DNA from: a virus
Direction: 5' to 3' (one strand)
Length of the DNA stretch: 37,961 nt
IMG/VR virus record: IMGVR_UViG_3300030107_003067
Location: 1-37,961 of that record
The notes beneath the pieces are model-generated. The model made no database searches and had not been told where the DNA came from. It was given only the letters and a program-made list of their open reading frames with translations. This document shows, one piece after another, positions 1-37,961 of the stretch (the first letter of the stretch is position 1; each line of letters opens with the position of its first letter). Both the position numbers and the translations under genes were made by a program.

Positions 1-77
1 GATATGCCTATATTTTGGGATAATAGACTTTGGTATATATCTACAAATCAAGGTGAACGATTTGCTCATTATTCATC
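1..77. repeat. Terminal direct repeat, left copy
   Basis: Bases 1-77 are identical to 37885-37961. Joining the ends restores one open reading frame, so the contig is circular (37,884 bp unique). A 77-base overlap equals a k-mer size often used by assemblers, so this is most likely an assembly overlap and not the phage's physical terminal repeat. It shows a complete, circularly permuted or circular genome. Confidence 0.95.
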
Positions 78-1050
78 CACTACAGATATTGAATCGTTTG
101 GCGCAAATGATTATTACATAACTGACGAAAAAATTACAGGTGCCGCGCCTGTTAAGAGTTTTTTAGGTTTGCATAATGAAAATGCTATATATGGTTTATT
201 TCCCACAGGTAATTCTGACATTCCTTATAGCATACAACGTAGAGCAGATAGAGGAACTATTGCAAGGCGTAGTCTTGTGACTGATGAATTTGGCAATCAG
301 TTATTTATGCGGCGCGATGGTATATATGAATGGGGAGGTTCAGAGCCTCCTACCAAAGTATCTGGTAATTTTGATGGTTCTGAATTTTGGGAAAATATAA
401 ACAAAGATAGACTTATATATAGTTTTGCTCATTTAGTTACCTCAGATGATCAAATTTGGTTTTGGGTACCTTATGGCGTAAACCAACAATATATGAATTA
501 TGCATTAGTTTGGAATTATAAATTACGTCAATGGGTTGGAGTTTATACAGGCAATACACGTATTTCAGGAGCATATTTTGACGATTTACCACATCTAGGT
601 GGTTATGATGATGGACTAGTATTTAAACATAATACAGGCACTAACGATAACACTTCTGCGTTTACAGTAAAAGCTATAACCGCTGCCACGCCGCCTATTA
701 GTATTGCTACAAGAGTTAGGTGGTTATATGCACGTCATGAGTTTAATGCAGCTGATGTATCGTATAATACATCTGTGTTTCAAACTGGCCCAGGCATTAT
801 TACAAAATCAGATACATTTAATGTAGGAGACCCTACAGATGCTCTAGTAACAGAATTTATTATTGGAGTTTCTGCAATTAGATCGTCAACCACAGCATTT
901 GTAAATGATACAGATTTGCATGGGTATAGTCCTGTAACACAAATAAGATATGAAAATAGTACGTTGGATCAACCTATTACTGTTCGTCGTTCTATGCTAA
1001 TGTATAAACCTATCGGACCTGAAACAGTTAGAAAATTAGGAGTACACTAA
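1..1050 (+). CDS. Tail nozzle / packaged-DNA stabilisation-type protein, C-terminal part (gene wraps contig end)
   Basis: This is the 3' part of the gene that begins at 37420. The frame is open from base 1, so the first in-frame ATG at 4 is internal and not the start. The joined protein is 504 residues: 156 encoded before that internal Met and 348 after it. It is rich in beta-strand-type sequence with many aromatic residues (for example FWDNRLWYIS near the seam), as in proteins that close the podovirus tail tube (P22 gp10-like or T7 gp12-like roles). It follows the adaptor gene with a one-base overlap and precedes the large internal protein with a TAATG overlap, a typical head-completion order. 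The function is inferred from position, size and composition; the exact family is not certain. Confidence 0.7.
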   Translation, partial: DMPIFWDNRLWYISTNQGERFAHYSSTTDIESFGANDYYITDEKITGAAPVKSFLGLHNENAIYGLFPTGNSDIPYSIQRRADRGTIARRSLVTDEFGNQLFMRRDGIYEWGGSEPPTKVSGNFDGSEFWENINKDRLIYSFAHLVTSDDQIWFWVPYGVNQQYMNYALVWNYKLRQWVGVYTGNTRISGAYFDDLPHLGGYDDGLVFKHNTGTNDNTSAFTVKAITAATPPISIATRVRWLYARHEFNAADVSYNTSVFQTGPGIITKSDTFNVGDPTDALVTEFIIGVSAIRSSTTAFVNDTDLHGYSPVTQIRYENSTLDQPITVRRSMLMYKPIGPETVRKLGVH

Positions 1051-4000
1051 TGGCTATAGGAAGTTTTAGAGGTCAACTAGAAAGTGCTATCTCTAGAGGT
1101 CTTACAGACGATCCATACGCGCAAAGACAAGCCTCGGCGCAAGCAGATTATCAGGCTCAAGCTGATAAAGCCCGTAAAGATCTATCAGAACGTTTAAATA
1201 GACTTGGGGTATTGCGAGGAAGCGGAGCTACGGCTAGTCAATATGGAGAGTTTGAAGCTGGAGTACTTAGAGGTCAGCAAGCTTTAGGAGCGCAGTTTGA
1301 AGCTCAAAAACAAGCGGCTAACGCACAAGCTATACAACAAGGTATTGGGTTGTATGGCACAACAGAACAAATGGGGCTTGCGGGTAGGCAGCAGTCTGAA
1401 GCTGAACGTATGGGTCAATTTTCGCGTGATTTAGGTACTAGACAATTCTTGTCTCAAGATGCTTTAAATCGTGATAGGCAACGTGAAGCTGAAAGAGCTG
1501 CGTTGGTCCAGGAAGGTTTTCAGCGTGCTGGTGTAACGGGATTGTATGATGGACAGCGTACTGTTGATCAGCAGAGGCAGGATCTATCTTATAGGCTAGG
1601 CTTGTCTGAGATGTTCGGGCAGGATATAGCAGGAGTACAAGGCCAGACTGAAGCTCGTAGAGCGCGTGAACAACAAGAAGCATTTCAACAAGCAGGAATT
1701 ACGGGAGAGTTTGACGGAGGCCGAACATTAGCAGCACAACAGGCTCTTGGGGAAATTGACGGTCAAGATACCCTAGCCCGTGATGCTCTTGAGCAAGAAG
1801 CTCGGCAGGCTTCTATGGAACGTGGGTTGCGTAGGACTGAAGGCCTGGCAGAGCGTAATTTACGAAGTAGTCAAGCTAGTCTAGATCGGCGAGCAGCTAG
1901 TGATATGCAAGCTGCTCAGTTTGATGAAGCTGCTTTAGAACGTGAAGCTCGTACTACTGAAGCAGGACTTGCGCGAGATTTAGCCCGTGAAGAACTTTAT
2001 GGTGGTTATACATCTCAGTATGACCGTGAAATGGGTCGTGTAGGTACACTAGCTAAAACTGAAGGTGCTGCTGAACGTAGATCTCGTGAGCAAATGCAAC
2101 AAGCTCAGTTTGGCCAAGAATCAAACGAAGCGACAAGAGATCGTGAGTTTCAAATACAAATGCGAGCTGCAGAACTTGAATTTCAAGGAGCTGAAGCTGC
2201 TGAAGCTAGAGCGCTTGCTCGTGAAGAATTATATGGGGGTGTTACTACTGAACGGCAGCGTGCTATGGGGCGTGGAACTCTTGGACGTATAGGCCAGGAG
2301 GCTCAAATAGCGGCTGAAAATCGTAGACTTGCTGAAATGGAAACGGCGGGATCTTCGCAACGTGAACTGGCAAATGAAGCAGCTAGGATGCGCGAAGCAG
2401 AGCTTATGGGCTATGTAGAAGATGCAAGTGGGCGTAGACAACAAACTCTAGGGGCGCGTGAAGCGCAAGCTCAACGAGGACTTGAAGCTCGCAGGCTTAC
2501 TGAAATAGAACGTGCGGCATTAGTGCAAGAAGGTTTTGAAGGTCGTAGAGTTGGCGTTGCTGAAGCGGCGCGTAGAGATCAAGTTGCTCAAGAACGTCGT
2601 CGTATGAACCTTGCCGAGCAAGAGTTGTATGGAGGAGCAGAAGAAATATCTTTAGATACATTAAATATTGACCCTAACCTTGAAATGGTTATAGGTCGAG
2701 ATGATGCAATTCGGCAGGCATTACAGCAGCAACTAGGACGTGAGCCTTCGCAAGATGAATTGGCAGCTATTACAGGTGGTCGATCTATTAGAGGTCGAGA
2801 AACCGTAGCATCTCGTGAGTCTCGTTTAGGTCGAGAATTTACAGGAGATCAAGCAGCATTAGACAGAGAACTTACTAGAGGCGAAGCTGCTTTAGATCGT
2901 GGACTAACTGAAGATCAAGCTCGCTTACAACGTAGTTTAGCACGAGAAGAAATGTACGGCGGAGAAATGGGCCTTCGCACAGGGCAAACTCTTGCAGCAC
3001 GTGAAGGTAGAGCAGGCCGTATATTAGCTCGTGATTTAAGTGAAGCTGAAATTGAGTCTAGAGAAGGTCAAAATGAATTACAGCGTGGGCTAGCACGCGA
3101 AGAATTGTATGGACAAGATGTTAGTAGTATGAGTCCTTTGCAAATTCGAGCTTTAGGCGGAACATTAGCCAGTAGAGAAGCAAGAGAAACTCGAGATTTT
3201 GCACGTAGTGAAGCTGAGTTAGATCGTGGTTTAACTCGCGAGGGTAGGGCTGAAGACGTAAGACTGCAAGAAATTAGTTTGTATGGCCGTGAGTTGAGCG
3301 ACTCTGAACGTTCTATGGTAGCATCGGGTCGTGGAGGCCCGAGTACAATAGCTGCTCAAGATCTTACGCAACGAGGCGATCAATTTGACAGAGAATTGAC
3401 AAATCAAACCTCACAAGCTAATCTTCAACGTCAATTAATGCGTGAAGAATTATATGGCAGCTCAGATCCTAGAATGCAAATGGGTCCCACATTAGCTGCC
3501 CGAGAAAGTCGTGAAGCTCGTGAATTAGCTAGAGAAGAAATTGCGTCAAGAGAAGAGCAAAGTAGACTTGGACGTGTGTTAGCAAGAGAAGAATTGTATG
3601 GAGGCGCAAGGGGCTTGGCGTCAGGCCAAACGCTTGCTTCTAGAGATCAAATGCTTCGTGCTGAGCTTGGGCGTGGAGGATTGCAGGTTGATCGTGATAG
3701 GCTAAATCTTGCAGAAGAAGAACTGTATGGTGGTGTGGGTATGCGAGGTATGAGTGGACAACCTGTAGGAACATTAGCAGCTCGCGAAGCTAGAATAAGC
3801 CGTGCAGACCAAAGAGATTTAATACGACGAGAAGAAGAACGCTATGAAACCGAACGAAATACAGAAGCTACACGTTATGAGGCAACTCGTCAAGATATAG
3901 AAAATGAACGTGCAATAAGAGATGAAGATCGTTTATTCCAAAGGCGTATGGATGTGCTTGGTGCTAGAAGATCGGCTGAGGCTATGGGTGGTACGTTTAA

Positions 4001-4217
4001 TCTTACAGAAGAAGATATATTAAACGAGTATTTACTTGGACGACCAGTAGTTAGGCAAGATGAGCTTTTAGACCGCATTAGAAGTGGTCAAATTGAAGAT
4101 TTTGCTCGGCGTAATGAGCTAGCTGCAGAATTAGCGGAAAACGAAAGACGAGGACGTATTGAAGATTTACGTAATGAAAGGGATTTTATCTCTAACGATC
4201 CTATGTTAGATTATTAG
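1050..4217 (+). CDS. Large repeat-rich structural protein with ELYGG-type repeats
   Basis: A 1055-residue, highly charged protein dominated by Arg, Glu, Gln and Ala, predicted by eye to be mostly alpha-helical or coiled-coil. From about residue 315 to 895 it carries nine copies of a short motif of the form (A/M)REELYGG (variants end ELYGQ, ELYGS, EMYGG, SLYGR), often followed by TLAxREAR and stretches such as LDRxLT. A second repeat, QEGFQRAG-type followed by a DGxRT segment, occurs near the N-terminus. No enzyme motif was seen. It lies between the nozzle-type protein and two other large proteins, the place where podoviruses encode internal/ejection proteins or tail-shaft proteins. An internal virion protein is the best guess; a long fibre or coiled-coil tail part is the alternative. 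Its ATG overlaps the preceding stop codon. Confidence 0.75.
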   Translation: MAIGSFRGQLESAISRGLTDDPYAQRQASAQADYQAQADKARKDLSERLNRLGVLRGSGATASQYGEFEAGVLRGQQALGAQFEAQKQAANAQAIQQGIGLYGTTEQMGLAGRQQSEAERMGQFSRDLGTRQFLSQDALNRDRQREAERAALVQEGFQRAGVTGLYDGQRTVDQQRQDLSYRLGLSEMFGQDIAGVQGQTEARRAREQQEAFQQAGITGEFDGGRTLAAQQALGEIDGQDTLARDALEQEARQASMERGLRRTEGLAERNLRSSQASLDRRAASDMQAAQFDEAALEREARTTEAGLARDLAREELYGGYTSQYDREMGRVGTLAKTEGAAERRSREQMQQAQFGQESNEATRDREFQIQMRAAELEFQGAEAAEARALAREELYGGVTTERQRAMGRGTLGRIGQEAQIAAENRRLAEMETAGSSQRELANEAARMREAELMGYVEDASGRRQQTLGAREAQAQRGLEARRLTEIERAALVQEGFEGRRVGVAEAARRDQVAQERRRMNLAEQELYGGAEEISLDTLNIDPNLEMVIGRDDAIRQALQQQLGREPSQDELAAITGGRSIRGRETVASRESRLGREFTGDQAALDRELTRGEAALDRGLTEDQARLQRSLAREEMYGGEMGLRTGQTLAAREGRAGRILARDLSEAEIESREGQNELQRGLAREELYGQDVSSMSPLQIRALGGTLASREARETRDFARSEAELDRGLTREGRAEDVRLQEISLYGRELSDSERSMVASGRGGPSTIAAQDLTQRGDQFDRELTNQTSQANLQRQLMREELYGSSDPRMQMGPTLAARESREARELAREEIASREEQSRLGRVLAREELYGGARGLASGQTLASRDQMLRAELGRGGLQVDRDRLNLAEEELYGGVGMRGMSGQPVGTLAAREARISRADQRDLIRREEERYETERNTEATRYEATRQDIENERAIRDEDRLFQRRMDVLGARRSAEAMGGTFNLTEEDILNEYLLGRPVVRQDELLDRIRSGQIEDFARRNELAAELAENERRGRIEDLRNERDFISNDPMLDY

Positions 4218-4234
4218 ATATACATATAAGCTCA

Positions 4235-4255
4235 TTAATTCACATTGTGAAGGAA
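4235..4255. promoter_or_regulatory. 21-bp palindromic site, copy A (TTAATTCA-N5-TGAATTAA family)
   Basis: The left half TTAATTCA is perfect. The right half reads TGAAGGAA, and its AAGGA doubles as the Shine-Dalgarno sequence of the 4263 gene, which explains the two departures from symmetry. It lies in the 45-bp gap before that gene. Three relatives occur at 13032, 21950 and 25859. Occupancy here could block translation or transcription of the internal-protein gene; that is inference. Confidence 0.55.
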
Positions 4256-4262
4256 TAAATTT

Positions 4263-6629
4263 ATGGCTCCTCCAGTTTGGCTACCGTTTGCACTTAAAGC
4301 AGGTAGCATGGTTTCTTCGGGAATTGGCAATTATCTCGAAGGTAAAAACCAAGAAAAATACTATAATCGTGTTAGCAAAATGCAGCAAGATGCTGAGCGT
4401 AGGCGTAGAGAAGCCGAACGTAAAGCTGGCATGGCTAATATATTTTTAGGTCTTGGTGGACGCACTCCAATGCAGCCTGTGTACCAAGAAGAGCCTGAAA
4501 TAGATCCTTATGAATCTTCTGGTGCAGGAAAGTTGCTTCGTGGGCTAGGGACGGGACTTAATTATGCCTCTACAGCTGTAAGTGCTTATGGTACAATTCG
4601 AGATACTATGATTGCACAAGCTCAGCAATCAGGAGCAAAAGCAGGTTTAGGCGCATATACAAATGCTGTAGCAGAAGCTAGACCTGCTGTTACGTCAGGG
4701 GCTACGTTAAGTCGAGCTTTGCCTGGTGAATCTGTAATAGATCCTGGGGTTATAAATCCTGAATTTAATCCTGTAGGGCATTATAGTGATGTATTAACTT
4801 CTTTAAATAATTCTAAGCCTGCATCTTCTGGGTTATTTAGTGGGTTGTTTGCAAAAGAACGGCAAGAAGCCTATGATCTTGGGTATTCTACTTCTATAGG
4901 TAATTTGCAAAGTAATGTACAAAATAATTTAGTTAGCTCAATAGAAAGCCAACGAGCGTTTGATTTCCAACAAGCTGAATTTGCTGAGAAAAAAGCTATA
5001 AGAGAAGCTGCTCAACGTAGAGCTAAACTAGCAGAAGAGGAAGCCAAGAAAAGGCTTGGTATTGAGGTTGAGCAAAATGCACAAAATATGGTATCTGACC
5101 TGAATGGCGATATTGCAGATTACATTCTTAAAAGTTCCAGTATAACAAAGAACCAAGAAGCTGGTCTTAAATACGAAAATATACTAAAAAGAGTAGTTGA
5201 CCTAACAAAACAATACATAGACTATAATCCAGAAACAAAAGAGTTTGTACTTAAAGAAGGTGTTGATTCGATAAATAGTATTGATGCTTTTACTATGGAT
5301 TTATTAATAAGACCTATTATGCGTATAAGTTCTGACGAAGCTTTAAATGTCGATGATATGGCCAGACTACGAGAAATGATGGGAGGTTTTGTTGATACTA
5401 CCACTATGGAAGCTGCAAATTTTCAGCTAGGGCTTACAAAATTATTTGAAACTAAAGACACTACCTCTGATGTTTATAAACAACTTATACTACCTAAAAA
5501 TTTTATAGCAGCTTTGAATATATTAGATAAAGAAAGACAACATAAATTTGGGTTAGTGCAAAATGAAATAGAAGATATTATCGCTTTAAATTTAACAGAT
5601 TTTGCAGGTGAATATACAGATTTGACGGGTAGTACATACCCAAAAGTTAATATTTTAGGTTATGATACTATAGATGCAGCTATACAAGGTATAACAACTG
5701 AGCATTTTAGAGTTCTTGATTTCAATGCTGCAAAAAATGATTTATATGGGGTAGTTGATATTACATCTAACATTGGCCCTAAACTAAATAATATATTAGA
5801 CAATGCACCACCAGAAGATGAATTACCTCTTCCTGTTACTATAACACAGATGGAATGGGAAAACGCAAAAAACGATTTAGACCAAATAACAACAACAACT
5901 TCTCGCGGTAGTAAAGTAGAAGGTCGAGAGTATGAAGTCTGGCTAGAAAAATATCCAAAATTTAGTGAATTTCCTACAAATTCTAACTTGTGGACAGGAA
6001 AAGAGTATGGTTCTCCTAAGATTAATACACGGCCTTTTAAGTATGAAAAGAAGGGAAGGGCGAGAGTAAAAGTCTATACAGCTAGTGTTTATGATAATGA
6101 ACGAGGATGGATAGAAGATGCAGATATGGACGTACGCGTAAATTCGCCACAAACTAAAAAGTTAGCTGAAGATTTTATACTTCATAATATGGGGTATGAT
6201 CTTATTAACTATAAAACTTTTGAGTTTGGCCAAAACAAAACAGCCGAAAGAGATAGGTTTGCTTATACTAACCATATTAAAAATATAGGAGCTAAATTAA
6301 ATACTCTTGATCTAAATAATCTTTTAATTGGTAAAAGTGTAGACGCTTTCCAACAAACATTGTTAGATTCTAACTATGCTTGGGGAACGGGTCAAACGTA
6401 TCCTGGATTAACTCCTGAGTATGATCCTAATTACTATGGTCCTGGAACTGGAAACTTTTCAGCGCAAGAAGGTAAATCTAGATTCTTTGGAGGGTTTGGG
6501 TTTGGCCCTGCTTATGAAACTGCTACAAGTGTAGCATCTCAATATGCGCCTGTGCGTGGAGATTACGCTTTAGGCCGATACACACGCACAGGTAAATTTC
6601 AAAGGCCTCCGCGCCAATTTCGTAGGTAG
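4263..6629 (+). CDS. Internal virion (ejection-type) protein, 788 aa
   Basis: A 788-residue protein with a short hydrophobic, glycine-rich N-terminus (LPFALKAGSMVSSGIGNYLE) followed by a basic coiled-coil stretch near residues 28-55 (QDAERRRREAERKAG). A second Ala/Glu/Lys-rich helix lies near residues 235-270, the middle is mixed alpha/beta, and the tail is Gly/Tyr-rich and basic. This N-terminal layout resembles small membrane-active ejection proteins of podoviruses, here fused to a much larger body. The start has a clear ribosome site (GAAGGAATAAATTT before the ATG). It lies second in a run of three large proteins before the fibre gene. No enzymatic motif was recognised. Ejection or internal core protein is inferred from context. 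Confidence 0.65.
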   Translation: MAPPVWLPFALKAGSMVSSGIGNYLEGKNQEKYYNRVSKMQQDAERRRREAERKAGMANIFLGLGGRTPMQPVYQEEPEIDPYESSGAGKLLRGLGTGLNYASTAVSAYGTIRDTMIAQAQQSGAKAGLGAYTNAVAEARPAVTSGATLSRALPGESVIDPGVINPEFNPVGHYSDVLTSLNNSKPASSGLFSGLFAKERQEAYDLGYSTSIGNLQSNVQNNLVSSIESQRAFDFQQAEFAEKKAIREAAQRRAKLAEEEAKKRLGIEVEQNAQNMVSDLNGDIADYILKSSSITKNQEAGLKYENILKRVVDLTKQYIDYNPETKEFVLKEGVDSINSIDAFTMDLLIRPIMRISSDEALNVDDMARLREMMGGFVDTTTMEAANFQLGLTKLFETKDTTSDVYKQLILPKNFIAALNILDKERQHKFGLVQNEIEDIIALNLTDFAGEYTDLTGSTYPKVNILGYDTIDAAIQGITTEHFRVLDFNAAKNDLYGVVDITSNIGPKLNNILDNAPPEDELPLPVTITQMEWENAKNDLDQITTTTSRGSKVEGREYEVWLEKYPKFSEFPTNSNLWTGKEYGSPKINTRPFKYEKKGRARVKVYTASVYDNERGWIEDADMDVRVNSPQTKKLAEDFILHNMGYDLINYKTFEFGQNKTAERDRFAYTNHIKNIGAKLNTLDLNNLLIGKSVDAFQQTLLDSNYAWGTGQTYPGLTPEYDPNYYGPGTGNFSAQEGKSRFFGGFGFGPAYETATSVASQYAPVRGDYALGRYTRTGKFQRPPRQFRR

Positions 6630-6643
6630 CTAAGGATATAAAA

Positions 6644-8809
6644 ATGGCAATATCACCTAATGATTTTCACTTAACTGCCCAGCAATTACGAGATAAATAT
6701 ACAATATCTGAAATTCAGCAAACTAAACGTTTGTTGGAAGCTCATGGAGAATCTAAATATAAAAGTAATTATCTTGATATAATAAAAAAAGATCCTGGTG
6801 AGATGGACGTGTTCTCTGGCGAATATGCAAACGTAGTAGCTAGTAACGTTATTCCATCTACAGTAAATTTGCTTACTGGCGTAGCGGATATGATATTTAA
6901 TCCGCTCGACACAGCAACGGCTATATACGAACTTGGGTTTGAAGGAGCTGTAGAAGCGTTAAAACAACAATATGGATCTTGGGAAAATATAAAACGCACT
7001 GTAGCTACTGATCCTGTAGGGCAACTTGGCACAGTTGCTCCTTTTATGGGTCCAATATCTAGGTTATCAGGAGCTTCTAGAGCAGCTTCGGCAGCAGGTC
7101 GTGCAATTAATACACAAATAGCAAAAATTCCAGATAGAGTATCAACAGGATCTTCAGGGAGAGTAATGCCTGCAGAAATACCTGTAGGTGAAGTTGTAAG
7201 GCCTGCTTTAAATTTACTTTCAGGAACTGCACAACGTGTAGGACAACCTTTTATATCTTTTGCTTCAGATCCAGTAACGGCTATTGGAAGTATTGCACTC
7301 AAAGGTTCAGCTTCATTAATGAGTGGTACAGGAACTTTAGGTCGTATTGGACTTGAGTTTATTACTGGCGAACCTGTACAATCTTTGGAAGCTATGCAAC
7401 ACACAGGAAGACTTACCGACAGACAAATGGAAATTGCAGGTCTTAATTTTATGAATTGGACAGGTAGGTTTGATGATCCTGTAAAACAAAAAGAATTTGG
7501 AGTAACTCCCAGAGAACATTTTCAACGTGCGCGTAGCTCAGATCCTGATATAGCGGGAGGTTTTAGAGATGAAGCTGCTATACTTGGTCATATATCATAC
7601 GTTAATCAAAAATATGCAAACACAATACTTCAAGAAACTGATGTGTTGCTAGAAGATATATTTAAAGGATGGCTAGACGGCCAGACTTTTCAAGATATAA
7701 GAAAACAACAGTCATATTCTAAGCCGGTTGCTGGAGGCGCATTTGTAAAAACTACTAAAGATGTGTTGTTACATCCAGACCCTGAAAATTTTAAATTAGA
7801 TTTTGTAAGTAAACTTAATACTAAATTAAAATCTGCAGGATTAGGCATTAAAATTAACCCTCCTGATTTAGAAACTGGTGCTGTGTCTCATATGCTTATA
7901 GATGCAGGAGTTTTTATTCCTGACTCTGATTCTTTAAATCTTATAAATTGGGTTGTAGATCAAATAAATGGACCTGAAGGCGGATTATCTAATTTACCAA
8001 ATATGAAATCTGCTCTTGTAGGAAATGCGGTTACAGGCAAAGCAGGGGTTATTCAACAATTACTTGCTCATAGAAAAATTCCTGGCAATGGAGTTTTAGT
8101 AGAGGCTTTTTACGATACTATACGTGAAACATTAGAGGATCTTTCTGTTAATTTTGCACCTGCTAATCAGTATAAGATAAGTGATTTATTGCCTAAATCT
8201 GGAACATTGCGTGAGTTGCTCGACGATCCTTTTAAACAAGATAATGCATGGGCGCATATTGTAAGACATGAAAATATACGTCAAGATATAGCTCAAACAT
8301 ATAAAGCATTTAATGAATCAGGCGCAGGAGATAGTGAAGTATTAAGAACTTATGTTCGTGCTATACAGTCAGATCCAATTAAAAAACAACTTATAGATGA
8401 AATAGAAAATGTTACAGGAGAATCTATCCACGCAGGAATAGCAGGTTTAATTTCTCGTAGAACAACTCCATCGTCACTTGTAGCTCGAGGGTCTGCTGTA
8501 AGTGCTTTGCAGCGTACTTTAGCTGTTGGTGCTGCGGGTGTTGCATTTAATCCTGCGTTTTTAGCTTTTATTCCTTTTTCTAGCCCTAGATTTACAGGTA
8601 AAGTTTTGCATACTATAGGATTAACTCAACGAGCAACAGATTATGGAAAAGCTCTTACACGTCATATGTTAAAACATCCTGTAGGAAAATTGTTAGCAGA
8701 CCAAAGGCGTACTATATTTTCTATTGGAACTGTTTTAGACCAAATACAAAGGTATAATGCAGTGCATGATCCCAATTTGAGTGCAACCGAGCAAAGGGAG
8801 GAACAATAA
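6644..8809 (+). CDS. Internal virion (ejection-type) protein, 721 aa
   Basis: A 721-residue protein with many Gly/Ala/Ser-rich, weakly hydrophobic segments, as in the internal proteins that podoviruses inject (for example VGQLGTVAPFMGPISRLSG near residues 125-143, and a hydrophobic VGAAGVAFNPAFLAFIPF stretch near 633-650). The first 60 residues are charged and helical. A segment with FSGEY followed by LKQQYG and APFMG resembles part of the 26700 product, suggesting a shared domain. The start has a good ribosome site (TAAGGATATAAAA). It precedes the fibre gene by one base. No catalytic motif was found. The role as an internal or ejection protein is inferred from position and composition. Confidence 0.6.
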   Translation: MAISPNDFHLTAQQLRDKYTISEIQQTKRLLEAHGESKYKSNYLDIIKKDPGEMDVFSGEYANVVASNVIPSTVNLLTGVADMIFNPLDTATAIYELGFEGAVEALKQQYGSWENIKRTVATDPVGQLGTVAPFMGPISRLSGASRAASAAGRAINTQIAKIPDRVSTGSSGRVMPAEIPVGEVVRPALNLLSGTAQRVGQPFISFASDPVTAIGSIALKGSASLMSGTGTLGRIGLEFITGEPVQSLEAMQHTGRLTDRQMEIAGLNFMNWTGRFDDPVKQKEFGVTPREHFQRARSSDPDIAGGFRDEAAILGHISYVNQKYANTILQETDVLLEDIFKGWLDGQTFQDIRKQQSYSKPVAGGAFVKTTKDVLLHPDPENFKLDFVSKLNTKLKSAGLGIKINPPDLETGAVSHMLIDAGVFIPDSDSLNLINWVVDQINGPEGGLSNLPNMKSALVGNAVTGKAGVIQQLLAHRKIPGNGVLVEAFYDTIRETLEDLSVNFAPANQYKISDLLPKSGTLRELLDDPFKQDNAWAHIVRHENIRQDIAQTYKAFNESGAGDSEVLRTYVRAIQSDPIKKQLIDEIENVTGESIHAGIAGLISRRTTPSSLVARGSAVSALQRTLAVGAAGVAFNPAFLAFIPFSSPRFTGKVLHTIGLTQRATDYGKALTRHMLKHPVGKLLADQRRTIFSIGTVLDQIQRYNAVHDPNLSATEQREEQ

Positions 8810-11644
8810 ATGGGTTCGATAACTAGATCTCATTCATTTGTATCAGGCGAAAAACCTACTGAAAGTGAGTGGAATGTTGATATAGATCAGCTTTTTACTC
8901 TTGTAAATGGGCAGCTAGATACAAGTAATGTAGACACAACTTCATCAGACGGAGTTAGTGTTTTAAATGCTAATCAGACTATTACAGGTACTAGAACACA
9001 TTCTGGTACTTTAACTATGTCTGATGATATTGATCTTATATTTGGTACAAATAGTGACATTAAAATTCAGTATGATGAAGGTACTGATGATGCGTTGTTA
9101 ATTGATACAGGTGTTGAAGGCGCAGCGTTAGCTGTAGTACTTAAAGCTGATCAAGGTGATGATGCAGGCGATGCTTGGAAACTTAACGTTGCTGATGGAG
9201 GTGTTGTCACTTTAGGAAATGATATTGCTTCTAAAGGTACGTATGTTACTCAACTTACACTAACGCCTAATTCTACAGTAGCAAGTTCTACTACTGCAAT
9301 TGCTGGACATGCAACAGTAGGCGGCAATCTTACAGTTACTGGAGGTGTAACAGTAGCTGGAGCTAGTGCGTTTGATATTGGCGATAGCGATAAATTACTT
9401 TTAGGTGATAGTGATGATTTGCAAGTGTATCATGACGGTAGTAATAGTTATATTGCAAATGCCACAGGCGCACTTAAACTTGCTACTGAAACTTCAGGCA
9501 TAGCAATTACTATTGGTCATAGCACGTCTGAAACTACTGTAGCAGATAATCTTACAGTTACAGGCACTTTAGGTGCAGGAGCTTCTACATTAGCAAGTTT
9601 AGTATGTACTGCAGCGGCTACATTTGGGGGCGGTACTGGATCTTCAGGAGCTACAATTACTACAGGTGGTGCAGGTACATTTGACGGAATTTTGAAAACT
9701 GAAGACACTACAGATGCTACTAGTACTACTGATGGATCGCTACAAACTGATGGTGGGCTTAGTGTAGCAAAAGATGCTGTTATTGGCGATGATCTTAAAT
9801 TGTTGTCTGATTCTTCTGTATTATCGCTAGGAGCTGGTAGTGATGCTACATTAACTCATGACGGCACTACTGGAGTTACAATTGCAGCTAATCCTATAAT
9901 TGTAGATTCTGGCGATGCTTTAACGTTAGATGCACATACTGGCATATTTATTTTTAAAGATGCCGGCAGCGAGGTTTTAAGATTTACTGAAGGCAATAGC
10001 GGTGATGTTACAGTTAAACTTGCTACTAATGGTAAAGATTTAGTATTTACCGATAATGGCGATGCTACAAATATGAAGATTCTGGATGCCGCCGCAGGCA
10101 TTAATGTTCCTGGCGAAATCCAAACTACTAAAATTGCGTATACAGATGGTGATGATGCTATTACTATTGCTGATGGTGGAGGTGTTACTACGTCAAGTAC
10201 ATTGACTATTGGTACTGTTGCAGCAGCAGGTGAAGATACTGATAAGTTTTTAGTGCTTGATAGTAGTGGTAACGTAGACTATCGCACAGGATCTCAAGTA
10301 CTTAGTGATATTGGAGCCGCAGGTTCAGGAAGTGCTACTTTAGCTTACAAAACAATTAGTGTTAGCGGCCAAGATAATGTAGTTGCAGATGCAACTGATG
10401 ATACTTTAACATTAGCGGCGGGTAGTAATATTACTTTAACAACGAATGCAAGTAGCGATACAGTAACTATCGCCGCCGCTTCGGGTGGAGTAGACGCTAC
10501 AAACGGCGTAGATGATCGCATTGCGACATTTGCCGATTCAGATACAATTAATGGCGAGGCCAATCTTACATTTTCGGGCTCTGCACTTACGTGTGTTGGC
10601 ACTGCCGATTTTACGGACAGCAACGGCAATCACGTAAACGTAAATGCTAATCCAGCCAGTGGTCAAAAGGGCTTAGTTTTTGGCTACGACAACAGCAACA
10701 ATTATGGTCAGATCAATGCACTTCATACAGGCACTGAATACAGGCCGATAGATATAGGCGCAAACGCTAATGTGTATTTAGCGTCTAGCTCTGGCGGTGT
10801 TGCTATTGGAACTAACAGTACGTCCAGAACTTTTGAAGTCAATAAATCTACACTCAATGCAATAGTAGATTTCATTAGTCCTAACACTTCTCAAACGGCA
10901 GACCTTTTTAGGATTAATTGCCACAAAAGCGCAAACCAAAACTATTCTTTTGCGAAATTCTATTCGGGATCTGGCTTTGGAGACTCTGAGTTTAACTTTC
11001 GCGGTGATGGGCAGGGGTATTCTGATGGGGGATGGCACACGGGAAACGGCGATTACGCAGAATATTTCGAGTCAACTGATGGCACTGCAATAGACGTTGG
11101 TACATCTGTTGTAATGGATGGTGAAAAAGTACGTGCTTACAACGCATCGTCCGATAGCACTGATAGCATTGTTGGCGTTGTTAGACCAAAAGATGATGGC
11201 AAAATTGCGGCAGTCGTTGGCAACACAGCGTGGAATCATTGGACTAATAAATATCTGACCGATGATTGGGGCGTGTATCTGCGAGAAGACGTTACAGTGT
11301 GGGAGTGGGATGAAGTGCGTTATGCCGATGGAGATGATGTCCCAGAAGACAAGCAGGTCAACGATATTAAGATCGAAGCAGGCTCATGCTACGAGCGCGA
11401 CGAGCTTGCCAAAGACGCATCGTGGACACCGCCAACGGGTGCGACGAGTTCAAACCAAAACGTCCGCAAATTAAATCCAGATTACGATGCATCGCGCACA
11501 TACACGCCACGCGAAGAGCGTACAGAGTGGAATCTGATTGGATTATTGGGACAAGTGCAAATCAAGGCCAATGAGCCAGTGCGACCAACATGGATTAAAA
11601 TGAAGCAAATCAGCGAAAGCGTTGATTTGTATTTAGTGAGATAA
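8810..11644 (+). CDS. Tail fibre/spike with C-terminal Peptidase_G2-like (auto-cleaving chaperone) domain
   Basis: A 944-residue protein. The first roughly 600 residues are Gly/Thr/Asp-rich beta repeats typical of phage fibres (recurring GTSG, LTVTG and DxLxLGDSDDL patterns), with IITGTRTHSG-like trimer-start segments early on. The C-terminal part contains GDYAEYFE at about residue 746, followed by a DG(E)KV..GVV pattern characteristic of the Peptidase_G2 intramolecular chaperone family, which trimerises fibres and then cleaves itself off. Base composition changes inside the gene: hand counts give 17/60 G+C at 9001-9060 but 31/60 in each of 11281-11340 and 11341-11400, suggesting the receptor-binding end was acquired by recombination. 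Strong ribosome site GGGAGGAACAATAA. Host-recognition role is known for such proteins; the specific receptor is unknown. Confidence 0.85.
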   Translation: MGSITRSHSFVSGEKPTESEWNVDIDQLFTLVNGQLDTSNVDTTSSDGVSVLNANQTITGTRTHSGTLTMSDDIDLIFGTNSDIKIQYDEGTDDALLIDTGVEGAALAVVLKADQGDDAGDAWKLNVADGGVVTLGNDIASKGTYVTQLTLTPNSTVASSTTAIAGHATVGGNLTVTGGVTVAGASAFDIGDSDKLLLGDSDDLQVYHDGSNSYIANATGALKLATETSGIAITIGHSTSETTVADNLTVTGTLGAGASTLASLVCTAAATFGGGTGSSGATITTGGAGTFDGILKTEDTTDATSTTDGSLQTDGGLSVAKDAVIGDDLKLLSDSSVLSLGAGSDATLTHDGTTGVTIAANPIIVDSGDALTLDAHTGIFIFKDAGSEVLRFTEGNSGDVTVKLATNGKDLVFTDNGDATNMKILDAAAGINVPGEIQTTKIAYTDGDDAITIADGGGVTTSSTLTIGTVAAAGEDTDKFLVLDSSGNVDYRTGSQVLSDIGAAGSGSATLAYKTISVSGQDNVVADATDDTLTLAAGSNITLTTNASSDTVTIAAASGGVDATNGVDDRIATFADSDTINGEANLTFSGSALTCVGTADFTDSNGNHVNVNANPASGQKGLVFGYDNSNNYGQINALHTGTEYRPIDIGANANVYLASSSGGVAIGTNSTSRTFEVNKSTLNAIVDFISPNTSQTADLFRINCHKSANQNYSFAKFYSGSGFGDSEFNFRGDGQGYSDGGWHTGNGDYAEYFESTDGTAIDVGTSVVMDGEKVRAYNASSDSTDSIVGVVRPKDDGKIAAVVGNTAWNHWTNKYLTDDWGVYLREDVTVWEWDEVRYADGDDVPEDKQVNDIKIEAGSCYERDELAKDASWTPPTGATSSNQNVRKLNPDYDASRTYTPREERTEWNLIGLLGQVQIKANEPVRPTWIKMKQISESVDLYLVR

Positions 11645-11647
11645 TTA

Positions 11648-12058
11648 ATGTTAGGAAAACCACCTCGTGATCCAAAGACTGTGGGTAGTTTTGGCGAATT
11701 ACGACAGCACTACACTCAACTTTGGAAAGAGCTTGACGAATGTAAACGTATGCGCGGTGCTGCAAATAGCGTAGCACGAGCGCGTACGCAAGAAGTTCGT
11801 TCAGCTAAAGCGGAAGTCAAAAAAGCACATGCTGAAGTTGTCACACTTACTAAGAAAGAACATGTTAAGTCTCAAGAAAAATCAAGTGCCGCTTATGCTA
11901 GTACAGCAGCAACGATCCTTATTATTTTTTATCAAGTGATGGAGGTTGCAGGTGGATGGGGCAAGTGGGCACCAGTATTTGAACATGAGGCTACAATCGG
12001 TGTAATGCAGGTAATGATAGGTAGCATAATCGCCTGGTCTATGAGACCGTTACGTTAA
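11648..12058 (+). CDS. Coiled-coil membrane protein, possible holin or lysis accessory
   Basis: 136 residues. A charged, helical N-terminal part (residues 1-78, rich in Lys/Ala/Glu, likely coiled coil) is followed by two hydrophobic segments, around residues 85-102 (ASTAATILIIFYQVMEVA) and 115-132 (IGVMQVMIGSIIAWSM). It starts three bases after the fibre gene and has no clear ribosome site, so translation may be coupled to the fibre stop codon. It stands next to another small membrane protein and close to the endolysin, so a lysis role is likely. It could equally be a membrane-anchored structural protein. No family was recognised. Confidence 0.6.
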   Translation: MLGKPPRDPKTVGSFGELRQHYTQLWKELDECKRMRGAANSVARARTQEVRSAKAEVKKAHAEVVTLTKKEHVKSQEKSSAAYASTAATILIIFYQVMEVAGGWGKWAPVFEHEATIGVMQVMIGSIIAWSMRPLR

Positions 12059-12074
12059 ACAAGGAAAAAATAAA

Positions 12075-12317
12075 GTGCTTGGCAAAATTAAAGAAAACAT
12101 CAAAATTGGATTTGGCGCAAAAGAAACTACAAAAACTGCAAAAGGGGCTGCTGTGGGTGGAGTGGGTGCTTGTGCTTATTCTGTACTTAGCAGTCTTGGG
12201 TATATGCCTGATTCTTTACAATCGCCTGACGTAGTGCCATACGTAGTAGCAGGGCTTTCTGCTATTATTAATTCTATTCGGCAATTTTTTACTAATAATA
12301 TAGGAGACAAACCATGA
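12075..12317 (+). CDS. Small two-helix membrane protein, holin candidate (GTG start)
   Basis: 80 residues with a basic amphipathic N-terminus (KIKENIKIGFGAKETTK) and two hydrophobic stretches: about residues 24-45, Gly/Ala-rich, and about 53-70 (VVPYVVAGLSAIINSI). The size and two-segment layout fit holins, which permeabilise the inner membrane to release the endolysin. The GTG start is chosen because AAGGAAAAAATAAA lies directly upstream; no in-frame ATG gives this length. The stop overlaps the next gene's ATG by four bases (ATGA). Holin assignment is by size, topology and neighbourhood only. Confidence 0.6.
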   Translation: MLGKIKENIKIGFGAKETTKTAKGAAVGGVGACAYSVLSSLGYMPDSLQSPDVVPYVVAGLSAIINSIRQFFTNNIGDKP

Positions 12318-12505
12318 ATAATAAAGTTGCAGAATTGCCTACAAAAGAAAAACCGGCTCCCGAATCTAACGGAGTTGCGGATGAACTTGCAGCTAATGAA
12401 CAAGCGTTTCAAGAACGTGTTGCTCAGTTAATTGCAAGCGATCCTACTGCGTCAAGACTTCAGGGCCGGCTAGAGATTTTAAGAAGTTTAGGGGCTACTG
12501 CATAA
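12314..12505 (+). CDS. Small acidic/Ala-rich hypothetical protein at the end of the late operon
   Basis: 63 residues, with a Pro/Lys/Glu-rich front and a helical back half (FQERVAQLIASDPTASRL). It has a strong ribosome site (ATAGGAGACAAACC) and overlaps the holin-like gene's stop by four bases, so it is probably translated with it. Its last 11 bases overlap the end of the endolysin gene on the other strand, making this the point where the two transcription blocks meet. Not recognised; a regulator of lysis or a minor virion protein are possibilities that cannot be told apart here. Confidence 0.55.
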   Translation: MNNKVAELPTKEKPAPESNGVADELAANEQAFQERVAQLIASDPTASRLQGRLEILRSLGATA

Positions 12506-13019
12506 CTTTAGACTTCCAATTCGTCCAGGTAAGGGGGAAGTAGGATCCATCTTTGATCCGAAACCACCTTGCTCTGGCGTATGGATGGTCTGCACTTCTG
12601 ACGTCTGTATGGAAGCCTGGACGATTCCAATGCGGATAAAGTCCGATACCTTCCCAATAGTTTAAACGTTCGAGAGTAAGGTACATATCAAATAGTTCTT
12701 CAGGGTCTTTAATTCCACAATCCCAATCTTGAGCTAAACCTAAAGATCCAGGAGCTCTTACAACAGAGTTTAATTCTGCTGTTCGTATGTGTTCGCAATC
12801 GTATTTATGCAACGATCCTTTTGAGTGTGTCTTACTCCATACATCTACCGCATCACCATAAGGGTGAATTGGAGTGCCTCCTACAGTTTGGGTAAAGCTC
12901 ATAGGACGTTTAATCCAATCGCGTGTGACGTTGAGTCCGCCAATAAGTTCTGGGTCCATTTTGTGAGGGTTTTCAAACTCTGCGCTACTAATGTTTGGGT
13001 GATTAAATCCTAAACTCAT
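12495..13019 (-). CDS. Endolysin, M15-type zinc peptidase fold
   Basis: 174 residues. It carries the two-part zinc site of the M15 / VanY-like peptidases: HPYGDAVDV with His52 and Asp59, and GFHTDVR with His137. Enzymes of this fold cut peptide bonds in the bacterial cell-wall stem peptide and serve as phage endolysins. There is no signal peptide, so release would depend on a holin; two membrane proteins that could do this lie on the opposite strand next door. Ribosome site GGAG upstream of the ATG. It overlaps the end of the + strand operon tail to tail. The exact bond cut is not predictable from sequence alone. Confidence 0.75.
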   Translation of the reverse strand: MSLGFNHPNISSAEFENPHKMDPELIGGLNVTRDWIKRPMSFTQTVGGTPIHPYGDAVDVWSKTHSKGSLHKYDCEHIRTAELNSVVRAPGSLGLAQDWDCGIKDPEELFDMYLTLERLNYWEGIGLYPHWNRPGFHTDVRSADHPYARARWFRIKDGSYFPLTWTNWKSKVMQ

Positions 13020-13031
13020 ATATAGTCTCCA

Positions 13032-13052
13032 TTAATTCATGATGTGAATTAT
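13032..13052. promoter_or_regulatory. 21-bp palindromic site, copy B
   Basis: TTAATTCA, five bases, then TGAATTAT; seven of eight half-site pairs are symmetric. It fills the short gap between the DUF3987-type gene (it touches its stop codon) and the endolysin start, just before the endolysin ribosome site. It belongs to the four-copy family at 4235, 13032, 21950 and 25859. Confidence 0.55.
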
Positions 13053-14317
13053 TACTTTGCGATGTAGGTGACTTTAGCTCTACCGCCACCTTTTTTTGCT
13101 TTAACTTCTTCTTCAATTACTCTTGCTGCTTTAAGTATGCTTAAACACTCATCTAGTTTATCCTTGTTCATTTTGCGATAGACTGACTTTAAAAGTGATG
13201 TGCGATCTATTTTTCCTGCTTCTTTTATTACTCCTTCTACAATTTTAGTTTCAAAGATTTCATTAGCATATTTGACTTCTTTAAATATAGAATTTAATCC
13301 TTCAAACGTATGATTTATTTTTTCTATAGCATCATGAATATCACACTTGTAAATTATTAATGTACGTCTACGCGCTATTGAAAATGTCATAGCAAGTTTT
13401 AACACATGTGTATGTTCACGTCCAAAAAAACCACTTTGTACATTGTCTAGTGTTTCACTTTCTACTCGTGCATTGTACCAAGACTCAAAATAATCCCATG
13501 CGTCTTGTGTAAGTTGCATTTCTCCTTCCATACCCATACGATGTTCTATGTGATTTACTAATCTATCTTGTAGTTTTTCTAATACACTATCTATTACAGG
13601 ATGTGCAATACGAACATTAGATCGCTCTGAATGCACAAATATAACACGACCTACAAAACCTTGATTAAATACAGAAGAAGTAACATTTTGGGCAATCCAA
13701 TCTGGAGTTGTCGCACTAAGTAATGATACATAGACTTCATACACATAATCTGATCCTGATGTTTTAGTTATGTATTCAAATACATCTGGACAATCATACC
13801 AATCTATGAGTAAATCTACTAAACCATTAGATTGTGCAGCTTTTGACAAAAATACTCCTAATTCTGAGCTAAACAAATAACACGGACGTGATGTACGGTC
13901 TGTTACTACAGGCGTTTTGTCAGATTCTAACATACCTTCTAAACCCCTAGAAGATATAGCTCTGCACAATGCTTCTGGAGTCATCTTACCTGAAAGTATT
14001 GTGCTAAGTCCTTGTGTTAATCCTGAGTCTATTTTATTTTGTGTCGCTCGTCTAAGTAATCCTACCCCTATGTTTATTGCACTACTTTTACGACTCATAG
14101 CTGAGCCTGCCACAAGTATTACATAGTGGTTAGGGTAAAGTTTATCATGCCCTCGTGAAAGCCATACTTTTCTTCCTACAGCTCCACTTAATAAACTTAC
14201 CGCTGTCCAGAAATGAAAATCCCTCGGCGATTCTTGGCCTTTGGTATAATCCAAATACATACTAATAAAATCATTTTGGTATTCCTTTTCTGGCCCTAAA
14301 GAGGATTCATCGAGCAT
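13052..14317 (-). CDS. DUF3987-type ATPase, helicase/primase-like replication protein
   Basis: 421 residues. An N-terminal DFHFWTAVSLLSGAVGR segment (about 33-49) and a P-loop-like GSAMSRKSSA (about 71-80) match the layout of DUF3987 proteins: RecA-like ATPases often found beside primase or polymerase genes and thought to act as replicative helicases. The Walker A is atypical, with Arg where Gly normally precedes the Lys; SRK(S/T/G) variants are familiar in this phage family as I recall it. A likely Walker B is the LFSSELGVFL segment (about 148-157). The C-terminal 70 residues look like a winged-helix DNA-binding domain ending in a basic GGGRAKV tail. It sits downstream of polA in the leftward block and has ribosome site AAAGGGATTAAA. 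It is the only helicase-like gene seen. Confidence 0.7.
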   Translation of the reverse strand: MLDESSLGPEKEYQNDFISMYLDYTKGQESPRDFHFWTAVSLLSGAVGRKVWLSRGHDKLYPNHYVILVAGSAMSRKSSAINIGVGLLRRATQNKIDSGLTQGLSTILSGKMTPEALCRAISSRGLEGMLESDKTPVVTDRTSRPCYLFSSELGVFLSKAAQSNGLVDLLIDWYDCPDVFEYITKTSGSDYVYEVYVSLLSATTPDWIAQNVTSSVFNQGFVGRVIFVHSERSNVRIAHPVIDSVLEKLQDRLVNHIEHRMGMEGEMQLTQDAWDYFESWYNARVESETLDNVQSGFFGREHTHVLKLAMTFSIARRRTLIIYKCDIHDAIEKINHTFEGLNSIFKEVKYANEIFETKIVEGVIKEAGKIDRTSLLKSVYRKMNKDKLDECLSILKAARVIEEEVKAKKGGGRAKVTYIAK

Positions 14318-14333
14318 TTTAATCCCTTTATGG

Positions 14334-14546
14334 CTAAGACTTAGGCATTTCTATAACCTTTGCCGGAGTGATTTCAAGTTTTGATCCTAATTCATTATAC
14401 AATTTAAGTGCGGATTCTGCTGATATATCTAATACTATAGCAGTAACTATGCTGTCGTCTAAAACTGCTATTACTATACTGTCATCATTGTCACTTTCGT
14501 ATATTGACATATTATCAGCTACAGAGTTTTTAATATGAATATGCAT
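14334..14546 (-). CDS. Small acidic hypothetical protein downstream of the structured RNA
   Basis: 70 residues, beta-rich and acidic (ESDNDDSIVIAVLDDSIVTA), ending in a short basic tail. It has a good ribosome site (AAGGAGTAAATT before the ATG). Its leader is filled by the 122-nt four-way-junction element at 14563-14684, whose 3' edge ends just before the ribosome site, so that element may control it. It ends 17 bases before the DUF3987-type gene. Not recognised. Confidence 0.6.
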   Translation of the reverse strand: MHIHIKNSVADNMSIYESDNDDSIVIAVLDDSIVTAIVLDISAESALKLYNELGSKLEITPAKVIEMPKS

Positions 14547-14562
14547 AATTTACTCCTTATAA

Positions 14563-14684
14563 AGCCAAGAGAGAAACTATGGCCTTCCCCAGACTCATAG
14601 GTCTATAGACACCTTAGTATTTCTAAGGTACATATTACATCTATAAACTAAAACCTCCCCCGAAGTTTTAATTCTCTCTTGGCT
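14563..14684 (-). ncRNA. Candidate structured RNA: four-way junction closed by a 13-bp helix
   Basis: Read on the minus strand, the element starts 9 nt after the polA stop and ends just before the ribosome site of the 14546 gene. P1 pairs 14672-14684 with 14563-14575 (13 perfect bp, AGCCAAGAGAGAA). Inside are three adjoining arms. One is a 6-bp hairpin, 14649-14654 with 14665-14670. One is a 10-bp stem, 14639-14648 with 14601-14610, capped by a perfect 7-bp hairpin (14611-14617 with 14623-14629). One is a 5-bp hairpin, 14577-14581 with 14596-14600. The 10-bp stem has two G-U pairs as minus-strand RNA but two A-C mismatches as plus-strand RNA, which points to a minus-strand RNA. The two short-arm loops expose G-rich GGGGGAG and GGGGAAGG. 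It matches no RNA class I recognise. Function is unknown; cis-regulation or RNA processing is inferred from position. Confidence 0.6.
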
Positions 14685-14693
14685 ATATTAATA

Positions 14694-17018
14694 TTATTTA
14701 CATGCTTTCCAATTAGGTCCAGACGCAAAGTCTGCGGGTATTATTAATTCATCTTCCCAATAATACCCAAAACCTGTTGGAATTGGCTTTTCCATTTCTT
14801 CGCAAACTATAGCTTTAATTTGGTCTAAATCCCCTACTCTACATTGCCCTGCCACAGAGTCATGTACCTGAAGCAGTACAGATGCTTCAGGTATGGATTC
14901 TAAGCGAGTTTCTATACGCGCAAGCGATGCATTAATGTGATCTGCTGCTGTAGATTGTGGCACAAATGCTACAGCGGCTCGGTGCAATTGATCTCCCCAA
15001 CGATCTAAAAATATTCTTTGTCGGCCATAAGGAGTACGCATTACTCGATTAGACTTAAGATGTTGAATTGTGTTAATCCACCATTTATGTATGCCTGGTC
15101 TAAGTGTTTTAAAACTGTCAATAAATCTACGCGCATCGTTAAGTGTAAATGTCATAGTAGGTACATATTCATTCATTAAATCTTTGAGTTTACCTGGACC
15201 GACCATATAGTTAATTGCATGAGAAGCGCGTTTACCTATGTCACGATACGAATAATGAGTTCCTTCTACAATATCCCGTACTTGAGCCTCAGAAATTCTA
15301 AACAAAGCCATTGCATTTTCAGCGTGTATGTCACGGCCTTCTTTAAATCCTTGCATATAATTATAATCATTAGCTACATAAGCAGTAATTCTAGCTTCAA
15401 TTTGTGACCCATCAGCTTCCCAAAATACTAAATCTGGATCTGGTATAAACCAATCTCTTTGATCTCCTGGGACATTTTGAAGATTCATACCTTTGTTAAA
15501 TACATCTTTTGAGCTAGAAATTCTTCCTGTGTCTGTTGCTGAAGTTCTATATGATGTACGCATTCTTCCATCAGTATGAACTTTAGCTTCTAAATATGTT
15601 CCTATAATTTTACGCCTGTCACGTACAGCAAGACATTTATCTATAAATTCTGCATGTTTAGGTTGTCTAGGCCTAAGTAATTTTAATGTATGTACATCTG
15701 TAGATGCTGTTTTACGTCCCCGAGCTACTGGAAGTCGTATTCCTTTTGCGCTGAAGTAATCCAACACTTGTTTAGGACTGTTAGGATTAACCCCACACAA
15801 AGCATCATCGGCAAGAATACTACCCACCTCGTTAGTAAGCGTTTCTTTTCGTTGTGACCTAAGATTTTCATCTATATTTACTCCTTTGTGTTCCATACGA
15901 ATTAAGGTTTTTGTAACTGGCATAGCTACAGAATGAAAAAACTTCCAGGCTTTTGTTTCTATTAATTCGTGAGCTAATTTTACGGCTACTTCGTATGTAA
16001 CACAACAATCAATACCATTGTATTCCCATAAAGTATTGTTATAATTACCACTAGTAGCTTCTTTACGCATCTCTTTGTAGAAGTTTTTGTTTGTGTATAT
16101 AGATGCTAAAAGATCTAAACTATGACCCATTTCTGGATGCATTACTGAGTGTGCTACCATAGTGTCCATCCATACATTACGAACTTTAATGCCAAAGTTT
16201 TTAGCTAAATACTGAGCGTCATAATCTAAATTTTGCCCTACTTTAAGTGAGTTATTATTTAATAACTTACCTAAAGCTTTTATTAATTTTATTCTATGTT
16301 TATGTTGTAATTGTGATGTAAAAGGTATTACAATAGCGTCAAGTTCTGATCTTGCTACTCCTACACAAGTTATACATTCTGAGTATGTTTCAATGTCGAA
16401 TGCTAGACATTCCGCATTTTGATAAGACTCAAGAGCTGTTATAAACAATTTAGTTATAAGATCAGAATCTTCCGTTGCATAGTCTTTTTTTAGTTGGCCG
16501 TAATGTATGATATTACGTTTATGATCTAAAATTGAATCATAATCTGTTATTACTCTTGCAGCCTTTTTAGCATCTTTACGGCACAACACTAACCATGAAT
16601 ATTGACGTATTATTGCTATAGGAGCAATCATAGGAATAACAGGGATTTTTCCTCTGTTAGACTGTAGCAATGATCCTCGCCATTTTGTGATGCCAGACTC
16701 AGAACATAAGAATTGTAATGCATATTCTCCTACTGCAATTATTAATTTACGCGGATGTTTTTGTATAACTTTCCAATTAACATCTGCGTATTCAAATGGA
16801 TTTTCTAATACATCTAATTTATTTGCCGGAGCTTGTTTAGGATACACATACATCACTAAACAATCTTTGCGGAAAATACCTGCTCGGGCTAGTATATCAT
16901 CAAACAACATATCTCCTTGCGAGCCTGCAAATGGTTGACCCGCTATAACATCATTTTTAGATGGAGATTCTCCTAGTATTAGAATTTCTGCTTTTTCGTT
17001 GCCTTCTGGTTGTATCAT
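14694..17018 (-). CDS. Family A DNA polymerase with N-terminal uracil-DNA-glycosylase-like domain
   Basis: 774 residues, three domains. Residues 1-165 resemble family 4/5 UDG (GESPS 16-20, GQPFAG 27-32, HPRKLIIAVGEYAL 88-101). The usual catalytic-region His-Pro is Ala132-Pro133, and no iron-sulfur Cys pattern is seen, so glycosylase activity is doubtful. Residues 200-350 are a 3'-5' exonuclease with intact Exo I (Asp208, Glu210), Exo II (Asn263...Asp267) and Exo III (Tyr333...Asp337). Residues 380-774 are the polymerase: motif A ADGSQIE (Asp536), motif B RDIGKRASHAINY (Arg592, Lys596, Tyr604, with His600 at the position numbered 762 in E. coli Pol I), and motif C HDS (719-721) in place of HDE. 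This is the phage replicase. UDG-like N-termini are known on some phage PolA proteins such as that of SPO1. Ribosome site AGGAGTTATAAATTA. Confidence 0.93.
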   Translation of the reverse strand: MIQPEGNEKAEILILGESPSKNDVIAGQPFAGSQGDMLFDDILARAGIFRKDCLVMYVYPKQAPANKLDVLENPFEYADVNWKVIQKHPRKLIIAVGEYALQFLCSESGITKWRGSLLQSNRGKIPVIPMIAPIAIIRQYSWLVLCRKDAKKAARVITDYDSILDHKRNIIHYGQLKKDYATEDSDLITKLFITALESYQNAECLAFDIETYSECITCVGVARSELDAIVIPFTSQLQHKHRIKLIKALGKLLNNNSLKVGQNLDYDAQYLAKNFGIKVRNVWMDTMVAHSVMHPEMGHSLDLLASIYTNKNFYKEMRKEATSGNYNNTLWEYNGIDCCVTYEVAVKLAHELIETKAWKFFHSVAMPVTKTLIRMEHKGVNIDENLRSQRKETLTNEVGSILADDALCGVNPNSPKQVLDYFSAKGIRLPVARGRKTASTDVHTLKLLRPRQPKHAEFIDKCLAVRDRRKIIGTYLEAKVHTDGRMRTSYRTSATDTGRISSSKDVFNKGMNLQNVPGDQRDWFIPDPDLVFWEADGSQIEARITAYVANDYNYMQGFKEGRDIHAENAMALFRISEAQVRDIVEGTHYSYRDIGKRASHAINYMVGPGKLKDLMNEYVPTMTFTLNDARRFIDSFKTLRPGIHKWWINTIQHLKSNRVMRTPYGRQRIFLDRWGDQLHRAAVAFVPQSTAADHINASLARIETRLESIPEASVLLQVHDSVAGQCRVGDLDQIKAIVCEEMEKPIPTGFGYYWEDELIIPADFASGPNWKACK

Positions 17019-17036
17019 TAATTTATAACTCCTGGA

Positions 17037-17061
17037 GCCTTAGCGTTTTGCGTTCTAAGGC
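17037..17061 (-). promoter_or_regulatory. Hairpin in the polA leader
   Basis: A 7-bp perfect stem (GCCTTAG with CTAAGGC, 11-nt loop) lies just upstream of the polA ribosome site. The same CCTTAG/CTAAGG core forms the apical hairpin of the structured RNA after polA (14611-14629). It has no T-tract, so it is not a normal terminator; an RNA-processing or translational role is possible. Confidence 0.4.
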
Positions 17062-17140
17062 CATTGAATTTTATAGGGGTATTGAGGTTAATTTAGAGTT
17101 TGTTGTTATTACAGGCTTTACTAGACCCCTTAAAAGTCAA

Positions 17141-17154
17141 ATACTACTTAGTAT
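17141..17154. promoter_or_regulatory. 14-bp palindrome RTACTA-CT-TAGTAY (second operator-like family)
   Basis: ATACTACTTAGTAT is a perfect inverted repeat around a 2-bp centre. The same motif recurs in the divergent control region at 25651 and 25681, with related repeats at 26598-26647. Here it sits at the 3' end of a small gene upstream of polA, overlapping its stop codon. Confidence 0.4.
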
Positions 17155-17392
17155 CAAGTTGCCTTGTGGTTCTTACAGCTTTGTATCTAGGCTTAGGTCT
17201 GAAGTAAATTGTATCGTGTGGAACATTAGGCCATCCTTGAGCATTCATGAGGGTTTTAGTTTTATGAGGTTTCATGTGAACTTTAATTCCTCTTTCGTCT
17301 ACGGTTATTTGGACTCTGCCGCAAGATGTATATACGTTTACTACTTGTTGATTTGCTCCAAATCTTGTGCTATGAATTTTATGCTGTTTCAT
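17144..17392 (-). CDS. Small basic hypothetical protein between the methyltransferase and polA
   Basis: 82 residues, basic (pI clearly high; clusters such as MKPHKTK and RPKPRYKAVR). The middle, NQQVVNVYTSCGRVQITVD, reads as beta strands. It has a GGAG ribosome site and its start overlaps the end of the ParB-methyltransferase gene by 14 bases, consistent with co-translation. No family was recognised. Its base composition matches its neighbours. It may bind nucleic acid, given its charge and position among replication genes. Confidence 0.65.
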   Translation of the reverse strand: MKQHKIHSTRFGANQQVVNVYTSCGRVQITVDERGIKVHMKPHKTKTLMNAQGWPNVPHDTIYFRPKPRYKAVRTTRQLDTK

Positions 17393-18722
17393 GAGTAGTC
17401 TCCATTACAAGTCTAGATTTAGTTACTTTAAGGGCTTCTGGGTTTTTGTCACAACCTAAAGCTCTACGACCTGTTTGTATGGCAGCTACAAGATGGCCTC
17501 CTGAACCACAACACGGATCTATAACTAGTTCACCTTTAAGTGTACACATTTCTATTAGGTGCTTTAAAAGATCTAGAGGTCTTTCCGTAGGGTATTTACT
17601 ACTTGCAGGTCTTTGAAATGATACCATGTTTGGACCTAAACGTTCGGGCATACTTACAGTGCCTTTACGTAAATGGCATAAATACTCGTATGTTTGATCT
17701 CCTGTAGCAGCTCCATTTATTGCAGGTGTAGATTTAATTTTGTTCCAAATCCACGGTGGATATTCAAACTCTAAATCTGGAATTAATGTACATGCGCGTT
17801 CAATCCAAAATGTTTGTATCCAAGAACTAAAAATCCACATATGAGCGTTAGGTTTTAAGGCTAAATATAGTTTTGGTATTAGTTCTTGTACAAAAAGTTT
17901 AATTTCATTTTCGTCGTCTTCCCATTGTGTACCGTGAGAAGATTTAGCCAAAGTTTGAGAGTTAAATACATCTATACCAAAAGGTAAATCTGTTAGTATT
18001 AAATCTACACTTTCTTCTTCGAGTGTTTTTAACCAATCTAACGCATCACTTAAAACTGCTACACCTTCTAGATCTTGTCTATGAGACTCCATTGCTCTAC
18101 GTGCTATTTCACCTCGTATTTCTTTTATTTTATATGCTTTAAATTTACCTAAGATGCCGCTTTTAGACGTTTCGTCTTCTAAGTGTTTTAATTCAGGGAT
18201 GTGTTCTGCTATATCTAAAACTCTAGCTACTTTTCTATGATCACTTACTGAGGCTTCTGATATATTTAAATCTTCTGCTGTGTCTTTTTGGGAGTGACCC
18301 CCGTCCACCGCTCCTCTACCTCTTTTCTTTTTTCCTTTCTTTTGCTCCATAAGACGTTCATATTCATCTACAGCACGAGATTCTTCTGCGGGAGTTAATG
18401 GCTCACGTTTTATGTTTTCTTGAAGTTCTATTGTATGTCTATGCCAATCGTCTTGAGGTTCGATTACAGAAACTTTTATTTCTTTAAAATTTTCCCAATG
18501 CTCAAACTGAGATTTTAATTGAATTATATGTTTTACTGCTTTTAATCTGCGTTCTCCTGCAATTAATACATTGTTTGTGTCTATTACAATAGGTTGAATT
18601 TGACCTACTTCATGAATACTTGTAGCAAGTTCAGTAATTTTAGCAGGATTAAATTCACGCCGTTGCCGCATCATAGGAATACGAACTTTGTATGGATCCA
18701 TAGTACGTATGTTATCAGTCAT
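17379..18722 (-). CDS. ParB-domain / HTH / DNA methyltransferase fusion
   Basis: 447 residues. Residues 8-115 form a ParB N-terminal domain, including the GERRLKA box (Arg58-Arg59 region). Residues 142-170 hold a ParB-type helix-turn-helix (SQKDTAEDLNISEASVSDHR). Residues 225-447 are an amino-methyltransferase of the order seen in beta-class enzymes: catalytic motif IV first (TDLPFGIDV, DLPF at 245-248), then the SAM-binding motif (DPCCGSGG from Asp402). Such enzymes add a methyl group to adenine N6 or cytosine N4. ParB-methyltransferase fusions are known in phages. The likely role is protecting phage DNA from host nucleases, possibly guided to palindromic sites by the ParB/HTH part. A strong terminator lies only about 15 nt before its start codon. 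Confidence 0.88.
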   Translation of the reverse strand: MTDNIRTMDPYKVRIPMMRQRREFNPAKITELATSIHEVGQIQPIVIDTNNVLIAGERRLKAVKHIIQLKSQFEHWENFKEIKVSVIEPQDDWHRHTIELQENIKREPLTPAEESRAVDEYERLMEQKKGKKKRGRGAVDGGHSQKDTAEDLNISEASVSDHRKVARVLDIAEHIPELKHLEDETSKSGILGKFKAYKIKEIRGEIARRAMESHRQDLEGVAVLSDALDWLKTLEEESVDLILTDLPFGIDVFNSQTLAKSSHGTQWEDDENEIKLFVQELIPKLYLALKPNAHMWIFSSWIQTFWIERACTLIPDLEFEYPPWIWNKIKSTPAINGAATGDQTYEYLCHLRKGTVSMPERLGPNMVSFQRPASSKYPTERPLDLLKHLIEMCTLKGELVIDPCCGSGGHLVAAIQTGRRALGCDKNPEALKVTKSRLVMETTHETA

Positions 18723-18736
18723 AAGTAAACCTTGTT

Positions 18737-18775
18737 AAAAAAAGGTATGGGCAAGCCCTAAAGCCTACCCATACC
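18737..18775 (-). terminator. Intrinsic terminator between SSB-like gene and methyltransferase
   Basis: On the minus strand an 8-bp stem (GGTATGGG with CCCATACC, 18744-18751 and 18768-18775) is followed by seven T residues (18743-18737). The T-tract ends about 15 nt before the methyltransferase ATG, so the terminator lies within that gene's leader. Confidence 0.75.
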
Positions 18776-18802
18776 TTTATATGAAACTTATTCTAATGTA
18801 AG

Positions 18803-19285
18803 CTACAGAACAAACCGTTCGATTTTGATCGAAGTGCCTGAGTTTCCTGTAACATCATTAGTCCATTCTTCAGACTTAATTTTAGCATTAGCTTCAGTGC
18901 CGATTGCGGAATCTAAGTCTTCAGAAACATTATTTTGAATATCTTCAAAGTTTAGTTTAACTTTGCGATTTTCGTATTCTTCGCTATCAGGATCTAAGTC
19001 GTTAAGCTCTGAAAGCCTGTCTGCAAAGATAGCGGTTGTAGCTTGGTTAAAAAACCAAGAACCCCACGAACACCAATGAAATACCGTGAAGCCATTATCG
19101 TCTGGATTCTCAGCGTTAATGACTTTGAACTCAAAATTAATGCCAGGCTTTTCAGAAGATCTTGACTCTCGATAGGTCCACTTACTAAACATAAGTTCGT
19201 AGGTTCCAGGATCTAAAGTGCGGTCGAGCTTCTTCTTTTCGTTTTCGAGGCTACCAAATTCGAGGTCTTGATAAAGTTCACTCAT
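18803..19285 (-). CDS. Single-stranded-DNA-binding-like protein (recombination module)
   Basis: 160 residues, acidic, with a beta-rich core: GTYELMFSKWTYRESRSSEK, then INFEFKVINAENPDDNGFTV, then the aromatic FHWCSWGSWFF stretch. It resembles the DUF669-type proteins that travel with Sak4/RecA-like annealing genes and are considered ssDNA-binding proteins. It has no acidic SSB-style tail; the end is IKIERFVL. It lies two genes below the Sak4-like ATPase, fitting a role in coating single strands for replication or recombination. Ribosome site AAGGATAAAACTTACT. SSB-like function is inferred from size, composition and neighbours. Confidence 0.55.
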   Translation of the reverse strand: MSELYQDLEFGSLENEKKKLDRTLDPGTYELMFSKWTYRESRSSEKPGINFEFKVINAENPDDNGFTVFHWCSWGSWFFNQATTAIFADRLSELNDLDPDSEEYENRKVKLNFEDIQNNVSEDLDSAIGTEANAKIKSEEWTNDVTGNSGTSIKIERFVL

Positions 19286-19363
19286 AGTAAGTTTTATCCT
19301 TAGTAAGTTATACTACGTTATACTGCGTGAATGATACTATGTAGTCAGCTAAACAAAAAGTCT

Positions 19364-19615
19364 TTATTGCTCTTTTGATTCTCCTTTCTCTGTAGCCGCT
19401 GACAAGACATGTTGCAGAGCAATGTTGACACGAGTGAGTATTTCTAATGTTTCTGTAAAACCTAATGACCGTGCTTTAGCTATGTTATCTATTAGTATAG
19501 ATTGTAAAGCATAACCATCTTCTTCTGTAATAGGTATATATACTGTGTCTTCTGGCATTTTAGCGTATCCCTTGTTAATGTTGCCTAGAAGATTAAAGTC
19601 TTTTTTAGGGTTCAT
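19364..19615 (-). CDS. Small hypothetical protein coupled to the Sak4-like gene
   Basis: 83 residues, helical, with segments EEDGYALQSILIDNIAKARS and TLEILTRVNIALQHVLSAAT. Its ATG overlaps the stop of the Sak4-like gene (ATGA), so the two are probably translated together. No known motif. It may be a partner or small regulator in the recombination module, by position only. Confidence 0.6.
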   Translation of the reverse strand: MNPKKDFNLLGNINKGYAKMPEDTVYIPITEEDGYALQSILIDNIAKARSLGFTETLEILTRVNIALQHVLSAATEKGESKEQ

Positions 19616-20346
19616 GGTAATAAAGTATTAAAATTCTGAGGCATTTCTGCGTCAAGGTTAGGATTACGAACTCGTGCTGTGTACACGCCGCTTGGACGGG
19701 TTTGCCATAAATACGATGCTTTTTCTCCTTTGCCCTTTACAACTGCGTGAAGTACGTAATCAAAATATGATGGAATTATTCCGGCAAGTTTTCCCGTAAG
19801 GCTCGGTACTATTTTTACTATGCCCGTGGTTTCGTTTTCTTTTGCATCTTCATGGCATATAATGATGAGATTTTTCTGCATCATTATTAATGCCTCGATA
19901 AATTTAATTGTAAGCCTCATTGCGATTCCGTAATCTGGCTGTGTTGGTGCGGCATCTAAAGGTTTATTATTTGACGCCATTACATGATCCATGATAGCAC
20001 CATACAACCTTGTCATGGAATCTATAACTATTGTTTTTGTTTGATGCTCTGAATCTTCTTTGTGTAAATTTTGCAATGCACTTTTAATTTGGTCGTATGC
20101 CACAGGCGTTTCTTTGCCATTTCTATTTTTTGTAAGTCTGTCAGGTATAATACCTTTAAAGTTATGTTCTGTAAAGCAACCTTCTAAGGCTTCTGAACCT
20201 TCGTCTATGTCTATGATAAATGCGGGCAAAGCGCGGTCTGGTAAAGTGCGTAAACAGAATGTCTTGCCACTTCCTACATCGCCGTAGATTAGAGTTTTCT
20301 TTGGAGCATCGTCACGTTTTTTTGACATATCTAAATGCTGTGGCAT
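19612..20346 (-). CDS. Sak4-like RecA-family ATPase (single-strand annealing)
   Basis: 244 residues from the chosen ATG. That start has ribosome site AAGGATCTTTAATT; an in-frame ATG 60 bases upstream lacks one. Walker A is YGDVGSGKT (residues 21-29), and a Walker B-like segment is KTIVIDSMTRL. IICHEDAKEN and the Tyr-rich PSYFDYVLHAV follow, as in AAA_24 / Sak4 proteins. These phage ATPases promote annealing of single strands and recombination, usually with an SSB and an exonuclease. Both partner types are nearby here: an SSB-like gene downstream and a Cas4-like nuclease upstream. Confidence 0.82.
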   Translation of the reverse strand: MPQHLDMSKKRDDAPKKTLIYGDVGSGKTFCLRTLPDRALPAFIIDIDEGSEALEGCFTEHNFKGIIPDRLTKNRNGKETPVAYDQIKSALQNLHKEDSEHQTKTIVIDSMTRLYGAIMDHVMASNNKPLDAAPTQPDYGIAMRLTIKFIEALIMMQKNLIIICHEDAKENETTGIVKIVPSLTGKLAGIIPSYFDYVLHAVVKGKGEKASYLWQTRPSGVYTARVRNPNLDAEMPQNFNTLLP

Positions 20347-20348
20347 AA

Positions 20349-20429
20349 TTAAAGATCCTTTTGTTTGTGAGTGATTTCTTTTACGTGTGTACATTGACAA
20401 TTCCAATAATCGGGTGTAGTATTTATCAT
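20349..20429 (-). CDS. Tiny Cys/His-containing ORF before the Sak4-like gene
   Basis: 26 codons from the ATG at 20429 (32 from an ATG at 20447 that lacks a ribosome site). The chosen start follows AAAGG at 10 nt. The peptide contains WNCQCTHVKEITHK, a Cys-x-Cys with two His that could bind a metal. Its stop lies 2 bases before the Sak4-like ATG, so it could couple translation of that gene. It may be a real microprotein or just a leader; evidence is limited to the start signal and spacing. Confidence 0.35.
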   Translation of the reverse strand: MINTTPDYWNCQCTHVKEITHKQKDL

Positions 20430-20449
20430 GTTATTATTACCTTTCATGT

Positions 20450-21346
20450 TTATCTGGCGGCTGTATCCCAGACTAGTTTAGAATACTGTGCGTTTATTAC
20501 TGTTTGTCTGAATCCGTGCGAGGCACTGCATATATCGAAATAAGGACATAAACGATTCCATGATGTACATGCATCTTTTCCGTACATAGGATAAAAGCTA
20601 TCATTGTACATTCGTAAAATCTGAGCGCAAGTTACTTCTATGCCTCGTTTCCATTCCGTAATTATATCTTCGGTCATTCGTAATTCAGACCTAAAAAATG
20701 AATCATTTTTAGGACTCATTAATAATACATCTACTATAAAACTTGAGGCTTTGCTGTATTCTGGTATTTGTTGAGCTGCCCACAAATAACCTACAAATTG
20801 ATTACTTAAAGTGTAACTAGGAACTAAGTATTGAGATTCCCATGTAGAAGTTTTATGGTCCATACATAAAAGTCTTGTGTTGTCGCTTAGAATTTTATCT
20901 ATGAGTCCACCATAACGTATTTCCCACTCTGTCCCGTCTATTGTTATGTGGCCTAGTGAGGATTCAAAATATAATTCACTGTCTACTGTGTTGTATATTT
21001 TATCTTCTTTCATCCAACGTTTTGCATAGTTTTCTATTAGACGTATTCCACGACCTGGAGTGCGTTTAGCGTCTTCTGGTACAGGCTGATATGCATCGAC
21101 AAAAGCGTCGATAGCTGATGGTAAGTGTTCCTCCATAAATAAAGTGTCTAAGGCTTTGTGAATTGCGATGCCGAACAGTAATGGGCTATCGGGAATTTTT
21201 ATGGATTCTGTCGAGACTGCCATACCACCAGGTACGAGGGCTTGTGCAATGCGATGTTGAAACTTTCGTGGGCATGTTCTAAATTCGTTTAAAGCGTAGT
21301 TATCTACTTTTATTATTTTTTCATCTTTGTATATTCCTGTTTTCAT
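20450..21346 (-). CDS. PD-(D/E)xK nuclease, Cas4/AddB-like with iron-sulfur cysteines
   Basis: 298 residues. It shows the RecB-family nuclease signatures: FGIAIHKALD with His63, GGLIDKI with Asp150, MDHKTS with Asp163 and Lys165, and QFVGY with Gln183 and Tyr187. Four cysteines frame the fold (Cys25 near the N-terminus and Cys260, Cys267, Cys273 near the C-terminus), the arrangement that binds a 4Fe-4S cluster in Cas4 and AddB. Such enzymes resect DNA ends. Beside a Sak4-like ATPase and an SSB-like protein it completes an annealing-type recombination set. No CRISPR genes are present, so it is not a CRISPR Cas4. Confidence 0.85.
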   Translation of the reverse strand: MKTGIYKDEKIIKVDNYALNEFRTCPRKFQHRIAQALVPGGMAVSTESIKIPDSPLLFGIAIHKALDTLFMEEHLPSAIDAFVDAYQPVPEDAKRTPGRGIRLIENYAKRWMKEDKIYNTVDSELYFESSLGHITIDGTEWEIRYGGLIDKILSDNTRLLCMDHKTSTWESQYLVPSYTLSNQFVGYLWAAQQIPEYSKASSFIVDVLLMSPKNDSFFRSELRMTEDIITEWKRGIEVTCAQILRMYNDSFYPMYGKDACTSWNRLCPYFDICSASHGFRQTVINAQYSKLVWDTAAR

Positions 21347-21354
21347 TATAAATC

Positions 21355-21699
21355 CTATATGCTGTTTAGTAGGTCCATGGTTTCTTTGCTGCTCATTCGT
21401 ATTTCTTCTTTAATTGCAACTTTACGTTTTTTCGTTGCCGCTGGTCTATCACTATTATTTAGCTTTGCGTTTTCTAGAAAGTCTAAAGCCTCGCTAAGTT
21501 CGCTGTCGCTTAACTCTTTAACATCTCTAATTAAAAGTTCGTAGTCTGTTGGAATTGGCTCTAGGTCTGAGCTTGGCGCGAAGGCTCGATTAGGATCTCC
21601 GGGTTTGCCTTGTAGCCATGTATGAGTATCGTCTGCTTTGGCGTCTATTCTTCGTATTTCACCGTTCCAATATACGTATTGGCCTGGATCTAAGTTCAT
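21355..21699 (-). CDS. Hypothetical protein with shared C-terminal DLLNSI tail (114 aa)
   Basis: The ATG at 21699 is chosen because AAGGA lies 8 nt upstream; a GTG two codons earlier has worse spacing. The first 40 residues form a small beta-rich module (GQYVYWNGEIRRIDAKADDT), then an acidic helix (SDSELSEALDFLENAK), a basic linker (ATKKRKVAIKEE) and the tail SSKETMDLLNSI. Nearly the same tail (SSQEILDLLNSI) ends the neighbouring 21973-22422 product, suggesting a common docking peptide. Its start overlaps the ribbon-helix-helix gene by 41 bases. Not otherwise recognised. Confidence 0.65.
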   Translation of the reverse strand: MNLDPGQYVYWNGEIRRIDAKADDTHTWLQGKPGDPNRAFAPSSDLEPIPTDYELLIRDVKELSDSELSEALDFLENAKLNNSDRPAATKKRKVAIKEEIRMSSKETMDLLNSI

Positions 21700-21841
21700 T
21701 AGCACGTTCCTTTTCTAGATATTCGTGTAAAGCCCTACGAAGTACTTCAGCTCGTAGACCGTAATGATTTCCATGAGTATTGAGGTAAGCATTTAAACGA
21801 AGTTCTAAATCTTCGTCTAAATTTACATATAATCTTTTCAT
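21659..21841 (-). CDS. Ribbon-helix-helix (Arc/CopG-type) DNA-binding regulator
   Basis: 60 residues from the ATG preceded by AGGAGTGTTACATATA; the reading frame extends four codons upstream without a better start. The layout is a short beta strand (MKRLYVNLDED), helix A (LELRLNAYLNTHG) and helix B (LRAEVLRRALHEYLEKER), the ribbon-helix-helix pattern. These proteins bind palindromic or tandem sites as dimers of dimers and often repress their own operon. A 21-bp palindrome (21950-21970) lies about 110 bases upstream in the same leader region, and three more copies lie elsewhere, making this protein one candidate to bind them. That link is inference. Confidence 0.65.
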   Translation of the reverse strand: MKRLYVNLDEDLELRLNAYLNTHGNHYGLRAEVLRRALHEYLEKERANELRSRPIRILER

Positions 21842-21861
21842 TATATGTAACACTCCTATTT

Positions 21862-21933
21862 CTATTTAGTTTTTAATCCGTAGTATATAATTACTAAAAA
21901 CATTACAAAAAGTGCTAAGTCTGAGCCGTTCAT
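21862..21933 (-). CDS. 23-residue single-pass membrane microprotein
   Basis: MNGSDLALFVMFLVIIYYG plus a basic LKTK end: a short polar start, one hydrophobic helix and a positive tail, as in bacterial and phage membrane microproteins. It has an AGGAG ribosome site 11-12 nt upstream, directly after palindrome copy C. It sits between the RHH gene and the 21973 gene. The size and function are unlike anything I can name; the hydrophobic pattern plus the ribosome site support a real gene. Confidence 0.5.
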   Translation of the reverse strand: MNGSDLALFVMFLVIIYYGLKTK

Positions 21934-21949
21934 ATATGTATTACTCCTA

Positions 21950-21970
21950 TTGATTCACAATATGAATTAA
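21950..21970. promoter_or_regulatory. 21-bp palindromic site, copy C
   Basis: TTGATTCA, five bases, then TGAATTAA; one mismatch from perfect symmetry. It lies between the stop of the 21973 gene and the ribosome site of the microprotein, upstream of the RHH regulator. Member of the four-copy family. Confidence 0.6.
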
Positions 21971-21972
21971 TG

Positions 21973-22422
21973 CTATATGCTGTTTAGTAAATCTAGTATT
22001 TCTTGACTACTCCGCGAGGTTTTTTCCTTGCGCTTTGTAGGCTTGGACTTAGACTTTGCACGTTCCTCGAATGATTTTAGCTTAACACGCGGCTTCTTTT
22101 TTGCGTAATATTTATTTGGTTCTTTTGTATTATAAAGATCTTCTTCTCGCGCTAACATATTAGGGCTTATTTCTGCGCCATTACTAAGCTCGTATTGAAC
22201 TTTGTATTTCCAACCGTCACGTTCTGGTATTGCTTCTAATATTTTTATGTGTTTTGTTTCGCGGCGGTCTATGGCTCGCCAGATTTTTATGTCTCCTTTG
22301 TTCCATTTAGGATCTGATTCTAATTCTGTTAAGCGGCACTCTAATTCCATGCGTTGACTGCGTAGTTCTATTTCTTTAATTCTTAGGTATTTTATTTCTA
22401 ATTTTAACTCGCGTATGCTCAT
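21973..22422 (-). CDS. Coiled-coil protein with shared C-terminal DLLNSI tail (149 aa)
   Basis: The first 40 residues form a charged coiled coil (SIRELKLEIKYLRIKEIELR). A middle domain contains WKYKVQYELSNGAEI, a Lys/Arg-rich linker (about residues 103-135) follows, and the end is SSQEILDLLNSI, nearly the same as the end of the 21355 product. The start overlaps the previous stop (ATGA). Function unknown. The common tail and basic linker suggest that both proteins dock on one partner, possibly a polymerase or DNA-bound complex; this is inference. Confidence 0.65.
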   Translation of the reverse strand: MSIRELKLEIKYLRIKEIELRSQRMELECRLTELESDPKWNKGDIKIWRAIDRRETKHIKILEAIPERDGWKYKVQYELSNGAEISPNMLAREEDLYNTKEPNKYYAKKKPRVKLKSFEERAKSKSKPTKRKEKTSRSSQEILDLLNSI

Positions 22423-22616
22423 TGTTGTATTCCAATTTTGTTATTTATGTAATCTTTAAATACTATAGCATTAAAATTGCTGTAGTTTCTGTTTAAATGA
22501 TTACAGATAATATTTGTTGCGCGGTCAGTTTCTGCACTACTTCTGTTTTCGTCTATTTCGTTTTTATACATTTCTATTATTGCTTCCGCTATCACTATGT
22601 AGTCTTTCCGTGTCAT
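22419..22616 (-). CDS. Small helical hypothetical protein
   Basis: 65 residues, helical (DYIVIAEAIIEMYKNEIDEN, then NIICNHLNRNYSNFN). It overlaps both neighbours by ATGA junctions and has an AGGA ribosome site inside the upstream gene. It is translated as part of a tight four-gene run (23088 to 21973). No family recognised; typical of small early phage genes. Confidence 0.65.
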   Translation of the reverse strand: MTRKDYIVIAEAIIEMYKNEIDENRSSAETDRATNIICNHLNRNYSNFNAIVFKDYINNKIGIQQ

Positions 22617-22915
22617 TGTCCTGGCTCCTCGCTTAGTTCGTTGTCGTTATATTCTATTTCTTTTTCTCCAAATATCTCGTCCCATGCTTCGGGTGTGAGT
22701 CCGCTAACTATAAATTCTCTTTCTTCGACGGTTGCCTTCGGAAATACATCTTGAATTAACGCTCCATGCAACCATTCTTGCAAACCCAGGATGAACTCTG
22801 TGTATTCTATGTTTAAATGCATAGAGGTTTCTTTTCTGTCTGTAACTTGTTCACGGCTAAACGTAACGCCTTTGTCTCCGTGATTATCAATACTGAACCC
22901 TCCGATTGTCTTCAT
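22613..22915 (-). CDS. Small acidic hypothetical protein
   Basis: 100 residues, acidic at the C-terminus (EKEIEYNDNELSEE). A middle segment, LNIEYTEFILGLQEWLHGAL, looks helical. The start is set by the strong GAAGGAGG site and a TAATG overlap with the gene upstream. Such small acidic early proteins can be inhibitors of host enzymes or DNA mimics, but nothing here proves that. Not recognised. Confidence 0.65.
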   Translation of the reverse strand: MKTIGGFSIDNHGDKGVTFSREQVTDRKETSMHLNIEYTEFILGLQEWLHGALIQDVFPKATVEEREFIVSGLTPEAWDEIFGEKEIEYNDNELSEEPGQ

Positions 22916-23088
22916 TAAAAAAAACCTCCTTCTTTGTCTCCTATTTTTAAGTCACTGATGCGTAACTCGATTAACTCCATACAATCAAGCATTCTCTCCA
23001 TATGTTCTTCTATTTTTACTATTTTTGTGTGTAAATCCTGTATTTTTTCGTTTTTTACTCTTTCGTCGTATCTTTCGATGCTATCCAT
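22915..23088 (-). CDS. 57-residue coiled-coil protein
   Basis: It begins MDSIERYDERVKNEKIQDLH and continues as one long charged helix with a heptad-like pattern (IVKIEEHMERMLDCMELIEL), ending GDKEGGFF. The AGGAG site lies 6 nt before the ATG, and the stop overlaps the next start as TAATG, so it fills what would otherwise be a 170-base gap in a tightly packed operon. The start lies eight bases inside the 23081 gene. Probably a small oligomeric accessory protein; function unknown. Confidence 0.7.
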   Translation of the reverse strand: MDSIERYDERVKNEKIQDLHTKIVKIEEHMERMLDCMELIELRISDLKIGDKEGGFF

Positions 23089-23491
23089 TTTTTATCTCCT
23101 GTATGGGCCAGTAGTAATTTAATTCTGGCTTTTCAGTCCATTCGTAATCTTTATATTCTTCGTAATCTTTATATAACAAGGCACTTCTATGTGTGCTATG
23201 GATTTTACCTCCAAGCCACCAAGGATACGAAAAGACTTTGCAGTCTAAAATCTCCATTGTATTTTTGTATCCACGAGCTATCCATTGCTGAATTGCCATA
23301 TTGCTATAATGTTTTAAGGCTTCTTCATACCCAGCCCACATTTTAGTAGCTGGATGATTTTTCCATCCATATGACTCTATAGTTAGAGCCGACAATATTT
23401 GTCTTGCTTCGACTCGTTGCTTACCGAGTCTTTTGCAATCCAAGGCTGCTAACGAAGATTCAAAATCTTCATATGGTAAAAATGTCTGCAT
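23081..23491 (-). CDS. MSMEG_6728 / Pyr_excise-like protein (putative pyrimidine-dimer DNA glycosylase)
   Basis: 136 residues from the ATG that follows AGGAGAAAACAAAAC; the frame extends 14 codons further without a ribosome site. It starts MQTFLPYEDFESSLAALD, then CKRLGKQRVEARQIL, NHPATKMWAGYEEALKHY and ARGYKNTMEI. These are the hallmark segments of the MSMEG_6728 family, related to the Pyr_excise family of T4 endonuclease V. Members are annotated as pyrimidine-dimer DNA glycosylases, which would suit a phage exposed to sunlight. Activity of this subfamily is, to my knowledge, mostly inferred. It is the first gene after a strong promoter. Confidence 0.75.
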   Translation of the reverse strand: MQTFLPYEDFESSLAALDCKRLGKQRVEARQILSALTIESYGWKNHPATKMWAGYEEALKHYSNMAIQQWIARGYKNTMEILDCKVFSYPWWLGGKIHSTHRSALLYKDYEEYKDYEWTEKPELNYYWPIQEIKNG

Positions 23492-23558
23492 GTTTTGTTT
23501 TCTCCTATGTTTTGTGTTGTTTTGTGTTTGCATCTAAAAGGTGTAAATGTGAACCTAT

Positions 23559-23587
23559 AATATAAGAATATTGAATGGGCTTGTCAA
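23559..23587 (-). promoter_or_regulatory. Sigma70-type promoter for the 23081 operon
   Basis: On the minus strand TTGACA (23587-23582), a 17-base spacer, then TATATT (23564-23559). The -35 is perfect and the -10 has one mismatch. It lies about 70 bases before the 23491 start codon. The same pair of hexamers with the same spacing appears at 25470 (+) and 26528 (-). Confidence 0.8.
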
Positions 23588-23593
23588 ATAAAT

Positions 23594-23614
23594 AAAGGGA
23601 AAATATTTCCCTTT
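23594..23614. terminator. Perfect 9-bp hairpin just upstream of the promoter
   Basis: AAAGGGAAA, loop ATA, TTTCCCTTT. The T-rich arm gives a partial T-tract on either strand, so it may separate transcription of the iteron island from the operon. It could instead be an operator, since it ends 7 bases from the -35 box. Confidence 0.4.
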
Positions 23615-23639
23615 TGGGGAGAAACCTTTTCCCATTGCC

Positions 23640-23985
23640 TAAAGCCTTGTTTTTAAAGCACTTAGACCAAACTTATGCAAACTTCTATCAAACTTCTATC
23701 AAACTTCTACACTCTAAGTCTTTGTTTCTAAAGCACTTAGCAAACTTCTACATACTTCTACATACCCCTTGGGATTTCGCTGACGAAGGGGTATTTTTAT
23801 ATATATATATATTTTATATATATTATTTTCCCTTTCTGTTTGCGCGGTGGCCTGGGGGGTGTAGAAGTTTGTAGAAGTTTCTAAACCTTTGTTTTTAAAG
23901 GGTTTAGGTTGTGGAAGTTTGTAGAAGTTTGTGCATAAGTTTGACCTAAACCCAATAAAAACAATCACTTAAGGCGTAGAAGTAT
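23640..23985. repeat. Inverted iteron island around an A/T core, candidate replication origin
   Basis: No gene is credible in 23492-24004. Left arm: CAAACTTCTA at 23678, 23689, 23700 and 23741, plus a variant at 23751. Right arm: the same motif inverted (GTAGAAGTTT) at 23861, 23871 and 23921, variant at 23911, partial copy at 23976. Between the arms is 38 bp of only A and T (23792-23829). Three same-sense segments around CTTTGTTTTTAAAG (23644, 23719, 23886) occur, and the latter two form hairpins with different but compensating bases in the outer stem (CTAAGT/ACTTAG versus CTAAAC/GTTTAG). Iterons flanking an easily melted core are the usual design of an origin. Origin function is inferred. 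Confidence 0.5.
23762..23798 (+). terminator. Intrinsic terminator-like hairpin at the iteron centre
   Basis: ATACCCCTT pairs with AAGGGGTAT (9 bp, 15-nt loop) and is followed by TTTT and an A/T run. It reads as a + strand terminator. It stands directly before the A/T core, so it may instead be part of the origin structure. Confidence 0.45.
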
Positions 23986-24004
23986 GTTTGTCACTTTCTT
24001 ACTT

Positions 24005-24223
24005 TTATTTTCGTAATATCCCGACCCAACTTTCTGGGTTTAAAGCTCCTCTTGACGGTTTAGCCATAGATGCGTTTTCTCGCCAGTCTACAGCTATTTT
24101 TATGTTTATTTCTTCGTTTAAAGCATAATCTCCTAAACGCTCTAAGGCACTTGAATTTAAACCAAATTGATCTTTCTTTACGAGATATTTAGCGACTCTT
24201 GCGCTTTCTTTTTTGTTGCTCAT
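24005..24223 (-). CDS. Small basic hypothetical protein
   Basis: 72 residues, basic N-terminus (MSNKKESARVAKYLVKKDQF), then a helical segment and an Ala/Ser/Trp-containing end (ENASMAKPSRGALNPESW). Ribosome site AAAGGAAATATATAATTAA. Last gene before the iteron island. Not recognised. Confidence 0.6.
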   Translation of the reverse strand: MSNKKESARVAKYLVKKDQFGLNSSALERLGDYALNEEINIKIAVDWRENASMAKPSRGALNPESWVGILRK

Positions 24224-24227
24224 TTAA

Positions 24228-24452
24228 TTATATATTTCCTTTTTCTAATTCTATCTGTATTTTATCTGTTAATTCGTTTACTCTATCTATACTAAATGTG
24301 CTATCTATAGCGTAACGGTTGACTCCATTTATATAAATTCTATCAATCACTATTTCTGATGGGAAGCCTGGATCGTCCCAAGTTTCTTTTTGTCCAGGTT
24401 CAATATGGTATTCTACATCAAAACCAAATATTGTCGCTTCTTTATAAGTCAT
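24228..24452 (-). CDS. Small acidic hypothetical protein with terminator in its leader
   Basis: 74 residues. YKEATIFGFDVEYHIEPGQK and SEIVIDRIYINGVNRYAID suggest beta strands, followed by an acidic helix. An intrinsic terminator ends 17 nt before its ATG, and its 16-nt leader (GGACAAAACAAAATGA on the minus strand, including the ATG) is identical to that of the 24516 gene. No Shine-Dalgarno is evident. Not recognised. Confidence 0.6.
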   Translation of the reverse strand: MTYKEATIFGFDVEYHIEPGQKETWDDPGFPSEIVIDRIYINGVNRYAIDSTFSIDRVNELTDKIQIELEKGNI

Positions 24453-24468
24453 TTTGTTTTGTCCATAT

Positions 24469-24508
24469 AAAAAAGGTAGAGCATAGGACGTTTTGCCTAT
24501 ACTCTACC
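24469..24508 (-). terminator. Intrinsic terminator in the leader of the 24228 gene
   Basis: Stem GGTAGAG-C-ATAGG with CCTAT-A-CTCTACC (24475-24508) followed on the minus strand by six T residues (24474-24469). The T-tract is 17 nt from the next ATG. Confidence 0.8.
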
Positions 24509-24515
24509 TTGTAGT

Positions 24516-24713
24516 TTATTTTACTTTTACAATTATGCCATTTTTCATGGTCACTGTCGCAAACCATTTTCGGTTATATGGCGAAGGCCCAACTCCGGTA
24601 ATATCGCCGTCTTTTGTGTATTCTGGGCCAAATACGCTTGTTTCTGTGTATTTAAGCCTTTCGCCGATACTTTCTTTTAGTGCTTTCTTCGTTTTGTAGC
24701 TTAAGCCTATCAT
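24516..24713 (-). CDS. Small basic hypothetical protein with terminator in its leader
   Basis: 65 residues, basic. SYKTKKALKESIGERLKYTE is helical, then VGPSPYNRKWFATVTMKNG suggests a beta hairpin. It has the same 16-nt leader as the 24228 gene and is likewise preceded by a terminator within 20 nt. Not recognised. The repeated terminator-leader-gene cassette suggests shared regulation. Confidence 0.65.
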   Translation of the reverse strand: MIGLSYKTKKALKESIGERLKYTETSVFGPEYTKDGDITGVGPSPYNRKWFATVTMKNGIIVKVK

Positions 24714-24731
24714 TTTGTTTTGTCCTTATGT

Positions 24732-24762
24732 AAAAAAAGGTAGTGGGATTGCTCCCACTACC
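24732..24762 (-). terminator. Intrinsic terminator after the 24779 gene
   Basis: A perfect 10-bp stem (GGTAGTGGGA with TCCCACTACC, loop of 4) followed on the minus strand by seven T residues. The T-tract lies 19 nt from the ATG of the next gene. Confidence 0.85.
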
Positions 24763-24778
24763 CTTTAGACTTCTTAGA

Positions 24779-25210
24779 TTAGACGTTCAGTGCTGCGGCT
24801 TTCTTCGCTTCGCGCTCTATGTGTGCGTTGCGTAGTTCGTCGAACAAATCTACGTTTTGAGCCTTTAACTCGGTTAGGGTTTCGGCATCTCCCGCGCTGA
24901 GAGCCTTACGGAATGCGCTTTTAAATACTTTAATTTCTGGGTTGCTTGTCTCCCTTGCCGGATCTTTGACCACACTAATTGCGTGATTCAATCCGTTTTG
25001 AACTAAGTCTTTAAGAGATCCGTTTGCCTCGCCACCAACCGCTTCATACCATTCTTCGAGCAATGCGCTATAATCCACACTATCACTTGTGATACGGAGC
25101 TTAGGCCAGTCATAAGACGGTTTGCTCGCGTCTTGGCGGTTGACTGTGTGAAGACGGATCTGATAGCTCTCATGCTCTACTACTACTTCCAACTCTTCAT
25201 ATGCTGGCAT
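24779..25210 (-). CDS. Early hypothetical protein controlled by a pseudoknot leader (143 aa)
   Basis: 143 residues, acidic. The N-terminal 50 residues look beta-rich (YEELEVVVEHESYQIRLHTV). The C-terminal half is helical with a Lys/Ala/Glu pattern (ETLTELKAQNVDLFDELRNA, then AKKAAALNV). No family was recognised. It is the first gene of the leftward block to the left of the control region, and is bounded by its own promoter-like sequence and a strong terminator, so it is a single-gene unit. Its start codon lies inside a hairpin competing with a pseudoknot domain, so its expression is probably controlled at translation. Confidence 0.75.
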   Translation of the reverse strand: MPAYEELEVVVEHESYQIRLHTVNRQDASKPSYDWPKLRITSDSVDYSALLEEWYEAVGGEANGSLKDLVQNGLNHAISVVKDPARETSNPEIKVFKSAFRKALSAGDAETLTELKAQNVDLFDELRNAHIEREAKKAAALNV

Positions 25211-25292
25211 TTTATAAATGCCTTTCTACAGGGATTGAATTTGAACCCGTCAACATAGTCCCTGTATTGCTATGTTTGGGCTTTGGCATTTT
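25206..25292 (-). promoter_or_regulatory. Candidate riboregulator: H-type pseudoknot leader with competing start-codon hairpin
   Basis: Minus-strand RNA, 5' to 3'. AAAUGCC (25291-25285) can pair with GGCAUUU (25222-25216), closing a domain. Inside it, AACAUAG (25276-25270) pairs with CUAUGUU (25258-25252). The loop between those strands, UACAGGGA (25266-25259), pairs with UCCCUGUA (25234-25227), giving a pseudoknot with a CAA first loop. AGCCC with GGGUU can extend the first stem. GGCAUUU can alternatively pair with AAAUGCC at 25212-25206, which contains the AUG of the 24779-25210 gene, in a 7-bp hairpin with a 3-nt loop. The two pairings exclude each other, the hallmark of a switch. Seen directly; function inferred. 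Confidence 0.6.
25212..25289 (-). CDS. 25-codon upstream ORF (leader peptide) inside the pseudoknot
   Basis: MPKPKHSNTGTMLTG followed by SNSIPVERHL. The start has AAAAAGGAAAGAAA directly upstream, a good ribosome site. The stop is one base before the AUG of the 143-residue protein gene, an arrangement used for translational coupling. Ribosomes on it would unfold the pseudoknot. It may be the sensor part of the leader or may be incidental to the duplicated AAAATGCC sequence. Confidence 0.4.
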   Translation of the reverse strand: MPKPKHSNTGTMLTGSNSIPVERHL

Positions 25293-25326
25293 CTTTCCTT
25301 TTTAGTGTTTGAATTTCTTATACCTA

Positions 25327-25354
25327 AATATAATGAATATACACTTGAGCGCAA
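25327..25354 (-). promoter_or_regulatory. Weak sigma70-type promoter for the pseudoknot-led gene
   Basis: TTGCGC, 16-base spacer, TATATT on the minus strand. The -35 is poor but lies inside a small palindrome (ACTTGCGCTCAAGT). It would start RNA near 25320, about 30 bases before the upstream ORF. Confidence 0.45.
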
Positions 25355-25469
25355 GTCTTTTTTTGCTTTTTTTGAATATAAAATCATGCCAATGTGACAT
25401 AATTTGAAATGTTTTTTTGAGTTTTTTATGTAGTGCTATTTGGTATCACATACTGCACACTTGGGCCCC

Positions 25470-25498
25470 TTGACAACCATTTGGTAACAAGCTATATT
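25470..25498 (+). promoter_or_regulatory. Strong sigma70-type promoter with no ORF downstream
   Basis: TTGACA, 17-base spacer, TATATT. Transcription would start near 25506 and run through the palindromes, G-rich run and octamer array. The longest + strand ORF I find in 25506-25780 is only about nine codons, so it probably makes a non-coding RNA, perhaps a replication primer. Confidence 0.7.
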
Positions 25499-25541
25499 AA
25501 GTAGAGATTGAAAATACTATTATTTATACCGCGCAATACCT

Positions 25542-25725
25542 CATAATATCACATAATATCACGGTTTTAAGCACAATATGTAGTAGTTTAGCAAGAATTG
25601 TGCCAATACTATATGTAGTATGCCAGCAAATACCGTGCCAATGCCATAAAATACTACTTAGTACTAAATAATGCAAAGTGGTACTACTTAGTACCACATA
25701 ATATTGTAAAGTGCAAAGTGGTACC
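25542..25725. repeat. Cluster of short repeats and palindromes in the control region
   Basis: It contains CATAATATCA twice in tandem (25542, 25552), ATACTATATGTAGTAT (25606-25621), the RTACTA-CT-TAGTAY palindrome at 25651-25664 (one mismatch) and 25681-25694 (perfect), and TGCAAAGTGGTAC twice (25672, 25712). TGCCAA-type repeats also occur. No ORF longer than a few codons. These look like protein-binding sites for replication or transcription control. Confidence 0.5.
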
Positions 25726-25731
25726 GCGTCT

Positions 25732-25770
25732 GGGGGGTGGGGTGGGGGGAAGAGTTGTAGGGTTGGGGGG
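25732..25770 (+). promoter_or_regulatory. G-quadruplex-type run
   Basis: Runs of 6, 4 and 6 G separated by single T, then GGG and a further run of 6 G, all on the + strand. In a roughly 37%-G+C genome this is striking. It could fold as a quadruplex in the RNA from the 25470 promoter or in single-stranded DNA. It lies 18 bases before the octamer array. Confidence 0.6.
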
Positions 25771-25787
25771 CGGAGCTAGTTAAACTG

Positions 25788-25843
25788 TAAAGCGGTAAAG
25801 CAGTAAAGTAATAAAGTAATAAAGCAATAAAGTAGTAAAGTAA
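25788..25843 (+). repeat. Seven tandem octamers TAAAGYRR (iteron-like)
   Basis: Seven exact-length 8-bp units, TAAAG followed by CGG, CAG, TAA, TAA, CAA, TAG, TAA, preceded by a degenerate TAAACTG. Tandem iterons next to a G-rich run and a strong promoter suggest an origin or a regulator-binding array. A minus-strand ORF through it (25780-25851) encodes an 8-residue hydrophobic period, but that follows from the repeat and it lacks a ribosome site. Confidence 0.65.
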
Positions 25844-25858
25844 TTGTACATAGAGGTA

Positions 25859-25879
25859 TTAGTTCACAGTTTGAATTAA
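25859..25879. promoter_or_regulatory. 21-bp palindromic site, copy D
   Basis: TTAGTTCA, five bases, then TGAATTAA; one mismatch in symmetry. It lies 15 bases from the octamer array and before the terminator of the 25950 gene. Member of the four-copy family. Confidence 0.55.
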
Positions 25880-25893
25880 TGAAGGACAGACAT

Positions 25894-25930
25894 AAAAAAA
25901 GACGGTAGGTGTCGTGATGACCACCCACCG
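25894..25930 (-). terminator. Intrinsic terminator of the 26445-25950 unit
   Basis: On the minus strand a 9-bp stem (CGGTGGGTG with CACCTACCG; one G-U) is followed by seven T residues. It ends the two-gene unit that starts from the 26528 promoter. Confidence 0.75.
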
Positions 25931-25949
25931 CCTCGAGCCTTGGAGGAGG

Positions 25950-26252
25950 CTATAGATAGTTAAGTATGATTTCTTTTATTTCTTCAGGCAGTTCTTTGTA
26001 TTTTACAGTCCAGTCTATATAGTCATTATCCTCCAAATGCTTAATTATCAAGATAGCTGTAGTATGTGCTAATGCGTTTTTTGTGTTACTTGATACTTCG
26101 CTGTAATCTGGCTTTTGTTCTGGAATGCAGTCAGGACATAACAAAGTCCCTGTTTGAGCGTATAGGGTGATGTTTTCACCCTGTTGGTATACGTCAATCT
26201 CATGCTCTAACCTACCGCAGTTAGAACACGAGATGTCTTTTGGGTATGTCAT
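25950..26252 (-). CDS. Small zinc-finger-type protein (two CxxC)
   Basis: 100 residues. Cys9-x2-Cys12 and Cys39-x2-Cys42 (ISCSNCGRLEHE and LLCPDCIPEQ) form a zinc ribbon, followed by a helical acidic half (NALAHTTAILIIKHLEDNDY). Such small early proteins often bind DNA or host proteins. It shares a promoter (26528) and terminator (25930) with the membrane microprotein upstream. Its start lacks a clear ribosome site, so it may be coupled to that gene. Family not identified. Confidence 0.7.
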   Translation of the reverse strand: MTYPKDISCSNCGRLEHEIDVYQQGENITLYAQTGTLLCPDCIPEQKPDYSEVSSNTKNALAHTTAILIIKHLEDNDYIDWTVKYKELPEEIKEIILNYL

Positions 26253-26295
26253 AGTATTTATGGGGAAGCCTATGGAAGCACTCCCCCATCCTTTC

Positions 26296-26445
26296 TTAGC
26301 TGTTTATGAGAAAAAGAATGATTGCGATTGGTAAGCCAATTCCTATTGTCAACTTTGTCTCGTCACTGACTCCCCAGCGATAGCGACCAGTGAATCGGCC
26401 TTTGGCATCTCTTACGTGATACCTTGTGATGATTCGATGCTTCAT
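26296..26445 (-). CDS. 49-residue basic membrane protein
   Basis: It begins MKHRIITRYHVRDAKGRFTG, a basic soluble half, and ends with one hydrophobic helix (KLTIGIGLPIAIILFLINS). Very good ribosome site (GGAGGAGTCAA). It is the first gene after the 26528 promoter, with about 50 bases of leader. The layout, a basic head on the cytoplasmic side and a C-terminal anchor, suits a small protein acting at the host membrane early in infection. Function unknown. Confidence 0.7.
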   Translation of the reverse strand: MKHRIITRYHVRDAKGRFTGRYRWGVSDETKLTIGIGLPIAIILFLINS

Positions 26446-26499
26446 TTGACTCCTCCAAGAGTTTATGTCGGTTTGGCTTCATTGCCTCCAACACTAATA

Positions 26500-26528
26500 A
26501 ATATACCGAATTGGCTCTGATATGTCAA
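26500..26528 (-). promoter_or_regulatory. Sigma70-type promoter for the 26445-25950 unit
   Basis: TTGACA (26528-26523), 17-base spacer, TATATT (26505-26500) on the minus strand; the same hexamers and spacing as the 25470 and 23587 promoters. Confidence 0.8.
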
Positions 26529-26597
26529 GACTTTTTTTATGTTTTTTTCATTTTTTTTCTGGCACGATTTTTGAATGTAGCAAGATTTATGCCATAT

Positions 26598-26647
26598 CTA
26601 CTTAGTACTACTTGGTAGGGGGCACTACCACTTGGTACTACTTGGTA
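26598..26647 (+). promoter_or_regulatory. Phased 10-bp repeats upstream of the late genes
   Basis: CTACTTAGTA (26598), CTACTTGGTA (26608), CCACTTGGTA (26628) and CTACTTGGTA (26638): four 10-mers, pairs of them exactly one helical turn apart, 50-100 bases before the first late gene. They are related to the palindromes at 25651, 25681 and 17141. This looks like an activator or repressor array for late transcription. No convincing -35/-10 pair was found here, so the late promoter may need a phage factor. Confidence 0.5.
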
Positions 26648-26699
26648 CCGCGCAGCACTTGAGCAGTACAATACAAAAATTTGAAATGTAGGGGTATGT

Positions 26700-27851
26700 A
26701 TGACGCAGCCTATTTATGACTTTACAGGTCGAGGTGAAGGTAGCAACGAAAGCAATAATAGACGTAGAATGAACAGAGAAGACTCTCGTTCTATGGCTGC
26801 TCTCGGTCCTATTGATCCTTATAATAATGAATACGTCATGCAACGCCAAAGAGCAAATACAGAAGCTCTTTACGAAGCTCTAGGTATGATATTTCCTGTA
26901 CACCCAGCATTAGGGGGTCAGCTGCAGGAAATTGGTAACATGATAATAGATGTAGCTTCAGGAAGTACAACTACAACAGCAAAAGATCGAGAGTTGTTTA
27001 GCGGTGAGTACGACCCTTCTGGCATGGATCGTATGGGAGGCCTTATAGGAACTTGGACGGGAAATGCCCTTGAAGACATAGGACAGGCTTTAGGTTTAAG
27101 AAATCAAGATTTAGCTAGAGTAGCGCGATCTTTTAAACAACTTCAAAATAACCCAGATGTGCAGAGTGCATTTCTTAGTCATTTAGGGCAAACGTTAAAA
27201 TCGCGTTATGGTGGAGATGAAGGGCCACTACAAGCTGCTGAAGATTTTGGGAGTATGGGAGCTTTTATGCCCGCAGGCAAAGCCACTAGTCTTTTAGCTA
27301 AACTTGCAGGTAAAGCTGAAGGTGTAACAACAAAGTATGCAAAACCTGTTACCGCTATAAGTAAGCAATCTATTATACCTCTTGGCGAACCTCCTGCTTC
27401 AGACGCTTTTCCTAAGTTTCGGCCAGGCAAAAATCCTTTAATGACTCCGAGTGATAAACAAGTTATTACAGAGCAAGACATTGGTGTGCGTCAAAGTATG
27501 CCTTTAGGTAATTGGGATCCTCCCGCAGATAGTGCAGAGTTTAAGGAATTTTTAGATGTAGATGAAATTGAAGGTGAAAGTTTTGAGTTTAAACCTTCAA
27601 CAAAAGTTGACTCAGACGTAAAGCCTAAAGATAAACCTGATGTAGAAACTGTAGATTTTGATTTAGATAAACCAATTGATCAAATGACAGATGATGAATT
27701 AGATCAAGCTATTAGAGATCTTAACAAAGCCTTAAACTCAAAACTTGACAAAAATACAACTGAACAGTATAATATGTCTTTGGAAGAACTTATTATAGAA
27801 CGTAGAAAAAGGCGTAAAGATAAAGGTAGTGGATCTTCGAGTATTGGGTAG
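26700..27851 (+). CDS. Hypothetical protein, probable virion-associated (383 aa)
   Basis: 383 residues. The N-terminal 40 are polar and basic, the middle (about 60-230) is Gly/Ala-rich with weakly hydrophobic helices, and the C-terminal 110 are highly acidic, ending in a basic RRKRRKDKGSG tail. FSGEY, then LKSRYGG and FGSMGAFMPAGKA, recall the FSGEY, LKQQYG and APFMG segments of the 6644 internal protein, hinting at a shared domain. First gene of the late block, upstream of TerS. Ribosome site AGGGGTATGT. An internal virion protein or a packaging accessory is possible. Not recognised. Confidence 0.6.
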   Translation: MTQPIYDFTGRGEGSNESNNRRRMNREDSRSMAALGPIDPYNNEYVMQRQRANTEALYEALGMIFPVHPALGGQLQEIGNMIIDVASGSTTTTAKDRELFSGEYDPSGMDRMGGLIGTWTGNALEDIGQALGLRNQDLARVARSFKQLQNNPDVQSAFLSHLGQTLKSRYGGDEGPLQAAEDFGSMGAFMPAGKATSLLAKLAGKAEGVTTKYAKPVTAISKQSIIPLGEPPASDAFPKFRPGKNPLMTPSDKQVITEQDIGVRQSMPLGNWDPPADSAEFKEFLDVDEIEGESFEFKPSTKVDSDVKPKDKPDVETVDFDLDKPIDQMTDDELDQAIRDLNKALNSKLDKNTTEQYNMSLEELIIERRKRRKDKGSGSSSIG

Positions 27852-27865
27852 CATTAAAATTTTAC

Positions 27866-27893
27866 TTGACTTAATTGCATTAAGGCTTATATT
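27866..27893 (+). promoter_or_regulatory. Sigma70-type promoter abutting the TerS start
   Basis: TTGACT, 16-base spacer, TATATT, and the -10 touches the ATG of the 27894 gene. RNA from it would start inside that gene and serve the terminase and head genes. The -10 equals that of the four other promoter candidates. Confidence 0.5.
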
Positions 27894-28382
27894 ATGGCAG
27901 GACTAGTAAATGATAGATCTTTAGATTCAGCTCGTATAGTAAGCATGTTAATATACGAAGGTAAAACAGCCGGCGAAATTGCAAAAAGTCTTAACACGAC
28001 AAGACCTAAAATTATTGAGCATTTAGAGTCTTCGCGTGTGCAAAAAATGATTGACGAAGCGCAAGAAAAACGACATGCTTTAGTAGCACATATACCTATA
28101 GCAAATTTTGCTACTCGGCTTAGTAGACTTGAACAGATTTATAAAGCTAACGAACAAATTGGAGATTTTGGCACTTGCCTAAAAACTTTATCTGCGGCAC
28201 GTGAAGAAACTAAGTTAGTTAGAGTAGAAACCAGAGATGATTCTAAGCCTCAATTTGTAGTAAATATTACAAGTTTTAAAGGTGTAGAAGATTCTACTAA
28301 TGCTATAGAGGTGGAAGAAGTTGTCGAACGAATTGCAGACCATAGTTCAGGCGATTCAGAACATAGACACGCCGAAACCTAA
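27894..28382 (+). CDS. Terminase small subunit
   Basis: 162 residues. A helix-turn-helix lies at about 21-45 (GKTAGEIAKSLNTTRPKIIE), then a helical oligomerisation part (NFATRLSRLEQIYKANEQIG) and an acidic C-terminal tail that could touch the large subunit. TerS recognises phage DNA and regulates TerL. Assignment rests on the HTH, the size and the position just before TerL. Ribosome signal is a weak AAGG at 8 nt. Confidence 0.65.
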   Translation: MAGLVNDRSLDSARIVSMLIYEGKTAGEIAKSLNTTRPKIIEHLESSRVQKMIDEAQEKRHALVAHIPIANFATRLSRLEQIYKANEQIGDFGTCLKTLSAAREETKLVRVETRDDSKPQFVVNITSFKGVEDSTNAIEVEEVVERIADHSSGDSEHRHAET

Positions 28383-28974
28383 ACATAATAAGCATCGTAA
28401 GCAAGTTCCGATTCCGCCCAAAGGCGATCCTTCTGATGGAGTTTCTGTAGATTTACATCCTGGAACTTTAAACAAAACTATAGATGCAGAACAAGAATGG
28501 AATTTTAATGCTTACAAAAGATTAGCATTTGTAGTATTTATGCAAGGGTTTAATAATATAATAAAACTGTTGTATAAATGGCAAGAATATGATTGGCTTC
28601 ACGAAACTTATAGACAAGTAAAATTAAAAAATATTTCGATAAAAGATGCTGCACAAACACACAATATAAAAATTTTAGAATTTAGAAATTTATATTACGA
28701 TTACGAAAAAGATTGGAAGAATGATCCTATAGAATGGATGATGTCTGTAGAAGCTCAACCGTATCTTGATATATTAAACATAGACCCAGAACTAGCTATT
28801 GAGTCAGCAAAAATTATAGCAAACGGTAAACGTAGTATAGGAATAGCAGAACCAGATATAGAATTATTAGTATTGCCTCAATATGATAATACTACCCGCA
28901 AACAACAAGCTATGGGTAGATTTTTGCAAACATCATTTGCGTCTGTGACTAAGAAAAATGCCGACACGCGGTAG
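28321..28974 (+). CDS. Hypothetical protein between TerS and TerL (TTG start)
   Basis: 217 residues from the TTG, chosen for the GGTGGAAGAAG ribosome site directly upstream. This start gives a 62-base overlap with TerS and a 17-base overlap with TerL. The N-terminus is basic and polar (TPKPKHNKHRKQVPIPPKGD), and the middle is helical with many aromatics (FNAYKRLAFVVFMQGFNNII), including a possible HTH (NISIKDAAQTHNIKILEFRN). It could be a second terminase-associated DNA-binding protein. Not recognised. Confidence 0.65.
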   Translation: MSNELQTIVQAIQNIDTPKPKHNKHRKQVPIPPKGDPSDGVSVDLHPGTLNKTIDAEQEWNFNAYKRLAFVVFMQGFNNIIKLLYKWQEYDWLHETYRQVKLKNISIKDAAQTHNIKILEFRNLYYDYEKDWKNDPIEWMMSVEAQPYLDILNIDPELAIESAKIIANGKRSIGIAEPDIELLVLPQYDNTTRKQQAMGRFLQTSFASVTKKNADTR

Positions 28975-30361
28975 AATACATACAGAGAGCCTTGAAGATT
29001 TAGAGTTCAATGTTGCTCTACAACCTAAGCAGTTTCAGTTATTAGAAGCTGTGCGTAATGGTGTGCGGTATCCTTTTTATGGTGGTGCTAGGGGTGGAGG
29101 TAAAAGTTATGCATCACGTATTATTATGCTCATTATGCTTATGGAAAATCCTGGGTCAACAGGGTTGTTAATTCGTAGAACATTTAAACAGCTTGATGGT
29201 AATCACATTCGTCCTTTGTTTAGGCAATTTCCTAAAATTAGAAACTGGTACAATAAAAGCGAAGGCGTAATGTATTTGCCTAATGGTAGTGAACTAATGT
29301 TTGGGCACGCAGAACATGAAGATGATGTATTTAATTATCAGGGGCAGGAGTTTGATTTTGTAGCAGTTGAAGAAGTTACACAGTTTACAGAGTTTCAATG
29401 GCAGTATATATCAAGCTCGTGTCGAACATCAAACAAAGGTATTAATCCTGTAATGTGGGCTACAGGAAACCCTGGCGGTGTAGGTCATGCATGGAGTAAA
29501 AGATTGTGGATTGACCGTATGCATGAAGACGCTGAAGATCCCGAGGATTATAAATTTATTTCTGCTAAAGTATTTGATAATCCAGCTTTGATGGAAGCTG
29601 ACCCTAGATATGTACAATCGCTAAAAAATATTAAAGATGAAGCATTGCGTAAGGCTTATTTAAATGGTGATTGGGATATATACCAAGGTCAGTTTTTTAC
29701 TCAATGGGATAGAAATAATATTTTAACAAAAAGTTTTGAGATTCCTGCTTCGTGGCCTTTGTATGGAGCGTTAGATTATGGTGAATCAGCACCTACAAGT
29801 TTTGGTCTTTACACAGTAGATTTTGATTACAATATTTACCGTTTGATGGGTTATTATCAAGGTGATCGTACAGCATCACAACATGCAGAAGAAATACTGC
29901 AAAGAATTGAAGGTTTTCCGTACACAAGTGGCCGTATGCCTATTATGATTTATTCCGATCCTAGTATGTGGGTAAAACGTAGGCTTACAGAGCAAATGAC
30001 AAAAAGTGCTGCTGATGTATTTACTGATTATAATTTACCTATAACACGTGCTAATAATGATCGTGTAAATGGTTGGCGTATATGTCGAGATGCGTTGATT
30101 CACGAAAAGTTTTATGCATTTGATGGGTGGAACGATGATTTTATGCGTACTGTACCTGCATTGCCTCGCGCGGATAAAAACCCCGAGGATGTAGATACTC
30201 ACGCAGAAGATCATGCGGCTGATGAATGGCGATATGGTATGGTACATATGTACCGTCACGCAGAACACACGGACGACCCAATTATGGGTAGTGGGCAGGA
30301 TATTTTAGATGCACTTCCTGGCAAGCCTGCACATAGTGGACGTTATCACGTAATGAACTGA
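28958..30361 (+). CDS. terL: Terminase large subunit (packaging ATPase/nuclease)
   Basis: 467 residues. The ATPase has Walker A GGARGGGKS (42-50), Walker B FDFVAVEEV (132-140, catalytic Glu at 138/139) and motif III ATGNPGG (168-174). The RNase H-like nuclease half has Asp273 (ALDYGES), Asp334 (IYSDPSM) and the acidic cluster 411-423 (DVDTHAEDHAADE). It powers DNA into the prohead through the portal and cuts the concatemer. Full length, no truncation. Directly followed by the portal gene. Confidence 0.95.
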   Translation: MPTRGRIHTESLEDLEFNVALQPKQFQLLEAVRNGVRYPFYGGARGGGKSYASRIIMLIMLMENPGSTGLLIRRTFKQLDGNHIRPLFRQFPKIRNWYNKSEGVMYLPNGSELMFGHAEHEDDVFNYQGQEFDFVAVEEVTQFTEFQWQYISSSCRTSNKGINPVMWATGNPGGVGHAWSKRLWIDRMHEDAEDPEDYKFISAKVFDNPALMEADPRYVQSLKNIKDEALRKAYLNGDWDIYQGQFFTQWDRNNILTKSFEIPASWPLYGALDYGESAPTSFGLYTVDFDYNIYRLMGYYQGDRTASQHAEEILQRIEGFPYTSGRMPIMIYSDPSMWVKRRLTEQMTKSAADVFTDYNLPITRANNDRVNGWRICRDALIHEKFYAFDGWNDDFMRTVPALPRADKNPEDVDTHAEDHAADEWRYGMVHMYRHAEHTDDPIMGSGQDILDALPGKPAHSGRYHVMN

Positions 30362-30362
30362 A

Positions 30363-32435
30363 ATGGCCGATATTAAATTAAATAATAAAGAACGTGAGTA
30401 TTGGCGTAAAACGATTGATAGGGTCCAAAGAGTTATGGAACCTAAACATCGTTCATGGGAAAAATTACTTGCGTCATACGAACTAAAGTTAGACATTCCA
30501 GGTTTGGATAAAGATGAAATTATTCATGTTTCTAGAATGTATCCATTAGTTCGTCAAATTATATCTTCTGTTGCATTTCATTATCCTGAAGTATTTGTAA
30601 ATGCTAAGCCTAATATTGAACGTATAGCAGGAGAGCTTGATGGTATATCTCTTGTAATGGAACGAGCAGCTAATAGCGCATTAGATATAATGGATGCAAA
30701 AGCTGAAATTCATCAGGCAATGTTTGATGCATTGTTTTGTGGAGTAGGTTGGATTAAGATGGGGTATAATCCGTCTGGTGATGATTCAATGCCTCCATAT
30801 GTAACTAATGATGCATTTAAAGATGATTTTCCTTGTGTTATGCGTTTACGGCCTTTTAATGTTTTTGTAGATCCTAAATGCCCGCCGCAAAATTTAGGTT
30901 ACGCAGAATATATAATTGAACGTATTGAAGTGCCTTTTGATATTTTAAAGAATGACCCTAGATATAAAATACCGCGTGATTTTACAGGTTCTTCTGAGTA
31001 TTCATCAGCTACAGATACAGCATTATTAAATTATGGTGACGAATATGATGCTGATAATGCAGACGAACATATACAAGGAGCTAAAGCTGAACGTGACATG
31101 GTAATATTGTACGAAGTTCACGATAGGTTAAATCGTAAACTTATTACATTTTTAGATGGTCACGAAAATGAAATTCATGCAGAAACGCACCCATTCATTA
31201 AAACTCGTGCAGTATATAATGGAGAAAGTTTAGTAGGGTTAGAAGAAGCTCCTGGGTTTATAATGTCTAAGGGGTTTCAATATATTCCAGTAAAGTTTGA
31301 CACTGTAGAAAGCTCGTTTTTTCCTGAGCCTCCTATGAAGTATGTTGAAGATCTTCAGAATATTATTGTAGAATCATTAAGTCGGCGTGTAGATATTCTA
31401 CGAAGATTTCCACGTGTTGTATGGGCAAATGAAGCAGAAATTCAACGAAACCCTAATCTTGTAGATAATGTTAGAGATGCAAAAGATGGCGATGTAATTG
31501 GTCTTCATGATATTGCAAGTATTCGAGAAGCTTCGTGGGGAAATATACCAACAGATCAATTAGGTATTGAAAACGACGCGCGAGGTTATGAAGAACAAAG
31601 TCTTCATGTAAGTGACCTTGCTGGTGGGTCAGAAGGTAGAAAAACCGCTACTGAAAGTGCGCTCATAGCATCTCAAGGTTCACTTAACCGCCAATGGATG
31701 CAGTCAAAGATAGCTAGTGTATATACTACTATTGTAGGAAATCTATTTAGAATGTTTCAAGATATACGTTATATTCCCCAGACGTTTATGTTAAATGTTG
31801 CTAAAGATTCCGCAGGAGTAGAATATCGAGTACTTACTAGCGAAGATTTTAACTTTGATTTTATGTTAGACCTAGATGCTGGGTCTATGCATCCATTGGT
31901 GGAAGAATTAGAACAAGAAAATTCTATTTTGTTGTATGATCGTCTTGTCGGCAATCCTATGATAGACCAGACTGAAGTAACTAGAGATTTAATTAAATCT
32001 TTTAGAAAGCGTTCAGTAGAAAAACTGTTTAAAGGCGCTGACGGTGATTTAAATGCTTTAATTCAGTTAGAACTTAGTATGATGCTTCAAGGTCAAATGG
32101 CTCCTGTCGAAGAAGGTATGGATCATATGGCTCACATGGAACAACAAAATCCAAATGTTGTTATGGGCTTGCCTCAACTTCAGCAAATGTTGCCACAACA
32201 GCAACAACAAATACTAGGAATAATACAACAGCATTTTGCAATGCATGAACAAATGATGCAATCTAGTATGGCTAGTGGAGGAGCGGGGGGTGGAAGCCAA
32301 CCTTCAGTAGATGGTAGATTATTAAATAACGAAGACGGTATTATAAGTCAGGTTAGATCTAACGCGCAAAAAACTCAAGAAGCAGCTACTGCGGATGTAG
32401 CAACATTGACAGGTCAAGGAGGTATGACAGGCTAA
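30363..32435 (+). CDS. Portal protein
   Basis: 690 residues, large and mixed alpha/beta, opening with a helical KEREYWRKTIDRVQRVMEPK segment. FNVFVDPKCP and the PVKFDTVESSFFPEPPMKYV segment are familiar from podovirus-type portals. The C-terminus is Gln/Met-rich (QQMLPQQQQQILGIIQQHFA, about residues 609-628), which likely forms the inner barrel helices. It forms the 12-fold channel at one head vertex. It lies between TerL and the scaffold genes, the standard order. The start follows the TerL stop by one base. Confidence 0.88.
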   Translation: MADIKLNNKEREYWRKTIDRVQRVMEPKHRSWEKLLASYELKLDIPGLDKDEIIHVSRMYPLVRQIISSVAFHYPEVFVNAKPNIERIAGELDGISLVMERAANSALDIMDAKAEIHQAMFDALFCGVGWIKMGYNPSGDDSMPPYVTNDAFKDDFPCVMRLRPFNVFVDPKCPPQNLGYAEYIIERIEVPFDILKNDPRYKIPRDFTGSSEYSSATDTALLNYGDEYDADNADEHIQGAKAERDMVILYEVHDRLNRKLITFLDGHENEIHAETHPFIKTRAVYNGESLVGLEEAPGFIMSKGFQYIPVKFDTVESSFFPEPPMKYVEDLQNIIVESLSRRVDILRRFPRVVWANEAEIQRNPNLVDNVRDAKDGDVIGLHDIASIREASWGNIPTDQLGIENDARGYEEQSLHVSDLAGGSEGRKTATESALIASQGSLNRQWMQSKIASVYTTIVGNLFRMFQDIRYIPQTFMLNVAKDSAGVEYRVLTSEDFNFDFMLDLDAGSMHPLVEELEQENSILLYDRLVGNPMIDQTEVTRDLIKSFRKRSVEKLFKGADGDLNALIQLELSMMLQGQMAPVEEGMDHMAHMEQQNPNVVMGLPQLQQMLPQQQQQILGIIQQHFAMHEQMMQSSMASGGAGGGSQPSVDGRLLNNEDGIISQVRSNAQKTQEAATADVATLTGQGGMTG

Positions 32436-32851
32436 TGGCTGTTAATCATGATTATTATTGTGACTGTGGGTATGAGCTTACAGATCAAGTTGTAACTAAA
32501 ACTCCTGTGTGTAAATGCGGCAAAGAAATGAAAATTCATTTTGGACGTATTACAGGAATGGCAAATTTTAATCCTCATAATCCAGGAATGTACGGTAAAT
32601 ACCATCCTGGGTTTGGCGAGGTTGTAGAAAGCTATTCTCATAAACAACAGTTACTTAAAAAATACAATTGCATAGAAGCTGCAGATGCTGTAAAAGGTTC
32701 TAAAACGCCTGAATATCCAGAAGAATATCAAGGTCCAGATCATGGACCTGAAGGTTATACGCCACAAAAGAAAACTAACGAAAACATTACAGAATTTATT
32801 TCTGGAGTTGAAGATCTTAAAACACTGGAGAAAAAACATGGATTCAGTTAA
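32435..32851 (+). CDS. Zinc-ribbon protein of the head operon
   Basis: 138 residues. CDCGYE and CKCGKEM (Cys9, Cys11, Cys26, Cys28) form an FmdB-like zinc ribbon, followed by a HNPGMYGKYHPGFGE turn-rich region and a polar helix. Similar small zinc-ribbon proteins occur in the same place in other marine podoviruses, as I recall; their role is unknown. Its ATG overlaps the portal stop. It may help head assembly. Confidence 0.7.
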   Translation: MAVNHDYYCDCGYELTDQVVTKTPVCKCGKEMKIHFGRITGMANFNPHNPGMYGKYHPGFGEVVESYSHKQQLLKKYNCIEAADAVKGSKTPEYPEEYQGPDHGPEGYTPQKKTNENITEFISGVEDLKTLEKKHGFS

Positions 32852-32987
32852 GTTTGAGGTCAAAGTTGTTGATAAACAGCAACGTCCTTATAAAGTGTAT
32901 GATGATGCAGGAAATCTTGTAGCGTCTACACGTACAAAGGAACAAGCTGTTAAAATTATTGCTATTCGAGAAAGAATAGCTTCATAA
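32838..32987 (+). CDS. Small basic protein of the head operon (49 aa)
   Basis: It begins MDSVKFEVKVVDKQQRPYKV, a beta-rich run with a basic C-terminal helix (KEQAVKIIAIRERIAS). The start at 32838 is chosen over an upstream in-frame ATG because CTGGAGAAAAAAC precedes it and it overlaps the previous gene by only 14 bases. Not recognised; a small assembly factor is possible. Confidence 0.65.
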   Translation: MDSVKFEVKVVDKQQRPYKVYDDAGNLVASTRTKEQAVKIIAIRERIAS

Positions 32988-32998
32988 AGAGGTGATGC

Positions 32999-33886
32999 AT
33001 GTCTGAAATGGCTAATGTTCCAGAACAGGAAGAATTAGGTATTGTAGGTAATGATCTTACTGAAGACACTTCGGGTCTTTTAGAAGATGTTGCCGACCCA
33101 ATGCCAGCTCAGTCTGGAGCAACCCAAGAGTTTGACCCTCATTCCGTAAATTGGTCAACTGTTCGCGAGGAAGAAGTTCCCGATGAATGGAAGCCTCAGT
33201 TACGTACAATGCGTAACATATACGGTATGGTTAATAAGACTAATATGGATTTACGTGACACACAAAAACAAATGGAAGACGTTACACAACAATACACAAA
33301 CGCACTTAACGCTACGCAACAAATAAATCAAACACAAACTAATGTTCCACAAGATGCACAAACTGCACAACAATCACAGACTGCCCAACCGTCCGTACTT
33401 GAGCAATTTGGATTCACTCCCGGCCAAAACGGGTATGATGAAGCCGTAGTAGTAGAGGGTATTGCAAATGCCGTTGTTACGCCTTTACTACAGCAAGTCC
33501 AAGCATTAAAAGATAATCTTGGCGAGCTTCAGCAAAATGTTCAGTATCTTAGCGGTGGAGAACAGACTAGAGTTGAAGATAAAGTTTCTGGAGAAATTCA
33601 GGAAGCTATCTCAGCAGGTCACAGTCGTGAGGCTTTGCAGGATTATCATGAAGAAATTTCTAAATTTAGAGGCATGACTAACCGTGAGACCGGCCAACCT
33701 CACACAGTACGCACGGCATACGAGTTGGCGTCAGGTCGCAGATCGGAGTCATCTGATAATTCTAGAACATTAATTCGTAATGCCCAACAAAGCGTTGCGC
33801 CGAGAGGTGGAGGAATGGGTCAAGGCCAAGCAGCTTTAACTGATTCTGACGTTTTGTCGGGCCTTAAAAAACTAGGATTTGAGTGA
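32999..33886 (+). CDS. Scaffolding protein
   Basis: 295 residues, acidic, low in aromatic residues, Gln-rich in the middle (a long Q/T/A run around residues 95-135), helical elsewhere (TPLLQQVQALKDNLGELQQN), ending in a short basic-hydrophobic piece (LSGLKKLGFE) that may bind the capsid protein. The composition and the position directly before the major capsid gene identify scaffolding proteins in podoviruses. Ribosome site AGAGGTGATGC. No protease domain seen. Confidence 0.78.
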   Translation: MSEMANVPEQEELGIVGNDLTEDTSGLLEDVADPMPAQSGATQEFDPHSVNWSTVREEEVPDEWKPQLRTMRNIYGMVNKTNMDLRDTQKQMEDVTQQYTNALNATQQINQTQTNVPQDAQTAQQSQTAQPSVLEQFGFTPGQNGYDEAVVVEGIANAVVTPLLQQVQALKDNLGELQQNVQYLSGGEQTRVEDKVSGEIQEAISAGHSREALQDYHEEISKFRGMTNRETGQPHTVRTAYELASGRRSESSDNSRTLIRNAQQSVAPRGGGMGQGQAALTDSDVLSGLKKLGFE

Positions 33887-33897
33887 GGTAATTATAA

Positions 33898-34863
33898 ATG
33901 GCTGCTACTAGTACTACAGAAACTTGGGACGCTGCGTGGACTCTTACTATGCGTTCTAAGCGGAAACGTTTAACGGATAACATTTTTAATGAATATCCGC
34001 TACTTCAGATGTTGTCTGCAAATGCTGAAGTAGAAACTGGCGGTAAGGAAATTCAGGAAGATTTGCTATACGGCAAAAATTCCGCTACTTGGTTTGATGG
34101 TTATGATACGGTCAATACAGATGCTGTTGATGGTATCACAATGGGGTATGCGCCATGGCGTTATACTGCTACTCCTATTACTATCTCAATGACCGAGCGT
34201 GATGAAGGAAAGCTAAGTGACGCTGCTAAAAAGATTCTTGAAGCTAAGACTCAGCAGTCTATGTTGACTGCTCGTGATGCTGTAAATGCATCTTTTTTTA
34301 GCGCACAAACTGGTAAGGCTACGCTAGGTCTTCAGGATTTAATTGCTGATGATCCCACTACTGGTACAGTTATGGGTATTAATCGTGCTACTGAATCTTG
34401 GTGGCGTAACCAAGTTGATACTACGTCTTCGGATGTAGACAGCATTTCGAGCAACATTAATGTTGGTACTCAGCGTTTGGGTGCTGTTTGGAATAACTGT
34501 TCTGAGGGTAATGATACGCCTACGCATATTTTTACTACTTTGACAGTATTTGGTGATATGCAGAACCTTTTTGAAGGTACTGGATATGCTCGATTAGCTG
34601 CGGGTGAAACTGGCAAAGCGGATGCAGGATCTCCAATTTTCCGCGGAGCTACGATTCAGTATGATCGTGATTGCCCTTCACAGCATGCGTACCTTATTAA
34701 TAGCCGGTATCTAAAGCTAAAGATACAACAAGGCAAAAACTTTGCTAAGACGGCGTTTAAGGAACCTGTTAATCAGTTTGCAATGGTTGCGTATATTGTG
34801 TTTGGTTGTCAGCTTGTTATTAATAATGCGCGGCGTCATGGTGTTGCTACCGCGCTAACCTAA
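33898..34863 (+). CDS. Major capsid protein
   Basis: 321 residues. The N-terminal arm and helix (SKRKRLTDNIFNEYPLLQML) are followed by long beta-type segments (YTATPITISMTERDEGKLSD), in the pattern of HK97-fold capsid proteins. It follows the scaffold gene, has a good ribosome site, and its DNA has slightly higher G+C and regular codon use, as expected for the most strongly expressed gene. The capsid fold is inferred from size, position and composition. Confidence 0.85.
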   Translation: MAATSTTETWDAAWTLTMRSKRKRLTDNIFNEYPLLQMLSANAEVETGGKEIQEDLLYGKNSATWFDGYDTVNTDAVDGITMGYAPWRYTATPITISMTERDEGKLSDAAKKILEAKTQQSMLTARDAVNASFFSAQTGKATLGLQDLIADDPTTGTVMGINRATESWWRNQVDTTSSDVDSISSNINVGTQRLGAVWNNCSEGNDTPTHIFTTLTVFGDMQNLFEGTGYARLAAGETGKADAGSPIFRGATIQYDRDCPSQHAYLINSRYLKLKIQQGKNFAKTAFKEPVNQFAMVAYIVFGCQLVINNARRHGVATALT

Positions 34864-34868
34864 TCCTG

Positions 34869-34905
34869 CCTCCAAGCCAATGGAGGTTTAGCCCTGCCCA
34901 TAGGG
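34869..34905 (+). promoter_or_regulatory. Tandem hairpins between capsid and downstream gene
   Basis: CCTCCA with TGGAGG (6 bp, loop of 6) is followed by CCCT with AGGG. No T-tract follows, so this is more likely an RNA-stability or processing element that lets capsid mRNA accumulate than a true terminator. Confidence 0.4.
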
Positions 34906-34918
34906 AAAGGAAAGTATC

Positions 34919-35680
34919 ATGTCGTATCATAATAATAACTTTTCTAACAATCGTGTAGGTGGCGAAGGTCTTGGAAGTAAAGCAGGCCAAAGCATTTACG
35001 AAGAATCTATTTACGCCAAATATCCTATTGGAGAAAAGCTAGAACTTGCAGATGGTCGTGTATTTCGTTATGGATATACAGCCGCTGCAATTAATCGTGG
35101 TTTGTTGGTTTCTCAAGATGTTTCTGCTACAGCTATTGTAGAATCTGATGGTAAACTTACAGCGGCTGCTGCTGGTGCTACTGAAGTTACTTATACTGAT
35201 TCTGGTACTGTTGGTAGTGCTACTAAAGATCAATATTCTGGCGGTTATTTGCACATTACTGACGATGCGGGAGAAGGCTTTCAGTATCGTATTAAAAGTA
35301 ATACTGCTGCGTCTAGTAACGCTGTTACGTTTACGTTGTTTGACGGTTTGAAGGTTGCTGTTACAACTGCGACTGACGTAGCTGTTACTGGTAATTTGTG
35401 GTATAATGTTGTAGCCGCAACTGCTACTGATTACATTATTGCAGGTGTAACGCCTATTACGTTTCAGGCTGATTATTATGGGTGGTTCCAGACTGCGGGT
35501 GTAGCGACTATTTTGGCTGACGGTACTATTGCCGCTGGTGCAAATTTGACGCTTTCGGACGGAGTTGCTGGGGCTGTTCATACTAAGGATGCAGAAACTG
35601 AACCTTTGGTTGGGTTGGCTGCGTTTGCTCCTGACGATACAGGTCATGTTGGTGTTATAATTCAGGGGTTGGTTGCGTAA
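34919..35680 (+). CDS. Head decoration or capsid-associated structural protein
   Basis: 253 residues. The N-terminus is polar (NNNFSNNRVGGEGLGSKAGQ) and the rest is Ala/Thr/Val/Gly-rich beta sequence (DVSATAIVESDGKLTAAAAG), typical of phage head-decoration or capsid-bound proteins. It sits directly after the major capsid gene, separated by hairpins and closed by a strong terminator, so capsid and this protein form the highest-expressed unit. Ribosome site GGAAAGGAAAGTATC. Family not identified. Confidence 0.65.
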   Translation: MSYHNNNFSNNRVGGEGLGSKAGQSIYEESIYAKYPIGEKLELADGRVFRYGYTAAAINRGLLVSQDVSATAIVESDGKLTAAAAGATEVTYTDSGTVGSATKDQYSGGYLHITDDAGEGFQYRIKSNTAASSNAVTFTLFDGLKVAVTTATDVAVTGNLWYNVVAATATDYIIAGVTPITFQADYYGWFQTAGVATILADGTIAAGANLTLSDGVAGAVHTKDAETEPLVGLAAFAPDDTGHVGVIIQGLVA

Positions 35681-35687
35681 TATTAAG

Positions 35688-35714
35688 GTGGGGGCATCAT
35701 TGTGATGCCCTCAC
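35688..35714 (+). terminator. Intrinsic terminator after the capsid unit
   Basis: A 12-bp stem (35688-35699 with 35703-35714), loop TTG, followed by TTTATTT. One pair is G-U when read as + strand RNA, consistent with rightward transcription. Confidence 0.8.
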
Positions 35715-35734
35715 TTTATTTACAAGGATTATAT

Positions 35735-36034
35735 ATGGCTTCGCGCAAAGAAAATCCAATACGCAGAACTACAAAAGGTAAAGGCGCCAACTACAGACCT
35801 ACTAAGTCTGGCGCAGGTATGACTTCAAAAGGAGTAAAAGCGTATCGCAGAGCTAATCCTGGCAGTAAATTAAAAACTGCTGTAACAGGAAAAGTTAAAA
35901 AAGGGTCAGCCGCTGCTAAACGGCGTAAGAGTTATTGTGCTAGATCTGCAGGCCAGCTTAGAAATTCTAGTGCAAAAACACGTAACGATCCTAATAGCCG
36001 CATACGCCAAGCTCGTAGACGATGGAAGTGTTAA
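35735..36034 (+). CDS. Small Lys/Arg-rich protein 1 (99 aa)
   Basis: Start at 35735 (ATG after ACAAGGATTATAT); an in-frame ATG 33 bases upstream lies inside the terminator hairpin and is less likely. Very basic: RKENPIRRTTKGKGANYRP, then KVKKGSAAAKRRKSYCARSA, ending RIRQARRRWKC. First of three adjoining basic proteins. As I recall, such proteins are common beside the adaptor genes of environmental podoviruses; the function is unknown. The charge suggests DNA or capsid-interior binding. Confidence 0.7.
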   Translation: MASRKENPIRRTTKGKGANYRPTKSGAGMTSKGVKAYRRANPGSKLKTAVTGKVKKGSAAAKRRKSYCARSAGQLRNSSAKTRNDPNSRIRQARRRWKC

Positions 36035-36036
36035 TA

Positions 36037-36189
36037 ATGGCTAAACGCGGGTTGTATTCAAATATACACGCTAAACGTAAACGTATTAAGGGTGGTTCTG
36101 GAGAAAAAATGCGAAAGCCAGGAAGTAAAGGCGCACCTACAGCTAAGGCTTTTGCAAGATCTAAACGTACAGCTAAAAAACCTAAATAG
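36037..36189 (+). CDS. Small Lys/Arg-rich protein 2 (50 aa)
   Basis: MAKRGLYSNIHAKRKRIKGG, then SGEKMRKPGSKGAPTAKAFA, ending in a Lys-rich tail. This sequence type (MAKRGLY.NIHAKRKRI..GSGEKMRKPG) is familiar from many environmental phages and has no known function. It starts two bases after the previous stop. Second of the basic trio. Confidence 0.8.
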   Translation: MAKRGLYSNIHAKRKRIKGGSGEKMRKPGSKGAPTAKAFARSKRTAKKPK

Positions 36190-36199
36190 GAAAAATATA

Positions 36200-36328
36200 A
36201 TGCCTAATGTTGGAGGAAAAAAGTTTTCGTATTCTAAAGCAGGCAAAAAAGCCGCTAAGTCGTATGCTAAATCTATGGGTAAGTCAATGACCAAGCGTAA
36301 GCCTAAACCTAAGAGAAGGGCAAGATGA
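36200..36328 (+). CDS. Small Lys/Arg-rich protein 3 (42 aa)
   Basis: MPNVGGKKFSYSKAGKKAAK then SYAKSMGKSMTKRKPKPKRR. The start at 36200 follows AGGAAAAATATA; the longer frame upstream is noise from protein 2. KKFSYSKAGKKAAK-type sequences recur in phage small basic proteins. Its stop overlaps the next start (ATGA). Third of the trio. Confidence 0.75.
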   Translation: MPNVGGKKFSYSKAGKKAAKSYAKSMGKSMTKRKPKPKRRAR

Positions 36329-36711
36329 ATAAGACTACTAATAGTTCAACACAGCCTAATACGGATGCAGAAGTTCCTAAAGACGCGCTTACTGCTGATA
36401 CTCTTGTAAAGTTAATTCAAGGCTCATCTGATGAAACTAAGAGTTTAATGGCTAAGGCTCTTGGAGTAGCAGCACCTGTAAGGCAAAGAAGGCGCAAAGG
36501 TAATATAGATGCTTTGCAGAATATGCGTACATTTGGAGAAGCCTATCATAGCGAGCATTTTGTTCCTGTAGCTCCTGAAAATGTAGTAGAAAAAGGTGAA
36601 CGTGCAATTGAGTTGTGGCAGCAAAAATGGAAAGAAGGAAATCAAGTAAGTAGTGCTGGACTAGAATATGACGAAGATTTTGAGGCTTTGGCTCTAACAG
36701 CGCAGGAATAA
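36325..36711 (+). CDS. Hypothetical protein before the adaptor (128 aa)
   Basis: 128 residues. The N-terminus is polar, the middle carries a basic RQRRRKGN patch, and the C-terminal half is helical and acidic (ENVVEKGERAIELWQQKWKE). Its ATG overlaps the third basic protein's stop. A minor head or assembly protein is likely from its place in the cluster; not recognised. Confidence 0.65.
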   Translation: MNKTTNSSTQPNTDAEVPKDALTADTLVKLIQGSSDETKSLMAKALGVAAPVRQRRRKGNIDALQNMRTFGEAYHSEHFVPVAPENVVEKGERAIELWQQKWKEGNQVSSAGLEYDEDFEALALTAQE

Positions 36712-36712
36712 T

Positions 36713-37420
36713 ATGACTCCGCAAACTATTCTAGACATGGCTTTACGTAGAGCTGGTTTATCTTACAGTAATAGTACGTATCGTGAAAATGCAATAGACT
36801 ATGCTAATATGACTATGGCTGATTTATTGTCTTATCCGTGGTCATTTAGAAATAAAACAGGTACGTTTAGTACGTCTAGTAGTACTGCAGAATATGACTT
36901 AGCTTCTGATGTAGCACATTTAAGACATGCTAAAGATACTACTAATGATAACCCTGTAAAAATTGTTACAGAAAGTTATATTGACGAACTTGATATAGAT
37001 AGGTCTGAAACTGGAGATCCTAGGTTTTTGTTTCATAGCGGTTTAAATGAAAGCTCTGATGGAGCTATGCAAGTTACTTTGTACCCTACTCCAGACTCAA
37101 CTGCTACAATTACTTATGAGTATGTATCACACGTGCCTGAATTTACAACATTAAACTTAACTACTAATTTTGATGTATACGCGCCTACGTGGTTTCAAGC
37201 TGCTGTGTTGTATGGGGTATCAGAACAATACCATTCAGAAAAAGGCGATCCACAAGGAGCATCTCAAGAAAACAGCTATAAAAATAATTACGTACAAACT
37301 GGACTAATGTATAACAGAACTACATCTTCAGATCGTAAATTTCGTATGGGACGCAGAGATTCTAAGCCTGGTCAATTTAGTTTTGTTGTTAGAGAAGGAT
37401 CATTACAGGTAGCTTCATAA
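36713..37420 (+). CDS. Head-to-tail adaptor / tail-tube-type protein
   Basis: 235 residues. The helical N-terminus (TPQTILDMALRRAGLSYSNS, then IDYANMTMADLLSYPWSFRN) is followed by beta-rich sequence (LYPTPDSTATITYEYVSHVP) and an RRDSKPGQF end. This matches the common podovirus adaptor (gp4 or gp11-like) that plugs the portal and receives the tail. It overlaps the nozzle-type gene by one base. Assignment by sequence style and order. Confidence 0.75.
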   Translation: MTPQTILDMALRRAGLSYSNSTYRENAIDYANMTMADLLSYPWSFRNKTGTFSTSSSTAEYDLASDVAHLRHAKDTTNDNPVKIVTESYIDELDIDRSETGDPRFLFHSGLNESSDGAMQVTLYPTPDSTATITYEYVSHVPEFTTLNLTTNFDVYAPTWFQAAVLYGVSEQYHSEKGDPQGASQENSYKNNYVQTGLMYNRTTSSDRKFRMGRRDSKPGQFSFVVREGSLQVAS

Positions 37421-37961
37421 TGGCAATACAAGCTGATGGAATACAATATGGCCCCTGGCAAACAATAAATTATTCTGTGCCTGCTATAGACCTGCAACCA
37501 AATATATTGTCTGCAATTGAAAATATGTTTCTTGATAATGCAGGGTCATTAAATACTAGACGGGGTACTGTTAAGTATATTTCTAGTGCGCTTAGTGGTA
37601 CTCCGTCTATTACAGGTATAGGAAAACAAAGATTTAACGCATCGTCTAGTAAAGTTTTTGTGTTTGCAGGTGATAAATTTTTTGAAGATGTTGATGGAAC
37701 ATGGACAGATAGAACAGCTTCAATTTCAATTACAGACCAAGTAGATAAATATTGGATGACTACAAATGCAGGAGGTACTTTAATTGGTACTAACGGCATT
37801 GGAAATGATGCTCCTATAAAATGGGCAGCTGCTGGAGGTAATATTGCCGCGGCAGGAATGAGTTCTTCTGGCGTTACTTCAGCCGATATGCCTATATTTT
37901 GGGATAATAGACTTTGGTATATATCTACAAATCAAGGTGAACGATTTGCTCATTATTCATC
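37420..37961 (+). CDS. Tail nozzle / packaged-DNA stabilisation-type protein, N-terminal part
   Basis: This begins at the ATG overlapping the adaptor stop (TAATGG) with MAIQADGIQYGPWQTINYSV and runs off the contig end. It rejoins bases 1-1050 in frame (see that entry) for a total of 504 residues. PNILSAIENMFLDNAGSLNT then RRGTVKYISSA is a familiar opening of this class of podovirus tail proteins. Confidence 0.75.
   Translation, partial: MAIQADGIQYGPWQTINYSVPAIDLQPNILSAIENMFLDNAGSLNTRRGTVKYISSALSGTPSITGIGKQRFNASSSKVFVFAGDKFFEDVDGTWTDRTASISITDQVDKYWMTTNAGGTLIGTNGIGNDAPIKWAAAGGNIAAAGMSSSGVTSADMPIFWDNRLWYISTNQGERFAHYS
37885..37961. repeat. Terminal direct repeat, right copy
   Basis: Identical to 1-77; see the entry at the left end. 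Its presence means any annotation here duplicates bases 1-77. Confidence 0.95.

Follow-up and report, generated by a model that had tools for sequence, protein, structure and literature searches.

The DNA analysed here, called the window, comprises the 37,961 bases of virus record IMGVR_UViG_3300030107_003067. On its minus strand, a gene encoding an acidic protein of 143 residues heads a leftward block of early and replication genes, which includes a PD-(D/E)XK exonuclease, a ParB/methyltransferase fusion, a family A DNA polymerase and a primase/helicase. A structured leader lies directly 5' of this gene on the same strand (Table 1). The polymerase (14694-17018, minus strand) carries an N-terminal uracil-DNA-glycosylase-superfamily domain and a 3'-5' exonuclease domain in a single protein, and the fusion (17379-18722, minus strand) joins a ParB N-terminal domain to an N6/N4 DNA methyltransferase. 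A weak SSB-like match is found at 18803-19285, away from the 143-residue protein gene.

The regulated gene codes for a product that is acidic in all homologues (pI 4.7-5.0). The product had no match in Pfam or NCBIfam, PHROG matches at chance level only, no recognised fold in a fold search and no match among solved structures, and a homologue search of annotated phages and bacterial genomes returned none. None of the annotated phage records searched represents a close relative of the phage family carrying this leader.

All the pairings named in an earlier note on this DNA are present in the minus-strand sequence, namely the two stems of a pseudoknot, a closing stem and a hairpin around the start codon. 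The pseudoknot (25227-25276) is of the H type, with a 7-bp stem S1, a 3-nt loop L1, an 8-bp stem S2, an L2 of zero and a 17-nt L3, dimensions that we judge sterically ordinary for such knots. Four nucleotides separate it from the start-codon hairpin, which takes in the AUG of the 143-residue protein gene together with some of its Shine-Dalgarno (SD) sequence. We could also confirm that a 25-codon ORF placed behind AAGGA ends one base short of that AUG in the window. The sigma70-type promoter predicted further upstream reads TTGACA-16-TATATT in a related locus, L003, and the leader transcript is expected to start near 25320. Three devices, an upstream start, a knot and a putatively locked start, are thus packed into some 90 nt before the first gene of an early operon, and this leader probably acts as a small RNA switch that controls the gene.

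Table 1. Features of the leader and of the gene that follows it, in window coordinates.
Feature	Position	Strand	Sequence or description	Basis or remark
Regulated gene	24779-25210	-	Acidic 143-residue protein, pI 5.0; AUG at 25210-25208	Opens the leftward operon
Start-codon hairpin	25206-25222	-	GGCATTT-ATA-AAATGCC; arms GGCATTT (25222-25216) and AAATGCC (25212-25206)	GGTATC-GAAA-GATGCC in relatives
Shine-Dalgarno of the 143-residue protein gene	25221-25226	-	GAAAGG	GARAGG in 4/4 lineages; its GG is the hairpin foot
Pseudoknot S2, 3' strand	25227-25234	-	TCCCTGTA	TCCCTATA in L003, compensatory
Pseudoknot L3	25235-25251	-	17 nt, with invariant TCAAATTC inside	Alignment
Pseudoknot S1, 3' strand	25252-25258	-	CTATGTT	Abuts the S2 5' strand (L2 = 0)
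Pseudoknot S2, 5' strand	25259-25266	-	TACAGGGA	TATAGGGA in L003; TGCAGGGA in L002 and L008
Pseudoknot L1	25267-25269	-	CAA (CAT in L002 and L008)	Alignment
Pseudoknot S1, 5' strand	25270-25276	-	AACATAG	Sequence and conservation
Closing stem, 5' strand	25285-25291	-	AAATGCC (25291-25285), pairing with GGCATTT (25222-25216)	Window only, absent from relatives
Upstream ORF	25212-25289	-	25 codons, MPKPKHSNTGTMLTGSNSIPVERHL; stop UAA at 25214-25212	Sequence and homologues
Shine-Dalgarno of the upstream start	25296-25300	-	AAGGA	GGA 6-10 nt 5' of the upstream ATG in 4/4 lineages
Predicted sigma70-type promoter	25327-25354	-	TTGCGC-16-TATATT	Consensus match only; aligned in four lineages

A search of viral contigs by profile and by pattern yielded 14 loci with the 143-residue protein gene. 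Since L003-L006 and L014 have an identical leader, the distinct knot leaders number four (the window, L002, L003 and L008), and both the knot and the start-codon hairpin are retained in these four lineages. S2 is paired in all four sequences, with A-U or G-U at one pair and C-G or U-A at another. The start-codon hairpin pairs in 4/4 although its 5' arm and loop have been rewritten (GGCAUUU-AUA-AAAUGCC versus GGUAUC-GAAA-GAUGCC). Two pairs change on both sides, C-G to U-A in S2 of L003 and U-A/C-G in the start-codon hairpin; because there are only four distinct sequences, the covariation consists of just these two pairs, and its level was reached by 22 of 500 shuffles. S1 does not vary beyond the loss of one end pair in L008 and for this reason draws no support from covariation. 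Across the four lineages 98.8% of the cells are paired, against 30-45% once the partners are slid, and 40 of the 50 knot columns are invariant, compared with no more than 34 in any stretch of 50 columns of the gene.

The knot is confined to part of the family. Distant homologues have neither the knot nor the upstream ORF, and the knot is therefore not essential to the 143-residue protein gene. Outside the 14 loci, a loose knot pattern was fitted in viral contigs by L037 only, which lies in the coding sequence of an unrelated contig and which we rejected as fortuitous. Apart from it, no second copy was found in the window or at other genes of the viral contigs, and the pattern was not found in bacterial genomes. 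A search via the neighbouring 65-residue protein gene returned only relatives already found, or contigs without the regulated gene.

The small number of lineages and the absence of the knot from distant homologues might suggest that the folds arose by chance or persist as a relic without function. We regard this as extremely improbable, as it is contradicted by both the shuffle tests and the tests of constraint. On both strands of the window, one Watson-Crick knot with an S1 of at least 7 and an S2 of at least 8 pairs was observed, versus 0.07 expected in shuffles, and no such knot occurred in 3000 shuffled 121-nt leaders with G-U pairs permitted. Among the 37 gene starts of the window, a 7-pair hairpin with 3 G-C pairs is found only at the 143-residue protein gene, where it is the strongest local hairpin. 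The nested fold of the leader has a z of -2.1. In a nested model that leaves the knot out, the predicted probability that the AUG is unpaired is 0.27 in the window and 0.00 in L002, L003 and L008.

On the other hand, the comparison with homologues proposed in the earlier note did not favour all of its pairings. While the knot stems and the start-codon hairpin are kept in the four lineages, the closing stem has broken down in L002, L003 and L008, where we observed scattered pairs only. Since this stem is found in the window alone, the choice of one strand between the closing stem and the start-codon hairpin, which the earlier note had described as mutually exclusive, is not a conserved feature, and a conserved switch that includes the closing stem was rejected.

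The upstream frame is open in 4/4 lineages. Its description as a coupled upstream ORF holds for the window, where the ORF is free-standing because an extra base and changed codons place its UAA one base before the AUG; in L002, L003 and L008 no stop intervenes and the frame continues in phase into the gene, which would add an N-terminal extension of 26-27 residues. Over the knot, the amino acid is altered at 8 of 20 codons, and synonymous change affects 2 of the 11 codons whose amino acid is unchanged, versus 71 of 81 in the gene (Fisher P 5e-6). Given that synonymous sites are nearly frozen while amino acids change, selection acts on the nucleic acid and not on the peptide. A conserved leader peptide is thereby rejected, and the stems and nucleotides are kept where the codons are not, the opposite of the pattern that the earlier note had held against its own reading. 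The upstream SD and ATG are kept though codons 2-5 vary (MPKPK, MRKKPK, MRGKLQ, MSTHPQ), with a 3-nt difference in length. From these four sequences comes the suggestion that translation of the upstream ORF may matter and that its product may not.

The continuous reading frame that joins the upstream AUG to the gene in L002, L003 and L008 might instead reveal a gene with two starts, in which the upstream AUG is the usual start in most relatives, the folds tune the ratio of the isoforms and the window has lost the long form by a one-base shift. We consider this improbable, in view of the stop present in the window and of an extension that is not conserved as protein, its residues changing over frozen synonymous sites as described above. 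Moreover, the homologues outside the knot clade all begin at MPAY.

Constraint at the nucleic-acid level would also be compatible with a DNA element. Both stems are perfect dyads (AACATAG-N11-CTATGTT and TACAGGGA-N24-TCCCTGTA) lying some 45 nt into the expected transcript, where a repressor or activator could bind them downstream of the promoter. We give this explanation a slim chance, since the zero-gap geometry of the knot, the conserved start hairpin beside it and its location at the SD suit an RNA better, and the A-U to G-U change in S2 retains RNA pairing while breaking the symmetry of the DNA.

The reading we favour, to which we give about an even chance, is that of a leader controlling translation in cis, whose upstream start would open a hairpin-locked start under modulation by the knot. 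The SD and AUG of the 143-residue protein gene would be locked in the hairpin. Ribosomes would load at the upstream SD and AUG and translate through the knot, opening both knot and hairpin. In the window, they would terminate at the UAA one base before the AUG and then reinitiate, for which the UAA-A-AUG spacing appears suited. In the relatives, in-frame read-through would yield an N-terminally extended protein or, alternatively, make the internal AUG accessible to another ribosome. As for the knot, it may modulate the process by blocking ribosomes, by providing a stack that stabilises the hairpin or by binding a factor. The sequences themselves show that the folds can pair and are conserved, that the constraint lies at the nucleic-acid level, and how the SD-AUG pairs and frames are arranged; actual folding, use of the upstream start, its coupling to the gene and the part played by the knot go beyond this and are inferred. 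The earlier proposal of a translational riboregulator of an early gene thus survives in part: the conserved structured leader with its start hairpin, pseudoknot and upstream start remains, and the exclusive switch does not.

More tentatively, the leader may represent a new class of phage cis-regulatory RNA, in which an H-type pseudoknot within a translated frame abuts a hairpin holding the SD and AUG, senses leader translation or a specific factor and thereby adjusts how strongly the first early gene is expressed. Should the leader work as proposed, it would provide a compact gate on translation and a candidate for a new Rfam family. We know of few phage leaders outside T4 with a pseudoknot and a start-codon hairpin kept by nucleic-acid selection. 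The earlier note had recognised no known class in the leader, and the comparison with Rfam agrees, as no covariance model was matched at gathering score and the best chance-level matches were to unrelated families.

The closest systems in their working are the RepZ/RepA leaders of I-complex plasmids, followed by the T4 gene 32 operator. In the RepZ pseudoknot switch, reportedly the subject of work by Asano and Mizobuchi in 1998, a stem-loop hides the start of the downstream gene and a pseudoknot lies beside its SD. In the RepY/RepZ (RepB/RepA) arrangement of I-complex and IncL/M plasmids, for example ColIb-P9 repZ, the downstream gene needs translation of the leader ORF (PMC10286972). The phage leader resembles it in having a stem-loop that, from its pairing and predicted fold, would sequester the downstream SD and start, and a putative pseudoknot near that SD. 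It differs in the form of its knot, a compact H-type fold wholly inside the leader frame instead of a long-distance loop contact. As to a leader ORF with its own ribosome site, the window has one that ends near the gene start, and in three relatives the frame is fused to the gene. Of the other RepY/RepZ traits, an antisense RNA was sought through sigma70-type promoters only, none of which was found on the plus strand at 24700-25206, and a plasmid replication initiator finds no counterpart in the 143-residue protein gene, which has no family match.

In T4 gene 32, an H-type pseudoknot lies 5' of the ribosome-binding site of a phage replication gene. Over 40 nt of RNA downstream of that knot are less structured and contain UUAAA repeats, and the operator is bound by the gene's own SSB (PMC535899). 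The phage leader would share the H-type pseudoknot 5' of a ribosome-binding site. It differs in that only 15-16 nt, folded as a hairpin, separate the knot from the AUG, with no stretch of UUAAA or UAAA repeats, and in that the acidic product has no match to SSB, to Pfam or NCBIfam families or to a known fold. Because the antisense promoter, the initiator gene, the UUAAA tract and the SSB product were not found, we place the leader in neither type.

The gene 32 operator nevertheless provides a phage precedent (PMC535899) for the alternative that a small molecule or a protein of phage or host binds the knot and sets the state of the start hairpin, the upstream ORF being incidental. A compact and highly conserved knot adjoining the SD, including TCAAATTC in L3, would fit such an operator or riboswitch. 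Compact H-type knots beside the SD are known from the SAM-II and preQ1 classes; in contrast to these, the phage leader has no Rfam match and its gene no metabolic role that would suggest a ligand. The product is acidic throughout the family and belongs to no known family or fold, so it is unlikely to be an autorepressor binding its own RNA, and the knot is single. Overall, we hold an operator or riboswitch to be rather unlikely.

Like the pseudoknots of programmed -1 frameshifting, the phage knot is of the H type and lies within a putatively translated frame. No slippery heptamer (X-XXY-YYZ) located 5-9 nt before the knot in the upstream frame is kept among the four lineages, and both frames are already the same in the relatives; a frameshift element was rejected on these grounds.

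Returning to the family at large, the leaders of a sister clade (L007, at 590-640, L009, L010 and L012) contain two different hairpins, GTGGCA/TGCCAC and GGGAAA/TTTCCC, the latter also as GGGGAA/TTCCCC and GGAGAA/TTCTCC by compensatory changes. In five sequences including L011, five pairs of these hairpins change on both sides, a level reached by 7 of 500 shuffles. Structured leaders thus recur at the 143-residue protein gene as a habit of the family, yet differ between clades. Among T4-like phages, too, the presence of the gene 32 knot varies (PMC535899). Two further, nearly identical loci, L013 (4940-4990) and L015, may form a similar knot, in which AAGGGT, within the loop of a GATAG hairpin, could pair with ACCCTT immediately before the SD, and can form a hairpin around the AUG.

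The sister-clade hairpins begin about where a sigma54 transcript would start. Perfect sigma54-type (-24/-12) sites, TGGCAY-N5-TTGCW, occur in the window at 25590-25605, 25625-25640 and 26579-26594, all on the minus strand (three versus 0.14 expected), and also in L002, L003, L007, L009-L013, L015 and L047. Seven related contigs have 1-3 such sites each, and the reversed control has none. In the knot clade they include a tandem pair 35 bp apart; in other, distant clades a site lies 86-95 nt before the ATG of the same gene. Across the family, strong sites of this type precede the 143-residue protein gene and recur at other points of the intergenic region. To our knowledge, sigma54 control of phage genes is rare; a narrow literature search found no report of sigma54-controlled phage genes, and the window lacks a gene for a sigma54 activator protein (PF00158). 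Around the sites, the intergenic stretches 25540-25860 and 26590-26660 are densely filled with short repeats (ACTACTTAGTACCA and AAAGTAATAAAGTAATAAAGC, for example), which are possibly an origin or a region bound by a regulator.
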